DNA of 64,000 bases, from positions 2,829,501-2,893,500 of the forward strand of contig NZ_CP092415.1 of assembly GCF_023716465.1 (NCBI RefSeq). Reading direction: 5' to 3'. Position 1 is the stretch's first letter, and each line of letters begins with the position of its first letter. The notes under the pieces are model-generated. The model worked only from the letters and a program-made list of their open reading frames with translations. It made no database searches and was not told the origin of the DNA. This stretch comes from Flagellimonas marinaquae. Its GTDB lineage: Bacteria > Bacteroidota > Bacteroidia > Flavobacteriales > Flavobacteriaceae. Made by a program: the position numbers and the translations under genes. Of this stretch, positions 1-64,000 are shown piece after piece.

Positions 1-1428
1 TTATATCCGTTGATGAAAACTTTATATGTCTCACCATTGCAGGCATTGCGTGTGGTGGGGGATACAAGGTCGCGTCCAAAAAGGGCTACAATGGCAGTGG
101 GATTGGGCATTGTTCTTTTTGTACTGTGTTTTTCCTATTGGCTGTTGGGCAATTTTGAACGCTCTCTGGCTTTTGTTGGAGGTTTATTGGCCGTGTTTTT
201 GGTCCTAACTGCGGTTGCCCGTGCTTTTATGGCCCTGTTGAAGAAGTTTTTTCCAGATTCGTGGGGTTTTATTCCCCGCCAAAGTTTAAAGAATCTGTTC
301 CGACCGCAAAATCAGACTTTGGTTTTGGTGCTGTCCATAGGTATAGGAACATTTTTGATCAGTACCTTATATTTTACCAAGGATTTGCTTTTGGAAAAAG
401 CCTCCATAGAAGATAGTGCAAACAGCGCAAATATGATTCTTATGGATGTACAGAGCAATCAGGTCAGCGCTATATCCAAAACCATTACGGATTCAGGTTT
501 GCCCGTCATTGATCAAATTCCGATTGTTACCATGCGAGTGGAAAAACTCAACGGAAAACACGTGGAAGAAATTCGCAAGGACACCACGTCCCAAGTCGGT
601 CGGTGGATTCTGAACCACGAATTTAGGGTTACATACAGAGATACCCTTATCGGCTCGGAAAAAATAATCGAGGGCAGTTGGAGGGGTACGGCCAGTTCAA
701 ATTCCGATATTCCCATTTCAGTAAGTAGTGACTTTGCACGAATGGCAAGGGTAAGCGTTGGAGATCCGGTGGCCTTTAATGTGCAAGGAAGAATTATGGA
801 TACCCGGGTGCAAAGTATACGCGAAGTGGATTGGAGCAGGCTACAACCTAATTTTTCTGTGGTATTTCCAAAAGGAGTATTGGAAAATGCACCACAATTT
901 GGCGTAATCACCACAAGAACAAAGACCGATGTGGGTTCGGCAAAGCTACAGCAGCAATTGGTCAAACAATTTCCTAACGTTTCGATCTTAGATTTAAAAC
1001 GTATCTTAAGTTTGTTGGAAGAAATATTGGGTAAAATAAGTTGGGTCATCAATTTTATGGCATTCTTCAGCATATTCGTTGGTATTGCTGTTCTTATGGG
1101 AGCCATATATAGCAGTAAGCACCAACGGGTAAGACAGGGAGCCTTGCTCAGGACTTTGGGTGCCAAAGGTCACCAAATTTTAAAATTGATTGCCATCGAG
1201 TATTCTATTTTAGGCTTTTTAGGTGCGTTTATGGGCGTTGTGCTGGCTGTTTTCGGAAGCTCACTTTTGGCATGGGTCTTATTTGATACGGCATTTGCAC
1301 CATCCTGGATTCCATTTGCAATAATTCTTCCGGCCATTACGTTGTTGGTATTTGTGTTGGGAGTGGCCAATAGTTTAGGAATTGTGAGAAACTCCCCACT
1401 TTCGGTTTTAAAGAAGGAAAAGAGTTGA
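1..1428 (+). CDS. FtsX-type ABC transporter permease, 5'-truncated by window edge
   Basis: The reading frame is open to base 1, so the gene begins upstream; about 475 codons are visible. The visible part starts with the P-L-x-A-L-R segment typical after the first FtsX domain, followed by two hydrophobic segments, a long extracytoplasmic (MacB-PCD-like) stretch, and a C-terminal FtsX domain with three hydrophobic segments and the SPLxxL ending. Such large permeases (YbbP type, about 800 residues in full) pair with a LolD/YbbA-like ATPase and act in lipoprotein or lipid extraction or macrolide-type export. The substrate cannot be told from this. The ATPase, if adjacent, lies outside the window. 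Confidence 0.85.
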   Translation, partial: LYPLMKTLYVSPLQALRVVGDTRSRPKRATMAVGLGIVLFVLCFSYWLLGNFERSLAFVGGLLAVFLVLTAVARAFMALLKKFFPDSWGFIPRQSLKNLFRPQNQTLVLVLSIGIGTFLISTLYFTKDLLLEKASIEDSANSANMILMDVQSNQVSAISKTITDSGLPVIDQIPIVTMRVEKLNGKHVEEIRKDTTSQVGRWILNHEFRVTYRDTLIGSEKIIEGSWRGTASSNSDIPISVSSDFARMARVSVGDPVAFNVQGRIMDTRVQSIREVDWSRLQPNFSVVFPKGVLENAPQFGVITTRTKTDVGSAKLQQQLVKQFPNVSILDLKRILSLLEEILGKISWVINFMAFFSIFVGIAVLMGAIYSSKHQRVRQGALLRTLGAKGHQILKLIAIEYSILGFLGAFMGVVLAVFGSSLLAWVLFDTAFAPSWIPFAIILPAITLLVFVLGVANSLGIVRNSPLSVLKKEKS

Positions 1429-1839
1429 TCATAGTTTAAAAACTTAGATGTATTTCCTTTATACTGTGTAGGGACTCGACTTTACCCCATTATCTAGATG
1501 ATTAAAAACTCAGGGGGTTTTCAGGAAATCATAAAAAAAATTGCTCAAAATATTTTTATTAAAGTTTTTTTTATAATTTGTTAACGTTTTTTGGTAGTAT
1601 TTCAATTGGTTTTTAATCGAATCTAGGAAATAACAGCAACTTTCCTTTATTAAAGATTCTCTCTTTAAAAGAGAATATTAGGCGTCGGTACTTTTTTTGT
1701 TGAAAACTTAAAAAGATCCTCATATGGTTTGTTCTAACTGTTCTGTGTTATGTAATGATGATATGTTGAGAATTGGCAAAAAATTGCCCAATGCGAATAA
1801 TATTTGGATTGTGACATACCTAAAAAGAAAGGTGAAATA
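1429..1839. other. Intergenic region, AT-rich, upstream of the sigma factor
   Basis: About 410 bases without a convincing gene. A short inverted repeat (1656-1676, ATTCTCT/AGAGAAT arms) is present without a following T-run. A weak -7-like element AATATTTG lies at 1798-1805, with a TTG at 1773-1775 upstream (22-base spacer), and could drive the sigma factor gene. Small open frames here are not supported. Confidence 0.4.
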
Positions 1840-2394
1840 ATGGGCCAAAAAAGTTTTACAAACGAAACCTACCTCATTGAACAGCTGCAAAATGGCTGTA
1901 AAGAGGCCTATGCCCACTTGTTTGGCCTATACCATAGGGAGTTGTGCAATTATATGACTGCAATTTCGGGTAACCAAAAAGCTGCAGAGGATATTGCCCA
2001 ACAGACTTTCATCAAAATTTGGGACAACAGACGAAAACTTTCCGTTTCCGAAAATAAATTAAAGCGCTATTTATTTAAAATTGCCTATAATTTGTTTATC
2101 GACTCACAACGCAAAAAGAAGAAAGAATTTCAACTTTTGGAAAAATTAAAGGACGAAGCCTATTTGGAAATGGCCGAAACCGACAGCTCACTTTTTGAAG
2201 AGCGATTGAAAAAAGTAGAGCAAGAGATCGATAATTTGCCCGAACAATGCAAAAAAGTGTTCATTATGAGCAAAAGGGAAGGATTAAAATATCGGGAAAT
2301 CTCGGAACAACTTCAAATATCCATTAAAACAGTAGAGGTACACATGGCCAAGGCCATGAAACGACTTAGGGCACAATTGACTGTTTTTTTATAA
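1840..2394 (+). CDS. RNA polymerase ECF-type sigma factor
   Basis: A protein of 184 residues with sigma region 2 (EDIAQQTFIKIW, near residues 52-63) and a sigma-70 region 4 helix-turn-helix at the C-terminus (YREISEQLQISIKTVEVHMA). I chose the ATG at 1840; an in-frame TTG at 1804 would add 12 residues that do not fit the family. It belongs to the Bacteroidota ECF group linked to polysaccharide loci. The next gene is a FecR-type anti-sigma factor and then a SusC with an STN domain, the usual trans-envelope signalling trio. Inference: substrate binding at the receptor releases this factor, which then transcribes the SusCD genes. Confidence 0.92.
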   Translation: MGQKSFTNETYLIEQLQNGCKEAYAHLFGLYHRELCNYMTAISGNQKAAEDIAQQTFIKIWDNRRKLSVSENKLKRYLFKIAYNLFIDSQRKKKKEFQLLEKLKDEAYLEMAETDSSLFEERLKKVEQEIDNLPEQCKKVFIMSKREGLKYREISEQLQISIKTVEVHMAKAMKRLRAQLTVFL

Positions 2395-2549
2395 TTATTT
2401 ACTTCTCAAATGTCTGATTACTGGGATTTTATAGTCAATAAAACCCTTCTTTAATCATGGATTTCACATTTTAAATGTTAAAATTTTAAGTCCTTGTAAG
2501 GGTTTTTTAAAAATCTTGCGTCTCTTTTAAAAGTGACAATAATACTCAG

Positions 2550-3722
2550 ATGACCAAGATAGATATCAGAAGAATAATTACAAGGTACATCAACCAAGAA
2601 GCTTCGCAGGACGAATTGACGATTTTGTTCGAATGGATTCAAAAGGGAAATAATGCAGAAGTGTTCAAAAAGTTGGTGCAGGCAGATTTTTTGGTCAAGT
2701 ACGAAGATAAGCCTTGGGCTACCGAAGCTGCTTTTGAAAGTTTCTTGGATACCATTAAAGAAAAAGAAAACAGAAAGATCAGGTCGTTGTTTGTGCGAGA
2801 GCATGTTTGGAAGTATGCTGCCGTAATCATGATTGTTTTAGGTTCCTCACTGTACTTTTTGCTCAATCAGAACCCGTTGGGGGACATTCAGGTGAATTTA
2901 GACCCCAATCAAATTACCATACAATTGGATAATGGTGAGATTTTGACCATTGATCCAGAAACCAATGCTACGGTAAAAAGTAAAAAGGGCAATACGGTAG
3001 TATCTTTTGTAAATGGAGTTTTGAGTCAAACCGAAGAAGGTGAGAACAAAGGAGAGGTTGCTCATAATACCATTAGGGTTCCTTACGGCAAAAACCTTTC
3101 CGTTACGTTGCAAGACGGTTCCGTGGTGATGTTGAATTCTGGTTCAAGCCTTACGTATCCTTCCAGTTTTGAAAACTTGGACAAACGGGAAGTTGCCCTA
3201 AACGGAGAGGGCTTTTTTGAAATAGCGAAAAACCCCGAAAAACCTTTCATAGTTAAAACAGAAACTATGTACACTCAGGTTTTTGGAACGGTATTTAATG
3301 TTTCCGCCTATAAGGAAGATGGTCCAAGCGAAGTGGTGTTGGTAGAAGGGTCAGTTGGTGTTGGTGAGTTTAATGGTTTGGTAAACAGTGACTTGCAAAT
3401 GATAGTGCCATCGCAAAAAGCTACCAAATCTGAAGGAAAGGGCTTTATCGTGGAACATGTGGATGTGTCCTCATATATATCGTGGACCAAGGGAATATTG
3501 GCTTTTGAAAATGAATCCATGGCACAGATCATAAATCGTTTACAGCGTCAGTACGATATAAAAATCGTGAATCAATACAGAGAATTGGGAGAACGGAGAT
3601 TTACGGGTATGTTCGATGAGGAATCTATAGATAATGTGCTCAGAACCATACAAGCACATACACATTTTAAATACGAAGTTGAAGGAAATACGATAACAAT
3701 AAAAAAGAACAAAAAAGAATAG
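2550..3722 (+). CDS. FecR-family anti-sigma factor
   Basis: A protein of 390 residues with a short cytoplasmic N-terminal helical domain that would bind the sigma factor, one membrane segment near residues 88-106, a periplasmic FecR beta domain (IRVPYGKNLSVTLQDGS and following, about residues 175-275) and a C-terminal DUF4974-type region (about 305-385). Such proteins hold an ECF sigma factor at the membrane and read the STN domain of a partner TonB-dependent receptor. It lies 155 bases after the sigma gene and 64 before susC, with all three on the same strand. The ATG at 2550 is the natural start. Confidence 0.93.
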   Translation: MTKIDIRRIITRYINQEASQDELTILFEWIQKGNNAEVFKKLVQADFLVKYEDKPWATEAAFESFLDTIKEKENRKIRSLFVREHVWKYAAVIMIVLGSSLYFLLNQNPLGDIQVNLDPNQITIQLDNGEILTIDPETNATVKSKKGNTVVSFVNGVLSQTEEGENKGEVAHNTIRVPYGKNLSVTLQDGSVVMLNSGSSLTYPSSFENLDKREVALNGEGFFEIAKNPEKPFIVKTETMYTQVFGTVFNVSAYKEDGPSEVVLVEGSVGVGEFNGLVNSDLQMIVPSQKATKSEGKGFIVEHVDVSSYISWTKGILAFENESMAQIINRLQRQYDIKIVNQYRELGERRFTGMFDEESIDNVLRTIQAHTHFKYEVEGNTITIKKNKKE

Positions 3723-3786
3723 TGCCTATGATGTGAAAACCTTTAGAAACCAAAAAACTTAAATTACTAACTAGACTAATTCAATT

Positions 3787-6700
3787 ATGAAAAAAACCAA
3801 GACTATATGTGCCATAGTTCCTAAACTCGGGCAAAAATTGCTTTATGGATTTTTCCTGCTCTTTATGTTTGGGCAAGTCAATGCAGCGTCTTGCGCGCAA
3901 TATGATAAAGTGGCCGCGAACTTTGATGACACACGATTGAGTGATGTGTTCGAAACCATCACAGAAACAACAGGTTATAAGTTCTTTTATGAGGCCACCG
4001 AGGTCAACATAAACCGAAAAGTAACCGTAAACGGTGCAAATCTTTGCATCGAGGATTTCTTAAAAGAGGTATTTAAAGGTACCGACCTTTCTTTTGAGAT
4101 CATTGCTAGACAAATAGTGGTGAAAAAGAAAGAAAAGACTTTGAAAAGCCTAGTTCCACAAAAGAAGATCAATGCTGAAAACCCGCCACAGTCCAACTTA
4201 ACCGGGGTTGTATTGGATAATGCAGGAATTCCGTTGGCAGGAGCTACCATTATAGCAAAGGGTACCACGGTTGGGGCTACTACGGATTTTGATGGTAATT
4301 TCGAAATTACCATGCCATCCGGTGTAACGGTAATCAGAGTTACCTACATTGGTTTTAAGGCAAAAGAAGTCGATGTTGCCGGACAAACTTCCGTTAATAT
4401 CACCCTGGAACAAGATGCTGCCGCTCTAGAAGAGGTAGTAGTTGTTGGATACGGTACATTGGCAAAGAAAAAAGTAACCGGGTCTGTGGTTTCCATTACT
4501 CCGGAAACCATAACCGAAGTACCGGCTCTTACTCCGGAAAGCGCCCTTATTGGACAAGTAACAGGTGTTCAGGTGCAAGAAGTTTCTGGTGAACCAGGTG
4601 CTGCACCGAATATTCGAGTTAGGGGTTCGGGATCTATTTCTGCGGGAAACGATCCATTGTTCGTGGTAGATGGGATTCCTATTTCACGAAACCTTACATC
4701 ATCTAGTCAATTGGGTGGGGTGGCAAGCCAAAGAGCTGCGTTTCAGCCTCCTACAATTAACCCATTGGCAACCTTGAACCCAAATGATATTGAGTCTATC
4801 CAAGTATTGAAAGATGCCAGTGCCGCTGCCATTTATGGTTCAAGAGGTGGTAACGGTGTTCTTTTGATCACTACAAAAAAAGGATCTAACAATGATGAAG
4901 GAGTTTTTTCCTTTGATTCTTATGTGAGTATTCAATCGGTAGCCAACAAATTGGATTTGATGAATGCCGAGGAACTCATAGATTTTACGAGAGATGCAAG
5001 AAACAATGCGTATCTTCAGGATGTTCCGGGAGCATCTGTCGATGATCCGATCGGTCCTGGTGATAGAGGAAATGCTAATTATGAGATGCCGGAATCATTC
5101 CTTAACTGGGATGGAACCGATACCGATTGGCAAGATATTATGTTCAAGACAGGGGTAGTGCAGAGCTATAACTTTTCCTATGCATCACCGGTAAGAAATA
5201 AAACTAGTTTTTACGCTTCTACAGGATATTTTTCGCAGACTGGTATTATTGACAAGGCCAAGTTTGAAAGATATTCCGTATTGTTGAACGTAAATTCCCA
5301 ATTAACGGAAAAACTGAACCTTGACCTAAGGTTGGCTCCTACGGTGACAGAGAACCAAAGAGTTCCGGCAAATTCACCATATTTTGGAACACCTCCGGGA
5401 ATTGTATATTCCGGTATAGTTCACTCGCCAACAGTTGCTCCATACAATCCCGATGGAACAATCAACCAGCTGAACAACCAGTCTTATTTAGGAGGAGGTA
5501 CAACTACAGCGAGTAACCCATTGGCCATTATTGAAGCGGTGGATGATCAAATATTCCAGTTTCAAACAAGAGGTAATCTTGCCTTGACCTATGATATTCT
5601 TCCGGAATTAAGCTTCAAGACCTTTGGTGGGGTTTACATCAACCTATACAACCAAGATTTTTACAGGGCCAGTACGTTGTTATATCGTAATTCGGCAGAT
5701 GGGAATCCATACGGACAAGCATCTTCTTCTACGGAGACCAACTGGTTGTGGGAGAACACCTTGAACTGGACCAAGGAGTTCGGCGATCACTATATAGACG
5801 CAGTAGTTGGTTATACAGCGCAAAAGGACAATGTACACCTGAAAAGTGTTTTGGCCAATAATTATCCGGACGATCTTGTGCCGACCGTTAGTGGTGGACA
5901 GGTGTATGGCGGTACTGCCATTAAAGAGCAGTGGTCTTTATTGTCCAGCTTGTTTAGGGTGAATTATAGTTACAAGGATAAATATTTGTTTACTGGAACT
6001 TTCCGTTCCGATAAATCTTCTCGTTTTGGTAAAAACAACCAAACAGGATACTTCCCTTCCTTTTCTTTGGGATGGAGATTGAACGAAGAGGACTTTTTGG
6101 CGGATTCAGAAACTATATCCGAACTTAAATTGCGTGCCAGCTGGGGACAAACAGGTAACTTTGAGATTCCGAATTATGGGGCTGTTGGTCTTTTATCGCC
6201 TCAGAACTATAACCTTGGAGGAAACCAAATCAATGGTCTTGTACAGAGCACAATTCCAAACCCAAACCTAACTTGGGAAAAATCCGAGCAAATAGATTTA
6301 GGTATAGAATTAGGGTTGTTCAACAACAGAGTTTTCCTTTTGGCCGATTACTACGACACTAAAACAAGGGATTTGTTGCTTAACGTGGCCATTTCTTCAG
6401 TTTCTGGTTTCGAGACCACTTTAAGAAATTTGGGAGAAGTACAAAACAGAGGTTTTGAACTTGCTTTGAGCACCAAGAACTTTGTAGGTGAGGATTTTAC
6501 TTGGAATACCGATGTTAATTTCTCCACCAACAAAAACGAAGTACTTTCCCTGAACGAGGGCAATGAGCCTATTTATTCTTCAGGTAGTGCGGGTGTACGA
6601 CACGTAACCAGGGTAGGAGATCCTATCGGTAGCTACTATGGTTATGTAGTGGACGGAGTATATCAATCCCAAGCTGAGATTGATGCTGCACCATTCGATA

Positions 6701-7314
6701 CACAAGCGCCCGATCCAGCACCTGGGGATTTCCGATTCAAGGATATCGATGGTGACGGAGAGATCACTCCAGATGATAGAACCGTAACAGGAAGTTACTT
6801 TCCGGATTTTAACTGGGGTATTAACAACAGGCTGACCTACAAGAACATCGATTTCAGTTTCTTGATTCAAGGTGTGGAAGGCAATGAAATTCTAAACCTG
6901 ACTTCAAGACACATGAAGAACGGTGAGGCCAACTTTAACTCCTATGCCATATTCAATGACCGTTGGATATCGGAATCCCAACCAGGAAGCGGTTCTGTGC
7001 CAAGGGCGGATAGGGTATCCGGAAATCACGGTAACAACAATAGACCTTCTTCTTTTCAAGTAGAGGACGGTTCTTATGTTCGATTAAGAAATGTAACCTT
7101 GGGTTACACTTTGCCGACCGATAAGTTTTTTGGAAGCAAAATTCAGAAACTTAGGTTCTATGTTACGGGAACAAACCTCTTTACCATTACCGATTACCTC
7201 GGTTATAACCCAGAGGTTAGTAGCATTACCACGAATAGTTTAACCCCTGGGGAGGACTATGGAGCATTTCCATTGGCTAAATCCTTTACCTTGGGCGTAA
7301 ACCTTAAGTTCTAA
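3787..7314 (+). CDS. SusC/RagA-family TonB-dependent outer-membrane receptor with STN domain
   Basis: A protein of 1175 residues. In order: a long signal sequence ending near the AASCAQ stretch, a secretin/TonB short N-terminal (STN) domain (about 35-115), a carboxypeptidase-D-like regulatory repeat starting NLTGVVLDNAG (about 138-210), the LEEVVVVGYGT SusC signature (about 214-224), a plug with the GNDPLFVVDGIP motif, and a 22-strand-type barrel ending in F-T-L-G-V-N-L-K-F. It imports oligosaccharides with its SusD partner, energised by TonB. The STN domain implies that it also signals to the upstream FecR/sigma pair. It is 17 bases from the SusD gene, so both are probably one transcript. 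The substrate cannot be deduced. Confidence 0.96.
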   Translation: MKKTKTICAIVPKLGQKLLYGFFLLFMFGQVNAASCAQYDKVAANFDDTRLSDVFETITETTGYKFFYEATEVNINRKVTVNGANLCIEDFLKEVFKGTDLSFEIIARQIVVKKKEKTLKSLVPQKKINAENPPQSNLTGVVLDNAGIPLAGATIIAKGTTVGATTDFDGNFEITMPSGVTVIRVTYIGFKAKEVDVAGQTSVNITLEQDAAALEEVVVVGYGTLAKKKVTGSVVSITPETITEVPALTPESALIGQVTGVQVQEVSGEPGAAPNIRVRGSGSISAGNDPLFVVDGIPISRNLTSSSQLGGVASQRAAFQPPTINPLATLNPNDIESIQVLKDASAAAIYGSRGGNGVLLITTKKGSNNDEGVFSFDSYVSIQSVANKLDLMNAEELIDFTRDARNNAYLQDVPGASVDDPIGPGDRGNANYEMPESFLNWDGTDTDWQDIMFKTGVVQSYNFSYASPVRNKTSFYASTGYFSQTGIIDKAKFERYSVLLNVNSQLTEKLNLDLRLAPTVTENQRVPANSPYFGTPPGIVYSGIVHSPTVAPYNPDGTINQLNNQSYLGGGTTTASNPLAIIEAVDDQIFQFQTRGNLALTYDILPELSFKTFGGVYINLYNQDFYRASTLLYRNSADGNPYGQASSSTETNWLWENTLNWTKEFGDHYIDAVVGYTAQKDNVHLKSVLANNYPDDLVPTVSGGQVYGGTAIKEQWSLLSSLFRVNYSYKDKYLFTGTFRSDKSSRFGKNNQTGYFPSFSLGWRLNEEDFLADSETISELKLRASWGQTGNFEIPNYGAVGLLSPQNYNLGGNQINGLVQSTIPNPNLTWEKSEQIDLGIELGLFNNRVFLLADYYDTKTRDLLLNVAISSVSGFETTLRNLGEVQNRGFELALSTKNFVGEDFTWNTDVNFSTNKNEVLSLNEGNEPIYSSGSAGVRHVTRVGDPIGSYYGYVVDGVYQSQAEIDAAPFDTQAPDPAPGDFRFKDIDGDGEITPDDRTVTGSYFPDFNWGINNRLTYKNIDFSFLIQGVEGNEILNLTSRHMKNGEANFNSYAIFNDRWISESQPGSGSVPRADRVSGNHGNNNRPSSFQVEDGSYVRLRNVTLGYTLPTDKFFGSKIQKLRFYVTGTNLFTITDYLGYNPEVSSITTNSLTPGEDYGAFPLAKSFTLGVNLKF

Positions 7315-7331
7315 CCTAAAAACTGAGAAAA

Positions 7332-8711
7332 ATGAAACGAATTCTATATATAATGCTATGCACGGCACTATTTACCGGGTGTAGTGAAGATTTTACCGAT
7401 CTAGCACCAATTTCCAATAGGAACGAGGCGGACTTCTATAACACTGCGGAAGATTTTGAAGCCGCTGTTACCGCCAGTTATGCCGGTCTTCAAAGCACTG
7501 GTGTTTATGGTAGAGGGTATTGGACCATGTTCGAGATGCGAAGCGATAATACAGATCAAGGTCCGGATGCTACCGGATTGGCACGTCAGTATACCGAAAT
7601 AAATGCATTTACCGAAGACGCCTTGAACGAGCAGGTTACCTCTGCATGGAGCGAATCTTACAGGGTAATAGCCAATTGTAACGTTATCTTGGATCGTATT
7701 CCAAATGTTGAGTTGGACGCAGCACTTAGTGATCAACTTGCTGGTGAAGCATTGTTTATTCGATCTTTAATGTACTACCATTTGGCAATCGGTTTTGGCA
7801 ATATTCCCTTGCAGTTGACCCCATTTGTGGCTGGAGACGAGCTTACGCAAGTGGACGAAACTACAGTGCTACAACAATTGGTCACCGACTTGACCACTGC
7901 AGAACAAGGTTTGCCAGTATCCTACAGCGGAAGCGAAGTGGGTAAAGCGACCAAGGGAGCTGCAGCAACATTGTTGGCCAAAGTATTGTTGACATTGGGA
8001 GAAAATTCCGCCGCAGAAACCGTGCTCAGAAGAATTATTGCCAACTATGGTTACGAATTAGTACCAAATTATTCGGATCTATGGGGCGTGTCCAACGAGA
8101 ACAATGTAGAGTCCATTTTCGAAGTGCAGTATATCAGTGGAGGAATTGGTCAAGGTAGTTTGTTTACCAACGATTTTTCACCAAGTACCGATCTGCAGAC
8201 CGGATCTGGTTTTGGTAGAAACCGTCCAACGCAATCTATGATGGATGCTTACGAAGATGGAGATTTGAGATATGATGTTTCCATGGCAGCTACTTACGAA
8301 AACCTTGAAGGTGAAACCGTTGAGCAGCTACATGTGAAGAAATATCAATCAGATTTGGCCATAGAAAACGATTCTGATATCAATTTTGTGGTGTTCCGTT
8401 ATGCCGATGTATTGTTGATGCTTGCCGAAGCCTTGGGTGAAACATCAGAAAGCTACGATTTGATAAATGAAGTTAGAAATAGAGCAGGATTGGCAGATAT
8501 CGATGCATCCAGCCCAGGAACTTTTGAAGAAAAGTTGTTGCAGGAAAGAAGAGTTGAACTCGCTTTTGAGAACCATCGATGGGCAGATCTTAAACGTTTC
8601 AATGCAACGGATAAGGTAATTGATGCAGAGGACTTTATAACAGGCACAAAAGAATATTTCTATATCCCACAAAGGGAGATGGACATCAATCCAAATTTTG
8701 TGCAAAACTAA
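7332..8711 (+). CDS. SusD/RagB-family glycan-binding lipoprotein
   Basis: A protein of 459 residues with a lipoprotein signal peptide (LFTGC lipobox, Cys16), an N-terminal SusD-like helical region, tetratricopeptide-like helices, and the C-terminal RagB/SusD block ending LLQERRVELAFENHRW and FYIPQREMDINP. It acts on the outer surface as the lid and binding partner of the adjacent SusC. The nearly 200 bases after it hold a large inverted repeat before the next gene. Confidence 0.95.
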   Translation: MKRILYIMLCTALFTGCSEDFTDLAPISNRNEADFYNTAEDFEAAVTASYAGLQSTGVYGRGYWTMFEMRSDNTDQGPDATGLARQYTEINAFTEDALNEQVTSAWSESYRVIANCNVILDRIPNVELDAALSDQLAGEALFIRSLMYYHLAIGFGNIPLQLTPFVAGDELTQVDETTVLQQLVTDLTTAEQGLPVSYSGSEVGKATKGAAATLLAKVLLTLGENSAAETVLRRIIANYGYELVPNYSDLWGVSNENNVESIFEVQYISGGIGQGSLFTNDFSPSTDLQTGSGFGRNRPTQSMMDAYEDGDLRYDVSMAATYENLEGETVEQLHVKKYQSDLAIENDSDINFVVFRYADVLLMLAEALGETSESYDLINEVRNRAGLADIDASSPGTFEEKLLQERRVELAFENHRWADLKRFNATDKVIDAEDFITGTKEYFYIPQREMDINPNFVQN

Positions 8712-8757
8712 AGATCGACAACGAAGTATTCGTGAGTTTATGTTTTGTTTTCATTCA

Positions 8758-8830
8758 TTAAGTTAGTTTGTTTGATCGGTCCCAAACCATGGATTACCTA
8801 CTTATACCTATGGACGATCAACTAACTTAA
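8758..8830. repeat. Large imperfect inverted repeat between susD and the PIG-L gene
   Basis: The left arm (TTAAGTTAGT, then TGATCGGTCC) pairs with the right arm GGACGATCAACTAACTTAA (8812-8830), with a 5-base bulge on the left arm. An inner CCAT/ATGG pair (8788-8791 with 8810-8813) lies across the loop. There is no clear T-run, so it is not a classical intrinsic terminator. It could be a 3'-end or processing structure for the SusCD transcript, a regulator binding region, or a small RNA element. Confidence 0.6.
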
Positions 8831-8919
8831 AGTGTTGAAAAAGAATAGTGTAGTTGCTTTTTTATAAAGTGACCAGGAACAGAATTATAAAATAATAACC
8901 TAATAAATAAAATAGTAAG

Positions 8920-9807
8920 ATGAGAAAGTTAATTATGGCTGTTTGCTTATGCTTTGCCGTGGCAACATTGCAGGCACAACAAAAAAAAGTGTTGAATATT
9001 CTGGCCATCGGAGCACACCCGGATGATTGTGATTCCAAATTTGGTGGAACTGCAGCTTTGTTCGCTAAAATGGGACATAATGTAAAGTTCCTATCGTTGA
9101 CCAATGGTGATGCAGGCCACCATGCAATGGGAGGCGGTATTTTAGGCAAAAAGCGAAGACAAGAATCTGTAAATGCCGCTAAGGCATTGGGTATTGCAGA
9201 GTACGAAGTATTGGACAATCACGATGGTGAATTGTTGCCTACTTTAAATGTTCGTTTGGAGGTAATCCGCAGAATACGTGATTGGAACGCAGATATTGTT
9301 TTGGGCCTTAGACCCAACGATTATCACCCAGACCATAGAAATGCAGGTTCAGTGGTACAAGATGCAGCTTACATGAACATAGTTCCCAATGTAGCTCCCG
9401 ATACCCCACCACTAAAAAAGAACCCGGTATTCCTTTACATGAGCGATCATTTCCAAAAGCCTTATCCATTCATAAAGGATATAGCGGTAATTGTGGACGA
9501 TGTAATCGATGTAAAAGTAAAAGGTTTGGCAGCTCACGATTCCCAGATGTTCGAATGGTTGCCTTGGACAAGAGGTGTAGACCTTTCTACCATACCAACA
9601 GAGGAAAAAGCAAGATTGGCATGGCTAAAAGAAAGATGGATGGACAGAAAACCGGATGCAAGCACATTGGAAGCTGTTAAAAAATGGTACCCAAATGTAG
9701 ATGTGTCAAAAGTTAAACAAGTAGAGGTTTTCGAAATTTGTGAATACGGAAAGCAACCTACCGAAGAGGAAATCAAAGAAATGTTCCCAATGTTGGGTTC
9801 TAAATAA
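8920..9807 (+). CDS. Secreted PIG-L (LmbE-like) family N-deacetylase
   Basis: A protein of 295 residues with a cleavable signal peptide ending in LQAQ (about residue 20). The zinc-binding AHPDD motif is at residues 32-36, and a second metal histidine lies in the HPDHRNAG segment. PIG-L enzymes are zinc-dependent and mostly remove acetyl groups from GlcNAc-type sugars; some act on other N-acyl groups or in bacillithiol synthesis. The position just after SusCD and before sugar uptake genes suggests periplasmic deacetylation of an N-acetyl sugar released from the imported glycan (inference). 57 bases separate it from the transporter gene. Confidence 0.88.
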   Translation: MRKLIMAVCLCFAVATLQAQQKKVLNILAIGAHPDDCDSKFGGTAALFAKMGHNVKFLSLTNGDAGHHAMGGGILGKKRRQESVNAAKALGIAEYEVLDNHDGELLPTLNVRLEVIRRIRDWNADIVLGLRPNDYHPDHRNAGSVVQDAAYMNIVPNVAPDTPPLKKNPVFLYMSDHFQKPYPFIKDIAVIVDDVIDVKVKGLAAHDSQMFEWLPWTRGVDLSTIPTEEKARLAWLKERWMDRKPDASTLEAVKKWYPNVDVSKVKQVEVFEICEYGKQPTEEEIKEMFPMLGSK

Positions 9808-9864
9808 GAAAATAGGCATTGACCACCCAGGAAAAATCCAAGTGTAATTAACCAACCAATTAAA

Positions 9865-11121
9865 ATGGAGAACAGCAAGCCCACGACCAAAAGGTATATA
9901 CATATTATAGGCTTGGTAATGATCGTATTTTTTGTGATATCGTTCATTACTAATATCCTTAATTCGATTATCGTTGATGTAAAGGACAGTTTTGACCTTA
10001 GTCTAACATTGACAGGATTATTGCCTTTCACCTTTTTTATAGCCTATGGGATTATGTCCATACCGGCCGGGTTTTTATCAGAAAAATACAGTGAACGGAC
10101 ACTACTATCCGTTTCATTTTTGGTCATGGCGCTTGCTTCCCTGGGTTTTGCCCTATTACCGCAATACGCTGTTTTTAGTATTACCCTTTTTGTATTGGGT
10201 TGTTGTATGGCCGTATTGCAGGTTATTATCAATCCAATGTTGCGCGTAGCGGGCGGCGAAGAGCATTTTGCCTTCAACTCGGTACTGGCACAATTGGTAT
10301 TTGGTGCAGCCTCCTTTTTAAGTCCCTATTTGTACAAATATTTGGTGAGCAAGGACAACACGGACGATACCTTGGCAGAAACATTGCGCGGATGGGTCCC
10401 ACAAGATTTACCATGGGCCTCATTGTATATCGTTTTTGCAGCAATCGCATTGATCTTGTTCTTTTATGTATTCTTTACCAAGTATCCGAAATTTGAAAAA
10501 ACGGAAGAGGAAAAAGCTGGGGACCGTAGTTCTTACTGGGACCTTTTAAAAAATAAATGGACCATACTTTACTTTCTGGGAATATTTTGTTACGTGGGAA
10601 CGGAACAAGGGGTAGGTAACTGGATATCACAGTTCCTAAGTCAATATCACGGACTGGATCCACAAACGGTAGGTGCGAATACAGTATCCTATTTCTGGGC
10701 CATGTTGACCGTAGGCTGTTTACTGGGATTGTTATTGCTCAAGTTTATGGATAGCCGAAAACTCTTGATTTTGGCCACGTCCATTACCATAATATGCTTG
10801 GTGGTGGCACTTACCGGTTCCGCCCAAATGGCATTGATCGGCTTCCCAATGGTAGGCTTCTTTATCTCTGTAATGTATTCCATAATATTCTCATTGGCCT
10901 TGAATTCAGTCAAGGAACATCATGGATCATTATCCGGAATTTTATGTACCGGTATAGCTGGTGGAGCCGTAATACCCTTCATAGTTGGAGGGCTAGGGGA
11001 AATCATGTCCCTACAATCGGGAATGTTCTTTCTGATCATTCCTTTGGGCTTTATCCTATCTATCGGATTTTGGGCCAAACCTTTAGTAAACAATAAAACC
11101 ATCAGCTTAAAGAAAGACTAG
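9865..11121 (+). CDS. MFS sugar transporter, FucP/NagP-like
   Basis: A protein of 418 residues with about 12 hydrophobic segments and a major-facilitator layout close to the L-fucose/H+ symporter group, including an N-terminal conserved segment G-L-L-P-F-T-F-F-I-A-Y-G followed by S-I-P-A-G. Members of this group in Bacteroidota import fucose, glucose, GlcNAc and related sugars across the inner membrane. Its stop codon overlaps the start of the ROK kinase by one base (TAGTG), so transport and phosphorylation are translationally coupled. That suggests a free neutral sugar is imported and then phosphorylated inside the cell. Confidence 0.9.
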   Translation: MENSKPTTKRYIHIIGLVMIVFFVISFITNILNSIIVDVKDSFDLSLTLTGLLPFTFFIAYGIMSIPAGFLSEKYSERTLLSVSFLVMALASLGFALLPQYAVFSITLFVLGCCMAVLQVIINPMLRVAGGEEHFAFNSVLAQLVFGAASFLSPYLYKYLVSKDNTDDTLAETLRGWVPQDLPWASLYIVFAAIALILFFYVFFTKYPKFEKTEEEKAGDRSSYWDLLKNKWTILYFLGIFCYVGTEQGVGNWISQFLSQYHGLDPQTVGANTVSYFWAMLTVGCLLGLLLLKFMDSRKLLILATSITIICLVVALTGSAQMALIGFPMVGFFISVMYSIIFSLALNSVKEHHGSLSGILCTGIAGGAVIPFIVGGLGEIMSLQSGMFFLIIPLGFILSIGFWAKPLVNNKTISLKKD

Positions 11122-11966
11122 TGGCAGAAGAAACACGAACAGTTTTGGGAGTGGATATCGGAGGAACCAAGATCAAAACAGGCAGGGTTTTGGGAACACA
11201 AGTGGAACGGACAGGTTTTTCCATGGTGGATAAAAATGATTCCCTGGAAACTTCACTGGTCAAATTATACGAAACCATTGAAGAAGTGATGAACGACTCC
11301 GTTACCGCCATTGGCGTAGGTGTGCCGGCAGTGGTCGACGCAGATTCCGGCGTGGTGTTCGATGTACAGAACATTCCATCTTGGAAAAAAGTACCATTAA
11401 AGCAACTCTTACAGGATAAGTTCAATGTACCGGTTTTCTTAAACAACGATGCCAATTGTTTTGCATTGGGAGAAAAGCATTTTGGAAAAGCTACCGATTA
11501 TAAAAATTGTGTAGCCCTTTCCTTGGGAACCGGTCTCGGTATGGGAATCATAATAGAAAATAAATTGTACAACGGAGTTTTGTGTGGTGCAGGGGAAGTT
11601 GGAATGCTATCGTACAAAGATGGAATTTTGGAACAGTACACGGGCAGTTTCTTTTTTGAAGATGCCTATGGTACATCTGCAAGAATTCTCTACGCAAAAG
11701 CTTTGGAAAATGATATAAAAGCTATCGCTGCCTTTAAAGAATATGGTATGCATCTGGGCGAAGCGATAAAGAACATATTGTATTTGTTTGCTCCGGAAGC
11801 CATAATTCTAGGTGGCTCCATAAGTAAAGCCCATCCTCTATTTAAATCCGCATTGGATGATGCGCTCAAAACATTCGCATACCAAAAGCAATTAGAAAAT
11901 TTTAAAATAGAAATCTCGGATCTGGTGGATTCGCCCATCTTGGGTGCTGCTGCACTTTGTCTTTAA
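11121..11966 (+). CDS. ROK-family sugar kinase
   Basis: A protein of 281 residues starting at GTG 11121, overlapping the stop of the transporter gene. It has the N-terminal ATP-binding DIGGTKIKTG motif (residues 12-21), the catalytic Asp110 in LNNDANCFALGE, and the LSLGTGLGMG glycine motif. The CxCGxxGC zinc motif of many ROK repressors and NagC-type kinases is absent, as is a helix-turn-helix, so it is a kinase rather than a repressor. Probable substrates are glucose, GlcNAc or ManNAc; the sequence does not decide among them. Confidence 0.9.
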   Translation: MAEETRTVLGVDIGGTKIKTGRVLGTQVERTGFSMVDKNDSLETSLVKLYETIEEVMNDSVTAIGVGVPAVVDADSGVVFDVQNIPSWKKVPLKQLLQDKFNVPVFLNNDANCFALGEKHFGKATDYKNCVALSLGTGLGMGIIIENKLYNGVLCGAGEVGMLSYKDGILEQYTGSFFFEDAYGTSARILYAKALENDIKAIAAFKEYGMHLGEAIKNILYLFAPEAIILGGSISKAHPLFKSALDDALKTFAYQKQLENFKIEISDLVDSPILGAAALCL

Positions 11967-11987
11967 AAAAATAACCTTACTGAACCA

Positions 11988-14630
11988 ATGAGAATATTAC
12001 TAACACTAGTTCTGGCATGCTTGCTGCTTCAATCCTGTGCTGAACCCAAAGTAGCGGGAAATCAGCTGAGCATTACAGTCGAAAATAATAAAAAAGGGGC
12101 GCCCATAACTTTAGGGATACCTTTTCCAAAAGGAGAATTAAACTCAGTGGACCATATTCGTTTACTGACATCAGATGGTACCGAAATCCCGTGCCAGACC
12201 ACAGAAGTGAGTACTTGGGGCCCTATCGATGATAGTATAAAATGGGTGTGGGTATTTTTCTTCTCCGAAGAAACCACAGATTATGTGCTGGAGTATGGTG
12301 AAGGAGTTGTACCAATGCGTCCTACGGAAAAAATAATATCGGCCAACAACATGAGGCCAAGTGGTGGGATCGAAGTAAATACGGGAGCCATTTCCTTTAA
12401 CATTCATAAAAAAGGGGACGGATTTTTGGATGAAGTCTTTTTAGATTCCAACAACGACGGCGAATTTTCAGAGAAAGAGCTGATTGCATCTTCACCGGGC
12501 AGTAATAGAGGTTCTTTTTTCGATTTACTCGATGATGCAGGTATCGATTCATCCAAAGCGGTGATCAATGAAGTGTTCCGTGAAAAAGGCTCAGGTCCAA
12601 TGCATTCCATTTTTAGGATAGAGGGAACCTATACCTTCAGTAGGGACGATAACAACTTATCGCCTTTTACCATCTGGCTGCACGCATATGCAGGAAAAAG
12701 TTACATAAAAGTGTTGCATACCATGACGTATACCGGAGTTCCGGATAAGCACAAAATTCAGGAAGGGGAGCACGCAAATATTGCCACACAGAAAGAAAAA
12801 ATTATTTCGGAGAACACAGCCGACGACGAAGGTTGGACCCAGCCCAATGATCAAATAGCGGGAATTGGACTTCAGTTAAAATACCATTTGGACGAAAATG
12901 CAATCGTTTCCATGCCATTGCAAGAAGGCTCTTGGAAGAATGATAACGCTCCATCAACAATGAAAGAGACGGGTCTCGATGGCTCATCCATACAATTGCT
13001 ACAAAAAGGACCGGCCAAAAAAAGTCCACCTACCTTAAGGGATGTTTATCTGGGCCAAGCCACAAAAAATAGTGATGGTGCAAACAAAATAGACGAAGAA
13101 TTCCAGGCAACGGTAACCCAAGGAACAGAAGAAGTCGCCAAATCACAAAGAGCCAAAGGTTGGTTGAACGTAACAGATGGCAAAAGGGGAATTGGCGTAG
13201 GGATACGGAACTTTATGAAAGAATATCCCAAAGGGATAAAAGTAGATCCCGCCAATAATTTGCTTTTGGGAAGCATTTGGCCGGAAGAGAATGGGCCCAT
13301 GAGCTTTGAAAGACACCATACGGCCATGGACGGCGGAATGTTGTCCAATTTTGCCCAAGGGATAACCAAAACTACCGAGTTCATATATTACTTCCACGAC
13401 AACAAGAACGACGTTGCCGAAAAAATGGATTATGTAGTCGAAAGCCCAGTTGCACACGCCACACCGGAGTGGTACACCAATTCCAAGGTGTATGGCAATA
13501 TGGCACCGGCATCATCCGAACATACTGAGTTCGAAAATGCCCTTCAATATAGATATCAATGGTGGGCCTACAATCAAAAAAATCAGCCATGGTACGGTAT
13601 GTTCAACTATGGTGATGGAAAAACCTATTACTATAACGGCCATTGGGTACAGTGGACCAACAACGAGCCCACAGTGGATTTTATGTTGTGGACCAATTTT
13701 ATGCGAACGGGCGACCCCAAGTATTTTGAACTGGCCCAAGCCATGAGCAGACATACCATGGATGTGGACAACATACACTGGCCCAAAAAACGCACATACT
13801 ATGGTCAGATCAACGATGCCATCGACTTTTGGAACTTTGAGGATGAGCCGGAATCCACACCTTATTTGGGTATTGGTAGAAGACATGCCGCAGAACACTG
13901 GTATTCGTTATTAAGTGCACACGTTTGGATTCAGGGTTGGATCGCCGATTACTATCTAACAGGCGACCATAGAGCTTTGGAAGTAGCTAAAATGACAGGA
14001 GACACCTACATTAACCGAATATGGGGTGAACACGATTTGCGAGGTAGAAGGTTGTATTTGTCCGTACTCAATATGGTTGAGTTGTACGATGCCACAAAAT
14101 TGCAGAAATATAAGGATGAGCTGGACGATAGGGTACGATTAATGCTCGAATTCCAAGAACGCCAAGGCGGAAACCTATTGTTGGATAGATATGGATATTC
14201 CCAGCCCTATGTGGCGCAAGGACTATATAAATATCAACAGATTACAGGTGATGAAAAAGTACGCAAGGCCCTATTGAAGCACGCCAGATGGGTGCGCGAT
14301 GTACCTCCATTGAACCACGAAATGGAATCGTATTTGGCTACCATTTACCCTCTATTGCTAGGTTATGAGATAAGTGGACAGCAAAGCTACTTGGACGAAG
14401 CCTTGGCAAGGGCGGAAATACTTAAAGTAGGTGAATTGCCAAAATCACCCGACGAATACGAATCAACAGAAGACTATAGTAAAGACCTTTTGGGAATATC
14501 CAATCTGCCCATGAGCAAGGGACGATTTACCAATTGGCAGACCAACCAAGGACTGCGTGTTTTTGGATGGACACATGCATATAACATTCCTTATTTGCTA
14601 TACTGGATGGATAAGGAAAATATCGACTAA
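11988..14630 (+). CDS. Large lipoprotein resembling PcRGLX/YetA (exo-rhamnogalacturonan lyase-like)
   Basis: A protein of 880 residues with a lipoprotein signal peptide (LLQSC, Cys17). The N-terminal domain carries the GAPITLGIPFPKGEL and DSIKWVWVFF pattern I associate with the RIFT-barrel domain of PcRGLX/YetA proteins. It is followed by a beta-sandwich-like middle and a C-terminal helical toroid rich in Trp, Tyr and His (from about residue 505, including WWAYNQ, GDGKTYYYNG and AAEHWYSL). Characterised relatives are polysaccharide lyase family 26-like exo-rhamnogalacturonan lyases. The lyase assignment is from remembered family patterns and the substrate may differ, since neighbours suggest an amino sugar. 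It starts 21 bases after the ROK gene. It is the only candidate polysaccharide-degrading enzyme in the locus. Confidence 0.62.
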   Translation: MRILLTLVLACLLLQSCAEPKVAGNQLSITVENNKKGAPITLGIPFPKGELNSVDHIRLLTSDGTEIPCQTTEVSTWGPIDDSIKWVWVFFFSEETTDYVLEYGEGVVPMRPTEKIISANNMRPSGGIEVNTGAISFNIHKKGDGFLDEVFLDSNNDGEFSEKELIASSPGSNRGSFFDLLDDAGIDSSKAVINEVFREKGSGPMHSIFRIEGTYTFSRDDNNLSPFTIWLHAYAGKSYIKVLHTMTYTGVPDKHKIQEGEHANIATQKEKIISENTADDEGWTQPNDQIAGIGLQLKYHLDENAIVSMPLQEGSWKNDNAPSTMKETGLDGSSIQLLQKGPAKKSPPTLRDVYLGQATKNSDGANKIDEEFQATVTQGTEEVAKSQRAKGWLNVTDGKRGIGVGIRNFMKEYPKGIKVDPANNLLLGSIWPEENGPMSFERHHTAMDGGMLSNFAQGITKTTEFIYYFHDNKNDVAEKMDYVVESPVAHATPEWYTNSKVYGNMAPASSEHTEFENALQYRYQWWAYNQKNQPWYGMFNYGDGKTYYYNGHWVQWTNNEPTVDFMLWTNFMRTGDPKYFELAQAMSRHTMDVDNIHWPKKRTYYGQINDAIDFWNFEDEPESTPYLGIGRRHAAEHWYSLLSAHVWIQGWIADYYLTGDHRALEVAKMTGDTYINRIWGEHDLRGRRLYLSVLNMVELYDATKLQKYKDELDDRVRLMLEFQERQGGNLLLDRYGYSQPYVAQGLYKYQQITGDEKVRKALLKHARWVRDVPPLNHEMESYLATIYPLLLGYEISGQQSYLDEALARAEILKVGELPKSPDEYESTEDYSKDLLGISNLPMSKGRFTNWQTNQGLRVFGWTHAYNIPYLLYWMDKENID

Positions 14631-14645
14631 ATCTAGTAATCTTCG

Positions 14646-14684
14646 GAAGGGGGTGGTGTAGCTTTAGGGCCACCATCCCTTTTT
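14646..14684 (+). terminator. Rho-independent terminator after the sugar locus
   Basis: A stem GGGGTGGTG/CACCATCCC (9 pairs, one G-T wobble) with a loop of about 12 bases is followed directly by a run of T. It ends the operon of the MFS, ROK and lipoprotein genes and separates it from the DASS symporter gene. Confidence 0.8.
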
Positions 14685-14715
14685 TATTTGCACAAAAACT
14701 AACTATCCAACTCCT

Positions 14716-16149
14716 ATGTCCTACAAGAAATTCGGCCTGGTATTAGGCCCACTACTTTTTATCCTGATTCAGTTATTCTTTAAAGATGAAACACTCTCCG
14801 TACAGGGCAAAAACGTGCTGGCGGCCACCGTGTGGATTGGAGTATGGTGGGTTTTTGAAGTGTTGCCCATTGCGGTCACCGCTTTATTGCCCATACTAAT
14901 GTTCCCCCTTTTGGATGCTGTTGCATTGAGCGATACCACTGCGAGCTATGGACACAAGTATGTTTTTCTGTTTATGGGTGGTTTTATTTTGGCGGCAGCT
15001 ATTGAAAAGTGGAACCTTCATAAGAGGATAGCACTGCAGATCATTAAAACCATCGGAACCAATATGTACACCATTGTATTGGGATTTATGGTGGCCACTG
15101 CGTTTCTTTCCATGTGGATCTCCAATACGGCAACAACCGTAATGGTAATCCCAATGGCCGTTTCCATTGTAAAACAATTAAAGGACAATCCGGATACACC
15201 AGAGGATGAAAATAAAATATTCAGTAAATTATTAATGCTGGCCATTGCCTATGCCGCTTCGATCGGTGGGATTGCAACTTTAATTGGAACACCCCCAAAT
15301 TTGGTATTTGCCGGATTCGTTCAGAAGACCTACGGCGTGGATATTAGCTTTTGGCAATGGATGAAATATGGACTGCCCGTATCTTCTATACTTTTAATAC
15401 TGGCCTGGCTTTATCTTACTCGAATTGCATTTCCTTTAAAACAGACCCGGTTTCCAGGGGGCAAAGAAGAAATAAATAGGCTATTGGCCGAATTGGGACC
15501 CTTGGGAACAGAAGAAAAGCGGGTATTGTTCGTATTTGTGTTCACGGCCTTTTGTTGGATCACAAGATCGTTCTTGTTACAGCAGTTTATGCCCAATATG
15601 GACGATACCATTATAGCCATAGGTGCAGCAATTATCCTTTTTATGATTCCGGCCAATAAAACAGGTGAGCCCTTGATTAACTGGAGAGAAGCGGTACAAA
15701 TACCATGGGGAATCATATTATTGTTTGGTGGAGGTATGGCAATTGCAAAAGGATTCCGGGATACTGGTTTGGCCAACTATCTTGGTGGACAAATGACAGT
15801 TTTTGAAAGCTTGCCATTGTTCGTTTTACTGCTTTTGATCATAACCTGTGTAAACTTTTTGACCGAAGTTACCTCAAATTTGGCCACTACCGCCATGATG
15901 CTGCCCGTACTGGCACCGTTGGCGATAACGCTTGGCGTAAACCCTTATTTATTAATGGTCGCGTGTACTTCGGCCGCATCTTGTGCATTTATGCTTCCTG
16001 TGGCCACACCACCCAATGCTGTGGTATTTGGTTCGGGCTATCTACGTATACAGGATATGGTACGAACCGGATTTTTAATGAATATATTGTCCATAATAAT
16101 TATGGCAATTGCGGTATTCTTTGTTTTGCCATACCTGTGGGGGCTCTAA
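14716..16149 (+). CDS. DASS (SLC13) family sodium/anion symporter
   Basis: A protein of 477 residues with about 11-12 hydrophobic segments. Both SNT-type substrate/sodium motifs are visible: WISNTATTVMVIPMA in the first half and TEVTSNLATTAMMLPVLAPLA in the second. Each half also has the hairpin-preceding glycine-rich segment. The family takes up dicarboxylates such as succinate or malate, citrate, or sulfate. This branch (SLC13/VcINDY-like) is most often dicarboxylate. The preceding terminator indicates a separate transcript, so the link to the sugar locus is by position only. Confidence 0.9.
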   Translation: MSYKKFGLVLGPLLFILIQLFFKDETLSVQGKNVLAATVWIGVWWVFEVLPIAVTALLPILMFPLLDAVALSDTTASYGHKYVFLFMGGFILAAAIEKWNLHKRIALQIIKTIGTNMYTIVLGFMVATAFLSMWISNTATTVMVIPMAVSIVKQLKDNPDTPEDENKIFSKLLMLAIAYAASIGGIATLIGTPPNLVFAGFVQKTYGVDISFWQWMKYGLPVSSILLILAWLYLTRIAFPLKQTRFPGGKEEINRLLAELGPLGTEEKRVLFVFVFTAFCWITRSFLLQQFMPNMDDTIIAIGAAIILFMIPANKTGEPLINWREAVQIPWGIILLFGGGMAIAKGFRDTGLANYLGGQMTVFESLPLFVLLLLIITCVNFLTEVTSNLATTAMMLPVLAPLAITLGVNPYLLMVACTSAASCAFMLPVATPPNAVVFGSGYLRIQDMVRTGFLMNILSIIIMAIAVFFVLPYLWGL

Positions 16150-16178
16150 TCGGCCCAATTACTTCTTATTGGTAAAAT

Positions 16179-16221
16179 TGATGAATGTCATACCGTTCTC
16201 CTAAAAGGATGTTTACTTTAG
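16179..16221 (+). promoter_or_regulatory. CRP/FNR-type site 1 with -7 box (ATP-cone gene)
   Basis: Palindrome TGATGAATGTCA at 16179-16190. Its centre is 29.5 bases upstream of TACTTTAG (16214-16221), a 7/8 match to TAnnTTTG. The box ends only 4 bases before the ATG at 16226, so the transcript would be nearly leaderless if this promoter is used. Confidence 0.6.
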
Positions 16222-16225
16222 TAAT

Positions 16226-17068
16226 ATGGCAAACAATAAACTCCAAATTACTAAATCTTCCGGTGAACAGGTCAAGTTTTCCATCGATAAATTGGAAAGA
16301 TCGCTTCAGCACTCTGGTGCCAACGAAGAAATGGTACAAGAGGTCGTAAGTAGGGTAGTGGATGAATTGTATCCCGGAATTTCGACCCGGGAAATCCATA
16401 ATAGAGCATTTGCCCTTCTTAAAAAGAAAAAATCCATTTATGCATTCAAATACAAATTAAAAAAAGCCATTTACGAACTGGGCCCGACCGGATTTCCTTT
16501 TGAAAAGTTCATCAGTGGGATTCTATATTATTCAGGATACAAGACACAAGTTGGTGAAATGGTCCACGGTACCTGCGTTGCCCACGAAATAGATGTTTTG
16601 GCCATTAAAAATGGTACAATGAACGTAATCGAGTGTAAATTTCATGGAGATGATGGACTAAAATGCAATGTAAAAGTACCATTATATATCAATGCACGAT
16701 ACCAAGATGTAAAAGCACCCATGGAATCCAACAAAGAGAAGAATTACACATCCACCCTTGGTTGGGTTGTGACCAACACAAGATTTACCAAAGATGCCCT
16801 TGCTTACGGCAATTGTGTGGGATTGTATTTATTGAGCTGGGACTATCCGGATGGCGATGGACTTAAGGAAAGGATAGATAGGTTGCGGTTATACCCCATC
16901 ACCGTATCCACATTATTATCGGGTAGGGAAAAACAGTTTTTGCTGGAACGCGGCGTAGTGCTTTGCAGGCAATTGGAAAAAGATAGTTTTTACCTAGACC
17001 ACCTGGGCTTATCCAATGGCAGAAAACAGCGGATTCTTAAAGAAATGAAATCATTGTGCAATTCGTAA
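16226..17068 (+). CDS. ATP-cone domain fused to PD-(D/E)XK nuclease-like domain
   Basis: A protein of 280 residues. Residues 5-90 form an ATP-cone domain (nucleotide-sensing fold of ribonucleotide reductases and NrdR): ITKSSGEQVKFSIDKLERSL and the YAFKYKLKKAI ending. Residues 91-205 look like a restriction-endonuclease fold, with Asp123 in HEIDV and Glu136-x-Lys138 in IECKFH. The C-terminus (about 240-280) resembles helix-hairpin-helix repeats. No methylase or specificity subunit is nearby, so a restriction system is unlikely. The stop is 6 bases before the beta-CASP gene. Inference: an ATP/dATP-gated nuclease or nucleic-acid binder working with the RNase-like neighbour in stress. Its function is not established. 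Confidence 0.8.
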   Translation: MANNKLQITKSSGEQVKFSIDKLERSLQHSGANEEMVQEVVSRVVDELYPGISTREIHNRAFALLKKKKSIYAFKYKLKKAIYELGPTGFPFEKFISGILYYSGYKTQVGEMVHGTCVAHEIDVLAIKNGTMNVIECKFHGDDGLKCNVKVPLYINARYQDVKAPMESNKEKNYTSTLGWVVTNTRFTKDALAYGNCVGLYLLSWDYPDGDGLKERIDRLRLYPITVSTLLSGREKQFLLERGVVLCRQLEKDSFYLDHLGLSNGRKQRILKEMKSLCNS

Positions 17069-17074
17069 GGCGTT

Positions 17075-18445
17075 ATGAATAAACTGGAAATACACTTTTT
17101 GGGCGGGTCTGGGACTGTTACGGGATCTAAGTTTTATTTGCACACCGAAGAAATAAAAATTTTGGTGGATTGTGGATTGTTCCAAGGTATTAAGGCGCTA
17201 CGGGAAAAAAATTGGGAACGCTTGCCCATAGATGTTTCCCAGATCGACTATGTTTTGCTCACCCACGGACACCTGGATCATTGTGGGTATTTGCCTCTTT
17301 TGGTAAAACAAGGTTTTCGAGGAAAAATTTTAGGGACCGGACCAAGTTTGGACATTGCAAGGATCATTCTGGAAGACAGTGCCAAAATACAAGAGGAAGA
17401 GGCAGAAAGAGCAAATAAAGAGGCATACAGCAAACACCATCCGGCGCTGCCATTGTACACTGCCGAAGATGTGGCTTTCGCTTTGAAGTTCTTTGAGCAA
17501 GTCGACGAAGGCGGGCAAGTTTCATTGTCCGAGCATTGCGATGCCCGATTCCTGTACAATGGACATATTATTGGTTCAACCTATATAGAAATTGATCTAT
17601 TCGGTAAACGCCTGGTTTTTTCCGGGGATGTGGGAAGGCAGCAAGATGAATTACTGGATCCACCAAAACAACCCGAATGGGCCGATTATCTATTTGTGGA
17701 AAGCACTTATGGAGATAGGCTACATCCCATAGAGGATGTTGGGCAGAAGCTGGTAGAGCTGGTCAATGATACCTTGTACAAAAAAGGGACCTTGATTATA
17801 CCTTCTTTTGCGGTGGAACGATTACAATCGCTCATGTACCAATTGTGGAAACTCTACAAAAAGAACAAGATTCCCAATATCCCCATTTTTGTGGATAGTC
17901 CTATGGGCAACAATGTTCTGGAAGTATTTGAACATTACCCTGACTGGCATAAACTTACACCCGTGGAGTACCGGAATATGTGTAACCATATCAATATTGT
18001 GAGTTCTTATGCCGAAACCTGGGAAACCATTGACGACCCCAGGGCAAAAATTGTAATTGCCGGTAGCGGTATGGTAACGGGAGGAAGGGTTCTTACCTAC
18101 ATTAAACAATTGGGCGATATGATATCCACTTCGATATTACTTGTTGGGTACCAGGCGGAAGAAACTCGTGGAAGAAAACTTCTCGAAGGAGCGACAGAAC
18201 TCAAGATCTATGGCAAAACAATACCCATAAATGCACAGGTACACCACTTGGAAAGCTTATCCGCACATGCGGACCAAGGTGAGTTGGTGAACTGGATGGG
18301 CTCCATTAAAAACGTTCCGGAAAAAGTGTTCCTGGTACATGGCGAAAAGTCCGCAATGGAAGCCTACAAGGATAAAATTCGGGAAAGTTTTGGTTGGGAT
18401 TGCCATATCCCGAACATCCACGAAGTTGTTGAAATTATACTATAA
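17075..18445 (+). CDS. Beta-CASP metallo-beta-lactamase-fold RNase (Ysh1/CPSF-like)
   Basis: A protein of 456 residues. The metallo-beta-lactamase motif THGHLDH (His64, His66, Asp68, His69) is followed by SGDVG, the beta-CASP signature IPSFAVERLQ, the SGMVTGGR segment, LSAHADQGEL and the final VHGE motif. The order and length fit bacterial homologues of the CPSF-73/Ysh1 mRNA 3'-end nuclease rather than RNase J (which is longer and has an extra C-terminal domain). Expected activity is zinc-dependent RNA cleavage. It shares an operon with the ATP-cone nuclease-like gene under regulatory site 1. The 3' end converges with upp. Confidence 0.88.
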   Translation: MNKLEIHFLGGSGTVTGSKFYLHTEEIKILVDCGLFQGIKALREKNWERLPIDVSQIDYVLLTHGHLDHCGYLPLLVKQGFRGKILGTGPSLDIARIILEDSAKIQEEEAERANKEAYSKHHPALPLYTAEDVAFALKFFEQVDEGGQVSLSEHCDARFLYNGHIIGSTYIEIDLFGKRLVFSGDVGRQQDELLDPPKQPEWADYLFVESTYGDRLHPIEDVGQKLVELVNDTLYKKGTLIIPSFAVERLQSLMYQLWKLYKKNKIPNIPIFVDSPMGNNVLEVFEHYPDWHKLTPVEYRNMCNHINIVSSYAETWETIDDPRAKIVIAGSGMVTGGRVLTYIKQLGDMISTSILLVGYQAEETRGRKLLEGATELKIYGKTIPINAQVHHLESLSAHADQGELVNWMGSIKNVPEKVFLVHGEKSAMEAYKDKIRESFGWDCHIPNIHEVVEIIL

Positions 18446-18456
18446 ACCCTAAAAGA

Positions 18457-19110
18457 TTACAGTTTAGGGCCATAACTTAAATCACCAGCATCACCAAGAC
18501 CTGGAATAATATAGCCTTTGCTCGTTAAGTGTTCGTCCACAGTAGCTATCCAAAGTTGAGTGTCGCTTGGAAAGACCTTTTCCACTTTGGCAATCCCAGA
18601 TTTGGAACCAATTACCGATAGGATATGAATCTGTTTTGGTGTTCCATGACTCTTTAGGGCATTGAGCACATTCTCCAAAGTTTTTCCTGTTGCCAGCATG
18701 GGGTCGGTGAGCACCAAAACCTTACCATCCAAAGATGGTGCGGCAAAATATTTTACGATCACTTCAAAATCATCATCATCGTTGGGGTGGTGTCTGTACG
18801 CCGAAATAAAGGCATTCTCGGCCCGGTCAAAATAATTTAACATGCCCTGATGTAGGGGCAATCCGGCCCTTAGGACCGAACAAAGCACTAGGTCGTCCTT
18901 ACATCCAAAGGTTTTTTTGGTGCCCAAAGGCGTTTGTATTTCTCTCGCTTCATAATCCAAGGACCGACTCAATTCATAAGCTAGAACTTCGCCTATTCGT
19001 TCAATGTTTCTTCGAAAACGCATGGAATCCTTTTGGATCTCCACATCCCTAATTTCGGAAATAAATGTATTGAGTACCGAATTGGTCTGGTCAAATTGAT
19101 GTATGATCAT
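18457..19110 (-). CDS. upp: Uracil phosphoribosyltransferase
   Basis: A protein of 217 residues that salvages uracil with PRPP to make UMP. The PRPP-binding loop VLVLTDPMLATGKT and the uracil-binding GLGDAGD near the C-terminus are visible. The ATG at 19110 gives the family's usual length. The frame stays open to 19284, but those 58 residues have no family match. It is convergent with the beta-CASP gene and divergent from dnaJ. It lies inside the stress island, although the shared regulatory site 2 appears aimed at dnaJ. Confidence 0.96.
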   Translation of the reverse strand: MIIHQFDQTNSVLNTFISEIRDVEIQKDSMRFRRNIERIGEVLAYELSRSLDYEAREIQTPLGTKKTFGCKDDLVLCSVLRAGLPLHQGMLNYFDRAENAFISAYRHHPNDDDDFEVIVKYFAAPSLDGKVLVLTDPMLATGKTLENVLNALKSHGTPKQIHILSVIGSKSGIAKVEKVFPSDTQLWIATVDEHLTSKGYIIPGLGDAGDLSYGPKL

Positions 19111-19201
19111 TTGAATAGAAATTGTTTCTTTTTTAAAGGTATGGGATGTTCCTAAAATATAAAAATGAAAAACCATAGGTCCACTATGCGAACCAATTGA
19201 C

Positions 19202-19245
19202 TGATATAGGTCATTGGAAAGAAGTAAGTTTTTTATAAAAATTTG
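19202..19245 (+). promoter_or_regulatory. CRP/FNR-type site 2 with -7 box (dnaJ-cbpM)
   Basis: Palindrome TGATATAGGTCA at 19202-19213. Its centre is 30.5 bases upstream of AAAATTTG (19238-19245), a 7/8 match to TAnnTTTG, 58 bases before the dnaJ ATG. No comparable box is seen at that distance in the upp direction. Confidence 0.55.
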
Positions 19246-19303
19246 AAAGAATCTTTTATTCAAATGATTTTTAGGTTGTACCACTAAGATTTTGTGACCA
19301 TTT

Positions 19304-20215
19304 ATGGAGTTTATCGATTATTATAAGGTTTTGGGGGTTGATAAAAAGGCGTCGCCCGAACAAATAAAAAAGGCATATCGCAAATTAGCGAGGAAATATC
19401 ATCCAGATCTTAACCCGAATGATGCCGAAGCGGAGAAAAACTTTAAACGGGTCAACGAGGCCCATGAGGTACTCTCGGATACCGAAAAAAGGAAAAAGTA
19501 CGACGAATATGGCAAGGACTGGCAGCACGCCGAAGCGTTTGAAAAAAACAAGCGATCCCGCACCCAATATGCTGGACAAAATGATTTTGAAGGGTATACC
19601 TATCGTCGCACTGGAGGGTCGAACCAAGATTTTTCCGATTTTTTCGAGTCCATGTTCGGTGGAGCATCAAGTTTTGGTTCCAAAGGCCAAAAGGTCCATT
19701 TTCGTGGTCAAGATTACAATGCCCAGCTCCAATTGTCGTTGATGGATGTGTACACGACACAAAAACAGACCCTTACCGTTAACGGAAAAAGTATCCGATT
19801 GACCATCCCTGCCGGTATCGAGGACGGACAGACCATTAAAATAAAAGGACATGGAGGTCCGGGAATCGATGGAGGCCCTGCCGGGGACCTTTACATTACA
19901 TTTTTCATTGTAAACCATACCGCTTTTAAACGAGATGGAGCAAACCTGTACAAGACGGTTCAAATTCCTTTGGTGAAAGCGGTACTTGGAGGCGATATTC
20001 AGGTCGAAACTTTAACGGGTAGGGTTAAATTAAAACTGGCACCGGGGACCGATAGTGGCACCAAAGTTAAACTCAAAGGGAAAGGATTTCCTAAATATAA
20101 GAAAGAAGGAGAATTTGGGGACCTCTATTTAACCTATACCGTTAAAATTCCAAAGCACCTTACACAAGAACAGAAAAGCCTCTTCGAATCCTTGGCAAAG
20201 ACCAATCTAGCATAG
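19304..20215 (+). CDS. cbpA: DnaJ-family co-chaperone, CbpA-like
   Basis: A protein of 303 residues. It has a J domain (1-70) with HPD at residues 33-35, a Gly/Phe-containing linker (about 85-125: [18 protein letters not shown]), and the DnaJ C-terminal substrate-binding domains (from about 130) with no Cys-rich zinc module. That layout is CbpA (type II J protein) rather than DnaJ. It would stimulate DnaK ATPase and hold unfolded proteins. The cbpM-like gene starts 7 bases later, the same pairing as the E. coli cbpAM operon. Confidence 0.92.
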
Positions 20216-20222
20216 CACAGTC

Positions 20223-20513
20223 ATGAAAAAAGAAAACTTTATATCCATCAAAACATTTTGTGAAAACCATGGGGTAGGCGAATCTTTTATCTATTCCATG
20301 TACGAATACGAAATTTTGCAGGTCCAACAGGAAAAAGAAGCGGGAATGCTCCACCTGGACGATCTTCCCCTTTTGGAAAAAATGGTGCGTCTGCATCATG
20401 ACCTCGATATAAACCCGGAAGGGATACAAGCCGTACACCATCTTTTGGGGCAGGTGGAAAGTTTACAGCAAGAGGTCGCCTCACTTAAAAAGAAACTGGA
20501 CAGATTGGAGTAA
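20223..20513 (+). CDS. cbpM: CbpM-like chaperone modulator
   Basis: A protein of 96 residues of the MerR-like HTH/CbpM type: ISIKTFCENHGVGESFIYSM at the N-terminus, then a C-terminal coiled coil (about 74-96: VESLQQEVASLKKKLDRLE). In E. coli, CbpM binds the J domain of CbpA and inhibits it. The gene directly follows cbpA, supporting the same role. No DNA-binding role is implied. Confidence 0.85.
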   Translation: MKKENFISIKTFCENHGVGESFIYSMYEYEILQVQQEKEAGMLHLDDLPLLEKMVRLHHDLDINPEGIQAVHHLLGQVESLQQEVASLKKKLDRLE

Positions 20514-20534
20514 AATCCGATCGAGGTTTGGATA

Positions 20535-20577
20535 TGACCTAGATCATTGGAATTAAAATACACGAAACCTAATTTTA
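20535..20577 (+). promoter_or_regulatory. CRP/FNR-type site 3 with -7 box (first usp gene)
   Basis: Palindrome TGACCTAGATCA at 20535-20546 inside the longer inverted repeat ATGACCTAGATCAT. Its centre is 29.5 bases upstream of TAATTTTA (20570-20577), a 7/8 match to TAnnTTTG. It predicts a leader of roughly 85 bases. Confidence 0.65.
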
Positions 20578-20607
20578 GTCGAAATAAAAAAATGGAAATG
20601 GTACAGG

Positions 20608-20629
20608 GTATTGCCGAACAAGGCAGTAC
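20608..20629 (+). other. Hairpin in the usp leader
   Basis: GTATTGCC pairs with GGCAGTAC (8 pairs, one wobble) around the loop GAACAA, inside the predicted 5' leader of the first usp gene. No T-run follows. Its role is unknown; it may be an mRNA stability element. Confidence 0.4.
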
Positions 20630-20672
20630 TTGATTTGGTAGCCAATGTCATTTTTCGCAAACCATGGATATT

Positions 20673-21494
20673 ATGAAAAAAATACTGGTTCCCGTTGATT
20701 TTTCCGAACACTCGGAATATGCTTTGCATGTAGCCGCCATTATTGCCAAACAGCATAATGCAGGCATTGTTTTGCTTCATATGATCGGAATGTCCGATTC
20801 GGTTCTGGCCAATTCCGAGATCGCAGAGGAGGCAGAAGCCAAATACTATCTTAACTTGGCGAAGGATAAAATCAAACAATATACAGAAAAAGAATACCTC
20901 AAAGGAATATCGCTAGAGGCCATTATCCAAAACTACAAAGACTTTGAGGAGGTAAATAATGTGGCCGAAGAGAAAAATTGTGATTTGGTGGTGATGGGGT
21001 CTCACGGTACCAGCGGGATAAGCGAGCTTTTTGTTGGGTCCAATACGGAAAAAGTGGTACGTACATCCAATGTTCCGGTAATAGTGATCAAAAAACCACA
21101 CCAAGATTTTACCATAAAGAAAATGGTCATGGCCACTGATTTTGCCAATAAAAGTGTATCTGCTTATATTAAGGCCGATACCTTTGCCAAATTGTTCAAT
21201 GCTAGTTTAGAAGTGGTCTATGTGAATACCACAGGGGCCAACTTCATTGGATACGACATTGTGGATAAAAGACTGGAAGCCTTTAAAAAAGAGCTGGGCA
21301 AGGACGTCAACATTAATTTCTACAGTAGCCCAAGTGTAGAACGCGGAATTCTTAAGTATTGTCAGGAAAAGAATGCCGATCTATTGGTAATTCCAACACA
21401 TGGTAGAAAAGGTCTGGCACATTTTGTTGTGGGCAGTTTGGCCGAAAATGTTTCCAACCATGCGCAAATGCCTGTTATGACGATAAAAATGTGA
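20673..21494 (+). CDS. Universal stress protein, two tandem Usp domains
   Basis: A protein of 273 residues from ATG 20673 (an ATG three codons earlier is possible). Both Usp domains keep the ATP-binding G-x2-G-x9-G-S pattern: GSHGTSGISELFVGS in the first and THGRKGLAHFVVGS in the second. It begins with the typical KKILVPVDFSEHSEYAL. Usp proteins bind ATP or other ligands and support survival during energy, oxygen or stress limitation. Of the five usp genes here it is the only one with two intact motifs. It ends directly against the convergent TerB-like gene. Confidence 0.93.
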   Translation: MKKILVPVDFSEHSEYALHVAAIIAKQHNAGIVLLHMIGMSDSVLANSEIAEEAEAKYYLNLAKDKIKQYTEKEYLKGISLEAIIQNYKDFEEVNNVAEEKNCDLVVMGSHGTSGISELFVGSNTEKVVRTSNVPVIVIKKPHQDFTIKKMVMATDFANKSVSAYIKADTFAKLFNASLEVVYVNTTGANFIGYDIVDKRLEAFKKELGKDVNINFYSSPSVERGILKYCQEKNADLLVIPTHGRKGLAHFVVGSLAENVSNHAQMPVMTIKM

Positions 21495-21899
21495 TCAACG
21501 GTCAAAAAGCAGCTGTAAACGCCCCAATAAGATCAATTCCGATTTGTTGCTGCCATAAAACGAAGCTGTGATCGCTCTCGAAGTGGACATGGCCAAATTT
21601 TTGATCTTTGGGGTAAATAACAGTTCGTGCTCCGTATAAAAAGCTTCGAATTCTTCATAAATTTCCTCGGGGTCTTTTTCATATTCCAGTAGCCCATCAA
21701 AAACGGTGATTATCTGCAGTGCGGCGTCGGCACCAAATTCGTCCTCAATATCATCTACTTCCAACCATTGCTCACGGACCACCTCGTTAAATTTCTCCAT
21801 TTCGTTCATATGCACACTGTGATCGGCCATGGCCATGGCATAGAATAGTTTCCCCAAATTCTGATATAGTTCGTTGCCCATTTTCGTCCTGTGTGTCAT
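21495..21899 (-). CDS. TerB-like small helical protein
   Basis: A protein of 134 residues, mostly acidic and helical. The segment YAMAMADHSVHMNEMEKF (about residues 20-37) matches the tellurite-resistance TerB motif, in which acidic residues bind metal. Another Met at 21881 could be the start. No other ter genes are nearby, so tellurite resistance itself is not implied. It is the only minus-strand gene in this part of the island apart from upp, and regulatory site 4 has a well-placed -7 box pointing towards it. Confidence 0.6.
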   Translation of the reverse strand: MTHRTKMGNELYQNLGKLFYAMAMADHSVHMNEMEKFNEVVREQWLEVDDIEDEFGADAALQIITVFDGLLEYEKDPEEIYEEFEAFYTEHELLFTPKIKNLAMSTSRAITASFYGSNKSELILLGRLQLLFDR

Positions 21900-21927
21900 G
21901 ATCTTTTGTGTTTAAGTGCTCAATCAA

Positions 21928-21970
21928 TAAATATACTTATCAGTAAAGTTTTTCTACATGATGTAAATCA
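21928..21970 (-). promoter_or_regulatory. CRP/FNR-type site 4 with -7 box (TerB-like gene)
   Basis: Palindrome TGATGTAAATCA at 21959-21970. On the minus strand its centre is 29.5 bases upstream of TATATTTA (21935 down to 21928), a 7/8 match to TAnnTTTG, with the TerB-like ATG about 29 bases beyond the box. The same palindrome ends 18 bases before the histidine kinase ATG on the plus strand, so it may also affect that gene, perhaps as autoregulation. Confidence 0.6.
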
Positions 21971-21988
21971 GTAAATTTATTTGCTGTT

Positions 21989-23518
21989 ATGGAAGGATTT
22001 AAAGAAATAGATGTACTGGATATTTTATCGGAAATCATTTCTGAGGGAATCCTGATTGTGAATGACCAACATAGTATTACGGCTAGCAACCATGCGGCAA
22101 ATGTAATGTTCGGCTATGGTGAAGGAGAGCTCATCGGCGAACCATTGGATGTTTTGATACCCAAAAGCTCCAGAGCCGACCATGGCAAACTTGTTTCTGG
22201 TTTTATGCAACATGGAAAGGCCCGGCAGATGGGTAAAGGGTTGGATTTGGTCGGTCGATGTAAAAATGGGGATGAGTTTCCACTGGAAATAAGCCTCAAT
22301 CCTTTTAAATTGAACAGTAAAAGGTATGTATTGGCCTTGATCATGGATATCACCGAAAAAAAGAAGGCCAAAGAAACCATAGATTATTGGTTTAAAATTT
22401 TTGATGAATCCCTAAATGAAATCTATGTTTTTGATCCAGAAACATTGGTTTTTATCAATGTAAACCTCGGGGCTCAAAAAAACTTGGGCTTCAGCATGCA
22501 AGAGTTGGCACAAATGTCGGTGTTGGATATTAAACCGAGCCTTTCGGAAGCGGTAATGAGACGTTTGGTTTCCCCATTGTTGTCCAAACGCAAACAAAAA
22601 GTTGTGTTTGAAACAGAACATAAGCGCAAAGATGGATCCACCTATCCTGTTGAGGTACATTTACAGATTTCCTTTATAGGGAAACGAAAAGTATTTGTGG
22701 CCATTGTTTTGGATATTACGGAAAGGAAAAATTATACCCAGCAACTGGAGAAGACCGTCGAGGAAAGAACACAACAATTGCAAGAGGCCCTAAAGGCCGA
22801 AAAGAAGCTCAATGAACTTAAAACAAAGTTTCTCTCATTGGTGTCGCACGAGTTTAAGACGCCGTTGACCAGCATTCTCACCTCAACATCGTTATTGGCC
22901 AAATACACCGAATCCGAACAGCAAAACAAAAGGGACAAACATATTGCCACTATTAAATCAAAAGTAAAGTACTTGGATGGTATCCTAACGGACTTTTTGT
23001 CCATAGAACGGTTGGAGCTGGGCAAGGTAAAATATGAGTTAACCACATTCCCCTTGAGCAAGGTGATCAATGAGGTGATCTACGATGCCAATATGCTGCT
23101 AAAAGAAGGACAACGAATAAAATACCCGAACAATATCGATGGTATTGTATTGGATTTTGATGAGAAAATGCTTGTTCTGGCCTTATCCAATTTGGTCCAT
23201 AATGCGATAAAATATTCTCCCGAGGAAACGGATATAGAGCTTAGGGTAACCATGGAGCAAGAACAATTGAATATTGAGGTGGTCGACGAAGGCTTTGGAA
23301 TACCACCAGAAGACCGACCCTTTATTTTTGATAGGTACTACCGGGCCTCCAATGTACTTACAGTTCAAGGAACCGGAATCGGGTTGAATATTGTGAGGCA
23401 ACATATGCATAACCTCGATGCCAATGTTACTTTTAAAAGTAACAGGGAAAAAGGATCCACATTTACACTGCACATACCAATTAAAAACAAGGAAAATGAA
23501 AAAAATCTTACTGGTTGA
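21989..23518 (+). CDS. PAS-PAS sensor histidine kinase, FixL-like first PAS
   Basis: A soluble protein of 509 residues with no membrane segment. PAS 1 (about 8-125) resembles the FixL haem-PAS: His65 in SSRADHGKLV aligns with the FixL proximal haem ligand, and the MGKGLDLVGRCKNGDEFPLE stretch (81-100) follows. This pattern is also common in PAS domains without haem. PAS 2 spans about 130-248, followed by a coiled coil, HisKA with SHEFKTPL (His287), and HATPase_c with Asn405, DEGFGIP and GTGIGL. It overlaps the response regulator gene by 23 bases, so they are a translationally coupled pair. Probable role: cytoplasmic sensing of oxygen, redox or energy state. Confidence 0.92.
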   Translation: MEGFKEIDVLDILSEIISEGILIVNDQHSITASNHAANVMFGYGEGELIGEPLDVLIPKSSRADHGKLVSGFMQHGKARQMGKGLDLVGRCKNGDEFPLEISLNPFKLNSKRYVLALIMDITEKKKAKETIDYWFKIFDESLNEIYVFDPETLVFINVNLGAQKNLGFSMQELAQMSVLDIKPSLSEAVMRRLVSPLLSKRKQKVVFETEHKRKDGSTYPVEVHLQISFIGKRKVFVAIVLDITERKNYTQQLEKTVEERTQQLQEALKAEKKLNELKTKFLSLVSHEFKTPLTSILTSTSLLAKYTESEQQNKRDKHIATIKSKVKYLDGILTDFLSIERLELGKVKYELTTFPLSKVINEVIYDANMLLKEGQRIKYPNNIDGIVLDFDEKMLVLALSNLVHNAIKYSPEETDIELRVTMEQEQLNIEVVDEGFGIPPEDRPFIFDRYYRASNVLTVQGTGIGLNIVRQHMHNLDANVTFKSNREKGSTFTLHIPIKNKENEKNLTG

Positions 23519-24545
23519 GGATGACACCTCGCTACGGGAGAATGTAGCGGAACTGTTGGAATTGTCCGGTTATACCGTATGTTCGGCATCAAATGGAAAA
23601 ATAGCCGTTCCAATGGCCATAAAGGAATGTCCCGATCTGGTTCTTTGTGATATCATGATGCCGGAAATGGATGGGTACGAGGTATTGGAGGAATTATCTA
23701 CAAAGGAATCCACAAGGTATATCCCGTTTATATTTATATCGGCAAAAACGGAAAGGCAAGATGTAAGAAGGGGTATGAACCTTGGTGCAGATGACTATTT
23801 GACCAAGCCGTTCGAAGAGGAGGAGCTATTGGGAGCCATAACCTGCCGACTGGAAAAAGCTGAACAAATGCAAGCTGTACTATCCAATGAATCCATTAAT
23901 AAAAATGGGGAGGGTGAAATACGATCTCTGAACGAGCTCAAAAACTTTTTTGACGACCATGGTCAGTTGCTTTCTTACGCCAAGGACGACATTATCTACA
24001 ATAGAGGAGATCATTCCAATATGGTTTACCTTATTTTAAAAGGGATCATAAAAAGCTGCGCCTTGGACGAAGAGGGCAAGGAGTTGATCACCGCTATATA
24101 TTCGGAAGACGATTTTTTGGGATTTACATCCCTTACGGACCATTTGCCCTATCAGGAATATGCCATTGCCATTGAAGATGTTGAGTTAGCAGGAATCTCC
24201 AAGGAAAAGGTCAAGGCAATTTTGGAAGATAATAAAAGCGTTTCCTTGGAACTGATGGATGTAATCACCGATAATTTGTCCGACATTAAAAAACAATTGC
24301 TGCAAATGGCCTATAGTTCGGTAAGAAAGAAAACCGCACAGACCTTATTGCGTTTTTCCCGGGCAATAAACAAGAACAAACGTGGACCATTAAAAATTGC
24401 TCGCAGCGATTTGGCCGGAGTGGCAGGCATTGCCACCGAGAGCCTGATCAGAACCCTTTCCGATTTTAAGCATGAAGGACTAATTGCCATAGAAAATAGA
24501 AATATTCTTGTGTTGGAACCAGAGGCATTGGAGCAGGTCCACTAA
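23496..24545 (+). CDS. Response regulator fused to Crp/Fnr-type cNBD and HTH
   Basis: A protein of 349 residues from ATG 23496, which gives the REC start MKKILLVEDD; the frame extends upstream inside the kinase gene. REC domain: acidic pair Asp9/Asp10, phospho-acceptor Asp52 (LCDIMMPEMDG), Lys104 (LTKPF). A cyclic-nucleotide-binding-like barrel covers about 150-265. The HTH_Crp is at about 275-345, with the recognition helix TESLIRTL (Glu315 and Arg319, the E-x3-R pair that contacts TGA half-sites in CRP and FNR). There is no Fnr-type N-terminal Cys cluster, so sensing is presumably through the kinase. It is the candidate activator for the eight TGA-N6-TCA sites around it. Confidence 0.93.
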   Translation: MKKILLVEDDTSLRENVAELLELSGYTVCSASNGKIAVPMAIKECPDLVLCDIMMPEMDGYEVLEELSTKESTRYIPFIFISAKTERQDVRRGMNLGADDYLTKPFEEEELLGAITCRLEKAEQMQAVLSNESINKNGEGEIRSLNELKNFFDDHGQLLSYAKDDIIYNRGDHSNMVYLILKGIIKSCALDEEGKELITAIYSEDDFLGFTSLTDHLPYQEYAIAIEDVELAGISKEKVKAILEDNKSVSLELMDVITDNLSDIKKQLLQMAYSSVRKKTAQTLLRFSRAINKNKRGPLKIARSDLAGVAGIATESLIRTLSDFKHEGLIAIENRNILVLEPEALEQVH

Positions 24546-24570
24546 AAAATCACGTCATAAATAGCGCAAG

Positions 24571-24612
24571 TGATATTTATCATTCCGTTTGTTTTAATCA
24601 ATAGCAATCTTG
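24571..24612 (+). promoter_or_regulatory. CRP/FNR-type site 5 with weak -7 box (second usp gene)
   Basis: Palindrome TGATATTTATCA at 24571-24582, symmetric to TGAT-N4-ATCA. Its centre is 28.5 bases upstream of CAATCTTG (24605-24612), a 6/8 match to TAnnTTTG, which lies 19 bases before the ATG. Confidence 0.6.
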
Positions 24613-24631
24613 CACCATCAATTTATGACAA

Positions 24632-25468
24632 ATGAAGAATATTCTGGTCCCCACGGATTTTTCGGAAAATTCCATTCAGGCGCTAAAGTATGCCCAAGTG
24701 CTGCTCAGCGGAATGGAATGCAATTTCTACGTGTTATATGTTGGCACCCTACTGGATACCAAAGCTGATGCAGAATCGCTCCAAGAAAAAACGGACGAGA
24801 CCAGAAAAAATACTAAAAGGCGACTGAATGATCTGGTACGGGCGGAACGTAAAAAAAGTACTAAGGCCAATCACTTTTTTTTCGCTTTGCACGAGTACGG
24901 TTTTTTTATTCCGATCATAAAAAAACATCTGGAAGAACAAGATATCCATCTTATTGTAATGGGTACCAAAGGTGTTTCCGGTTTTCGGGAAAAAGTGGTG
25001 GGGAGCAATGCCGGCGATGTTATTACCAAAGTGCAGTGCAATACTCTCGTGGTTCCGCAACATGTTGATTTGTCCAAACCCCGAGAAATAGCTTTCCCTA
25101 CGGACTTTAATATATTTTATTCCTTAAAGATCTTGCGCCCCATGGTGGAAATGGTGCAGTGCAGCAATGCGAAGCTAAGGATCATGAATGCCTTGAAATA
25201 TGGTGATACCCTAAGTGAAGAGCAACAGAAAAATAAGGAATATCTTATGGACTTTATGGAAGAGACCTTTCCGAAGGTGCACAGTTTTCATACCATTACC
25301 AATCAAAAGGTAAAGTCGGCCATACAATGCTTTGCGGAGAGCAGGGAGGTCGATATGATGATCATGGTGGCCAAAAACCTAAATTTTATACAACAGATTC
25401 TGTTCGATTCCATAGTGGAGCAAATAAGTTTTCATACCAAAATTCCATTTTACGTAATTCACGAGTAG
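24632..25468 (+). CDS. Universal stress protein, tandem Usp, degenerate second domain
   Basis: A protein of 278 residues. The first domain begins MKNILVPTDFSENSIQAL and has the ATP motif GTKGVSGFREKVVGS. In the second domain the equivalent segment (MIMVAKNLNFIQQILFDS) has lost the glycines, so only one nucleotide site is expected. It is a single-gene transcript under site 5, with about 150 bases to the next usp gene. Confidence 0.92.
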   Translation: MKNILVPTDFSENSIQALKYAQVLLSGMECNFYVLYVGTLLDTKADAESLQEKTDETRKNTKRRLNDLVRAERKKSTKANHFFFALHEYGFFIPIIKKHLEEQDIHLIVMGTKGVSGFREKVVGSNAGDVITKVQCNTLVVPQHVDLSKPREIAFPTDFNIFYSLKILRPMVEMVQCSNAKLRIMNALKYGDTLSEEQQKNKEYLMDFMEETFPKVHSFHTITNQKVKSAIQCFAESREVDMMIMVAKNLNFIQQILFDSIVEQISFHTKIPFYVIHE

Positions 25469-25542
25469 TGTTTTAATTAAATCGTTCGGTTGGTTTTTGT
25501 GTGTGATACCTAAACCGATAATCCTCAAGTTTTTGTGATAGG

Positions 25543-25585
25543 TGATGGAAATCATAGTATATAATAAACTAGCTAAATAGCTTTG
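25543..25585 (+). promoter_or_regulatory. CRP/FNR-type site 6 with perfect -7 box (third usp gene)
   Basis: Palindrome TGATGGAAATCA at 25543-25554. Its centre is 29.5 bases upstream of TAGCTTTG (25578-25585), an exact match to TAnnTTTG, 30 bases before the ATG. It is the best example of the shared promoter layout. Confidence 0.75.
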
Positions 25586-25615
25586 TTACGATAAGGGATT
25601 TTTAATAATTGAGCT

Positions 25616-26458
25616 ATGTTCAGAGTTGTATTGCCCACCGATTTTTCAGATAATGCATTCCATGCCATTTCCTATGCAGTAAAACTGTTGGAAAAGTCCA
25701 CTTGTATTTTTTATCTGGTACATGCATATACCCCACCAGTGTACAGGGCCGATTATACTTTGGGCAGCCCGGGCCAATTGGGATTGCCTGATACAGAAAA
25801 GTACAAAGCCGAAGAAGCTTTGGAAAAAACAAGGCAAAAAATCAAGGCACAGTTCAATATACCGACCCACACGTATGTAACCCACGCTGCTTTTAATTCG
25901 TTGGCAGATGAAATCGCATCCATAACCAATAAGGAGAACATCGATTTTGTGGTAATGGGCACACAAGGGGCAACAGGAGCGAAGGAAATTTTATTTGGCT
26001 CCAATACGGTGCATGTAATTCAGAGAACTAGTGTTCCAATTCTTGCCATACCCTCGTTTTTTGAGTTTAAACCCCCACACAATATATTGTTTCCAACCGA
26101 TTTTGAAGTAGATTACGATAAGGCCAATATTGATTTTTTACTCAAGCTTTCCAAACTATGGCATGCTAAACTGCATGTTTTACATGTATCATCGCCAAGC
26201 GGATTGGATGCCGATCAAGAAAAGAACAAAACCTATTTGCAGGGCATGTTGTTAGAAGAGAATACTGTTTTCTACGATTTACCGGACCAAGAACTGATAG
26301 AAGGCATCAATGGGTTTCAGAACAAGGCCCAAGTCGAACTGTTGGCCATGGTGAAAAACAAACACTCATTTATTGAACGCCTTTTTATAGAACCGATCAT
26401 TAAAAATATAGGGTTACATGCCAGAGTTCCTTTTTTGGTTCTCCCCTATAACCAATAA
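25616..26458 (+). CDS. Universal stress protein, tandem Usp, degenerate second domain
   Basis: A protein of 280 residues. First domain: VVLPTDFSDNAFHAI start and ATP motif GTQGATGAKEILFGS. Second domain: the motif is replaced by MVKNKHSFIERLFIEP. It is only 7 bases from the following usp gene, so the two are one transcript from site 6. Confidence 0.92.
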   Translation: MFRVVLPTDFSDNAFHAISYAVKLLEKSTCIFYLVHAYTPPVYRADYTLGSPGQLGLPDTEKYKAEEALEKTRQKIKAQFNIPTHTYVTHAAFNSLADEIASITNKENIDFVVMGTQGATGAKEILFGSNTVHVIQRTSVPILAIPSFFEFKPPHNILFPTDFEVDYDKANIDFLLKLSKLWHAKLHVLHVSSPSGLDADQEKNKTYLQGMLLEENTVFYDLPDQELIEGINGFQNKAQVELLAMVKNKHSFIERLFIEPIIKNIGLHARVPFLVLPYNQ

Positions 26459-26465
26459 TTAAATT

Positions 26466-27281
26466 ATGTTACAGATTTTAGTACCCACCGATTTTTCAAA
26501 CAATTCTTACAATGCGCTGTTCTATGCCGCTAAATTGTTCAAGAACAAGAAAAGTACATTTCATATTGTAAATGTGTGCAGTACCAAGAACGATCCAAAA
26601 AAGGAAGAGGCCCAATTGGAATCGGCCCAAGGATTGGATGCATTGGTACATCGGCTGATCAGGGATGTAGGAGAGAATTCGAACCATGACTATAAAAAAA
26701 TATCGCTATGTTCGGATTTATCCGAGGGGATTGCTGATTATGCCAAAACAAACAAAGTGGACCTTACCGTAATTGGAAACAAGGCACAAGAAGAAGTCAA
26801 ACATATTCTGTTCGGGAACAATGCCATGCAGTTAGTTCGAGAAATAACCCATTGCCCTGTATTGATCGTGCCCTTGGAAATCGATTTTAAAAAGGTGGAT
26901 AAACTGGCTTTTACATCCAATTATACCTATCCTATTGCAGAAGAAAATAGTAAGGCCATCATTTTTTTTAGTGAATTGATGGATAGTGTTGTTGTGCCAA
27001 TGCGCATTCAAGAAAATAAAGGGAACGATACTGCCGAAAAGAACAGAACCCAATTTTTAAATGCGATTGCCCATAAAAGTGGAAAAGAGGTCGAGTTGCC
27101 CATTTTCGATGGCAAGGTGAACACGATTTTGGAATTTGTAGATCTCTGGAAAATAGATATGCTCTGCATGGTGTACTACCCGCACCACTTCTTTTTGGAG
27201 TTTATAGGCAATGGCATTATAAAGGAACTGAATACCAAATTAAAAGTCCCTTTTTTAATTTTGCCCAACCGCCAAAGTTGA
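26466..27281 (+). CDS. Universal stress protein, tandem Usp, both ATP motifs eroded
   Basis: A protein of 271 residues. The N-terminal LQILVPTDFSNNSYNAL is typical, but the first-domain loop reads GNKAQEEVKHILFGN (glycines partly lost) and the second has none (MVYYPHHFFLEFIGN). It may bind another ligand or act only as a dimer partner. Its stop codon is part of regulatory site 7 for the next gene. Confidence 0.88.
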   Translation: MLQILVPTDFSNNSYNALFYAAKLFKNKKSTFHIVNVCSTKNDPKKEEAQLESAQGLDALVHRLIRDVGENSNHDYKKISLCSDLSEGIADYAKTNKVDLTVIGNKAQEEVKHILFGNNAMQLVREITHCPVLIVPLEIDFKKVDKLAFTSNYTYPIAEENSKAIIFFSELMDSVVVPMRIQENKGNDTAEKNRTQFLNAIAHKSGKEVELPIFDGKVNTILEFVDLWKIDMLCMVYYPHHFFLEFIGNGIIKELNTKLKVPFLILPNRQS

Positions 27282-27321
27282 CGAAAATCATGGCATAACC
27301 TATTGAATCATACTAAATTTC
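27279..27321 (+). promoter_or_regulatory. CRP/FNR-type site 7 with -7 box (fifth usp gene)
   Basis: Palindrome TGACGAAAATCA at 27279-27290, overlapping the stop codon of the previous gene. Its centre is 29.5 bases upstream of TAAATTTC (27314-27321), a 7/8 match to TAnnTTTG. A start site near 27328 would favour the ATG at 27340. Confidence 0.6.
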
Positions 27322-27339
27322 AGGAAAATGAGATTACGT

Positions 27340-28191
27340 ATGGACAAAAGGATTTTGTTGCCTACCGATTATTCCAAAAATGCATTGAACGCCATTAGGT
27401 ACGCCTTGGAGTTGTATAGAAATGTACACTGCGACTTTTATATTCTCAATGCGTTCCATATATCCAGCTACACCTTGGATAGCATGAGGGTCCCGGAAAC
27501 AGGCGAACCGTACTACGAAGCTGCAAAACAAGAAGCGGAAGCAGGTATGGAGCGACTAATGCAAATGGTCAGACTCCATCCACAGAACCATAAGCACGAA
27601 TTTCATACCATAACGACCTTTAACAGTGTTACCGAGGCGATCAGAAATGTTGTCGATAAAAAAGATATCGACATGATCATCATGGGAACCAAAGGTATCA
27701 CCGAATCCAAGGCTCGGATATTCGGCACCAATACTGTAAATGTAATGGAACGGATCAGGGAGTGCCCCGTAATTGCAGTGCCCAATAATTATATGTTCGA
27801 AGAACCAAAGGAAATTGTTTTTCCTACCGATTATAAATCCCCTTTTAAGAAAAAAGAAATGGCAGATGTAATCGAGTTGTCACAATTGTTCAATGCTACC
27901 ATCCATGTATTGCACATTGATAAGAACAAAGACGGTAAACTGGACAGGAAAGAGCAAGGCAATAAGGAATTGCTCCAAGAAATTCTGGAAGGGGTAGCGT
28001 ACCGGATGCACTTTGAGCCTGCAGCTAAGATCAGTGATGGGATCAACGCATTTGTCGATAGGCACAAATGTGATATGATTGCCTTTTTGAACAGAAAGCA
28101 CTTATTTTTTGGAAGCATACTTACCAATCCTTTGGTGAAAAAAATAGGGTACGACCCCAAAGTGCCCATATTGGAACTTAACGATAACTAA
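27340..28191 (+). CDS. Universal stress protein, tandem Usp, degenerate second domain
   Basis: A protein of 283 residues from ATG 27340 (MDKRILLPTDYSKNAL). An in-frame ATG at 27328 lies at or before the predicted transcript start and adds only MRLR. The first domain has GTKGITESKARIFGT; the second (FLNRKHLFFGSILTN) lacks the motif. The next gene follows after 12 bases and is probably co-transcribed. Confidence 0.9.
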   Translation: MDKRILLPTDYSKNALNAIRYALELYRNVHCDFYILNAFHISSYTLDSMRVPETGEPYYEAAKQEAEAGMERLMQMVRLHPQNHKHEFHTITTFNSVTEAIRNVVDKKDIDMIIMGTKGITESKARIFGTNTVNVMERIRECPVIAVPNNYMFEEPKEIVFPTDYKSPFKKKEMADVIELSQLFNATIHVLHIDKNKDGKLDRKEQGNKELLQEILEGVAYRMHFEPAAKISDGINAFVDRHKCDMIAFLNRKHLFFGSILTNPLVKKIGYDPKVPILELNDN

Positions 28192-28203
28192 AAAATTGTA
28201 ACT

Positions 28204-28632
28204 ATGAAACAGATAGGAATTTGGTTGGATAAACAAGAAGCCAACGGCGTAATATTGGAAAACGGGAAGGAAAGTCTTTTTACCATTCCATCGGAACTCG
28301 ATTTTTTTAACCCAAGAGGCGGTTCCCGATCCAAGACCAAATGGGGTCCGCAAGATGTGGTTCAGGACAGTAAATACCTTGAAAAGGAAAAGCATCAACT
28401 AAGAAACTATTTTGAGAAGATTGCGGAAAAAATTTCCGATGCGGACGAGATAGCCATATTTGGTCCTGCCGAAACACCGGAAAAATTGGTTGGGGCTTTG
28501 CAGACGAAACATCCTGGCTTGGCCAACAAAATAAAGATGACCAAAACTACGGACAGTATGTCCCAAAACCAGTTTAAAGCGTTGGTAAAACAATCTTTTG
28601 GTCTGGACGACCGATATCCTACGGGTAAATAA
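28204..28632 (+). CDS. Conserved small protein, possibly release-factor-like (eRF1-type) fold
   Basis: A protein of 142 residues with no firm identification. It begins KQIGIWLDKQEANGVIL (beta-rich), has a charged middle, and ends with a segment ADEIAIFGPAETPEKLVGAL followed by TDSMSQNQFKALVKQSFG. That last part recalls the C-terminal domain of bacterial proteins related to archaeal/eukaryotic release factors, which are linked to ribosome rescue; this resemblance is from memory and weak. It is in the usp operon under site 7, so a role in translation shutdown under stress would fit, but it is not shown. Confidence 0.5.
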   Translation: MKQIGIWLDKQEANGVILENGKESLFTIPSELDFFNPRGGSRSKTKWGPQDVVQDSKYLEKEKHQLRNYFEKIAEKISDADEIAIFGPAETPEKLVGALQTKHPGLANKIKMTKTTDSMSQNQFKALVKQSFGLDDRYPTGK

Positions 28633-28644
28633 AAGTGAGCAAAA

Positions 28645-28687
28645 TGATTTAGATCATTTTAAAACTAAGGGCTAAACCCTATTTTCA
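28645..28687 (+). promoter_or_regulatory. CRP/FNR-type site 8 with weak -7 box (helical-protein/LDH operon)
   Basis: Palindrome TGATTTAGATCA at 28645-28656 within the longer repeat ATGATTTAGATCAT, nearly identical to site 3. Its centre is 29.5 bases upstream of TATTTTCA (28680-28687), a 6/8 match to TAnnTTTG, 29 bases before the ATG. Confidence 0.6.
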
Positions 28688-28716
28688 AAGGTAAAATTCA
28701 ATCGAACTCCAAGATA

Positions 28717-29115
28717 ATGGCATGGCAGAGGAAAATAGAGATGATGCGAGACGATCTTCAAAACTGGAAATCTTACATTCAGTTTATCGGGGACGAGATG
28801 GTGTTTATCCAAAAATTACTTGACTCTTACATTTTTGAACCAAGAACGCCCAACCTGTTTGAACGGTTGGAGAACTTTAAACAGCTTTTCAACGCTTCAA
28901 AGCAGAAAAGGGCATCGCTACTGGAATCCATCAAAATACATGGGAATAGACTTGGCGGTATTTTTGAATGTACCCAAGAAGAAAGCGATAGTCAATACTA
29001 CGAAAATCATCTGGACCTGAAAGCAAATGTCACGGGCTATATCAAATCCTATCTTGACCAAAAAAAGGAAGTTTACGAATATGCCGGATCTATACTAAAG
29101 AAAAAGAAGCCCTAG
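28717..29115 (+). CDS. Small helical protein, paralogue A
   Basis: A protein of 132 residues not recognised by family. It is highly charged and predicted mostly helical, with no signal peptide or membrane segment, and has a Lys-rich C-terminus (ILKKKKP). It aligns over its length with the next gene product: W-x-S at the start, an acidic dE-x2-F patch, H-x-N-x-L in the middle, H-x-D-L, and YI near the end. It is first in a likely operon with that paralogue and the dehydrogenase gene under site 8. Confidence 0.6.
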   Translation: MAWQRKIEMMRDDLQNWKSYIQFIGDEMVFIQKLLDSYIFEPRTPNLFERLENFKQLFNASKQKRASLLESIKIHGNRLGGIFECTQEESDSQYYENHLDLKANVTGYIKSYLDQKKEVYEYAGSILKKKKP

Positions 29116-29205
29116 TGCTGGCATGATCAAAAGGGTATACCTCCTTTGGTCTGTGCCGGATTGTTACATGCTCATTAACCATTAAAGAATGTAATTACGT
29201 ATACT

Positions 29206-29649
29206 ATGGAAGCAAAACCCATTAAAAGAAAGTTTAGGGAATGGTTCAGTGCAGATGAGTTGCACCAAGAATCCAAAGAATGGTTCTCCGAATTGCAATT
29301 TGCCGCGGACGAGCAACAGTTTTTGAACCATATGGTCAAAGATTATACTTTGGATATTATAGATTCCGATATGTTCAAGACCGTTCAGCCTGTTGTGGAA
29401 AACTTGAACAAAATGGAGAAACAGTTGGTGGAACTCCTCAAGAAAGTACAATTGCACGAAAACCAACTTCAGATCATGGTGGACGATATCAATCAAGAAA
29501 AAATGGAGTCCGCCTATTTGGACACACATAACGATCTGGGCATGGAAGTGTCCGATTATATTATAAAATATAGGGAGTCCAAAATCAGGATTTTTGATAT
29601 CGTGTCCGATGTTATCAAGCGCAAAAAACAAAAAAGATCGCTCAATTAA
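29206..29649 (+). CDS. Small helical protein, paralogue B
   Basis: A protein of 147 residues, unrecognised, predicted helical and probably coiled coil (about 60-105: VVENLNKMEKQLVELLKKVQ). It shares the W-x4-Q-F-x2-D-E-x2-F-L start, the H-E-N-Q-L centre, H-N-D-L, and a Lys-rich C-terminus with the preceding protein, so the two arose by duplication. The 90-base gap before it has no site of the TGA-N6-TCA type. It is 20 bases from the dehydrogenase gene. Confidence 0.6.
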   Translation: MEAKPIKRKFREWFSADELHQESKEWFSELQFAADEQQFLNHMVKDYTLDIIDSDMFKTVQPVVENLNKMEKQLVELLKKVQLHENQLQIMVDDINQEKMESAYLDTHNDLGMEVSDYIIKYRESKIRIFDIVSDVIKRKKQKRSLN

Positions 29650-29669
29650 CCCAAGTTATACCAAAAAAC

Positions 29670-30677
29670 ATGAAAGTACTTGTTTACAGTGCCAAGGATT
29701 TTGAGATAGAATATTTAAAAAAAGTGAACGATGGCAAACACAACTTAAAGTTTGTGCCGGAAGCGCTCAATACCACGACCGCGGTAATGGCAGCTGGCTT
29801 CGATGCCATCTGTATATTCTCCAATGATGATGCCTCTTTGGTGGTACTGGAAATTCTTCAGGATCTGGGAGTAAAATATATAACACTACGATCTACGGGC
29901 TACAATAATGTAAGCGTTAAGTCTGCCAAGCGAATCGGGCTCAAAATCGCTTACGCTCCGGAATATTCGCCACATGCCATTGCGGAACATACAGTGGGAC
30001 TTACTTTGGCACTAAATCGGAAGTTGATTTTGGCCAATGCCCAGGTGCACCAATATAATTTTATGTTGGACAATCTGATCGGTACTGAGATCTTTGGCAA
30101 AACCGTGGGTATTTTTGGAACAGGTAGAATAGGCTCTATTTTAGTAAAGATCTTTCATGCTTTCGGGTGTAAAGTATTGGCGAACGATATAGAACGTAAC
30201 CAGTATTTGGAAAACCATTACGAAGTGGAGTATGTTCCCTTGGAAGTACTGTGCCGTAGATCGGATATAATCAGTATCAACACGCCATTGACCTACGAAA
30301 CACACCATGTTTTTAATGAAACGCTGTTCTCCGTTATGAAAAAGGGGGCATTGTTGGTGAACACAGCTCGCGGTGGGATCGTAAAGACCAATGATGTTAT
30401 AACCGCCCTTAAAAATGGAAATCTTGGAGGGTATGCAACCGACGTTTATGAACAGGAAAGGGGTGTTTTCTTTAAGGATAACGGTAAATCGGGCATTGCC
30501 GACGAGCTTTTGAAAGAGTTGATCGATCTGCCGAATGTGTTATTGACCCCTCACCATGCATTTGCAACCAAAGAGGCGCTTGAGCGCATTGCGGAAACCA
30601 CCATTTATAACTTGGATTGTTGGGAAGAGGGCAGGAGCTGTAAAAACGAATTGGAGTTTCAGACAATCACTTTATAG
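29670..30677 (+). CDS. D-2-hydroxyacid dehydrogenase, D-lactate dehydrogenase-like
   Basis: A protein of 335 residues of the NAD-dependent D-2-hydroxyacid dehydrogenase family. Visible are the nucleotide-binding GTGRIGSI (Rossmann glycines), the signature NTARGG with the substrate-binding Arg, the Glu in YEQERG, and the catalytic His in LTPHHAF. Its length and the Y-x-P-E-Y-S-P-H-A-I-A-E-H segment fit fermentative D-lactate dehydrogenase (LdhA). It would turn pyruvate and NADH into D-lactate and NAD+, which fits low-oxygen redox balance in this island. It converges with the cardiolipin synthase gene, overlapping by 6 bases. Confidence 0.88.
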   Translation: MKVLVYSAKDFEIEYLKKVNDGKHNLKFVPEALNTTTAVMAAGFDAICIFSNDDASLVVLEILQDLGVKYITLRSTGYNNVSVKSAKRIGLKIAYAPEYSPHAIAEHTVGLTLALNRKLILANAQVHQYNFMLDNLIGTEIFGKTVGIFGTGRIGSILVKIFHAFGCKVLANDIERNQYLENHYEVEYVPLEVLCRRSDIISINTPLTYETHHVFNETLFSVMKKGALLVNTARGGIVKTNDVITALKNGNLGGYATDVYEQERGVFFKDNGKSGIADELLKELIDLPNVLLTPHHAFATKEALERIAETTIYNLDCWEEGRSCKNELEFQTITL

Positions 30678-32078
30678 AAGCGGACTTAAAAGTTTGGCAA
30701 AACCTTCAATCAGTTTTTTGCCCCATGAGCGCGATTTAAATTTTTCGTAATCGGACAAGAGGGTGGACTTATCACAATCCGACAAAAAATCGGATTTCAT
30801 TTTGCGGCAAAGCTCGTTGTCGTAGACAAAAACTTGTGCCTCATAATTCTGCTGCAGGCTCCTGTTGTCCAAATTGGCCGTTCCAATGCTTGCAATCTCA
30901 TCGTCGCACAACATTACCTTGCTATGTAAAAAGCCTTCTTCGTACAGATAAATTTTTATACCTGCCTTTAGATAAGATTCAAAATAGGCACGTACACACC
31001 AATCCACCAACTTGATATCGGTACTGGAGGACATTAATATCTTTACATCCACCCCGCTGAGCGCTGCGGTGATCAATGCTTGTAAAATGGCGTGGTTGGG
31101 AATAATATAGGGATTAACGATGTAGAGGTATTTTTCCGCACTGTTTATTATGGAAAAATACACTTGCTCCATAACATCAAAATCGTCGTCGGGGCTACTG
31201 GGAACAATTTGGAGCGATGTGCATTTTTTTTGCGTCCGGTAGATCTTTAATGTATTCAGATCTACTTTTTTTGCACTTGCCAGAAACCAATCGGTTACAA
31301 AAGTGCGGTTGAGGAAGTCCACAGCTTCGCCTTCAATTTTTAAGTGGGTATCGTGCCATTTGCCCAGAGCGGGATCTCCTTTCAGATATTTGTCGGAAAT
31401 ATTGATCCCCCCCGTAAACCCGATCTTATTATCGATCACTATGATCTTTCTATGGTTTCTGTAGTTAAGGGAAGAAAGGAATCTTCCAAATTTAAAAGGT
31501 AGGAACTGTGCCGTCTCCACCCCGATGCCCTTGAGTTTTTTTAAATACTTTTTGCTTAGGGAGTAGCTGCCAATACCATCATAAAGGAGGCGAATGGTGA
31601 CATTTTCGGCTATCTTTCTTTCAAAAACCTCCAATAATTTATCGGCCAAAAGACCGTCCTCGAAAATATAATATTGCAAATGAATATGCTCTTTGGCTTC
31701 CTCCAAGGCATTAAAAATGCTTTCGAAAGTGTTTCTTCCATCTTTGAGCAATTCTAAATGGTTATAACAGGTAACCGGGCATTTGGAGGTATTGCTGATC
31801 AAAGAGGTTATTTTTTCCTTGTTTGCTGAGATCCCTGGACGACAATCTTCATTTTTAAATTGATCATTTGGAGCAGTTTGATGTTTTTGGGAGAACATTT
31901 TGCTTTTCCGTCGGTTTCGACCAAATAAAATATAAAGAAGTGCGCCTGCCACTGGGATGGTAAATATGGCCAAAAGCCAAGCCAGCGTTTTACTGGGGCG
32001 TACACCGTTCAGCAAAAGGCTGATCACCATTGTTAGGGAGATGATTACATAAAGTGTAATAAGAATGGGAACGAGCAT
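30672..32078 (-). CDS. cls: Cardiolipin synthase, phospholipase D family
   Basis: A protein of 468 residues with two N-terminal membrane segments (PLDc_N, about 1-55) and two HKD motifs: HRKIIVIDNKIGFTGG (about 220) and HSKVMLCDDEIASIGTAN (about 400). It condenses two phosphatidylglycerol molecules (ClsA type) in the inner membrane. It has no TGA-N6-TCA site upstream and its 3' end overlaps the dehydrogenase gene, so it marks the edge of the island. Confidence 0.93.
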   Translation of the reverse strand: MLVPILITLYVIISLTMVISLLLNGVRPSKTLAWLLAIFTIPVAGALLYILFGRNRRKSKMFSQKHQTAPNDQFKNEDCRPGISANKEKITSLISNTSKCPVTCYNHLELLKDGRNTFESIFNALEEAKEHIHLQYYIFEDGLLADKLLEVFERKIAENVTIRLLYDGIGSYSLSKKYLKKLKGIGVETAQFLPFKFGRFLSSLNYRNHRKIIVIDNKIGFTGGINISDKYLKGDPALGKWHDTHLKIEGEAVDFLNRTFVTDWFLASAKKVDLNTLKIYRTQKKCTSLQIVPSSPDDDFDVMEQVYFSIINSAEKYLYIVNPYIIPNHAILQALITAALSGVDVKILMSSSTDIKLVDWCVRAYFESYLKAGIKIYLYEEGFLHSKVMLCDDEIASIGTANLDNRSLQQNYEAQVFVYDNELCRKMKSDFLSDCDKSTLLSDYEKFKSRSWGKKLIEGFAKLLSPLL

Positions 32079-32215
32079 CTTTGTAATGGATACAATTTGT
32101 AAACCACCGACAAGTTAGCAAAAGAAAATGGCGCTTGTAAGCGCACAACCAATAAACGTAGAAATTCTTTTTAAAATAAAAGAGTGCTACTCAAGGGCCC
32201 GAACGAGAGTCTGGT

Positions 32216-32548
32216 TTAATATTTAATAGAATGTCCCGTTTCAAGAAGCTTCTTTGCTTCTTTCCAGTTAGGTAATTTTTCAGAATCAACAGTTACGGTC
32301 CTAATTTCCCGGGCAATCTGTTTGCCGATTTTCATCGCCTCTAAATGAGCTCCGCTTTTGGTAAATTGTTTTAGTTCTTTTTCACTTTCCCATAGGGTCA
32401 TCGTGTAATGGGTATTCCATAATCCTCTTTTTTTAAAATCTTTACAGTTTGTTGCTTTTAACTGTTTAATAACTTTTAGAGCGTTAGCCGATAATGCGAA
32501 AAATTTCAGTGGTCCTTTTAAGCGGATTGATGTTATTGTTGCTTTCAT
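32216..32548 (-). CDS. Small ABM-fold / DUF3291-like protein
   Basis: A protein of 110 residues. The pattern of a charged start, W-x-T-H-Y-T-M-T-L-W-E-S-E-K-E-L-x-x-F, and a following helix (GAHLEAMKIGKQIA) is typical of antibiotic-biosynthesis-monooxygenase-like dimeric alpha-beta barrels, and I place it near DUF3291. The function is unknown. It is a single-gene unit with 130-210-base gaps on both sides. Confidence 0.55.
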   Translation of the reverse strand: MKATITSIRLKGPLKFFALSANALKVIKQLKATNCKDFKKRGLWNTHYTMTLWESEKELKQFTKSGAHLEAMKIGKQIAREIRTVTVDSEKLPNWKEAKKLLETGHSIKY

Positions 32549-32758
32549 GTTGTAATTGTTGCTCTGTTCAACTATAGATTGATTTTAATAAAGATTACGA
32601 AAGCTCGTGATTTTTAATTACAATTACAGTTCGGGATGTATACTTACCTGTTTTGACTTTACCTATGCCCATTTTGAATTGATGATTCATCTCGCTTTGA
32701 CCGATATTGCCAAAAAAGTCTAAAGGTATCCTTCAGAAGAGATAAATTATAAACAAGG

Positions 32759-34714
32759 TTATTTGATCAAGTTAATGTGCCGGATATTTTTCATTATCTC
32801 AATTCGATTGATCAGAGAATCAATGATCAATGCATAAAGTTCATCGCCCAAGAGTTCATCCTCTACCCCAAAATCAATGTTCGGGTTGTCGTTTACCTCT
32901 ATCACATACACTTTATTGTCCACAAATTTAAGGTCTACCCCGTACAATCCATCCCCAATTAACGAAGATGCTTTCACAGCTGTATTTAAGATCTGTTCCG
33001 GTACCTGTTCTATGACCACGGTTTCATGGTTGCCGGACTTTTCTTCCTCTTCGCTGCTCCAATTATAAATTTGCCAATGATCTTTGGTCATAAAATACTT
33101 GCAGGCATATATTGGCTTGTTGTCCAGCACTCCTATTCTCCAATCGAAGTCCGAGTATAGAAATTCCTGTCCAATTACCATATCCGTTTTTTTAAAAAGG
33201 GACTTTAGTTGGTGTATTGCTTCGGTTTTATCGTTCACTTTTATCACCCCTAAGGAAAATGCGCTATCGGGCTGCTTTAAAACGGCCGGATAGTTCAACT
33301 GTTCCAGAATGTTATCTTCGGACATATTTTTTGTTAGGGCAATGGTCTTGGGTGTCCTGATTTTATTTTTCTTAAAGAGTTCATGCTGATAAATCTTATT
33401 CGAACACCGTAAAATGGACCAAGGGTCGTCTATTACCACCAAACCTTCGGCATAGGCCAAACGAGAAAGTTCGTAGGTATAATGGTTTACATTGGTGGTT
33501 TCGCGTATCAAAAGTGCGTCGAACTCGTTTATTTTGTTGATGTCGTTCTTGCTTATAAACTCCACATACATCCCTTTTTTGTTTGCGGTTTTGCGGAATT
33601 TTTCAAGGGCCTCCTTATTGGATGGCGGATATTCCTCAAAGGGGTTGATCAATATGGCAAGATCGTACTTGTAATTGTTCAACTTTGGAAAATGGTACCG
33701 CTTTTTATTGAAGTATTTTTGGGCGGCATGGTACACCATATCTTTCTTTTCGGTGTTTAGGTCCTTAAAAGTCAAGACTTTTATATTTTTAATGATCCAT
33801 TTTTCCGCTTTAATAAAATTGATGGAGAACAATGGGACTTCAAAAACCTGGAACAATTTGGTAGCCAATGTTTTGTATGCAGGAATAGATGTTTGTCCAA
33901 AATAGACTTCCAATAGGATGCTTTCCCCTTTATCCTTGCCAAGAACACGGTTTACTTGTTCGTTGAGCTCGTATGAAAGAGATTGTACCACATTGGCCAA
34001 TTGCACATCTTTAATTGTGGACGAACTCGGAATGGCGCGCTGTCCTCTAGCCGATGCTAGTAAAGATACATAGTACCCAAAACTTTGATACTTGTACGAA
34101 CTGCACAAATTAAAAACCCTAAAATTCGAATTGTTCTGGTACAATGGGTTATTGATGTAATCCTTTACCGAAATCACCGTTGCCTTTATTTCGGATTTCT
34201 CCCAAGAATAAGGTCTATCGATAACGATTAGGTTTTTAGTGTCGTGGTCTGTGCTGGCTGATCCTATTCGCATACCCATTTTAAGGGCATCTTCGTTGGG
34301 TCGGTAATAATCTTTTAGTGTTTTGATCACCAAAAACCCGTTGGAGAGATACCAATCCACCAGTTTTTCATTTTTTGCCCTAACTTCCAAGGTGATGCTC
34401 GTAAAATTTTTGGACAAAGCAAATGCTTTTATATGTTCTAAAATTTTGGAGCCAATGCCATAATTTCGAAATTCGGGTAAAATACTGATTGAGTACAGCC
34501 GGAGCATGTGCTTGTATTTGAACAAAATGGCCGAGCCGATCCTTTGACCTGTAATGTCTGCATCTTCCACAATTATTATTTCCTGAAAAGAACTCTTGAT
34601 CCCTTTTTTTAGATTGGCCTTTGTAGTTTGCTGAAAATCAGGGAACGATTTCTTTTCGAGCATTAAAAGGAAATCTACATCATTATGGTCCGCTATGCGA
34701 AAATATAACTTCAT
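32759..34714 (-). CDS. GNAT acetyltransferase fused to RimK-like ATP-grasp ligase
   Basis: A protein of 651 residues with three parts. Residues 1-150 are a GNAT N-acetyltransferase with the acetyl-CoA loop PEFRNYGIGSKIL. Residues about 165-330 match the N-terminal domain of RimK-like ATP-grasp proteins (RLAN: SSYKYQSFGYYVSLLASARG). Residues about 430-650 are the ATP-grasp ligase, with KQPDSAFSLGV and the metal-binding IEVNDNPN. ATP-grasp ligases of this group make amide bonds, often adding Glu to proteins or building small peptides. The usual partner peptidase and glutamate-cysteine ligase-type genes are not adjacent. The product is unknown. Confidence 0.88.
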   Translation of the reverse strand: MKLYFRIADHNDVDFLLMLEKKSFPDFQQTTKANLKKGIKSSFQEIIIVEDADITGQRIGSAILFKYKHMLRLYSISILPEFRNYGIGSKILEHIKAFALSKNFTSITLEVRAKNEKLVDWYLSNGFLVIKTLKDYYRPNEDALKMGMRIGSASTDHDTKNLIVIDRPYSWEKSEIKATVISVKDYINNPLYQNNSNFRVFNLCSSYKYQSFGYYVSLLASARGQRAIPSSSTIKDVQLANVVQSLSYELNEQVNRVLGKDKGESILLEVYFGQTSIPAYKTLATKLFQVFEVPLFSINFIKAEKWIIKNIKVLTFKDLNTEKKDMVYHAAQKYFNKKRYHFPKLNNYKYDLAILINPFEEYPPSNKEALEKFRKTANKKGMYVEFISKNDINKINEFDALLIRETTNVNHYTYELSRLAYAEGLVVIDDPWSILRCSNKIYQHELFKKNKIRTPKTIALTKNMSEDNILEQLNYPAVLKQPDSAFSLGVIKVNDKTEAIHQLKSLFKKTDMVIGQEFLYSDFDWRIGVLDNKPIYACKYFMTKDHWQIYNWSSEEEEKSGNHETVVIEQVPEQILNTAVKASSLIGDGLYGVDLKFVDNKVYVIEVNDNPNIDFGVEDELLGDELYALIIDSLINRIEIMKNIRHINLIK

Positions 34715-34857
34715 CTAATTGGAATATGCTGATCTAGGAGCCTGTCTACTAGTACAGTTTTAAAGGTAAAGGTATAATTCATTTGAATACACTGATCAAA
34801 TAAAAATTGGTGTTTACCGATTAAATGAAGTTGTTTTTTTTGATTTAAGGTGGTAAT

Positions 34858-35961
34858 CTAAAGAGTATCCATAAGCCCAAAACAAAGTTGGTCAATATGT
34901 ATCATGGGGTCTCCGAGTGCAGAAACGTTGGATAGTACAATAACCCCATTCTTGTTTTCCGTGTTCATAACCAAACAGGAGGTATAACCGCCCGTTCCTC
35001 CATTATGCCAAATCCACTTTTCGCCTAATGGTTCCGTGCGTATGTGCCAACCTAAACCAACACTGGATCTATCGTTAATGGTATGGGTCTTGATTCTGGT
35101 AAGTGCCAAAGCTCTACTCTCGTCATCAAAATGGGCCGTAACAAATTTGGAGAGATCTTCTGTGGTAGAAATTATATCCCCAGCACCGGATAGCGATGCC
35201 AAGTTCCAGTTTTTCACAGGTTTTCCTTCAGGACTTTGGCCTTCGACTAAAAAAGTGGATACATTTTCGCTCCCGATAGTGCTGTTGGGCATATTATATT
35301 TTAAAAATATTCTTTCCTGGAGCAGCTGGTTCAAGGTTTTTTTTCCAATTTTAGATAAGGTATGGCCCAATAGTCCAGCACCTAAATTGGAATATTCATA
35401 TTCACCACCTTCATCGAAAGATAATTCCATTTCGTTGGCCAAATATGTTTTTAACTTTTCTGCATCGTAATCGGAAAATGGGTCTTGGTCACTAATGTCA
35501 AAGTCAAGGTTGGAGGGCATGCGTGGAAGGCCCGAAGTGTGGTTCGCCAAGGCCTTGAAAGTAATGTCTTGCCCATTGTTGAACTCAAAATCATAGTAGG
35601 GGTTTATGGAATCGTCCAGCTGTACTTTGTTTTCCAGAACAAAGTCCGCAAGTAGGGTAGCATTGAAAACTTTCGTGATAGATCCAATCTCAAATGCATT
35701 TTGTTGATTTTTAATGGTAAAAATGGTGTCGTTCCTTTTTTCGACACCGTAAAATTTCACATTGCCATTTTCAATAAGAGCAAATGCAAGTTGGGTATTA
35801 TCGGGAAATACTTTGCTATGTTCAAAAATCAGCTCGGATTGTGTGTCCGTTATCCTTTCATCATTCAGGGTTTGATTGTTGACTATTTTGTTTGTCTGCG
35901 AATTACCGCAACTCAAAACCAGAGAAAGGATGGTAAAAAGAAGTAAAAATGAATTTTTCAT
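34858..35961 (-). CDS. Serine beta-lactamase-like hydrolase lipoprotein
   Basis: A protein of 367 residues with a lipoprotein signal peptide (LVLSC, Cys18). Class C beta-lactamase/DD-peptidase fold motifs are visible: Ser94-x-x-Lys97 (SITK), Tyr-Ser-Asn in EYEYSNLGAG, and His-Asn-Gly-Gly (WHNGGTGG) in place of KTG. Such proteins are often esterases, D-aminopeptidases or peptidoglycan enzymes. True beta-lactamase activity cannot be claimed. It is a single-gene unit. Confidence 0.88.
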   Translation of the reverse strand: MKNSFLLLFTILSLVLSCGNSQTNKIVNNQTLNDERITDTQSELIFEHSKVFPDNTQLAFALIENGNVKFYGVEKRNDTIFTIKNQQNAFEIGSITKVFNATLLADFVLENKVQLDDSINPYYDFEFNNGQDITFKALANHTSGLPRMPSNLDFDISDQDPFSDYDAEKLKTYLANEMELSFDEGGEYEYSNLGAGLLGHTLSKIGKKTLNQLLQERIFLKYNMPNSTIGSENVSTFLVEGQSPEGKPVKNWNLASLSGAGDIISTTEDLSKFVTAHFDDESRALALTRIKTHTINDRSSVGLGWHIRTEPLGEKWIWHNGGTGGYTSCLVMNTENKNGVIVLSNVSALGDPMIHIDQLCFGLMDTL

Positions 35962-36077
35962 GGTAAGTTTTGATGTGTGCCCAACTTTTGATTTATCCTA
36001 AAGGGATACGTTTAAATTCGGAGTCGGTTACAATGGCTGTCCCTTACCTTTTTGAGTTTTATTTTTTCAAAAACCAA

Positions 36078-36098
36078 AAGACGCCCAAAGGGCGCCTT
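36078..36098 (-). terminator. Intrinsic terminator of the outer-membrane barrel gene
   Basis: On the minus strand GGCGCCC-TTT-GGGCGTC is followed by TTTTGGTTTTT. The core of 21 bases is identical to the one at 37010-37030. Confidence 0.75.
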
Positions 36099-36194
36099 AA
36101 AAATAATCTTTTATGTAGGGTTCTAACTTAGATGAGAACCAATTAACAACTCTTCTCCTAATTTTGAACCTGGTTTATATAAATGTTAGAGTCC

Positions 36195-36818
36195 CTATAA
36201 CCCAAACAGCACACCGAAGTTCAAACTGCTTCTTGTGTTTCTTACGGTTTCTCCAAGATTTTCTTCAAAAATGTCAACGAATCCAGATTGACCGTCAAAC
36301 TCAAAGAACAATTGTGTATTGTTGTTTATTCTAAATTTATATCCAATGCCCAAAGCAAGACCCAAATCGGTACTTTTAAAGGCTTCTTTTACATCTATTC
36401 CCAATTCTGAATCCTTTGCACTTATCAAAAGCCCCAAGTACGGACCAAAATTCAAATACCAATTTCTATTGGAACCAAAATGCCAGTTTGCCATAATGGG
36501 AATGGACAAATAGTTTAATTTAAAATTTGTGGCGGTAAAGTTATTGTTCTCTTCATCATTAATAAAGCCATCGGCCCAACCTTTACTATCATAGATAAGC
36601 TTTCCTTTTAAACCCCATCGGTCAGAAAAGTAATATTCACCGGATATACCAGTATTAAATGAGATTCTAGTATTGGCGTTGTCTTGACCATCTATGGTAG
36701 AAACATTGGCCAAATTCAATCCGGATTGTATTCCAAATTCAAATTCTCCATTGTCTTGTGCATTTACTTTTAAAAATGCAATTAAACTGAGTACTACTAG
36801 GGATACTTGTTTTTTCAC
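36195..36818 (-). CDS. Outer-membrane beta-barrel protein (PorT-like)
   Basis: A protein of 207 residues with a signal peptide ending KVNAQ (about residue 21). The rest is alternating hydrophobic strands: GIQSGLNLANVS, GISGEYYFSDRWGLKGKLIY, FGPYLGLL, and a final FGVLFGL. It fits the small outer-membrane barrel family common in Bacteroidota. No partner or substrate is evident. It is followed by its own terminator. Confidence 0.85.
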   Translation of the reverse strand: MKKQVSLVVLSLIAFLKVNAQDNGEFEFGIQSGLNLANVSTIDGQDNANTRISFNTGISGEYYFSDRWGLKGKLIYDSKGWADGFINDEENNNFTATNFKLNYLSIPIMANWHFGSNRNWYLNFGPYLGLLISAKDSELGIDVKEAFKSTDLGLALGIGYKFRINNNTQLFFEFDGQSGFVDIFEENLGETVRNTRSSLNFGVLFGL

Positions 36819-37009
36819 TTTTAATGTTTGTTGATTACAGTTGTTTGGATGATTGTCGGCAAATCAAGAAAATTTGTGGTCTGAAACGCCAAAGCAATCG
36901 TGTGCAAAACTTGTATTTTCTAAACAATAAAAAAGAAACAATTGACGAATGTACCCAATCAATTGATAGAACCACCTTTTCAATTGATACTGTCATCATA
37001 ACAAGTAAA

Positions 37010-37034
37010 AAGACGCCCAAAGGGCGCCTTTTTA
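37010..37034. terminator. Bidirectional intrinsic terminator after the BON-LysM gene
   Basis: GACGCCC-AAA-GGGCGCC is followed by TTTTT on the plus strand, and TTTTTACTTG follows on the minus strand. It serves the minus-strand BON-LysM gene. It duplicates the terminator at 36078-36098. Confidence 0.75.
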
Positions 37035-37049
37035 GTTTATAATATCACA

Positions 37050-37104
37050 TCGGACGGAGTCGAGATATGAATAAATATGTTCTCGACTGCGCTCGAACTG
37101 ACCA
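37050..37104. repeat. REP-like palindromic intergenic element
   Basis: CGGACGGAGTCGAGA...TCTCGACTGCGCTCGAACTGACC. The TCGAGA and TCTCGA arms form a hairpin across an AT loop, and the end resembles the short GTTCGAGCGCAGTCGAGA element that I recall as widespread between genes in flavobacterial genomes. Only one copy is present in this window. Confidence 0.55.
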
Positions 37105-37108
37105 TGTT

Positions 37109-37489
37109 TTACAAATTAGGAATCACCAAAACCTGATCGGGGTGGATTACATTGGGGTCTTTTAAAATATTGGTGTTAGCATCAAAAATTTTGGTGTACT
37201 TCATCGGGTCGCCATAATAATGTTTGGCAATCTTGCTCAACGACTCACCGCTCTTTACGGTATGTCTGTGGTAAACAGATTCATCTTCAACGGTGATGTT
37301 GGCCTTGATGTCGGAAGGTTTTTCTCCGCCGATTTCCTTGATTTTGTCCCACAGTAGATTTTTCTCATATTGGGTATGGGTCGTACCTTTAATTTTAATA
37401 ATGTCTCCCTCAACATTTACATCACCATTTTTAACGCCTAATTGTTCGCCTAGATCCAATACTGGCTGATATTTTGCTTTTACACTCAT
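37109..37489 (-). CDS. BON and LysM domain protein (Kbp/YgaU-like)
   Basis: A protein of 126 residues. The N-terminal BON domain (about 10-65: GVKNGDVNVEGDIIKIKGT) is followed by a LysM domain (about 73-124: YHRHTVKSGESLSKIAKHYYG ending DQVLVIPNL). The same layout is found in E. coli Kbp (YgaU), a cytoplasmic potassium-binding protein. There is no signal peptide, which supports that comparison rather than cell-wall binding. It is a single-gene unit. Confidence 0.85.
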   Translation of the reverse strand: MSVKAKYQPVLDLGEQLGVKNGDVNVEGDIIKIKGTTHTQYEKNLLWDKIKEIGGEKPSDIKANITVEDESVYHRHTVKSGESLSKIAKHYYGDPMKYTKIFDANTNILKDPNVIHPDQVLVIPNL

Positions 37490-37910
37490 AATTAAGATTT
37501 TTTACAGTTAATAATTAGAGGTTTCAAGATAGGCAATCCGCTTATATTTTACCATGAATTATTTGTAATACTTTTAATGGTCTTTAATGGATCAACCGTA
37601 TATATTGCTTCTAGGACAAGGTTTCATACCGGTATGGGAATTCCATCGCACAGTGATCCAAGGTTTTGATCCAAACCGTGGGTATAGCCAATTAAATACA
37701 AGCCTTAGTTTTGAACGGCATTTACAGGTAATCATTTTTTCATTGAAAACCATATGTGTAGGCTTTGTGAATCAATAATTTAATTGTATTTTTGCACACC
37801 TTTTTAACAAGGAGGCAAGAGAAAAGGGAATCTAGAAAATTATTTAAAACCACTTCCGCGGTAATTGTTTGACTCTTGTAAAACGTGGAATACAAATTTA
37901 AATCAGCAGC
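37490..37910. other. Intergenic region between BON-LysM gene and rpsA
   Basis: About 420 bases. The left part would hold the divergent promoter of the BON-LysM gene; an open frame of 63 codons (37587-37778) has no support. The right part holds the rpsA promoter and a leader of about 110 bases containing a GGAGG stretch far from the start codon and CCAC/GTGG arms (37850-37888) that could fold. An autoregulatory leader is possible, but no known motif was recognised. Confidence 0.5.
37764..37794 (+). promoter_or_regulatory. Probable rpsA promoter
   Basis: TTTG (37764-37767), a 19-base spacer, and TATTTTTG (37787-37794) match the Bacteroidota TTTG/TAnnTTTG promoter exactly. It predicts a leader of about 110 bases. 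Confidence 0.7.
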
Positions 37911-39749
37911 ATGGCTGAAGAAAAACAAAACGTTGAGGTAGAAGAAACTGCCGCAGCACCAGTAGTAAAAGAAGAAACACAGCCCAAACAAGATCCACAA
38001 GAATTTCTTGAAAATTTTGACTGGGACAAGTACGAAGAAGGAATTGAGCGCGTAGACGATACAAAGCTTAAAGAGTTCGAAACGCTTGTGGAGGAAAACT
38101 TTGTGGACACTGCGGACGAGGAAGTAGTGGAAGGAAAAGTTGTTCACATGACTGACCGTGAGGCCATCATCGACATCAATGCAAAATCCGAAGGTGTAAT
38201 TTCCTTAAATGAGTTCCGATATAATCCAGACCTAAAAGTTGGGGATAAAGTCGAGGTACTTATAGATATTCGCGAAGACAAAACCGGTCAATTGGTATTG
38301 TCACACCGTAAGGCTAGAACCATTAAGGCTTGGGAGCGTGTCAACAACGCACACGACAAAGAAGAAATCGTTACCGGTTTCGTTAAATGCCGTACCAAAG
38401 GTGGTATGATCGTTGACGTATTCGGAATCGAAGCTTTCTTGCCAGGTTCCCAGATCGATGTAAAGCCTATCCGTGATTACGATCAGTACGTAGGTAAGAC
38501 CATGGAGTTCAAAGTAGTAAAGATCAACCACGAGTTCAAAAACGTAGTGGTGTCGCACAAAGCTTTGATCGAAGCGGATATCGAAGAACAGAAAAAAGAG
38601 ATCATCGGCCAATTGGAAAAAGGTCAAGTATTGGAAGGTGTGGTCAAGAACATTACATCTTATGGGGTATTTATCGACCTTGGAGGTGTGGATGGTTTGG
38701 TTCACATTACCGATCTTTCCTGGAGCCGTATCAACCATCCGAACGAGGTTGTGGAGCTAGACCAGAAATTGAACGTGGTAATCTTGGACTTCGATGATAA
38801 CAAGTCTAGAATCCAGTTGGGTCTTAAACAATTGGAGAAACACCCATGGGATGCCCTTGGCGATGAGATCAAAGTAGGTGACAAAGTTAAAGGTAAGGTA
38901 GTGGTAATCGCAGATTACGGTGCATTTATCGAAGTTGCCGAAGGCGTAGAAGGATTGATCCACGTTTCTGAAATGTCGTGGAGCACCCACCTAAGATCAG
39001 CACAAGACTTCGTAAACGTAGGTGATGAAGTTGAAGCTGTTGTATTGACCTTGGACAGGGAAGATCGCAAAATGTCGTTGGGCATCAAGCAATTGACCCC
39101 AGACCCATGGACCGATATTACTACTAAATATCCTGTAGGGTCAAGACATAAAGGAATCGTTAGAAACTTTACCAACTTTGGTGTATTCGTAGAGTTGGAA
39201 GAAGGAATTGATGGTTTGATTTATATCTCCGACCTTTCATGGACCAAGAAAATCAAGCACCCATCCGAGTTCGTTACCGTAGGTGACACTTTGGAGGTGG
39301 AAGTATTGGAATTGGACGTGGATGGACGAAAGTTGAGCCTTGGTCACAAGCAGACCACAGAAAACCCTTGGGATAAATACTCCGAGGAGTTTGCTGAAGG
39401 AACAATTCACAAAGCTGCAATTGCAGAGGTTGTTGACAAAGGAGCGACTATCAACTTCAACGAGGACATCGTTGGGTTTGTTCCACAACGTCACATGGAA
39501 AAAGAAGACGGCAAGAAATTGGTAAAAGGAGAAGAGGCCGAATTCAAGATCATCGAGTTCAATAAAGATTTCAAGAGAGTTGTGGCCAGCCATACGGCAA
39601 TCTTTAGAGAGCAAGAAGACAGAAATGTGAAAGCCGCTGCCAAGAAAAGAGCCACGTCTAGCGACGAAGCTGCTCCGACCCTTGGAGATGCTAACTCACA
39701 GTTGCAAGCATTGAAAGACAAGATGGAAGCCGATTCCAAGAAAAAGTAA
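37911..39749 (+). CDS. rpsA: 30S ribosomal protein S1
   Basis: A protein of 612 residues with an acidic N-terminal extension (about 1-60) followed by six S1 RNA-binding repeats, several with the G-V-F-I-D-L-G-G-V-D-G-L-V-H and GAFIEVAEGVEGLIHVSEMSW cores. The first two repeats are degenerate, as usual for the ribosome-binding part. S1 brings mRNA to the small subunit. In Bacteroidota, where Shine-Dalgarno signals are weak, that role is thought to matter more. It ends in an Ala/Ser/Lys-rich tail and an intrinsic terminator. Confidence 0.97.
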   Translation: MAEEKQNVEVEETAAAPVVKEETQPKQDPQEFLENFDWDKYEEGIERVDDTKLKEFETLVEENFVDTADEEVVEGKVVHMTDREAIIDINAKSEGVISLNEFRYNPDLKVGDKVEVLIDIREDKTGQLVLSHRKARTIKAWERVNNAHDKEEIVTGFVKCRTKGGMIVDVFGIEAFLPGSQIDVKPIRDYDQYVGKTMEFKVVKINHEFKNVVVSHKALIEADIEEQKKEIIGQLEKGQVLEGVVKNITSYGVFIDLGGVDGLVHITDLSWSRINHPNEVVELDQKLNVVILDFDDNKSRIQLGLKQLEKHPWDALGDEIKVGDKVKGKVVVIADYGAFIEVAEGVEGLIHVSEMSWSTHLRSAQDFVNVGDEVEAVVLTLDREDRKMSLGIKQLTPDPWTDITTKYPVGSRHKGIVRNFTNFGVFVELEEGIDGLIYISDLSWTKKIKHPSEFVTVGDTLEVEVLELDVDGRKLSLGHKQTTENPWDKYSEEFAEGTIHKAAIAEVVDKGATINFNEDIVGFVPQRHMEKEDGKKLVKGEEAEFKIIEFNKDFKRVVASHTAIFREQEDRNVKAAAKKRATSSDEAAPTLGDANSQLQALKDKMEADSKKK

Positions 39750-39769
39750 TCGGACTTTTCAATGATACT

Positions 39770-39801
39770 AAGCCCCGCTGGAAACAGTCGGGGCTTTTTT
39801 A
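39770..39801 (+). terminator. Intrinsic terminator of rpsA
   Basis: The stem AAGCCCCG/CGGGGCTT with a short loop is followed by TTTTTT. Confidence 0.9.
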
Positions 39802-39827
39802 TGTTCCGAACATTTTAAAGAATTGCT

Positions 39828-39835
39828 TACTTTTG
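39828..39835 (+). promoter_or_regulatory. -7 box of the pyrR-pyrB promoter
   Basis: TACTTTTG is an exact TAnnTTTG match, 29 bases before the pyrR ATG. No clear TTTG at -33 was found. Confidence 0.55.
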
Positions 39836-39864
39836 TGGTCAACCGAGTTGGTCGCACACAGCAT

Positions 39865-40401
39865 ATGAGTCAAAAAGTACTGCTTACTTCAAAGGAAATC
39901 AACATCATACTGCACCGGTTGGCCTGTCAGCTAATGGAAAACCATTTGGATTTTGCCAATACCGCACTCATAGGTATTCAGCCCAGAGGCGTTTTTTTGG
40001 CAGAAAGATTGGTGAAAATCCTCAAAAAAGAATACAAAGTCAAACATATTGACCTTGGTTTCTTGGACATCACATTTTTTAGGGACGATTTTGGACGAGG
40101 GGAAATCCTTAAGGCCAATTCCACACAAATGAATTTTTTGGTAGAGGACAAAAAAGTAGTGTTTATAGATGATGTTCTTTACACAGGAAGAAGTATCCGA
40201 GCGGCCCTTACCGCCATTCAATCCTTTGGAAGACCGAGCAATATTGAACTTTTGACCTTGATCGATCGTAGATTTAGCAGGCATTTGCCCATTCAGCCGA
40301 CCTACCGGGGCCGACAAGTGGATGCCATAAACGAAGAAAAAGTAAAAGTGATGTGGCAAGAAAACGACGGCGAAGATAAAGTATATTTAGTAAGCAAATA
40401 A
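39865..40401 (+). CDS. pyrR: PyrR bifunctional regulator / uracil phosphoribosyltransferase-like
   Basis: A protein of 178 residues from ATG 39865; the frame runs on upstream, but the -7 box at 39828 and the family length favour this start. The PRPP-binding motif VVFIDDVLYTGRSI and the IGIQPRGVFLAERL segment identify PyrR. In Firmicutes it binds pyr mRNA leaders; in Bacteroidota the regulatory role is less clear. It is 6 bases before pyrB. Confidence 0.92.
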   Translation: MSQKVLLTSKEINIILHRLACQLMENHLDFANTALIGIQPRGVFLAERLVKILKKEYKVKHIDLGFLDITFFRDDFGRGEILKANSTQMNFLVEDKKVVFIDDVLYTGRSIRAALTAIQSFGRPSNIELLTLIDRRFSRHLPIQPTYRGRQVDAINEEKVKVMWQENDGEDKVYLVSK

Positions 40402-40407
40402 TAGATA

Positions 40408-41334
40408 ATGAGCGAGTTAAGTGTAAATCACTTGTTGGGAATAAAATATCTGAACAAAAAGGATATATCGCTCATTTTTGAAACGGCAGACCATTTTAAG
40501 GAGGTCATCAACCGTTCCATTAAAAAGGTGCCTACCCTTCGGGATATTACCATTGCCAACATCTTTTTTGAGAACAGTACCCGAACAAAACTATCTTTCG
40601 AGTTGGCAGAGAAACGGCTTTCCGCCGATGTGGTCAATTTCTCGGCAGGACAATCTTCCGTTAAAAAAGGGGAGACCCTTATTGATACCGTAAATAATAT
40701 CCTGTCCATGAAAGTGGATATGGTAGTGATGCGCCACCCTAACCCTGGAGCAGGAATATTTTTATCCCAACATGTAAATGCCTCCATCGTAAATGCAGGC
40801 GACGGAGCCCATGAACACCCAACACAAGCATTGTTGGATTCTTTTTCTATTAGAGAGAAACTGGGCGACGTAGGTGGTAAGAATGTAGTGATAGTAGGTG
40901 ATATTCTACATTCCAGAGTAGCACTCTCCAATATATTTGCCTTAAAATTACAAGGCGCCAATGTTAAAGTTTGTGGCCCAAAAACATTGATCCCAAAATA
41001 CATAGAGTCCTTGGGTGTAGGGGTGGAGACCAATTTGAGAAAAGCCTTGGAATGGTGCGATGTGGCCAACATGCTTCGGGTACAGAACGAACGGATGGAT
41101 ATCAGTTATTTTCCTTCCACCAGAGAATACACCCAACAGTTTGGGGTGAACAAGGAGCTGTTGAACAGTTTGGACAAAGAAATTGTGATTATGCATCCAG
41201 GTCCCATTAATAGAGGTGTGGAAATTACCAGCGATGTGGCCGATTCCGATCAGTCCATTATTTTGCATCAGGTTGAGAATGGTGTGGCCGTTCGAATGGC
41301 GGTACTTTACCTATTGGCATCAAAAATTAAGTAA
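40408..41334 (+). CDS. pyrB: Aspartate carbamoyltransferase catalytic subunit
   Basis: A protein of 308 residues that joins carbamoyl phosphate and aspartate in pyrimidine synthesis. The carbamoyl-phosphate motif FENSTRTKLSFE (Ser57-Thr-Arg-Thr60) and HEHPTQALLD are present. No pyrI regulatory subunit follows, so the enzyme is probably the unregulated trimer type, as is common with a preceding pyrR. Confidence 0.97.
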   Translation: MSELSVNHLLGIKYLNKKDISLIFETADHFKEVINRSIKKVPTLRDITIANIFFENSTRTKLSFELAEKRLSADVVNFSAGQSSVKKGETLIDTVNNILSMKVDMVVMRHPNPGAGIFLSQHVNASIVNAGDGAHEHPTQALLDSFSIREKLGDVGGKNVVIVGDILHSRVALSNIFALKLQGANVKVCGPKTLIPKYIESLGVGVETNLRKALEWCDVANMLRVQNERMDISYFPSTREYTQQFGVNKELLNSLDKEIVIMHPGPINRGVEITSDVADSDQSIILHQVENGVAVRMAVLYLLASKIK

Positions 41335-41337
41335 GAC

Positions 41338-41670
41338 ATGATTTTCGATAAAGAAGGCACAACAACCATAGTTTTCCAAGAGAACACAACCCTTTCTGGT
41401 TTTCTGGAAAATTTGAACAAAGCCTACCCAGAATTAAAGCATGATAACATAGTTATCAACCTATTTTCCTTTGACCAGCTGACGGTGAGCAACATTCTTG
41501 AGTTTTTGGATATTTCCAACACTCACAAGGCATCAGGACAATCTTTTGTTTTGGTTACAGATAAACTGGGTTACGACGAAATACCGGAAGAGATCAGTGT
41601 GGTACCCACCTTGCAAGAAGCCAAAGACCTGATCGAAATGGAAGAAATTGAACGTGACCTTGGAATTTAA
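41338..41670 (+). CDS. STAS-like small protein linked to rnz
   Basis: A protein of 110 residues with an alpha-beta pattern (IVFQENTTLSGFLENL, NIVINLFSFDQLTVSNILEFL, SFVLVTDKLGYDEIPEEISVVPTLQEAKDLIEMEE) that resembles STAS/anti-sigma antagonist folds. It starts 3 bases after pyrB. In flavobacterial genomes such a gene commonly sits directly before rnz; here a four-helix-bundle gene lies between them. Confidence 0.6.
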   Translation: MIFDKEGTTTIVFQENTTLSGFLENLNKAYPELKHDNIVINLFSFDQLTVSNILEFLDISNTHKASGQSFVLVTDKLGYDEIPEEISVVPTLQEAKDLIEMEEIERDLGI

Positions 41671-41702
41671 AATTAAAGATGAAGAATTGAAAATGCTATT
41701 GC

Positions 41703-42068
41703 TTGGGTAGACAAAATACTATACAAAAGAAGAGTTTTGATTTTGCCTTGGAAATTTTGCGGATTACCAAGTATTTGGAAAAAAAGCAAAAGGAGTTTGT
41801 GTTGTCAAAACAGTTATTGAGGTCAGGAACCGCAATTGGTGCATTGGTCAGAGAAGCAGAGCATGCTGAAAGCAAAAAAGATTTTATTCATAAGATGTCT
41901 ATTTCTTTAAAAGAAGCAAATGAGACAAGGTATTGGCTGGATCTTTTAAGAGAATCCGATTCAATTGGAGATTTGGATTTTAGTAAGGTTGATGACGAAA
42001 TAGAGCAAATAATTCGACTGCTGGCTTCTATCGTAAAATCATCCAAGTTGAATTACTCTAAAATGTAA
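41703..42068 (+). CDS. Four-helix-bundle (S23-type) protein
   Basis: A protein of 121 residues with a TTG start at 41703; the frame is closed just upstream and no ATG is available. The SFDFALEILRITKYLEKKQKE start and LSKQLLRSGTAIGALVREAEHAES core are typical of the family first described as ORFs in 23S rRNA intervening sequences. There is no rRNA here. It is flanked by AATTTAAAAT (41664-41673) and its inverse ATTTTAAATT (42088-42097), as if inserted as a unit between the STAS-like gene and rnz. Its function is unknown; ligand or nucleic-acid binding has been proposed for the family. Confidence 0.85.
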   Translation: MGRQNTIQKKSFDFALEILRITKYLEKKQKEFVLSKQLLRSGTAIGALVREAEHAESKKDFIHKMSISLKEANETRYWLDLLRESDSIGDLDFSKVDDEIEQIIRLLASIVKSSKLNYSKM

Positions 42069-42105
42069 TGGGAATTTTTAACTTTCCATTTTAAATTTAT
42101 TATTT

Positions 42106-43017
42106 GTGAAACTAACAGTGTTAGGTTGCTATGCCGCTACACCACGAACATTTACCAATCCTACCTCTCAGGTACTCGAAATAAAGAACCATCTTTTTTT
42201 GATCGATTGTGGTGAAGGGACCCAAGTCCAATTGAGAAAATATAAGATCAAGTTCTCCAGAATCAACCATATTTTTATTTCACATCTCCATGGCGATCAC
42301 TTTTTTGGTTTGCCTGGCCTTATATCCACTTTCCGATTACTGGGCAGAGATAAAGAAATGCACATTTACGGTCCAAAAGGCATTAAACAGGCCATTACTT
42401 TACTTTTAAAATTGGGCGATTCTTGGACCAATTACCCTTTGGTCTTCCATGAATTGGAATCGAAAGAATCCGAAATTGTCTACGAAGACGAAAAGGTGAC
42501 CGTGCGTACCATTCCATTGATTCACAGAGTGTATACCAATGGATTCCTATTTCAAGAAAAAGAAGCGCCCAGGACTCTGAATATTGATGCGGCCAGAAAA
42601 CATGGAGTAGATAAAAGTCAGTTCATTAAAATAAAGGAAGGGGTCGATGGTGTGGATAAGTTTGGTAAGACGGTGCCCAATAAACAACTCACTTTAGATC
42701 CACCAGCACCAAAAAGTTATGCTTTTTGCAGCGATACGGTTTATAATGAAGGGATTTTGCCCATTATAAAAGATGTCACCGTGCTCTATCACGAATCCAC
42801 TTTTCTTGAGTCGGAATCGCATTTGTGCGAAAAAACAAAACATGCCACGGCCAAACAGGCAGCTCAAATTGCCCATAAGGCCAACGCCAGTCTTTTGGTG
42901 TTGGGACATTATTCCACTAGGTACAGATCAATTGAGCTTTTTAAAAAGGAGGCCAAAGAGGTTTTTCCTGTAGTGGAACTCGCCGACGACGGTAAAGAGT
43001 TTGACTTTGGAGTATAA
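42106..43017 (+). CDS. rnz: Ribonuclease Z
   Basis: A protein of 303 residues from GTG 42106 (VKLTVLGCYAATPRTF). It matures tRNA 3' ends. The metallo-beta-lactamase SHLHGDHFFGLPG motif, the Asp in FCSDTVYNE, HESTF and the final LGHYSTRY give the full RNase Z motif set, and the length fits the short bacterial form. Confidence 0.95.
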   Translation: MKLTVLGCYAATPRTFTNPTSQVLEIKNHLFLIDCGEGTQVQLRKYKIKFSRINHIFISHLHGDHFFGLPGLISTFRLLGRDKEMHIYGPKGIKQAITLLLKLGDSWTNYPLVFHELESKESEIVYEDEKVTVRTIPLIHRVYTNGFLFQEKEAPRTLNIDAARKHGVDKSQFIKIKEGVDGVDKFGKTVPNKQLTLDPPAPKSYAFCSDTVYNEGILPIIKDVTVLYHESTFLESESHLCEKTKHATAKQAAQIAHKANASLLVLGHYSTRYRSIELFKKEAKEVFPVVELADDGKEFDFGV

Positions 43018-43082
43018 AAAATTACCATTCTTTTACAGGCGCATGGCTTTGAGTTGAATCTATTTTTGACGAACTTCACAAC

Positions 43083-43730
43083 ATGCAAAAAGACCTGAGC
43101 AATTATAGAAAATCTTACGAAAAAAGTGAGTTGACCGAGGCAACCGTAATGGAAAACCCCCTTGAGCAATTCCAAAAATGGTTCTACGAAGTTGAAGCCT
43201 CGGACGGAGTGGACGAACCTAATGCCATGACGGTATCTACCCTTGGCCTGGATGGATTTCCAAAAAGTAGAGTAGTGCTGATGAAGAAGTTTACTTTCGA
43301 GGGCTTTATATTTTACACCAACTACCAAAGTGAAAAAGGCAAGGCCATCGAGGCCAATCCATCCATATGCCTATCCTTTTTTTGGCCAAATATGGAACGT
43401 CAAGTGATCATAAAGGGCAAAGCAGAAAAAATTGCCGAGAATCTATCCGATGGTTATTTTGAATCGCGACCTACTGGGAGTCAACTTGGAGCGGTGGTTT
43501 CCGACCAAAGCGAAGTGGTGCCTTCCCGGGACTATCTCGAAAAAAAACTAAAGGAGCTGGAACAAAAGTATGAAGGACAGGAAGTGCCACGACCCGAATA
43601 TTGGGGAGGTTATTTGGTAAGGCCCATATCCATAGAATTTTGGCAGGGACGCCCCAACAGACTCCACGATAGGATACGATATACCCTTCAAGATGATTAC
43701 GATTGGAAAATAGAACGGTTGGCCCCCTAA
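43083..43730 (+). CDS. pdxH: Pyridoxamine 5'-phosphate oxidase
   Basis: A protein of 215 residues that uses FMN and oxygen to make pyridoxal phosphate. Typical blocks are EPNAMTVSTLGLDGFPKSR, FYTNYQSEKGKAIEANP, the SRPTGSQLGA region, and the C-terminal WQGRPNRLHDRIRY. The next gene, sixA, begins 12 bases later. Confidence 0.97.
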   Translation: MQKDLSNYRKSYEKSELTEATVMENPLEQFQKWFYEVEASDGVDEPNAMTVSTLGLDGFPKSRVVLMKKFTFEGFIFYTNYQSEKGKAIEANPSICLSFFWPNMERQVIIKGKAEKIAENLSDGYFESRPTGSQLGAVVSDQSEVVPSRDYLEKKLKELEQKYEGQEVPRPEYWGGYLVRPISIEFWQGRPNRLHDRIRYTLQDDYDWKIERLAP

Positions 43731-43742
43731 ATCCTATAAACG

Positions 43743-44231
43743 ATGAAACAACTGATATTGATGCGTCATGGGAAATCCTCTTGGGATTACGATGCTTCCG
43801 ATAAGGACAGGCCTTTAAAGGAGCGTGGTATCAACGATGCCCATTTGGTGTCCAAAACATTTAAAATCCACGCTCCGCAAATGGATTTTATATATTCCAG
43901 TCCGGCGATTCGTGCACTGCATACGAGTATGATTTTTGTTGGAAATCTTGAATTTGATCTTTCTAATTTTAGAATAAATAATGAGTTATACGATTTTTCG
44001 GGAGATAGTGTGGAGAGGTTTGTACACCGATTGGACAACAATTTGAAAACAGTGGCCATATTTGGTCACAACTACGCCTTTACTTCACTTGCAAATACAT
44101 GGGGAGATCAGTATATTGAAAACGTTCCCACGGCAGGACTTGTACACATTACATTTGGTGTGGACGATTGGTCCAAAATATCCAAGGGCATTACAAAGCA
44201 AATGGTCTTTCCAAAACACTTGAAAAAATAG
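43743..44231 (+). CDS. sixA: SixA-type phosphohistidine phosphatase
   Basis: A protein of 162 residues of the histidine phosphatase fold. The RHGKSSW catalytic motif (His9) is at the N-terminus, followed by DRPLKERG, SSPAIRALHT and the second His in FGHNYAF. SixA removes phosphate from histidine in phosphorelay or PTS proteins. Its stop is directly followed by the ppk1 ATG, so the two are translationally coupled. Confidence 0.9.
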   Translation: MKQLILMRHGKSSWDYDASDKDRPLKERGINDAHLVSKTFKIHAPQMDFIYSSPAIRALHTSMIFVGNLEFDLSNFRINNELYDFSGDSVERFVHRLDNNLKTVAIFGHNYAFTSLANTWGDQYIENVPTAGLVHITFGVDDWSKISKGITKQMVFPKHLKK

Positions 44232-46307
44232 ATGGTAAAAACAAAGAACGAATATATCAACAGGGAAATCAGTTGGCTGCAATTTAACGCCAGGGTGCTG
44301 CAAGAGAGCAAAGACCCTAGGGTTCCATTGATCGACCGATTACGGTTTCTAGGGATTTTCAGTAACAATTTGGATGAATTCTTCAAGGTTCGCTATGCTA
44401 CGGTTAAACGAATCGTGGACGCCGGAAAAACGGGAAAGAGTGTTTTAGGGGGAGAAAAGGCCAAAGATTTGTTAGAGGAAATCACCAAAATAGTGATCGA
44501 TCAACAGGCCCGTAGTCTGGTTATCTTCAAGGAAATTGACAGAGAGCTTAGGGAGAAGAACATTTTTATAATTCGAGAAACCGAGGTCAACCAAAATCAG
44601 GCCGAATTTATAAGGGACTATTTCTTTAAAAAGGTGAATCAAGAATTAATGACCATTATCTTGAACGACCTCACGGAATTTCCACTTTTGAAGGATACGG
44701 CAGCTTATTTGGCCGTAAAGATCGTAATGAAGAACGGTTCGCCCGGAGGAAAACACAATCGATATGCATTGATCGAAATTCCAAAAGGTATCGACCGTTT
44801 TGTGGTTTTGCCCAAAGAGGGAGATAAGGACTATGTAATCATGCTGGACGATCTTATTCGTTTTTGCTTGGACAGTGTTTTTACCATGTTCGATTTTGAA
44901 TCCATTTCCGCGCACATGATCAAGATTACCAGAGATGCCGAGTTGGATATCGATAATGATTTAAGTAAAAGTTTTATCGAGAAAATTTCTTCGAGTGTAG
45001 AACACAGAAAAATAAGCGACCCGGTTCGTTTTGTTTACGATAAAAGTATCGACAAGGACACTCTTCAGTTCCTAAAGGAAAAAATGGACATTATGGATAC
45101 CGATAGTGTTATTCCTGGTGGACGTTACCATAACAGAAGGGATTATATGGGTTTTCCGAGCTTGGGGCGCCAAGACCTTATGTACGACAAAATAGAACCT
45201 TTGCCGGTAAAAGGGCTGAGCATGAAAGGGAGTTTGTTGGATATTATCGCGCATAAGGACTATATGATCTATGCACCTTACCATACATTTAGTTATGTCA
45301 CCAAATTTTTGCGCGAGGCGGCCCTGGACCCCCAAGTCCGTAGCATTAAAATCACCATTTATCGATTGGCCAGCGATAGCCAAATAGCATCAGCATTGGT
45401 AAACGCGGTAAAAAATGGAAAACAGGTAACCGTACAAATAGAACTGCAGGCCAGGTTCGATGAGCAGAACAATATCGAATATGCCAATTATCTACAGGAC
45501 GAAGGTGTACAGTTGATTTTTGGCGTGCCCGGCTTAAAGGTGCACAGTAAGATCTGTTTGGTGGAGCGCGAGGAAGATGGCGGGCTAAAACGATATGGGT
45601 TTATAAGTACCGGTAATTTTAACGAGTCCACGGCAAAAATCTATACAGATTACACCTTGTTTACCGCCCATCAGGGCATATTAAAGGATATGAACAAAGT
45701 GTTCGGATTCTTTGAGACCAATTACAAGATCAACAAGTACAAACACTTGATCGTATCACCACACTACACAAAATCAACTTTTATGAAGTTGATCGATAGG
45801 GAAATAGCTTGCGCGCGCGAAGGAAAAGAGGCCTACATTAAAATAAAGATGAACAGTCTTACCTCCTATAAAATGGTAGATAAGCTGTACGAGGCCAGTA
45901 GGGCCGGGGTAAAAATAAAAATGATTGTCCGCGGAATCTGCTGCTTAATTCCCGGTGTCGAGGGAATGAGCGAGAATATTGAGGCCATAAGTGTAGTGGA
46001 TAAGTTTTTGGAACACCCTAGGCTATTTATTTTTGGAAACGGGGGGGACCCTAAAATTTATATATCCTCCGCAGATTGGATGACACGTAACCTGGATTTT
46101 AGGGTAGAGGTGGGTTGCCCTATTTATGATGAGGACATCCGACAAGAACTACTGGATACTTTTGAGATTTCCTGGAACGATAACTCAAAGGCCAGAATAT
46201 TTTCGGCCAAACAAGACAATGCCTACAGAAAACGGTCCAAGGGAGCGGCCGAGTTTAGGTCGCAGTTTGAAGTGTACGATTATTACAAGCGAAAACTGGA
46301 ATCTTAA
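44232..46307 (+). CDS. ppk1: Polyphosphate kinase 1
   Basis: A protein of 691 residues with four PPK domains in order: N-terminal helical (INREISWLQFNARVL), middle, and two phospholipase-D-like C-terminal domains. The autophosphorylated His is in LKVHSKICLVE, and a second conserved His is in FLEHPRLFIF. It makes and degrades polyphosphate from ATP. It lies directly between sixA and ppx, a polyphosphate turnover unit. Confidence 0.97.
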   Translation: MVKTKNEYINREISWLQFNARVLQESKDPRVPLIDRLRFLGIFSNNLDEFFKVRYATVKRIVDAGKTGKSVLGGEKAKDLLEEITKIVIDQQARSLVIFKEIDRELREKNIFIIRETEVNQNQAEFIRDYFFKKVNQELMTIILNDLTEFPLLKDTAAYLAVKIVMKNGSPGGKHNRYALIEIPKGIDRFVVLPKEGDKDYVIMLDDLIRFCLDSVFTMFDFESISAHMIKITRDAELDIDNDLSKSFIEKISSSVEHRKISDPVRFVYDKSIDKDTLQFLKEKMDIMDTDSVIPGGRYHNRRDYMGFPSLGRQDLMYDKIEPLPVKGLSMKGSLLDIIAHKDYMIYAPYHTFSYVTKFLREAALDPQVRSIKITIYRLASDSQIASALVNAVKNGKQVTVQIELQARFDEQNNIEYANYLQDEGVQLIFGVPGLKVHSKICLVEREEDGGLKRYGFISTGNFNESTAKIYTDYTLFTAHQGILKDMNKVFGFFETNYKINKYKHLIVSPHYTKSTFMKLIDREIACAREGKEAYIKIKMNSLTSYKMVDKLYEASRAGVKIKMIVRGICCLIPGVEGMSENIEAISVVDKFLEHPRLFIFGNGGDPKIYISSADWMTRNLDFRVEVGCPIYDEDIRQELLDTFEISWNDNSKARIFSAKQDNAYRKRSKGAAEFRSQFEVYDYYKRKLES

Positions 46308-46318
46308 GATCACTGGAT

Positions 46319-47206
46319 TTGGTAATAAAGAAATTTGCAGCTATCGATATTGGTTCCAACGCGGTCAGATTGTTGATTAACAATGTAATCGAGTACCAAG
46401 ACAGGCCCACTAAGTTCAAAAAAAGTGAATTGGTCAGGGTGCCGGTTCGTTTGGGGGAAGATGCCTTTTTGAACGGTGAAATCTCCGAACGGAACCTCAA
46501 TCGATTGGTAAAGACCATGCAGTCCTTTAAACTTTTAATGGACGTTTATGGTGTGGAAAAATACATGGCCTGTGCCACTTCGGCACTTAGGGAAGCCAAA
46601 AACGGGAAGCAGGTAATAACTAGGGTAAGAAAGGGATCGGGGGTCGATATTCAGATCATCGATGGTAAAGAGGAAGCATCAATCATTGCCTCGACCGATC
46701 TTAAGGATATTATTAAAAATGATAGGCTCTACCTGTATGTGGATGTAGGGGGCGGTAGTACGGAATTTACTATAATCGACAAGGGGTTGCCTATTTTTTC
46801 CAAATCATTTAAAATAGGCACGCTCCGGATTTTAAACAATTTGGTGAATGATGCAGTTTGGGACGAGATAAAAACCTGGATCAAATCCAATCTCCCTTTG
46901 GATGCTACCGTCGAAATTATTGGTTCTGGCGGAAACATAAATAAATTGCACAAAATGTCCGGTAGAAAGGTCGGTCAGCCCCTTTCCTATATTTGGTTGA
47001 ATGCCCAATACCATTTTTTGGACAGTATGGCCTACGAAGACAGGATTTCGGAACTTGGCCTAAATCAAGACCGTGCAGATGTAATTATACCCGCGACCAA
47101 AATATTCTTAAACGCAGCAAAGTGGAGCAAGGCCAAAAAAATTCTTGTTCCAAAAATTGGTCTTGCCGATGGTATGATCAAAACTTTGTACCATAAAGAG
47201 GATTAA
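46319..47206 (+). CDS. ppx: Exopolyphosphatase, Ppx/GppA family
   Basis: A protein of 295 residues starting at TTG 46319; no ATG is in frame between the previous stop and the FAAIDIGSNAVRLLI phosphate-1 motif. The second motif is YVDVGGGSTEFT. It is the short Ppx form without the C-terminal HD-like domain, so it could hydrolyse polyphosphate or pppGpp. It ends 4 bases inside the convergent miaE gene. Confidence 0.92.
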   Translation: MVIKKFAAIDIGSNAVRLLINNVIEYQDRPTKFKKSELVRVPVRLGEDAFLNGEISERNLNRLVKTMQSFKLLMDVYGVEKYMACATSALREAKNGKQVITRVRKGSGVDIQIIDGKEEASIIASTDLKDIIKNDRLYLYVDVGGGSTEFTIIDKGLPIFSKSFKIGTLRILNNLVNDAVWDEIKTWIKSNLPLDATVEIIGSGGNINKLHKMSGRKVGQPLSYIWLNAQYHFLDSMAYEDRISELGLNQDRADVIIPATKIFLNAAKWSKAKKILVPKIGLADGMIKTLYHKED

Positions 47207-47784
47207 CCGTGCATGGTTTCCTTTTTGCCGAGGTCTTTCATTAATTGAGCTTCATGTTCCAACAGCGCTTCCCATTTTTGATCGACTTCCTCTCGATTTC
47301 CGTATTTGCGCGCAAACCTTAAAAACATGGTGTAGTGATTGGCTTCACTTACCATTAAGTTGCGATAAAACTCGGACAGTTCTTCGTCGTTAATCTCTTC
47401 TGATAGCAATCTAAAACGTTCGCAACTACGAGCCTCTATCAATGCAGCATACAAGAGTTTGTGTACCAAATGTGTTTCCCTGCTTCCACCTTTTGGGAAA
47501 AACTTCATTAGTTCTATAACGTACTCATCCTTGCGTTCACGGCCCAATACCCATCCCCGCTGTATAATTTTATCATGGACCATGTTAAAATGCCCCATCT
47601 CCTCACGGGCGAGGGCCGTCATTTCCTTTACCAATTCCGACTTTTCTGGAAAACCAATGATCAGGGAAATAGCGGTACTTGCCGCTTTTTGCTCGCAATA
47701 GGCATGATCTGTCAAAATTTCTTCGATGTTCTTTTCAACAATGTTCACCCATCGTGGGTCCGTTGGTAGTTTTAGGCCTAACAT
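47203..47784 (-). CDS. miaE: tRNA 2-methylthio-N6-isopentenyl adenosine hydroxylase
   Basis: A protein of 193 residues with a ferritin-like di-iron four-helix bundle. The iron ligands are visible in HAYCEQKAAST, LAREEMGHF (E-x2-H) and VSEANHYTMF (E-x2-H). It uses oxygen to hydroxylate the modified A37 of tRNAs. The family is patchy in bacteria, but this match is clear. Confidence 0.92.
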   Translation of the reverse strand: MLGLKLPTDPRWVNIVEKNIEEILTDHAYCEQKAASTAISLIIGFPEKSELVKEMTALAREEMGHFNMVHDKIIQRGWVLGRERKDEYVIELMKFFPKGGSRETHLVHKLLYAALIEARSCERFRLLSEEINDEELSEFYRNLMVSEANHYTMFLRFARKYGNREEVDQKWEALLEHEAQLMKDLGKKETMHG

Positions 47785-47835
47785 GTATCAGTTTTAAATT
47801 TATGGATACAAAGATAAAAGTATTGTGCGGTATGT

Positions 47836-49611
47836 TTAAAAATCAAGGTCGAACTCTTTGCGAAGGAGCTCGATGTTTGGATTTTTCTCCTTCAATTTTT
47901 CATATTTCTCCTCTGGGGTAAAGGCGAATTTTTTCGCAACTTCCTCGTTCACCGTAATATGGAGTGAAATTGAATAATTGTTCAACTTTTGTTTAAGGTA
48001 ATCCAGCATCAGACTTTGTTCCCGTTCAATTTCCTTTTTCATGGTGCTGTTGGGAAGCTCGATCCAAATCGTATTTTCGTTCTTCATTTTGGGAACATCT
48101 GTTTGGAGGTTGCTAGCCAATATTTTGCGGCCTTGTTTTTCCAACTGTTGCACAAAATCGTCCCAATGTTTTTGCATGTCCACCTCTAAAAACGTATCGT
48201 GTGGTAAATCCTCCTCGTTTACTGTTGGGGATTTAATGTTCTCGTGCTCTTTTTTTATTTTGATACTGGACAGCGAAAGTCCCGAAACACGTTTTTTAGG
48301 ACTTTTAATGTTTATTTTTTGAGTCGGGTTATCCTCTTTTGGGGAGTCGATTTTTTTTGTTTCTGCCTGTTGGGGCATAGGAACTTTCTCTTCGACGGTT
48401 CTAACCTCTGTCGTTGATGGTTGGACTTTTTTTTCCACCGAGGAAGCTGTAGTCTGAACTTTGGATTGACCTGCCTGCGTGTCGCTTGTTTTGGGCGTGG
48501 ATTGTGTGGTAAACCGTGATGCCGGAATTATGAAATTAGAGTTTTTTTTTTCTCCATCGTAAGTGATGGATGCTAATTTCATAAGGGTAAGTTCTACCAA
48601 TAACCGTTGATTTTTACTGCTCTTATACTTTAGGTCGCAATCATTGGCAAGGTCTATGGCCTTTAAAAGAAAATCTTTGGTAACTTTTTTTGCCTGATCT
48701 TGGTATTGTTGCTTAACATCGTCTCCAACCTCCATAAGATGTAAAGTGTCCGGATGCTGACAAACCAATAGATCTCTAAAGTGGGATGCAAGGCCACTTA
48801 TAAAATGATGGCCATCGAACCCAAGGGAAAGGGTTCTGTTGAACAGGATCAAAAGTTCTGGAATGTTGTTTTCTAGAATTAAATCTGTTGCGGAAAAATA
48901 AATATCATAATCAAGGACATTCAGGTTTTCCGTGACCGCCTTACGGGTAAGTTCCTTTCCAGAGAAGCTGACCACCCTATCAAAAATGGAGAGGGCATCG
49001 CGCATGGCCCCATCTGCTTTTTGGGCAATAATATGTAAAGCACTTTCTTCTGCCTGTATACCTTGTTGTTCGGCAATGTGCTTAAGGTATTCCGCTGCAT
49101 CTTTTACCGTGATCCGTTTAAAATCGAAGATTTGGCAACGCGATAATATGGTAGGGATAATTTTGTGTTTTTCGGTGGTCGCCAGAATAAAAATAGCGTG
49201 CTTAGGCGGTTCCTCCAAAGTCTTCAAAAAAGCATTGAACGCAGATTGTGAGAGCATATGCACCTCATCAATAATATACACTTTGTACTTGCCCGTTTGT
49301 GGAGGAATGCGTACCTGATCAATTAAACTACGGATGTCATCCACGGAGTTGTTGGAAGCTGCATCCAACTCAAAAATATTGAAGGCAAAATCTTCATCTT
49401 CCTTTTCTGTACCATCTTGGTTTATCTTTTTTGCCAAAATACGGGCACAGGTGGTTTTGCCAACGCCTCTTGGTCCACAAAATAATAATGCTTGCGCCAA
49501 ATGATCGTTTTCAATGGCGTTCATTAAGGTATTGGTGATGGAGGACTGCCCCACCACATCCTTAAAGGTTTGCGGTCTATATTTTCTAGCTGATACTATA
49601 AATGGTTCCAA
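47836..49611 (-). CDS. dnaX: DNA polymerase III subunits gamma/tau
   Basis: A protein of 591 residues from TTG 49611, giving the family start EPFIVSARKYRPQTF. The frame stays open to 49908 through rnpB, which is not coding. Walker A is GPRGVGKTTCARIL, the Walker B-like segment is VYIIDEVHMLS, and the sensor is LATTEKHKI. The four-Cys zinc module expected just after Walker A is missing, replaced by NQDGTEKEDEDFAFNIF. The long C-terminal part, rich in Thr, Gln, Ser and Lys, then a conserved end, fits tau. It is divergent from rnpB. Confidence 0.95.
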   Translation of the reverse strand: MEPFIVSARKYRPQTFKDVVGQSSITNTLMNAIENDHLAQALLFCGPRGVGKTTCARILAKKINQDGTEKEDEDFAFNIFELDAASNNSVDDIRSLIDQVRIPPQTGKYKVYIIDEVHMLSQSAFNAFLKTLEEPPKHAIFILATTEKHKIIPTILSRCQIFDFKRITVKDAAEYLKHIAEQQGIQAEESALHIIAQKADGAMRDALSIFDRVVSFSGKELTRKAVTENLNVLDYDIYFSATDLILENNIPELLILFNRTLSLGFDGHHFISGLASHFRDLLVCQHPDTLHLMEVGDDVKQQYQDQAKKVTKDFLLKAIDLANDCDLKYKSSKNQRLLVELTLMKLASITYDGEKKNSNFIIPASRFTTQSTPKTSDTQAGQSKVQTTASSVEKKVQPSTTEVRTVEEKVPMPQQAETKKIDSPKEDNPTQKINIKSPKKRVSGLSLSSIKIKKEHENIKSPTVNEEDLPHDTFLEVDMQKHWDDFVQQLEKQGRKILASNLQTDVPKMKNENTIWIELPNSTMKKEIEREQSLMLDYLKQKLNNYSISLHITVNEEVAKKFAFTPEEKYEKLKEKNPNIELLRKEFDLDF

Positions 49612-49706
49612 TGCTGGGAAAATAGAATTATTACAAATATAAAAATAGGATCGGGCAAAGTGGACTGCTCGAGCACAGTTAAGCTGTTTTTTATTAACAA
49701 TTGAAC

Positions 49707-49714
49707 TACCTTTG
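49707..49714 (+). promoter_or_regulatory. -7 box of the rnpB promoter
   Basis: TACCTTTG is an exact TAnnTTTG match ending 6 bases before the predicted rnpB 5' end. The -33 element is not clear. Confidence 0.65.
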
Positions 49715-49720
49715 TAAACA

Positions 49721-50033
49721 GCAGGCCACCTTATCGCTGCAAGTACGGGCAACCAAGCTTGGAGAGGAAAGTCCGGACGCCAAAGTGCGGCATAGCGGGT
49801 AACGCCCGTCCGTTGTAAGACGAGGACCAGTGCAACAGAAAGCAAGTACAGTTCGGCTGTAGTGAAATCGGCAAACTCTATGCGGTGAAACGCCATGTAA
49901 ACCAACACTTGAGGGCTGCACGCTCGAGTTGGAGGGTAGGCGGTTGGAACACTTGGGCAACCATTTGTCTAGATAAATGATAAGGAGCTCCCTACATTGA
50001 TTTGGGGTCTACAGAATCCGGCTTATGGCCTGC
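49721..50033 (+). ncRNA. rnpB: RNase P RNA, bacterial type A
   Basis: About 313 bases. The ends pair (GCAGGCC at 49721, GGCCTGC at 50027-50033). The universal GAGGAAAGTCCGGAC core is present near the 5' end, followed by the CAACAGAAAG conserved segment, the GGGTAAGC-like joining regions in shortened form, and AGAATCCGGCTTAT near the 3' end. It is the catalytic RNA that removes 5' leaders from pre-tRNA. A T-run after the last stem serves as terminator and overlaps the stop codon of the convergent rsmD gene. Confidence 0.96.
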
Positions 50034-50038
50034 TTTTT
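50034..50038 (+). terminator. T-run terminating rnpB
   Basis: Five T residues follow directly after the closing P1 stem of rnpB. They overlap the rsmD stop codon on the other strand. Confidence 0.7.
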
Positions 50039-50576
50039 ATTGAGCTTCAAAAAAACTGAAAATACTTCCGCCATATTTTCTCTGCTCCGTGAATTTGGGG
50101 TGCTCGGAAAGAGTCGTTTGTTCGGAATGCTCAATAATAAGGAGACCGTCTTCGAGCAAGAGTCCTTTGTCAAAAACCAGGTCGGCGATTTTTAAAAACT
50201 GCCCCTTATCAAAATCATACGGTGGGTCGGCAAAAATAAGGTTGAACTTTTCTGGAGTGGCCTGTAAAAATTTATATACATCGGATTTTAAGGTAGCGAT
50301 GGGAAAATCCAATTCTTGTGTTGTTCGGGCAATATAACGGACGCACCCTTGATGTCCGTCCACGGCAGTTATCTTTTTGCATCCCCTGGAGGCAAACTCA
50401 TAACTTATGTTGCCTGTACCGGAGAACAGATCGAGCACATTGAGCTCATCAAAATAAAACCTATTGTTCAAAATGTTGAACAGTGCTTCTTTGGCCATGT
50501 CGGTAGTTGGGCGAACAGGTAATTTTTTCGGCGCAGTGAGGCGCTTCCCTTTGTATTTACCGGATATGATCCTCAT
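50037..50576 (-). CDS. rsmD: 16S rRNA (guanine-966-N2) methyltransferase
   Basis: A protein of 179 residues. It begins MRIISGKYKGKRL and has the SAM motif VLDLFSGTGNISYEFASRG and the catalytic DPPYDF. It methylates G966 of 16S rRNA. Its start is directly next to the stop of the DUF3822 gene (no gap), indicating one transcript. Confidence 0.94.
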   Translation of the reverse strand: MRIISGKYKGKRLTAPKKLPVRPTTDMAKEALFNILNNRFYFDELNVLDLFSGTGNISYEFASRGCKKITAVDGHQGCVRYIARTTQELDFPIATLKSDVYKFLQATPEKFNLIFADPPYDFDKGQFLKIADLVFDKGLLLEDGLLIIEHSEQTTLSEHPKFTEQRKYGGSIFSFFEAQ

Positions 50577-51353
50577 TTAGAGAGAACTTAAAATGGAAAA
50601 ATCTATACTCTCGTTCTCCAGTTGGTCTACAGGAAAAACCGTATTGCCGGGCACAAATACTGAAATGTTTTTAATGTACTGGTAGCAAAGGTCGTAAATA
50701 GGGTCTCCTTCTTCTATGGTCCCGAAGAGTTTGAGCTGCACTTTTTCCAAATCCATTTGTAATTGCTCCAAACTGAATAAAAGGTAGTACAAAAAGTCCT
50801 CTTTGGTGCTGTACTCGAACTGATTGTAGAACAACAGTTTTTTGTTGGAGATTACCATTACCTCCATTTCTCGCTCAGCAATCTGAACATAACAGATGGG
50901 TTCGGAAGAAGGTCTGTTTTGGTTGAGCAAGGTATTGATTAGAACCGTTCCGCTATGCTTGAACTCAAATTCTCCAAAAAGCTCAAAAATATAGTTGTTG
51001 ATATTGGTATAGGGAATATACACATTAATGATATCCTGATTTGGGACTTCATCGTACGCGATAAGGTCGTTTGCCATTATTTTGGCATTGAACTTAAGGT
51101 AGTTTGGGAGTTCCCCTTCATTAAATATGGGCTTGGGCACCAAGCTGAACATACTGTTCTTGTGTATTACCATTACTTCGGAAAAATTTTGCCCAATTTC
51201 TTCCTGATTGCTAAGTTTTTCTTTCAACTCTTTTAGTACGAGGTAGGGGGTGAGCTGAGTTTTAAAACTTTGTCGCTCAAAGGCAAGAATTTTATTTGTA
51301 ATGGTATCCATTACACAAAAAGAAAGTCCATTCAAGCCAGCTTGAATGGACAA
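50577..51353 (-). CDS. DUF3822 family protein
   Basis: A protein of at least 258 residues of unknown function, often next to rsmD in flavobacteria. The core is LSIQAGLNGLSFCVMDT and a fold with two actin-like halves (for example CYVQIAEREMEVMVISNKKLLFYNQF). The TTG at 51353 is the first standard start. The frame runs upstream for 14 more codons with the family-like KTYRKLSIQ context but has no ATG, GTG or TTG before the stop, so the true start is unclear. Confidence 0.8.
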   Translation of the reverse strand: MSIQAGLNGLSFCVMDTITNKILAFERQSFKTQLTPYLVLKELKEKLSNQEEIGQNFSEVMVIHKNSMFSLVPKPIFNEGELPNYLKFNAKIMANDLIAYDEVPNQDIINVYIPYTNINNYIFELFGEFEFKHSGTVLINTLLNQNRPSSEPICYVQIAEREMEVMVISNKKLLFYNQFEYSTKEDFLYYLLFSLEQLQMDLEKVQLKLFGTIEEGDPIYDLCYQYIKNISVFVPGNTVFPVDQLENESIDFSILSSL

Positions 51354-51391
51354 TTTTCTATAGGTCTTATTTGTTTCTTTCTGTACTATAA

Positions 51392-52129
51392 CTAGTTATT
51401 CTTTTTCCTATCGTAAATAGGGGGCCAATTACCATTGGTGCTTACATCCGTTAGGGAACCAACTTTAATTTCTGTACCATTTACTTCTTCCACACTTTGG
51501 TAAGAGTTCTCCTTTTCTACCAAATCTTGCGGTTGATCGTATAGAACAACGTTCTTTTTTACTTTAGCTTCAAAAACCGGAGCTTTGTATCCGCTCTTGT
51601 CGATAATATCAGCTTTCATTTCAAACTTTTCGTTGTTTTGGGCAAAAGGAACATCCATCATGTTTTTGTAGCGGGTGTCCGCACCAAATAGGGAATCTTT
51701 GACCTTAACAGTGCCCAATGTATCGATGATGATTGTATCTTGTTGCATATCAATTTGATAGGCTCGGTCATATCTCATAAAAGACGAGTCCCTCTGTGTG
51801 GTAATGGTATAGCTCCCAGTGTCAATAAACTTGATCAAGCTCTCAAAATCACCTGCATATTTACCGTTTACTGTTTTGTACGCTTCTTGGGAATCTCTAA
51901 TGTCCTTAAGCTTGTCGATCACTTTTGAGAACCTTTCGTTCCTTACCTTATTGAACTCAATGGGGGCGTTGATAGAATCGTAAATCTTGAAACCTAGGAA
52001 GATACTTAGAATACCGAAAAGAATTACTAGTACCGGCTTTATTTTTTGAGGTAAAAATCTATCGATCAAAAATACAAGCCCTATGGTCACAAGGCATATG
52101 ATTACAACAATAAGAATTAAATTTAACAT
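51392..52129 (-). CDS. Membrane-anchored protein of unknown function
   Basis: A protein of 245 residues with two N-terminal hydrophobic segments (about 3-23 and 31-50) and then a soluble domain. The segment KLKDIRDSQEAYKTVNGKY (about 73-91) resembles the region after the hydrophobic helix of pseudopilins, but there is no prepilin peptidase site. It is 38 bases upstream of the DUF3822 gene, on the same strand. No partner is evident. Confidence 0.6.
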   Translation of the reverse strand: MLNLILIVVIICLVTIGLVFLIDRFLPQKIKPVLVILFGILSIFLGFKIYDSINAPIEFNKVRNERFSKVIDKLKDIRDSQEAYKTVNGKYAGDFESLIKFIDTGSYTITTQRDSSFMRYDRAYQIDMQQDTIIIDTLGTVKVKDSLFGADTRYKNMMDVPFAQNNEKFEMKADIIDKSGYKAPVFEAKVKKNVVLYDQPQDLVEKENSYQSVEEVNGTEIKVGSLTDVSTNGNWPPIYDRKKNN

Positions 52130-52238
52130 ATCTGATACTGTCTTTCAAAGTTAATTTAGTGGTTACAGACAAATCTACAATATTTTTTTAATTGCGAAAC
52201 TTTTTGCTTTAAAAAAGAGCGCCCTATATTTAGCGCTC

Positions 52239-53672
52239 ATGAACGATTTTACCGCACCAGGATTTTTAAAGATTTTAAACGAAAAATTTCCGCACGAACC
52301 TACCATAAAACAAGGTCTGGCACTTAAAAAGCTGTCTAACTTTGTGTTAGATGGAAAAAAGGATGAGCTCTTCCTTTTAAAAGGGTTCGCTGGAACGGGA
52401 AAAACTACCTTGATCGCTACCTTGGTGAGTAGTTTATGGAAGGTAAAAATGAGTGCTGTTTTAATGGCGCCGACAGGGCGGGCAACAAAAGTTATGTCGG
52501 TTTATTCGGGCAATACAGCTTACACCATCCACAAAAAAATATATTTCCCCAAAAAACAAACCGGTGGAGGAATCCAATTTGTGTTAGCTCCGAACAAGCA
52601 CAGGAATACGATTTTTATTGTTGACGAGGCATCCATGATTCCGGACTCGCCCGCCGATTCCAAATTGTTCGAGAACGGCTCCTTGTTGGACGATCTTATG
52701 CATTATGTTCACTCTGGCCATAACTGTAAATTAATATTGATTGGGGATACCGCACAGTTGCCCCCTGTAAAATTGGAACTTAGCCCTGCCCTTGATGAAG
52801 ATCGTTTGTCCTTAAACTATAATAAGGAAGTAGCGTGTTTGGAATTGAACGAAGTCATGCGCCAAGCTGATGACTCCGGAATCCTATACAATGCAACCAA
52901 TCTGAGGGAGCAACTACAGTCCGATTTTTTTGACGGCTTCAAGTTTGAATTGGGCACATACACGGATATAGTGCGCCTGTTGGAAGGGAACGAGATACAG
53001 GAGGCCATTGATTCCTCTTACAGTGAGAACGGAAAAGAACAGACGGCGATCATAGTTCGCTCCAACAAAAGGGCCAACCTATACAACCAAAATATTAGGG
53101 AACGTATTCTTTTTCTTGACAACGAGATTTCGGTAGGCGATTATATGATGGTGGTCAAGAACAATTACTTTTGGCTAAAACCAAACTCCGAGGCTGGTTT
53201 TATAGCCAATGGGGATATAATCGAAGTACTGGAGCTGTTTGCGATCAAAGAACTTTATGGTTTCAAGTTTGCCGAGGTAAAAGTAAAAATGGTGGATTAT
53301 CCCAATCAGAAACCCTTTGAAACTGTTCTTTTACTCGACACTATAACGGCCGAAACACCATCCTTATCTTACGAAGACGGCAATAGACTTTACCAAGAAG
53401 TAATGAAGGACTACGCCCACGAAAAATCCAAATACAAAAAATTTCTAGGGGTAAAGAACAATAAGTTCTTCAATGCGCTACAGGTAAAATTTTCTTATGC
53501 AATTACTTGCCATAAATCACAAGGAGGGCAATGGGATACCGTTTTTGTTGAACAACCTTACTTGCCCAATGGGGTGGATAAAGATTATTTGAGATGGTTG
53601 TATACCGCAGTTACCAGGGCCGAAAGAAAACTATACCTTATAGGTTTTAAGGATGATTTTTTTCTTGACTAG
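52239..53672 (+). CDS. RecD-like ATP-dependent DNA helicase
   Basis: A protein of 477 residues of superfamily 1B. Walker A is GFAGTGKTTLI, Walker B is FIVDEASMI, motif III is LIGDTAQLPPV, motif V is TCHKSQGGQWDTV and motif VI is YTAVTRAERKLYLIG. It has a UvrD_C_2 domain and no nuclease domain. It is shorter than RecD2 and resembles Dda/Pif1-like helicases common in Bacteroidota. It is the first gene of a plus-strand run reaching 57.4 kb. Confidence 0.9.
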   Translation: MNDFTAPGFLKILNEKFPHEPTIKQGLALKKLSNFVLDGKKDELFLLKGFAGTGKTTLIATLVSSLWKVKMSAVLMAPTGRATKVMSVYSGNTAYTIHKKIYFPKKQTGGGIQFVLAPNKHRNTIFIVDEASMIPDSPADSKLFENGSLLDDLMHYVHSGHNCKLILIGDTAQLPPVKLELSPALDEDRLSLNYNKEVACLELNEVMRQADDSGILYNATNLREQLQSDFFDGFKFELGTYTDIVRLLEGNEIQEAIDSSYSENGKEQTAIIVRSNKRANLYNQNIRERILFLDNEISVGDYMMVVKNNYFWLKPNSEAGFIANGDIIEVLELFAIKELYGFKFAEVKVKMVDYPNQKPFETVLLLDTITAETPSLSYEDGNRLYQEVMKDYAHEKSKYKKFLGVKNNKFFNALQVKFSYAITCHKSQGGQWDTVFVEQPYLPNGVDKDYLRWLYTAVTRAERKLYLIGFKDDFFLD

Positions 53673-53696
53673 GAATATCCTATTTTAGACATCGGC

Positions 53697-54266
53697 ATGA
53701 ATATAGAACCAGATACATTAATAAGTTTGTTCCTAGGGATTGGTTTAGCGGCTTCCGTGGGCTTCCGTGTTTTTTTACCACTTTTTGCTCTAAGTTTTGC
53801 GGCATATTTAGGGGTATGGGAACTCAACGAAAGCTGGCAATGGATAGGTAGTCTAACAGCATTGATAACCTTGGGGGTTGCCACAATTGTAGAGATATTT
53901 GCCTATTTTATTCCATGGGTGGACAATGCCTTGGATAGTCTAGCCATACCTTTGGCAGGGATTGCAGGTACCGCAGTTGTAGTTTCTACTGCTGCCAATT
54001 TAGACCCTGTGGTCACTTGGTCTTTGGCTATTATTGCAGGTGGTGGGACCGCAACTATGATCAAAGGGGCAAATGCGGCCGGCAGACTGGCATCTAGCGG
54101 AACAACGGGAGGCTTGGCCAACCCATTGGTGTCCACGGTGGAGACCGGGACCGCCGTTGCAGTAAGTACTGCGTCGATCTTAGTGCCGCCCATAGCCGCC
54201 ATTCTTGTAATTATCATATTATTGATCATATTCAGGATCTACAGGAAGCTCAGACCCAAAAGATAA
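53697..54266 (+). CDS. DUF4126 membrane protein
   Basis: A protein of 189 residues with about five hydrophobic segments and repeated Gly/Ala motifs (LGIGLAASVGFRVFLPL, AGIAGTAVV, IIAGGGTATMIKG). It fits DUF4126, small membrane proteins of unknown function. It follows the helicase gene by 24 bases. Confidence 0.85.
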   Translation: MNIEPDTLISLFLGIGLAASVGFRVFLPLFALSFAAYLGVWELNESWQWIGSLTALITLGVATIVEIFAYFIPWVDNALDSLAIPLAGIAGTAVVVSTAANLDPVVTWSLAIIAGGGTATMIKGANAAGRLASSGTTGGLANPLVSTVETGTAVAVSTASILVPPIAAILVIIILLIIFRIYRKLRPKR

Positions 54267-54289
54267 CATCCAATCATATATAAATAGTA

Positions 54290-55018
54290 GTGAAAATAAT
54301 ATCAATGATACCCGCCCGCTATCAAGCATCAAGGTTTCCTGCAAAACTAATGCAGGACCTTGGGGGTAAGCCCGTAATTGTGCGCACATACGAAGCAGCT
54401 GTAAACACTGGTCTTTTTGATGAAGTATACGTTGTGACGGACAGCCCTATCATTTCTGAAGTGATAGAAAACATAGGCGGAAATGTGATCATGAGCAAAA
54501 AAACACATGAGAGTGGTAGCGATAGAATAGCGGAAGCCGTGGAGAATATGGAGGTGGACATTGTGATCAATGTGCAGGGAGACGAACCATTTATTGATGC
54601 AGATAGTTTGGCGAAGATCATAAAGGTCTTCAAAAATGATGAAGAAAAAGAAATCGACCTTGGCTCCTTGATGACACCCATTACGGATTGGGAAGAAATA
54701 TCCAACCCCAATACGGTTAAGGTAGTTGTGGACAATCAAGGTTTTGCGCTCTATTTTTCCCGTTCTCCCATTCCCTATCCAAGAGATAAGGAAGTGGATG
54801 CGACCTACTATAAACATAAAGGTGTGTACGTTTTTAGAAAAAGGGCGCTCATGGATTTTCAAAGGCTGAAAATGTTGCCCCTCGAGGCGAAAGAAAAAAT
54901 TGAGGCCATACGTTTTTTGGAGTATGGAAAAAAAATAAAAATGGTAGAAACCCACGTGACAGGCATCGAAATAGATACACCCGAAGATTTGGAAAGAGCT
55001 AGAAAGGTATGGAAGTAG
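54290..55018 (+). CDS. kdsB: CMP-Kdo synthetase (3-deoxy-manno-octulosonate cytidylyltransferase)
   Basis: A protein of 242 residues from GTG 54290. It begins [20 protein letters not shown] and includes [11 protein letters not shown] and the SRSPIPYPR loop. It activates Kdo (or an amino-Kdo variant) with CTP for lipopolysaccharide core synthesis. It overlaps the HAD gene by 10 bases. The KdnB-like gene two positions on raises the possibility that the sugar is 8-amino-Kdo. Confidence 0.96.
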
Positions 55019-55713
55019 ATTTCTCCAACATAAAAGTAATAGGATTTGATGCAGATGACACCCTTTGGGTAAACGAAACCTATTTTAGGGACACCGAAGA
55101 AAAATTTGCGGAACTATTGGACGGCTATGAGACCAAAAACAAGATAGACCAAGAACTGTTCAAGATGGAAATGGCCAACTTGGAAAGCTATGGCTACGGG
55201 ATAAAGGGGTTTATGCTCTCCATGATAGAATCCGCACTGGACCTCTCCAATAATAAAGTACCGCAACAGACCATTTCCGAGATTTTGAACCTTGGAAAAA
55301 AAATGATTGCACACCCGGTGGAATTGCTGGACGGAGTAGAGGAAGTGTTATCCAAATTGGCCGGAAAGTATAGGTTGATAGTACTTACCAAAGGAGATCT
55401 ATTGGACCAGGAACGAAAATTGGACAAGTCCGGCCTTTCCAAGTATTTTCATCATGTAGAAGTGCTAAGCGACAAAAAAGAAAATAATTATAGTAATTTG
55501 TTGGAACATTTGAATATAGATGTCAACGAATTTTTAATGATCGGAAATTCATTGAAATCAGATGTCCTTCCTATTCTCAATATAGGAGCAAAGGCCGTGC
55601 ACGTGCCTTTTCACACCACTTGGGCCCATGAGATGGTAGCCGAAGATGAAATGGTGAACAACCATCTCAAATTAAACAACATCAAAGATATTTTGAAGTA
55701 TTTGGATAATTAA
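55009..55713 (+). CDS. HAD-family hydrolase
   Basis: A protein of 234 residues with the HAD motifs GFDADDTLW (motif I), LTKGD (motif II) and the late MIGNSLKSD (motif IV). The length fits the YjjG or phosphoglycolate phosphatase-like class. The position between kdsB and the oxidase-like gene, with overlaps on both sides (10 and 1 bases), suggests it dephosphorylates an intermediate of the same Kdo-type pathway, for example in place of or in addition to KdsC. This is inference only. Confidence 0.88.
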
Positions 55714-56840
55714 TGAAGACAGAGAACAACTTGAAAAATCAACAAACCTCATCGCCCCGTAAAACTATGTACAAGAACTTTCCAATGGTGCCGAAGGTAA
55801 TCTTTGGGGCGGGAAGCTTTTCGCAATTGGGAGATGTTTTGTTGCCCAAGCGAACAAGTTCGGAAGCACCGTTTATATTTTTGGTCGACGATTATTTCGA
55901 AAATAGTGAGTTCCTGTCAACTTTGCCCCTGTTGTTCAACGACGAGGTTATATTTATTTCTGCAGAAGAAGAACCCAAAACCGCTCAAGTTGATGCGTTG
56001 GTTTCCCAAATACGTCAAAAATATGAAGAGGCGCCCTCCGGTATAATCGGTATAGGCGGAGGTACCCTTTTGGATTTGGCAAAAGCCGTTTCCATACTAC
56101 TGAACAACAAAGGATTGGCCAAAGATTACCAAGGATGGGATTTGGTGGGCCACCCCGCACTTTATCATGTTGGGATACCTACCATTAGCGGGACCGGAGC
56201 AGAAGTGTCCCGAACCACAGTATTGCTGGGACCGGAAAAAAAACTGGGGATAAATTCAGACTATACAACCTTCGACCAAGTTATTTTAGATCCGGATTTC
56301 ACCAAAAGTGTTCCCAAGGAGCAATGGTTTTATACGGGAATGGATTGTTTTATTCACTGTGTGGAATCTTTGACCGGAACATATTTAAACGCCTTTAGCC
56401 AAAGTTATGGGGAAAAGGCCATGGAACTTTGTCTGGAAGTGTACCTGAACGACATTCCCTCCGAAGAATCAAGGGATAAATTAATGATGGCATCTTGGCA
56501 TGGGGGAATGAGTATTGCCTACTCTCAAGTAGGTGTTGCGCATGCCATGAGCTACGGACTTTCTTATTTATTGGGGGTTAAGCACGGTATAGGGAACTGT
56601 TTGGTTTTCCAGCATCTGGAGGAATTTTATTCGGAAGGGGTACAACTGTTCAATAAAATGATGGATAAACACAATATTACACTGCCACAAGGTGTTTGCG
56701 CCGACCTTACCCAAAACGATTTTGATGTGATGGTGAATGTTGCGATGGGATTGGAACCCCTTTGGGAAAATGCTCTGGGCAAGAATTGGAAAAACATCAT
56801 GACCCCGGAACGGTTACGGGCATTGTATCAAAAAATCTAA
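55713..56840 (+). CDS. kdnB: Iron-containing alcohol dehydrogenase, Kdo 8-oxidase (KdnB)-like
   Basis: A protein of 375 residues starting at ATG 55713, overlapping the HAD stop by one base (TAATG); a second start is the Met at residue 19. The nucleotide site GIGGGTLLDLAKA, the GTGAEVSRTTVL segment, and the metal ligands Asp and His in YTGMDCFIH plus the later GVAHAMSYGL and GVKHGIGN histidines mark the family. I recall KdnB of Shewanella as the closest characterised type, which oxidises Kdo at C8 before KdnA adds an amino group. No KdnA-type aminotransferase is in the window, so the specific function is tentative. Confidence 0.6.
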   Translation: MKTENNLKNQQTSSPRKTMYKNFPMVPKVIFGAGSFSQLGDVLLPKRTSSEAPFIFLVDDYFENSEFLSTLPLLFNDEVIFISAEEEPKTAQVDALVSQIRQKYEEAPSGIIGIGGGTLLDLAKAVSILLNNKGLAKDYQGWDLVGHPALYHVGIPTISGTGAEVSRTTVLLGPEKKLGINSDYTTFDQVILDPDFTKSVPKEQWFYTGMDCFIHCVESLTGTYLNAFSQSYGEKAMELCLEVYLNDIPSEESRDKLMMASWHGGMSIAYSQVGVAHAMSYGLSYLLGVKHGIGNCLVFQHLEEFYSEGVQLFNKMMDKHNITLPQGVCADLTQNDFDVMVNVAMGLEPLWENALGKNWKNIMTPERLRALYQKI

Positions 56841-56873
56841 AATTTGTTCCGGATCTGATTATGGACAAATAAC

Positions 56874-57422
56874 ATGAAGCCCATGCAAAGGCTTGCCAAA
56901 TTCATATATTTTAAAATTTTGGGATGGAAACTCAACGGTTCTTTTCCCCAAGTGGATAAATGCGTTGTAATTGTGGTTCCACATACCCATTGGTTGGATT
57001 TCTTTTTGGGCTTGTTGATCAGAAAGGTAATAAACCAAGAAATCAATTATATCGGAAAAAAGAGTCTGTTCAAACCGCCCTTCGGATGGTTTTTTAGGTG
57101 GACCGGAGGTGCGCCGGTAGATCGTTCCAAAAATTCCAATACCGTGGATAGCATTGTTCAGGTTTTTAATGAACGAAAGGTCTTCAGGTTTGCACTGGCA
57201 CCGGAGGGCACACGAAAAAAAGTCGCCCATTTAAAAACCGGATTTTATCATATTGCAAAAAAGGCCAAGGTACCTATTGTAATGGTTGCCTTTGACTTTG
57301 GAAAAAAGGAAATCAAAATAGGTCGACCATTTTTTACGACTACTTATCAAGAAAAGGATTTCGATAAAATTCACGCCTTCTACCAAGGCGTAACAGGAAA
57401 AGTACGCGAATATAGCTTTTAA
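56874..57422 (+). CDS. 1-acyl-glycerol-3-phosphate acyltransferase-like protein
   Basis: A protein of 182 residues with the acyltransferase motifs HTHWLD (H-x4-D) and APEGTR. It is shorter than PlsC and lacks a clear N-terminal membrane segment. It may acylate glycerolipids or transfer an acyl chain elsewhere in envelope synthesis. It follows the kdnB-like gene by 33 bases. Confidence 0.85.
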   Translation: MKPMQRLAKFIYFKILGWKLNGSFPQVDKCVVIVVPHTHWLDFFLGLLIRKVINQEINYIGKKSLFKPPFGWFFRWTGGAPVDRSKNSNTVDSIVQVFNERKVFRFALAPEGTRKKVAHLKTGFYHIAKKAKVPIVMVAFDFGKKEIKIGRPFFTTTYQEKDFDKIHAFYQGVTGKVREYSF

Positions 57423-57588
57423 GTGCCCTGTATCCCTATTTTATAATCATCATCATTAAATAGGCGGTTCCACTACTTAAATCGAGAAAAGATTTTTGAT
57501 GGTAACACTAGCCGAAGATAGCTTGGGTCGAGGGTGGACTTAGACGCCGAAATATCTTATATTTAGGCAACTAATAACCAATCAAATT

Positions 57589-59709
57589 ATGATTCAAAAA
57601 AACTCAACTAAAAATTGCTTTAAACTATTTGTAGCGGCCAGTTTAATGTCCACTTCAATTATTTCGGCACAAGACTGGCAAGGATATACACCAGCCTCAT
57701 TACAGGAGCAAGAAAAATTGGAGGAGACCTTTAAAAGCCAAGTGGATTATCCAAAATTTAGGGAACATCTAAAAACATTAACGGAACGGCCCCACGTAGC
57801 AGGAACAGCTGCCAATGAGAAAGTTGCGGCATACATGGCGGGTGTGATGGAAAATGCGGGAATGGACGTAAAATTATATCCCTATGATATTTACATGACC
57901 ACAACAGGTGGAAGTTCCGCGGTGGAATTGGTGACACCGTTGCGTATGCCACTAAATCAACAAGAGGATATCTTGGCAGAGGACAAGTTTTCCTCGGATC
58001 CTACCTTGGAAAAGGGATGGAACGCCTATTCCGGTAGTGGCGATGTTACTTCTACCGTAGTATATGCCAATTATGGAACCAAAGAGGATTTTGAAAAGTT
58101 GGAGGAGATGGGGGTCAATGTAAAGGGCAAAATTGTTATTGCCCGTTACGGTCGTAATTTCCGCGGTTACAAGGCCAAGATTGCCGAACAGTACGGTGCT
58201 GCAGGACTTATTATGTACACCGACCCAGAAGATAGTGGTTACATGAAAGGCCTTGTATACCCCAACGGACATAATTATAACGAGAGCGGCATTCAGAGGG
58301 GCTCCGTGCTGACATTGGATTATCAGGGCGATCCTTTGACCCCATTTGAACCTGCATTGCCATTGGATGGCAAAAAGAAGGTCGATCGGTTGGACCCCTC
58401 CGAAACGGATTTGCATACCATTCCGGTGTTGCCATTGCCCTATGGTTCGGCAAAGGAAATATTGGGCAGGATGCAGGGAAAACCTGTTCCCAATGCTTGG
58501 CAGGGAGGATTGCCCTTTACATATAGGTTAGAAGGGGGAGATGGGCTCACGGTACGTGTAAAAGTAGATCAGCCCAAAGAGTTTGTTCGAGTGAGCAATG
58601 TGGTAGGTACTTTTAAAGGAACGGAATACCCGGACGAGTGGATTATTCTTGGTTGCCATTACGATGCTTGGGCTTTTGGCGCTACAGATCCTAACAGTGG
58701 TACGGCCATGCTGTTGGGCTTGAGCGAATCCATTGGTAAACTTGTTAAAAAAGGTATGGGCCCCAAAAGATCCATTCTTATTGCCCATTGGGATGCGGAA
58801 GAGCATGGAGTGATCGGATCATCGGAATGGGTAGAACAATTAAGGGACGAACTTGGTGCTAAAGCTGTAGCCTATCTCAATTTTGACGGTGGTGTTTCCG
58901 GTAAAAATTTCGGGGCCTCATCTTCTCCGACATTAAAGAATCTGGTTACCCAAATGTCCAAAAAAGTAAATTATCCCTACACTGATAAAACACTCTATGA
59001 TCAATGGAGGGGCGATAAAGAGGAGCCTCGTATTGGAAACTTGGGAGGAGGTTCCGATCATATCGGATTTTATATGCACGTAGGTGTTCCATCCGTTAGT
59101 GGAGGAGCAGGAGGACCAACACTTTATCACACGAATTACGATAGTTTTCACTATTATAAAACCTTTGCAGATCCAGAATTTAAAATGGGAGGTACCATAG
59201 AGCAGTTCGCAGGTTTAATGGCTCTGAGGTTGGCCAATGCAGAAGTTATTCCGTATGACGTGAAAAGATATTCCACTGATTTAAAAGGACATTTTGCCAA
59301 CGCTGTTAAAAAGATCAAGGCATTCGATACAGAATTTAAGGGCTTCGATAAAGTTGAAGCATCTATTAAGGTGTTGGATAATAACACTGAAATTTTGAAC
59401 AAAGCCCTATCCGATGTTTTGGCATCCGGTACGTTGTCCAAAAAAGAAATTAAAAGTATCAACAAGCAATTGTTGGCTTTGGAAAAAAGCTTTATTGATG
59501 AAAAGGGCATGTACTATGGCTCTTGGTTTAAGTCGATATATGCATCCACGGACCCTTTTAGTGGCTACGCATCCTGGATGTTACCAGGTTTGGAATATGA
59601 GATTTCCTTGACTTCTTCCGAAAGGTTGGAAGAGTGGGACGAGCGCTATGCCGCTGCCATACAATCTTTGGCCGATAAGATTCTTAAATTGGCACAGAGC
59701 ATCTCGTAG
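57589..59709 (+). CDS. Secreted M28 metallopeptidase, glutamate carboxypeptidase II-like
   Basis: A protein of 706 residues with a signal peptide ending IISAQ (about residue 26). A PA domain (about 115-270: GKIVIARYGRNFRGYKAKIAEQYGA) precedes the M28 zinc domain: LGCHYDAWAFGATDPNSG (His and Asp ligands), HWDAEEHGVIGSSEW (Glu residues), LNFDG, and GGSDHIGFYMHVGVP. The C-terminal helical dimerisation domain (about 590-706) completes the transferrin-receptor/GCPII layout. It would remove terminal residues such as glutamate from peptides in the periplasm or at the surface. Confidence 0.94.
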   Translation: MIQKNSTKNCFKLFVAASLMSTSIISAQDWQGYTPASLQEQEKLEETFKSQVDYPKFREHLKTLTERPHVAGTAANEKVAAYMAGVMENAGMDVKLYPYDIYMTTTGGSSAVELVTPLRMPLNQQEDILAEDKFSSDPTLEKGWNAYSGSGDVTSTVVYANYGTKEDFEKLEEMGVNVKGKIVIARYGRNFRGYKAKIAEQYGAAGLIMYTDPEDSGYMKGLVYPNGHNYNESGIQRGSVLTLDYQGDPLTPFEPALPLDGKKKVDRLDPSETDLHTIPVLPLPYGSAKEILGRMQGKPVPNAWQGGLPFTYRLEGGDGLTVRVKVDQPKEFVRVSNVVGTFKGTEYPDEWIILGCHYDAWAFGATDPNSGTAMLLGLSESIGKLVKKGMGPKRSILIAHWDAEEHGVIGSSEWVEQLRDELGAKAVAYLNFDGGVSGKNFGASSSPTLKNLVTQMSKKVNYPYTDKTLYDQWRGDKEEPRIGNLGGGSDHIGFYMHVGVPSVSGGAGGPTLYHTNYDSFHYYKTFADPEFKMGGTIEQFAGLMALRLANAEVIPYDVKRYSTDLKGHFANAVKKIKAFDTEFKGFDKVEASIKVLDNNTEILNKALSDVLASGTLSKKEIKSINKQLLALEKSFIDEKGMYYGSWFKSIYASTDPFSGYASWMLPGLEYEISLTSSERLEEWDERYAAAIQSLADKILKLAQSIS

Positions 59710-59731
59710 TTGAACACCTTTGTACATACTA

Positions 59732-59768
59732 AATAGGGCGCGATTTTAATCGCGCCCTATTGCTTTTA
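59732..59768. terminator. Bidirectional terminator between peptidase and yebC
   Basis: ATAGGGCGCGATT and AATCGCGCCCTAT form a perfect 13-base stem, with TGCTTTT on the plus strand side and ATTTAGT on the minus side. It serves the two convergent genes. Confidence 0.8.
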
Positions 59769-59781
59769 AGATGTTTGGAAT

Positions 59782-60492
59782 TTATTCCTTCATGCTGTGG
59801 AACACGTTCTGTACATCGTCGTCTTCCTCGATTTTTTCCAAAAGCTTTTCCACATCTGCCGCTTCTTCTTCGTTAAGTTCTTTGGTTACTTGCGGAATAC
59901 GGTCGAATCCGGAGGAAATTATTTCTATCTCGCGCGATTCCAATTCTTTTTGAATGGCTCCAAAGTTTTCGAAAGGTGCATAAATGTGGATACCATCTTC
60001 GTCCACAAACACTTCCTCAGCACCAAAATCGATCATTTCGAGTTCCAATTCTTCCGGGTCAAGTCCTTCGGACTTTATGGTAAAGTTACAAGTATGGTCG
60101 AACATAAACTCAACAGAGCCAGATGTACCCAAACTTCCGTTACATTTATTAAAATAACTGCGGATATTGGCCACGGTTCTGGTATTGTTGTCGGTTGCGG
60201 TCTCGATCAAAATGGCAATTCCATGTGGGGCATACCCTTCAAAAAGGACCTCTTTGTAATCTCCTTGGTTTTTATCGGAAGCTCTTTTGATTGCTCTTTC
60301 AATGTTGTCCTTTGGCATGTTTACTGCCTTGGCATTCTGAATTACGGCACGGAGCTTTGCATTGGCATCGGGGTCGGGGCCACCTTCCTTAACGGCCATT
60401 ACAATATCTTTACCAATTCTGGTAAACGCTTTGGACATGGCTGCCCAACGTTTCATTTTTCGTGCTTTTCTAAACTCGAACGCTCTTCCCAT
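59782..60492 (-). CDS. yebC: YebC/PmpR-family protein
   Basis: A protein of 236 residues. It begins MGRAFEFRKARKMKRWAAMSK and includes the A-x-A-x-N-M-P-K-D-N-I-E-R segment and GYAPHGIAILIETATDNNTRTV. This family was long called a transcription regulator; recent work links members to translation of polyproline stretches. Family assignment is clear, role is not. An open frame of 238 codons on the opposite strand is its shadow. Confidence 0.95.
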   Translation of the reverse strand: MGRAFEFRKARKMKRWAAMSKAFTRIGKDIVMAVKEGGPDPDANAKLRAVIQNAKAVNMPKDNIERAIKRASDKNQGDYKEVLFEGYAPHGIAILIETATDNNTRTVANIRSYFNKCNGSLGTSGSVEFMFDHTCNFTIKSEGLDPEELELEMIDFGAEEVFVDEDGIHIYAPFENFGAIQKELESREIEIISSGFDRIPQVTKELNEEEAADVEKLLEKIEEDDDVQNVFHSMKE

Positions 60493-60563
60493 AAAATCTT
60501 AAATTCTGGATGAGGGCAAATTTAACAAAAAATGCCCCTTTGTCAAGTTGATTGCTTTCAACT

Positions 60564-60845
60564 TTATCTTACAATTTTTTCGATGGTTAGGGCCAGGTCA
60601 ATATCCTTTCGGGTAATTCCGTTCGCATCGTGTGTGCTGAGCTTTATCGTAAGGGAGTTATACACATTTTCCCAGTTGGGATGATGGTTTTTTGCTTCGC
60701 ATTCAAAAGCAATTCTTGTCATTACGGCAAAAGCCTCTTTAAAATCGGTAAAAGTGAATGCTTTTGTGATCGTTCCATTTTCCAAGATCCATCCCGGTAA
60801 ATCTTTCAAAGCCAGTTCAATTTCGTTTTGGTCCATTGTTTTCAT
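60564..60845 (-). CDS. phhB: 4a-hydroxytetrahydrobiopterin dehydratase
   Basis: A protein of 93 residues (or 90 from the Met at 60836). The active-site pattern AKNHHPNWENVYN and HDANGITRKDIDLA is that of pterin carbinolamine dehydratase (PCD/DCoH). It recycles the pterin cofactor of aromatic amino acid hydroxylases. No hydroxylase gene is in the window. Confidence 0.95.
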   Translation of the reverse strand: MKTMDQNEIELALKDLPGWILENGTITKAFTFTDFKEAFAVMTRIAFECEAKNHHPNWENVYNSLTIKLSTHDANGITRKDIDLALTIEKIVR

Positions 60846-60890
60846 ATTCGGATTTTAGAAAAGATAGCGAATAAAACCACCAAAAGAAAA

Positions 60891-61709
60891 CTAGACCGGT
60901 AAATGATGATCGATAATCTCTTGGCAACTAATACGAAGATTTTTGGGAAGGATATTCTCTTTGGGCAAGGCCGCCAGATAACGATCTTCGTTAGTGGTGT
61001 ACACCCTTTTGTAAACAGGGTGGTAATTTCCCAAATGCGCTATGACCTCTTTAATGAATTCCTCGTGCTGGATGAGGTCGTTACTGCCCAAATGGAAGAT
61101 GCCTGTTTTGTTCCTGTTGATGAGGTAATGGATTTGTTGGGTAAGCCTATCGTCGTTGGTAACATTAATGATCAGGTTCGGAAACACCTCTATGGGCTCT
61201 TTGCTGTCCAAATGCTCCTTGAGCTCCTTTATCCTGGGCGAAGTGTTTCCAAAAACCATAGGGACCCTTAGAATTGCCGCTTTTCCTTTGGGCAATCGCA
61301 TGATCATATTCTCTATTTTGATTTTTAATCGCCCATATACACTTAGGGACAGGGTTTTATCATTTTCATAGGATGGGAATTTACTGTAGGCATCGAATAC
61401 ATTGGCGGAGGAGATAAAATATAGTTTGGCATCAGATTTCACCAAATATTCCATAAGATGCTGATGTGCCTGAATCTGGGCCGGAAAATTACCGCGTAGG
61501 GCAGATACTATAACATGGGGGCGTACACGCTCCAGTATCTGAAAAATATCATCTTCCTCGAGGTCATATCTCAAAAACTGTTTATTTGTGGCAAAGGCAC
61601 TATTGGTGTAATAGGTGCCATAAGTATCAAAATAGGAGCAGAGTTCTTTGTAAATAGCATTGCCTACAAATCCACTCGCTCCTAGTATCAATATCTTTTT
61701 TTTATCCAA
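60891..61709 (-). CDS. NAD(P)-dependent epimerase/reductase, RmlD-like
   Basis: A protein of 272 residues from TTG 61709. It has the Rossmann GASGFVGNAIYKEL, an SSANVFDAY (Ser active-site segment) and the Y-x3-K equivalent YGRLKIKIENM. It resembles dTDP-4-dehydrorhamnose reductase and other SDR extended members acting on nucleotide sugars. It starts 7 bases after the gcvT stop on the same strand. The specific substrate is not determinable. Confidence 0.85.
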   Translation of the reverse strand: MDKKKILILGASGFVGNAIYKELCSYFDTYGTYYTNSAFATNKQFLRYDLEEDDIFQILERVRPHVIVSALRGNFPAQIQAHQHLMEYLVKSDAKLYFISSANVFDAYSKFPSYENDKTLSLSVYGRLKIKIENMIMRLPKGKAAILRVPMVFGNTSPRIKELKEHLDSKEPIEVFPNLIINVTNDDRLTQQIHYLINRNKTGIFHLGSNDLIQHEEFIKEVIAHLGNYHPVYKRVYTTNEDRYLAALPKENILPKNLRISCQEIIDHHLPV

Positions 61710-61716
61710 AAGCTGC

Positions 61717-62805
61717 TTACGTATTTTTATAGAATGGTAGTTTTACAATGGTGGCCGGTACCTTGTTAATTCTAATCTGGATGAACACTTTACTGTCCAA
61801 TGCAGCATTCTCTTTTACTACATAGCCCAGACCTATTCCTTTAGAAAGGGAAGGGGACATGGTTCCCGAGGTTACTTTTCCTATTTGTTTGCCATCCGCA
61901 TCCAATATAGGGTATCCCGCTCTTGGTATGCCACGTTCTTCCATTTGAAAAGCTACCAGTTTTCGTTTTGATCCTGTTGTTTTTTCTATGGAAAGATTTT
62001 CGCTGTTCACAAACGCTTTGGTAAACTTGGTTATCCACCCCAATCCGGCTTCAAAAGGAGAAGTGGTATCGTCGATATCGTTTCCGTAAAGACAATAGCC
62101 CATTTCCAAGCGCAGGGTATCTCGTGCTGCCAAACCGATGGGTTTTATACCAAAATCGGCACCCGCCTCCAAAACTTTGTCCCAAACTTGTTTTACTTCG
62201 GAATTCTTGCAATAAATTTCAAATCCGCCGGAGCCGGTATATCCCGTGGCCGATATGATAACATGCTCAACACCGGCAAAATCACCTACAACAAAGTTGT
62301 AGAATTTAATGGCAGAAAGATCCACAGATGTCAACGATTGCATAGCTTCCACTGCTTTTGGTCCTTGGATGGCCAACAGGGAATAATCGTCGGATATATT
62401 TCGCATTTCGGCTCCTATGGCCTCATTGTATTTGGAGATATGGTTCCAATCTTTCTCAATATTTGCTGCATTCACCACCAAAAGGTAGGTTTCTTCTTTG
62501 ATCCTATAGATAATAAGGTCATCCACAATCCCACCGGTTTCGTTGGGCATACAACTATATTGTGCTTTGCCCACGGTCAATTTTGAAGCGTCGTTGGTGG
62601 ATACTTTTTGGATCAGTTCCAATGCCTTTGGTCCTTCTATTAAAAACTCACCCATATGCGACACGTCGAACACCCCGACAGCTTTGCGTACAGTTTCGTG
62701 TTCAATGTTCACACCCTCGTAAGAAACGGGCATATTGTAACCCGCAAAAGGTACCATTTTGGCTCCAAGGGCCTCGTGCGTTTTGGTAAGAGCAGTCTGT
62801 TTCAT
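61717..62805 (-). CDS. gcvT: Aminomethyltransferase (glycine cleavage T protein)
   Basis: A protein of 362 residues. It begins [28 protein letters not shown] and has the folate-binding [16 protein letters not shown], and [11 protein letters not shown]. It transfers the methylene group from the lipoyl-bound aminomethyl of the H protein to tetrahydrofolate. No other gcv gene is in view. No glycine riboswitch-like element was recognised upstream. Confidence 0.96.
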
Positions 62806-62906
62806 TCCTTCTGGTTTTGTAGCAAATTTATCGATTTCGTTGCAGATGGAACTTTTTCCAAAAGAATGTTTTGAACAGCCTTTTGTTAAAATGTGATATA
62901 AAAATG

Positions 62907-64000
62907 CTAACTATCCATTAAATAGGATTTTAACTCTTCGTAACCAGAGATTTTATGTGATTTTTTCTCTTTGTCCATTACCTGTAGTATTTGGGTTGGA
63001 ATTTTTGGTTGTATTCCCAGGGTTTCCTCCACCACATCCAAAAACTTAACAGGATGTGCCGTTTCCAGGAAAATGCCAAATGTGTTCGGATGTTCTTTTT
63101 GGTATTCCTTTAAACCTAAGTAGCCAACGGCTCCATGTGGATCTAAAACATAGCCCGCCTCCGAGTGCACTTTTTCCATGGTAGTTTTAGTGGTTTTGTC
63201 GGAAAAGGAATAGGACGAAAGGTTATTGCGCAAGGTGTCCAAATTATTTTGATATAATTCCCGGATTCGGACAAAATTGCTCGGATCTCCCACATCCATG
63301 GCATTGGAAATGGTCGCCACGGATGGCACTGGCTCGTAAACTCCATTTGCCATAAATTTTGGCACCACATTATTTGCGTTGGTAGAGGCCACAAAATGTT
63401 TTACGGGCATTCCCAATTTTTGAGCTACCATCCCGGCACAAATGTTTCCGAAATTCCCCGAGGGTACGGAGAAAACAATTTCTTTCCCTTTAGCTTTGGC
63501 CTGTTTGTATGCAAACAAAAAGTAAAATAGCTGCGGAAGCCATCGTGCCACATTGATGCTGTTTGCGGAGGTTAGCTGTTTACAATCGGTAATTTCTTTA
63601 TCTAAAAAAGCTGTTTTTACCATGCGTTGACAATCATCAAAAACGCCATCCACTTCCATGGCCTCAATGTTCTCACCTAAGGTGGTCAATTGTTTCTCTT
63701 GGATTTCGCTTACTTTTCCACTCGGGTAGAGGATTACCACTTTTACACCATCAACCCCCAAAAAACCATTGGCAACGGCTCCGCCCGTATCTCCGGAAGT
63801 GGCCACCAAAACGGTAACATCCTGTTTTCCTCCTTTAGAAAAATAGCCAAGACAGTTGGCCATAAAACGTGCACCAACATCTTTAAATGCCATAGTTGGG
63901 CCATGAAAAAGCTCCAGGACAGCAACATTATCCTCAATTTCTTTTACGGGGAAATCAAAGTCCAATGTGTTTTTAATGATTGTTTTTAAGTCTACATCCG
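62907..64000 (-). CDS. thrC: Threonine synthase, 5'-truncated by window edge
   Basis: At least 364 codons; the frame is open at base 64000, and the family's N-terminal roughly 70 residues lie outside. The PLP lysine is in [11 protein letters not shown], followed by [26 protein letters not shown] and the C-terminal ETAHPVKF. It converts O-phosphohomoserine to threonine. Confidence 0.95.

Follow-up and report, generated by a model that had tools for sequence, protein, structure and literature searches.

We propose that the promoters of a stress-gene island in Flagellimonas marinaquae probably belong to a genome-wide low-oxygen regulon, in which a putative heme kinase together with its REC-Crp response regulator, a receiver fused to a CRP-type activator, would converge with an FNR-type protein on one promoter code. 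The island lies in a stretch of 64,000 nucleotides (the window) and had been annotated initially as the complete local regulon of an FNR/FixK-like activator.

All eight TGA-N6-TCA palindromes of the initial annotation were confirmed at the coordinates given below, and all of them also match the stricter pattern TGAY-N4-RTCA. The entire window contains 24 TGA-N6-TCA and 11 TGAY-N4-RTCA; the three copies of the latter that are not among the eight (38474, 53146 and 63628) fall within ORFs, and a ninth TGA-N6-TCA of the island, at 23929, lies in coding DNA of the REC-Crp gene and departs from the stricter pattern. Seven of the eight sites are wholly intergenic and the eighth, at 27279, shares its first three bases with the stop codon (TGA) of usp4. 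An order-1 Markov model, used to simulate 1,000 intergenic bases in 2000 rounds, yielded on average 0.31 TGA-N6-TCA (maximum 4), 0.08 TGAY-N4-RTCA (maximum 2) and 0.09 combinations of site and box (maximum 2). TGA and TCA are frequent and three TGAY-N4-RTCA do occur in ORFs of the window, as would suit chance palindromes in AT-rich intergenic DNA; such an origin is nevertheless extremely improbable in view of eight sites within or touching the intergenic DNA of the island, about 1.0 kb in all, versus 0.08 expected, of the 35-nt spacing peak across 80 loci and of the near absence of sites from 21 genomes with neither regulator (both described below). Chance is ruled out for the set of eight, and site 16179 taken alone could possibly be a chance occurrence.

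The TAnnTTTG-like boxes are positioned as previously described: counted from the start of the site they lie 36 nt away at 19202, 34 nt at 24571 and 35 nt at the other six, and they match 4 to 6 of the six fixed box bases. We compared 58 spacings for 621 palindromes from 80 loci that contain a REC-Crp homologue. Boxes at exactly 35 nt number 432, by far the largest of all 58 values, the other spacings averaging about 15, and none of four control palindromes produced a 35-nt peak in the same 80 loci. The step from palindrome centre to -7 box is thus fixed at 29.5 bp in these loci. Transcript starts mapped in another flavobacterium place the TAnnTTTG -7 box at -12 to -5, as given in the available part of that study (PMC9723704), and together with the fixed spacing this would put the palindrome centre at -41.5. 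The start map and the spacing peak support the class II position near -41.5 that had been suggested, and the spacing in related loci likewise bears out the appearance of the sites as operators of an FNR/FixK-type activator. The palindromes would accordingly represent class II operators, centred at about -41.5, at Bacteroidota housekeeping promoters, where a dimer of the CRP family, sitting 29.5 bp ahead of the -7 box, would recruit RNA polymerase.

Conservation in relatives, named at the outset as a check, was found for seven of the eight sites and fails for 16179, which is missing from most of them. This site (TGATGAATGTCA with box TACTTTAG, 35 nt; 16179..16221, plus strand) precedes an ATP-cone/metallo-beta-lactamase pair and is the weakest member; 18 of 24 close-relative copies (window counted) lack TGAY-N4-RTCA while retaining a box-like sequence, and we no longer regard it as a solid member of the set. 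Site 19202 (TGATATAGGTCA with box AAAATTTG, 36 nt; 19202..19245, plus strand), before the genes for a CbpA-like DnaJ protein (19304) and a MerR-type protein (20223), is kept in 23 of 24 copies (window counted), with the box at 36 nt in 20 of the 24. Most of the remaining sites belong to five universal stress protein (usp) genes on the plus strand (20664, 24632, 25616, 26466 and 27328, spanning 20664..28191), all of which score over the PF00582 cut-off. Site and box are both present before usp gene 20664 (TGACCTAGATCA and TAATTTTA, 35 nt; 20535..20577, plus strand) in 25/26 close-relative places, before usp genes 25616 and 26466 (TGATGGAAATCA and the perfect box TAGCTTTG, 35 nt; 25543..25585, plus strand) in 25/32, and before usp gene 27328 (TGACGAAAATCA and TAAATTTC, 35 nt; 27279..27321, plus strand) in 21/22. 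The site before usp gene 24632 (TGATATTTATCA with the weak box CAATCTTG, 34 nt; 24571..24612, plus strand) occurs in 31/31 copies (window counted), 25 of which have their best box at 34 nt, and its counterpart shows the 35-nt spacing in 49 of 51 places of the other 50 loci. Site 28645 (TGATTTAGATCA with box TATTTTCA, 35 nt; 28645..28687, plus strand) precedes a gene for 132 amino acids at 28717, for which a Pfam search gave no match; a box matching at least 4 of 6 bases accompanies it in 20 of 21 close-relative places, and one matching at least 5 in a single place of the 21.

Site 21959 required a correction of its direction. It ends 18 bp ahead of the ATG (21989) of a PAS-PAS histidine kinase gene (21989..23518, plus strand, Pfam). 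Its box is located on the minus strand (TGATTTACATCA at 21959 with box TATATTTA, 35 nt; 21928..21970), therefore the site faces not the kinase but the gene 21899-21495, which we read as TerB-like; Pfam gave no match for it. Site and box are present in 30/30 close-relative places. We reject 21959 as the kinase's own activator site, and a correctly placed site before the kinase exists in 3 of 30 close-relative places and in 0 of 23 other places. A role of 21959 as a repressor site at the kinase promoter is possible.

A profile trained without the own genome, on loci around REC-Crp genes, scores 20535, 21959, 25543, 27279 and 28645 well. Site 19202 is recovered weakly (E 0.016 for the window), and the 11 matches that the profile gives at E<=10 in the window include neither 16179 nor 24571. 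Below E 0.1 there is a single further match, site 28645 read from its reverse side. The own genome contains 18 matches at E<=0.05, 17 of them outside called ORFs. The former statement that intergenic sites are confined to the island holds inside the window and fails for the genome, where many are predicted: 13 of the 18 fall outside the window, and seven of these 13 form a second hub around fnr and cbb3-oxidase genes, with the fnr gene amid the strongest predicted sites of the genome. Predicted sites precede ccoI, ccoS, hemN, a cytochrome c gene beside nosZ, and genes for HPF, TonB and usp. The core regulon of FNR/Anr has cbb3 oxidase genes, hemN and usp among its targets, and all three kinds are preceded by predicted sites here. 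The idea of a complete local regulon is thus not borne out and was discarded upon the genome scan. A local REC-Crp regulon would agree with the location of the REC-Crp gene in the island and with the conservation of seven of eight sites beside it; it is very unlikely, given the 13 of 18 confident sites beyond the window and the presence of the same code in genomes that have FNR only.

The REC-Crp gene (23496..24545, plus strand) overlaps the end of the kinase gene and codes for receiver, cNMP_binding and HTH_Crp_2 domains (Pfam). REC-Crp and the FNR protein both score over the cut-offs of PF00027 and PF13545, as members of the CRP/FNR superfamily do. Asp52 and the residues E, I and R of the recognition helix (ATESLIR in the window) are present in 110/110 REC-Crp sequences, 104 of them distinct, and so is the acidic pocket of a response regulator (Glu8/Asp9/Asp10 with Asp52); the same E, I and R are found in 31/31 FNR sequences. 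Two activators with matching recognition helices would use one operator. FNR proper, an Fe-S sensor, has three N-terminal cysteines and one internal cysteine as cluster ligands, a set found in neither protein. The FNR protein has four invariant cysteines. Three of them, Cys5, Cys8 and Cys107, align with ligand positions, whereas the third N-terminal ligand is absent; Cys54 is invariant instead, in 31/31. Its best family is NCBIfam Fnr (PRK11161) at 113.3 bits, below the cut-off of 228. The only invariant cysteine of REC-Crp is Cys51, beside Asp52. The FNR-type protein is presumably an Fe-S oxygen sensor, and the neighbouring kinase presumably switches REC-Crp by phosphorylating Asp52.

Across 149 genera, which are not independent of each other, 40 candidates per genome were scored with the profile, whose training may favour REC-Crp genomes. 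The mean number of matches is 21.5 in genera with both REC-Crp and a cysteine-bearing FNR (n=43), 15.2 with REC-Crp only (n=31), 9.2 with FNR only (n=54) and 0.9 with neither (n=21, of which 15 have zero). Every FNR-only genus has at least one site (54/54; 13 have fewer than five matches), and in stretches read from 14 such genomes sites are found at ccoI (10), ccoS (9), usp (8), hemN (4) and fnr (3). A role of REC-Crp as sole regulator is unlikely, given that these genomes, which lack it, have such sites before genes of the same classes. The sites could conversely be operators of FNR only, with REC-Crp working elsewhere and merely residing in the island; the conserved cysteines of an FNR-type protein that is encoded amid the strongest sites, and the 54 genera just named, agree with this. 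We consider it distinctly unlikely, since all 31 genera with REC-Crp and without an FNR orthologue carry 5-33 sites, since the stretches read from six REC-only genomes show sites not only at usp genes but also at ccoI/ccoS (one), hemN (two) and cytochrome c/nosZ (one), and since the two recognition helices match. Some of these 'REC-only' genomes contain another Crp paralogue (E 1e-36 to 1e-42 to FNR) that, with its helix EEQVIR, might read the same sites. In the genomes G108 and G093 this paralogue adjoins nitrate-transport-like genes. One genome, G121, is an exception to the association, having 10 matches while neither regulator was found; of its nine PF13545 matches, the three whose helices were inspected do not have ATESxIR.

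The first PAS domain of the kinase is closest to the heme oxygen sensors DosP and FixL in a search of PDB sequences, where all ten sequences at E<=1e-10 are named DosP or FixL. His65 aligns with the heme-ligand histidine of DosP/FixL with no gap nearby and is kept in 81/81 kinases (window counted), as expected for the proximal histidine of a FixL-type heme kinase. Such kinases bind heme and are inhibited by O2, and a further hallmark is the distal residue of the FixL Arg220 type; this position is Leu in the window kinase, and 41 Arg, 31 Leu and 5 Val are found among the 81. PAS1 resembles the FixL domain that senses oxygen through heme, a histidine at this position being no proof of heme. The same operators and regulators might alternatively serve a signal other than oxygen (nitric oxide, redox, nitrogen oxides or general stress), with a heme-free PAS domain. 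Some CRP-family relatives sense NO, the cysteine set of the FNR protein is unusual, and usp, CbpA-like, HPF and TerB-like genes are targets besides respiration. On the other side, cco and hemN are standard micro-oxic targets and PAS1 with its invariant histidine is closest to DosP/FixL. F. psychrophilum, moreover, increases cbb3 oxidase and heme-synthesis enzymes under oxygen limitation according to the available part of PMC9723704, so that a signal other than oxygen appears unlikely, if less so than the alternatives above.

In the low-oxygen model that we prefer, the heme-PAS kinase would phosphorylate Asp52 of REC-Crp, the FNR-type activator, presumed to carry Fe-S, would sense oxygen, and both activators would converge on genes for cbb3 oxidase, hemN, cytochrome c beside nosZ, ribosome hibernation and usp. 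Component types and target classes resemble those of Bradyrhizobium FixL-FixJ-FixK2, where a heme-PAS kinase, a receiver and a CRP/FNR-type output serve micro-oxic and denitrification targets. In that organism two proteins, FixJ and FixK, form a transcriptional cascade, whereas receiver and Crp helix-turn-helix share one ORF here; REC-Crp would correspond to FixJ and FixK fused, and the chain FixL -> FixJ -> FixK would be reduced to kinase -> REC-Crp. The Anr/FNR half-site of Proteobacteria is TTGAT, unlike the TGAY with [AC] or T outside found here; further differences are the Bacteroidota -7 box and an additional activator, of receiver type, that would use these sites too. FNR-type sites before hemN and cbb3-oxidase and usp targets are shared with those regulons. 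Genes with an Anr box include hemN (PMC6588701, available part). Rhizobium leguminosarum, as far as the available part of PMC7888657 describes it, likewise combines a FixL-type kinase route (hFixL-FxkR-FixK) and an FNR route (FnrN), both of which drive fixNOQP for the cbb3 oxidase. Its kinase signals via FxkR, which induces FixK, in contrast to the receiver fused to a CRP-type activator here; also unlike there, one hub is made up mostly of usp genes, and related genera can lack either activator. The heme-dependent kinase pathway NmpRSTU of Myxococcus xanthus, proposed to switch on an oxygen-utilisation regulon, has an NtrC-like regulator as output instead of a CRP-type activator (available part of PMC11841059). 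The full-text matches listed contain no description of an FNR or REC-Crp regulon of Flavobacteriaceae, which is weak evidence of novelty as few subscription journals are covered; the available part of PMC12531629 does not mention Bacteroid-, Flavobacter-, receiver or response regulator. If the model is true, the oxygen response of a large environmental bacterial family, including cbb3 oxidase and perhaps N2O reductase, would become predictable from sequence by means of a two-gene signal combined with a promoter rule of 43 bp, and the family would offer a natural experiment in regulator replacement with unchanged operators.

Beyond Flavobacteriaceae, the single-site profile does not track either regulator: no match was obtained in 8 of 14 REC-Crp genomes of other Bacteroidia orders, nor in seven genomes that encode FNR-like proteins and belong to family f22. 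Bacteroidia orders other than Flavobacteriales have a doubled operator, with copies 22 bp apart, likely one reason for the poor results in those orders. A joint reading, to which we give about even chances, is that micro-oxic life of Bacteroidia would rest on one promoter code read by two exchangeable activators, FNR with an Fe-S cluster and REC-Crp phosphorylated through a heme kinase, either or both of which are kept by a genus while the operators stay in place; outside Flavobacteriales, two activator dimers would sit side by side on operators repeated at a distance of exactly 22 bp (about -41.5 and -63.5), so that one regulon would be served by promoters of another architecture. Of 15 stretches from the other Bacteroidia orders, 10 have REC-Crp in the vicinity of cco, hemN, usp or nosZ genes.

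Eight CRP/FNR-type palindromes, each followed at a fixed distance by a -7 box, had been reported in the initial annotation for the stress-gene island of the window (C1:2829501-2893500 of the 3.78-Mb genome). All positions (16179, 19202, 20535, 21959, 24571, 25543, 27279 and 28645) proved correct, and the eight sites uniformly fit TGAY-N4-RTCA. This motif occurs 11 times in the 64-kb window, the three additional copies being located inside ORFs; seven of the eight sites are entirely intergenic and the site at 27279 begins on a stop codon. In simulations of intergenic DNA matched for length and dinucleotide make-up, 0.08 such motifs were obtained, as compared to the eight found. The box starts 35 nt from the site start at six sites, 36 nt at 19202 and 34 nt at 24571; at site 21959 it lies on the opposite strand and points to the gene at 21495-21899, which we read as TerB-like and for which no family was obtained from Pfam or NCBIfam. 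The operator-like sites are real and have a probable class II geometry, and the family of their regulator had been named correctly. The island codes for an ATP-cone protein, a beta-CASP metallo-beta-lactamase, a UPRTase, DnaJ with a MerR-type partner, five Usp proteins (usp1 to usp5 at 20664, 24632, 25616, 26466 and 27328) and a PAS-PAS histidine kinase (21989-23518), the end of whose gene is overlapped by that of a receiver-cNMP-HTH_Crp protein (REC-Crp; 23496-24545). The closest REC-Crp homologue (91% identical) comes from a MAG named Algicola sp., followed by proteins of 81-85% identity in Allomuricauda, Muricauda and Flagellimonas records; the host probably belongs to this group of Flavobacteriaceae. 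The sole Rfam match at the gathering threshold in the window is RNase P RNA class A (RF00010; 49718-50040).

Conservation was followed in 30 loci with a REC-Crp of at least 71% identity, counting correctly placed sites with a box of at least four of six bases. Sites were present upstream of the homologues of the TerB-like gene (30 of 30 places), usp1 (25 of 26), usp3 (25 of 32), usp5 (21 of 22) and the 132-aa gene (20 of 21). Window included, the two off-spacing sites were kept as well: that of CbpA (19202) in 23 of 24 copies, 20 of them at 36 nt, and that of usp2 (24571) in 31 of 31, 25 of them at 34 nt. Site 16179 is absent in 18 of 24 copies; in three of these (L001, L002, L012) its place is taken by variants of the TGAG or TGAGA type. 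In close relatives, a -7-like box persists upstream of the ATP-cone gene (16179-16221), in most cases with no palindrome.

The spacing was surveyed on both strands of 80 loci that carry a REC-Crp homologue (1.6 Mb in total), at spacings of 12-69 and with a box of at least five of six bases. Among 621 TGAY-N4-RTCA palindromes, 432 cases of a box exactly 35 nt from the site start were counted, any other spacing reaching at most 46 (average about 15), and four control palindromes gave no peak at 35 nt in these loci. The 35-nt spacing is a rule. From 466 promoters selected by site and box, five of them from the window, the consensus [AC]TGAY-n-W-W-n-RTCAT, then TAnnTTTR, was derived; the outer TGA, the TCA and the box were selection criteria, whereas the T directly after the palindrome was not and is present in 95%. 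Their downstream genes were assigned by blastp to usp (213), TerB-like (68) or other island genes (32); 134 had no match to window genes, and for 19 promoters no gene was found. According to PMC9723704, the TAnnTTTG box occupies -12 to -5 on a mapped flavobacterial genome, so that the palindrome centre would fall at -41.5. This is the class II position. The step from site to -10 element equals that in E. coli.

A sequence profile built from 70 promoters of other genomes matched this genome 18 times at E<=0.05 and, with the limit relaxed to E<=10, 46 times. Seventeen of the 18 lie outside any called ORF, though two reach into the 5' end of the gene downstream, whose called start is probably too far upstream; the remaining one is in a TTG-start ORF that overlaps the promoter of an opposite-strand 131-aa gene. 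The proposal of a local regulon was not borne out, as the matches are spread genome-wide and only five of the 18 fall within the window. A second hub (C1:2083558-2108453) holds seven, which precede a usp gene beside fnr, ccoI, ccoS (then ccoNO), hemN, a TonB gene, another usp and HPF. Of the six others, one has no gene start within 300 bp; the rest precede a DoxX gene, a biotin-carrier gene, the 131-aa gene, a usp pair and a cytochrome c gene that itself lies upstream of nosZ. Weaker matches (E 0.05-0.5) precede genes for OmpW, a CBS protein, flavodoxin and a second TerB-like protein. Family checks confirmed hemN, ccoN/ccoO, FixS (ccoS), Usp, S30AE (HPF), TonB, cytochrome c, CBS and flavodoxin; NosZ was seen as a fragment truncated by the end of the stretch examined, the OmpW candidate scores under its equivalog cut-off, and the ccoI candidate scores as a heavy-metal P-type ATPase, its name resting on gene position. 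The regulon is genome-wide and probably micro-oxic, with two apparently exchangeable activators.

A single palindrome between fnr and ccoI (L115:4362) has 35-nt boxes on both strands, perfect towards fnr, and is possibly a shared divergent operator with fnr autoactivation. At the ccoI promoters (L115:4362 and L270, L277, L284 and L285 from FNR-only genomes) the palindrome is kept at 35 nt and the box lacks its first T (CAAATTTG, AACCTTTG, AATATTTG, GATATTTG), perhaps representing a conserved weak promoter.

HTH_Crp_2 has three matches over cut-off in the genome and one below; one match is the FNR-like protein (C1:2083621). Cys5, Cys8, Cys54 and Cys107 of this protein are present in 31 of 31 orthologues, and Cys5, Cys8 and Cys107 align to three of the four ligand positions of FNR. 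The recognition helices read TATESAIR (FNR-like) and IATESLIR (REC-Crp), with E, I and R invariant in 31 FNR-like and 110 REC-Crp sequences. In FNR, which has Ser in place of Ile, the corresponding residues contact TTGAT, a difference in keeping with the missing outer T of the operator.

Profile matches at E<=0.05 were counted in one genome from each of 149 Flavobacteriaceae genera, regulators being called at a best E<=1e-70 (REC-Crp) or E<=1e-45 (FNR; at 1e-55 one genome moves). In these genera, which have common ancestry and are not independent samples, so that p-values from this comparison overstate independence, the mean was 21.5 with both regulators (43 genera), 15.2 with REC-Crp only (31; at least five in every genome), 9.2 with FNR only (54; 41 with at least five) and 0.9 with neither (21; 15 with zero, one exception with ten). 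The exception is G121 (L237, L238). In chosen stretches of six REC-only genomes, sites were found at usp promoters (G050, G069, G076, G096, G098), at ccoI and ccoS (G098), at hemN (G086, G096) and at a cytochrome c gene beside nosZ (G086). Twenty stretches picked around matches in 14 FNR-only genomes contained 49 promoters, of ccoI (10), ccoS (9), usp (8), hemN (4), fnr (3), others (9) and unnamed genes (6). Judged from these sequences, the operators seem to stay put while the regulator set changes. Several genomes of the family set have a second REC-Crp paralogue, in G050 with its own kinase (L221). In L231 of G108 and L232 of G093, genes that look nitrate-transport-like to us adjoin a Crp paralogue of 252 aa, which has a cluster of cysteines at its N-terminus and the helix TTEEQVIR.

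Among 148 genomes sampled across the phylum, 20 belong to other orders of Bacteroidia, and 14 of these encode REC-Crp. Of 15 stretches, 10 have a cco, hemN, usp or nosZ gene close to that of REC-Crp. The single-site profile had no match in eight of these 14 genomes. The 35-nt spacing recurs there (13 cases versus an average of 1.24 per spacing), and a second palindrome is located exactly 22 bp off in 29 pairs, five inside ORFs, no other offset between 16 and 33 giving more than four pairs. In Flavobacteriaceae there was no peak at offset 22 (13 pairs, 4-32 at other offsets). To our knowledge this doubled operator is new; it would allow two dimers to be bound on one helix face. Doubled palindromes (L241-L255, e.g. 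L244:2157 and L254:10679) precede ccoS, a usp gene and a cytochrome c gene beside nosZ, among others. A profile of 21 double operators, counted at E<=0.1, matched 3-44 times in all 14 REC-Crp genomes, 11 of which had supplied training loci; the three outside training had 3, 8 and 10 matches. Three FNR-like-only genomes, two of one genus, had 3, 5 and 14, and three with neither regulator 0, 0 and 1. Counter to a simple rule, however, FNR-like genomes had 0 (two of the same order) and 1 (one of another class). Five further genomes of other classes had 0-1 matches and four Flavobacteriaceae 2-4.

The first PAS domain of the kinase is a likely, but unproven, heme oxygen sensor, as suggested by its matches to DosP and FixL and by an aligned, invariant His65. 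The domain matched 14 PDB sequences at E<=0.001. Eleven of these are DosP or FixL by name; the others are a 'heme PAS sensor' and YddU, both of them E. coli DosP, and a multi-sensor kinase. In the five alignments shown, His65 is aligned to the proximal heme histidine of these sensors. All 81 kinases adjoining REC-Crp have this His, which is one of 12 invariant positions of the domain and is flanked by highly variable positions.
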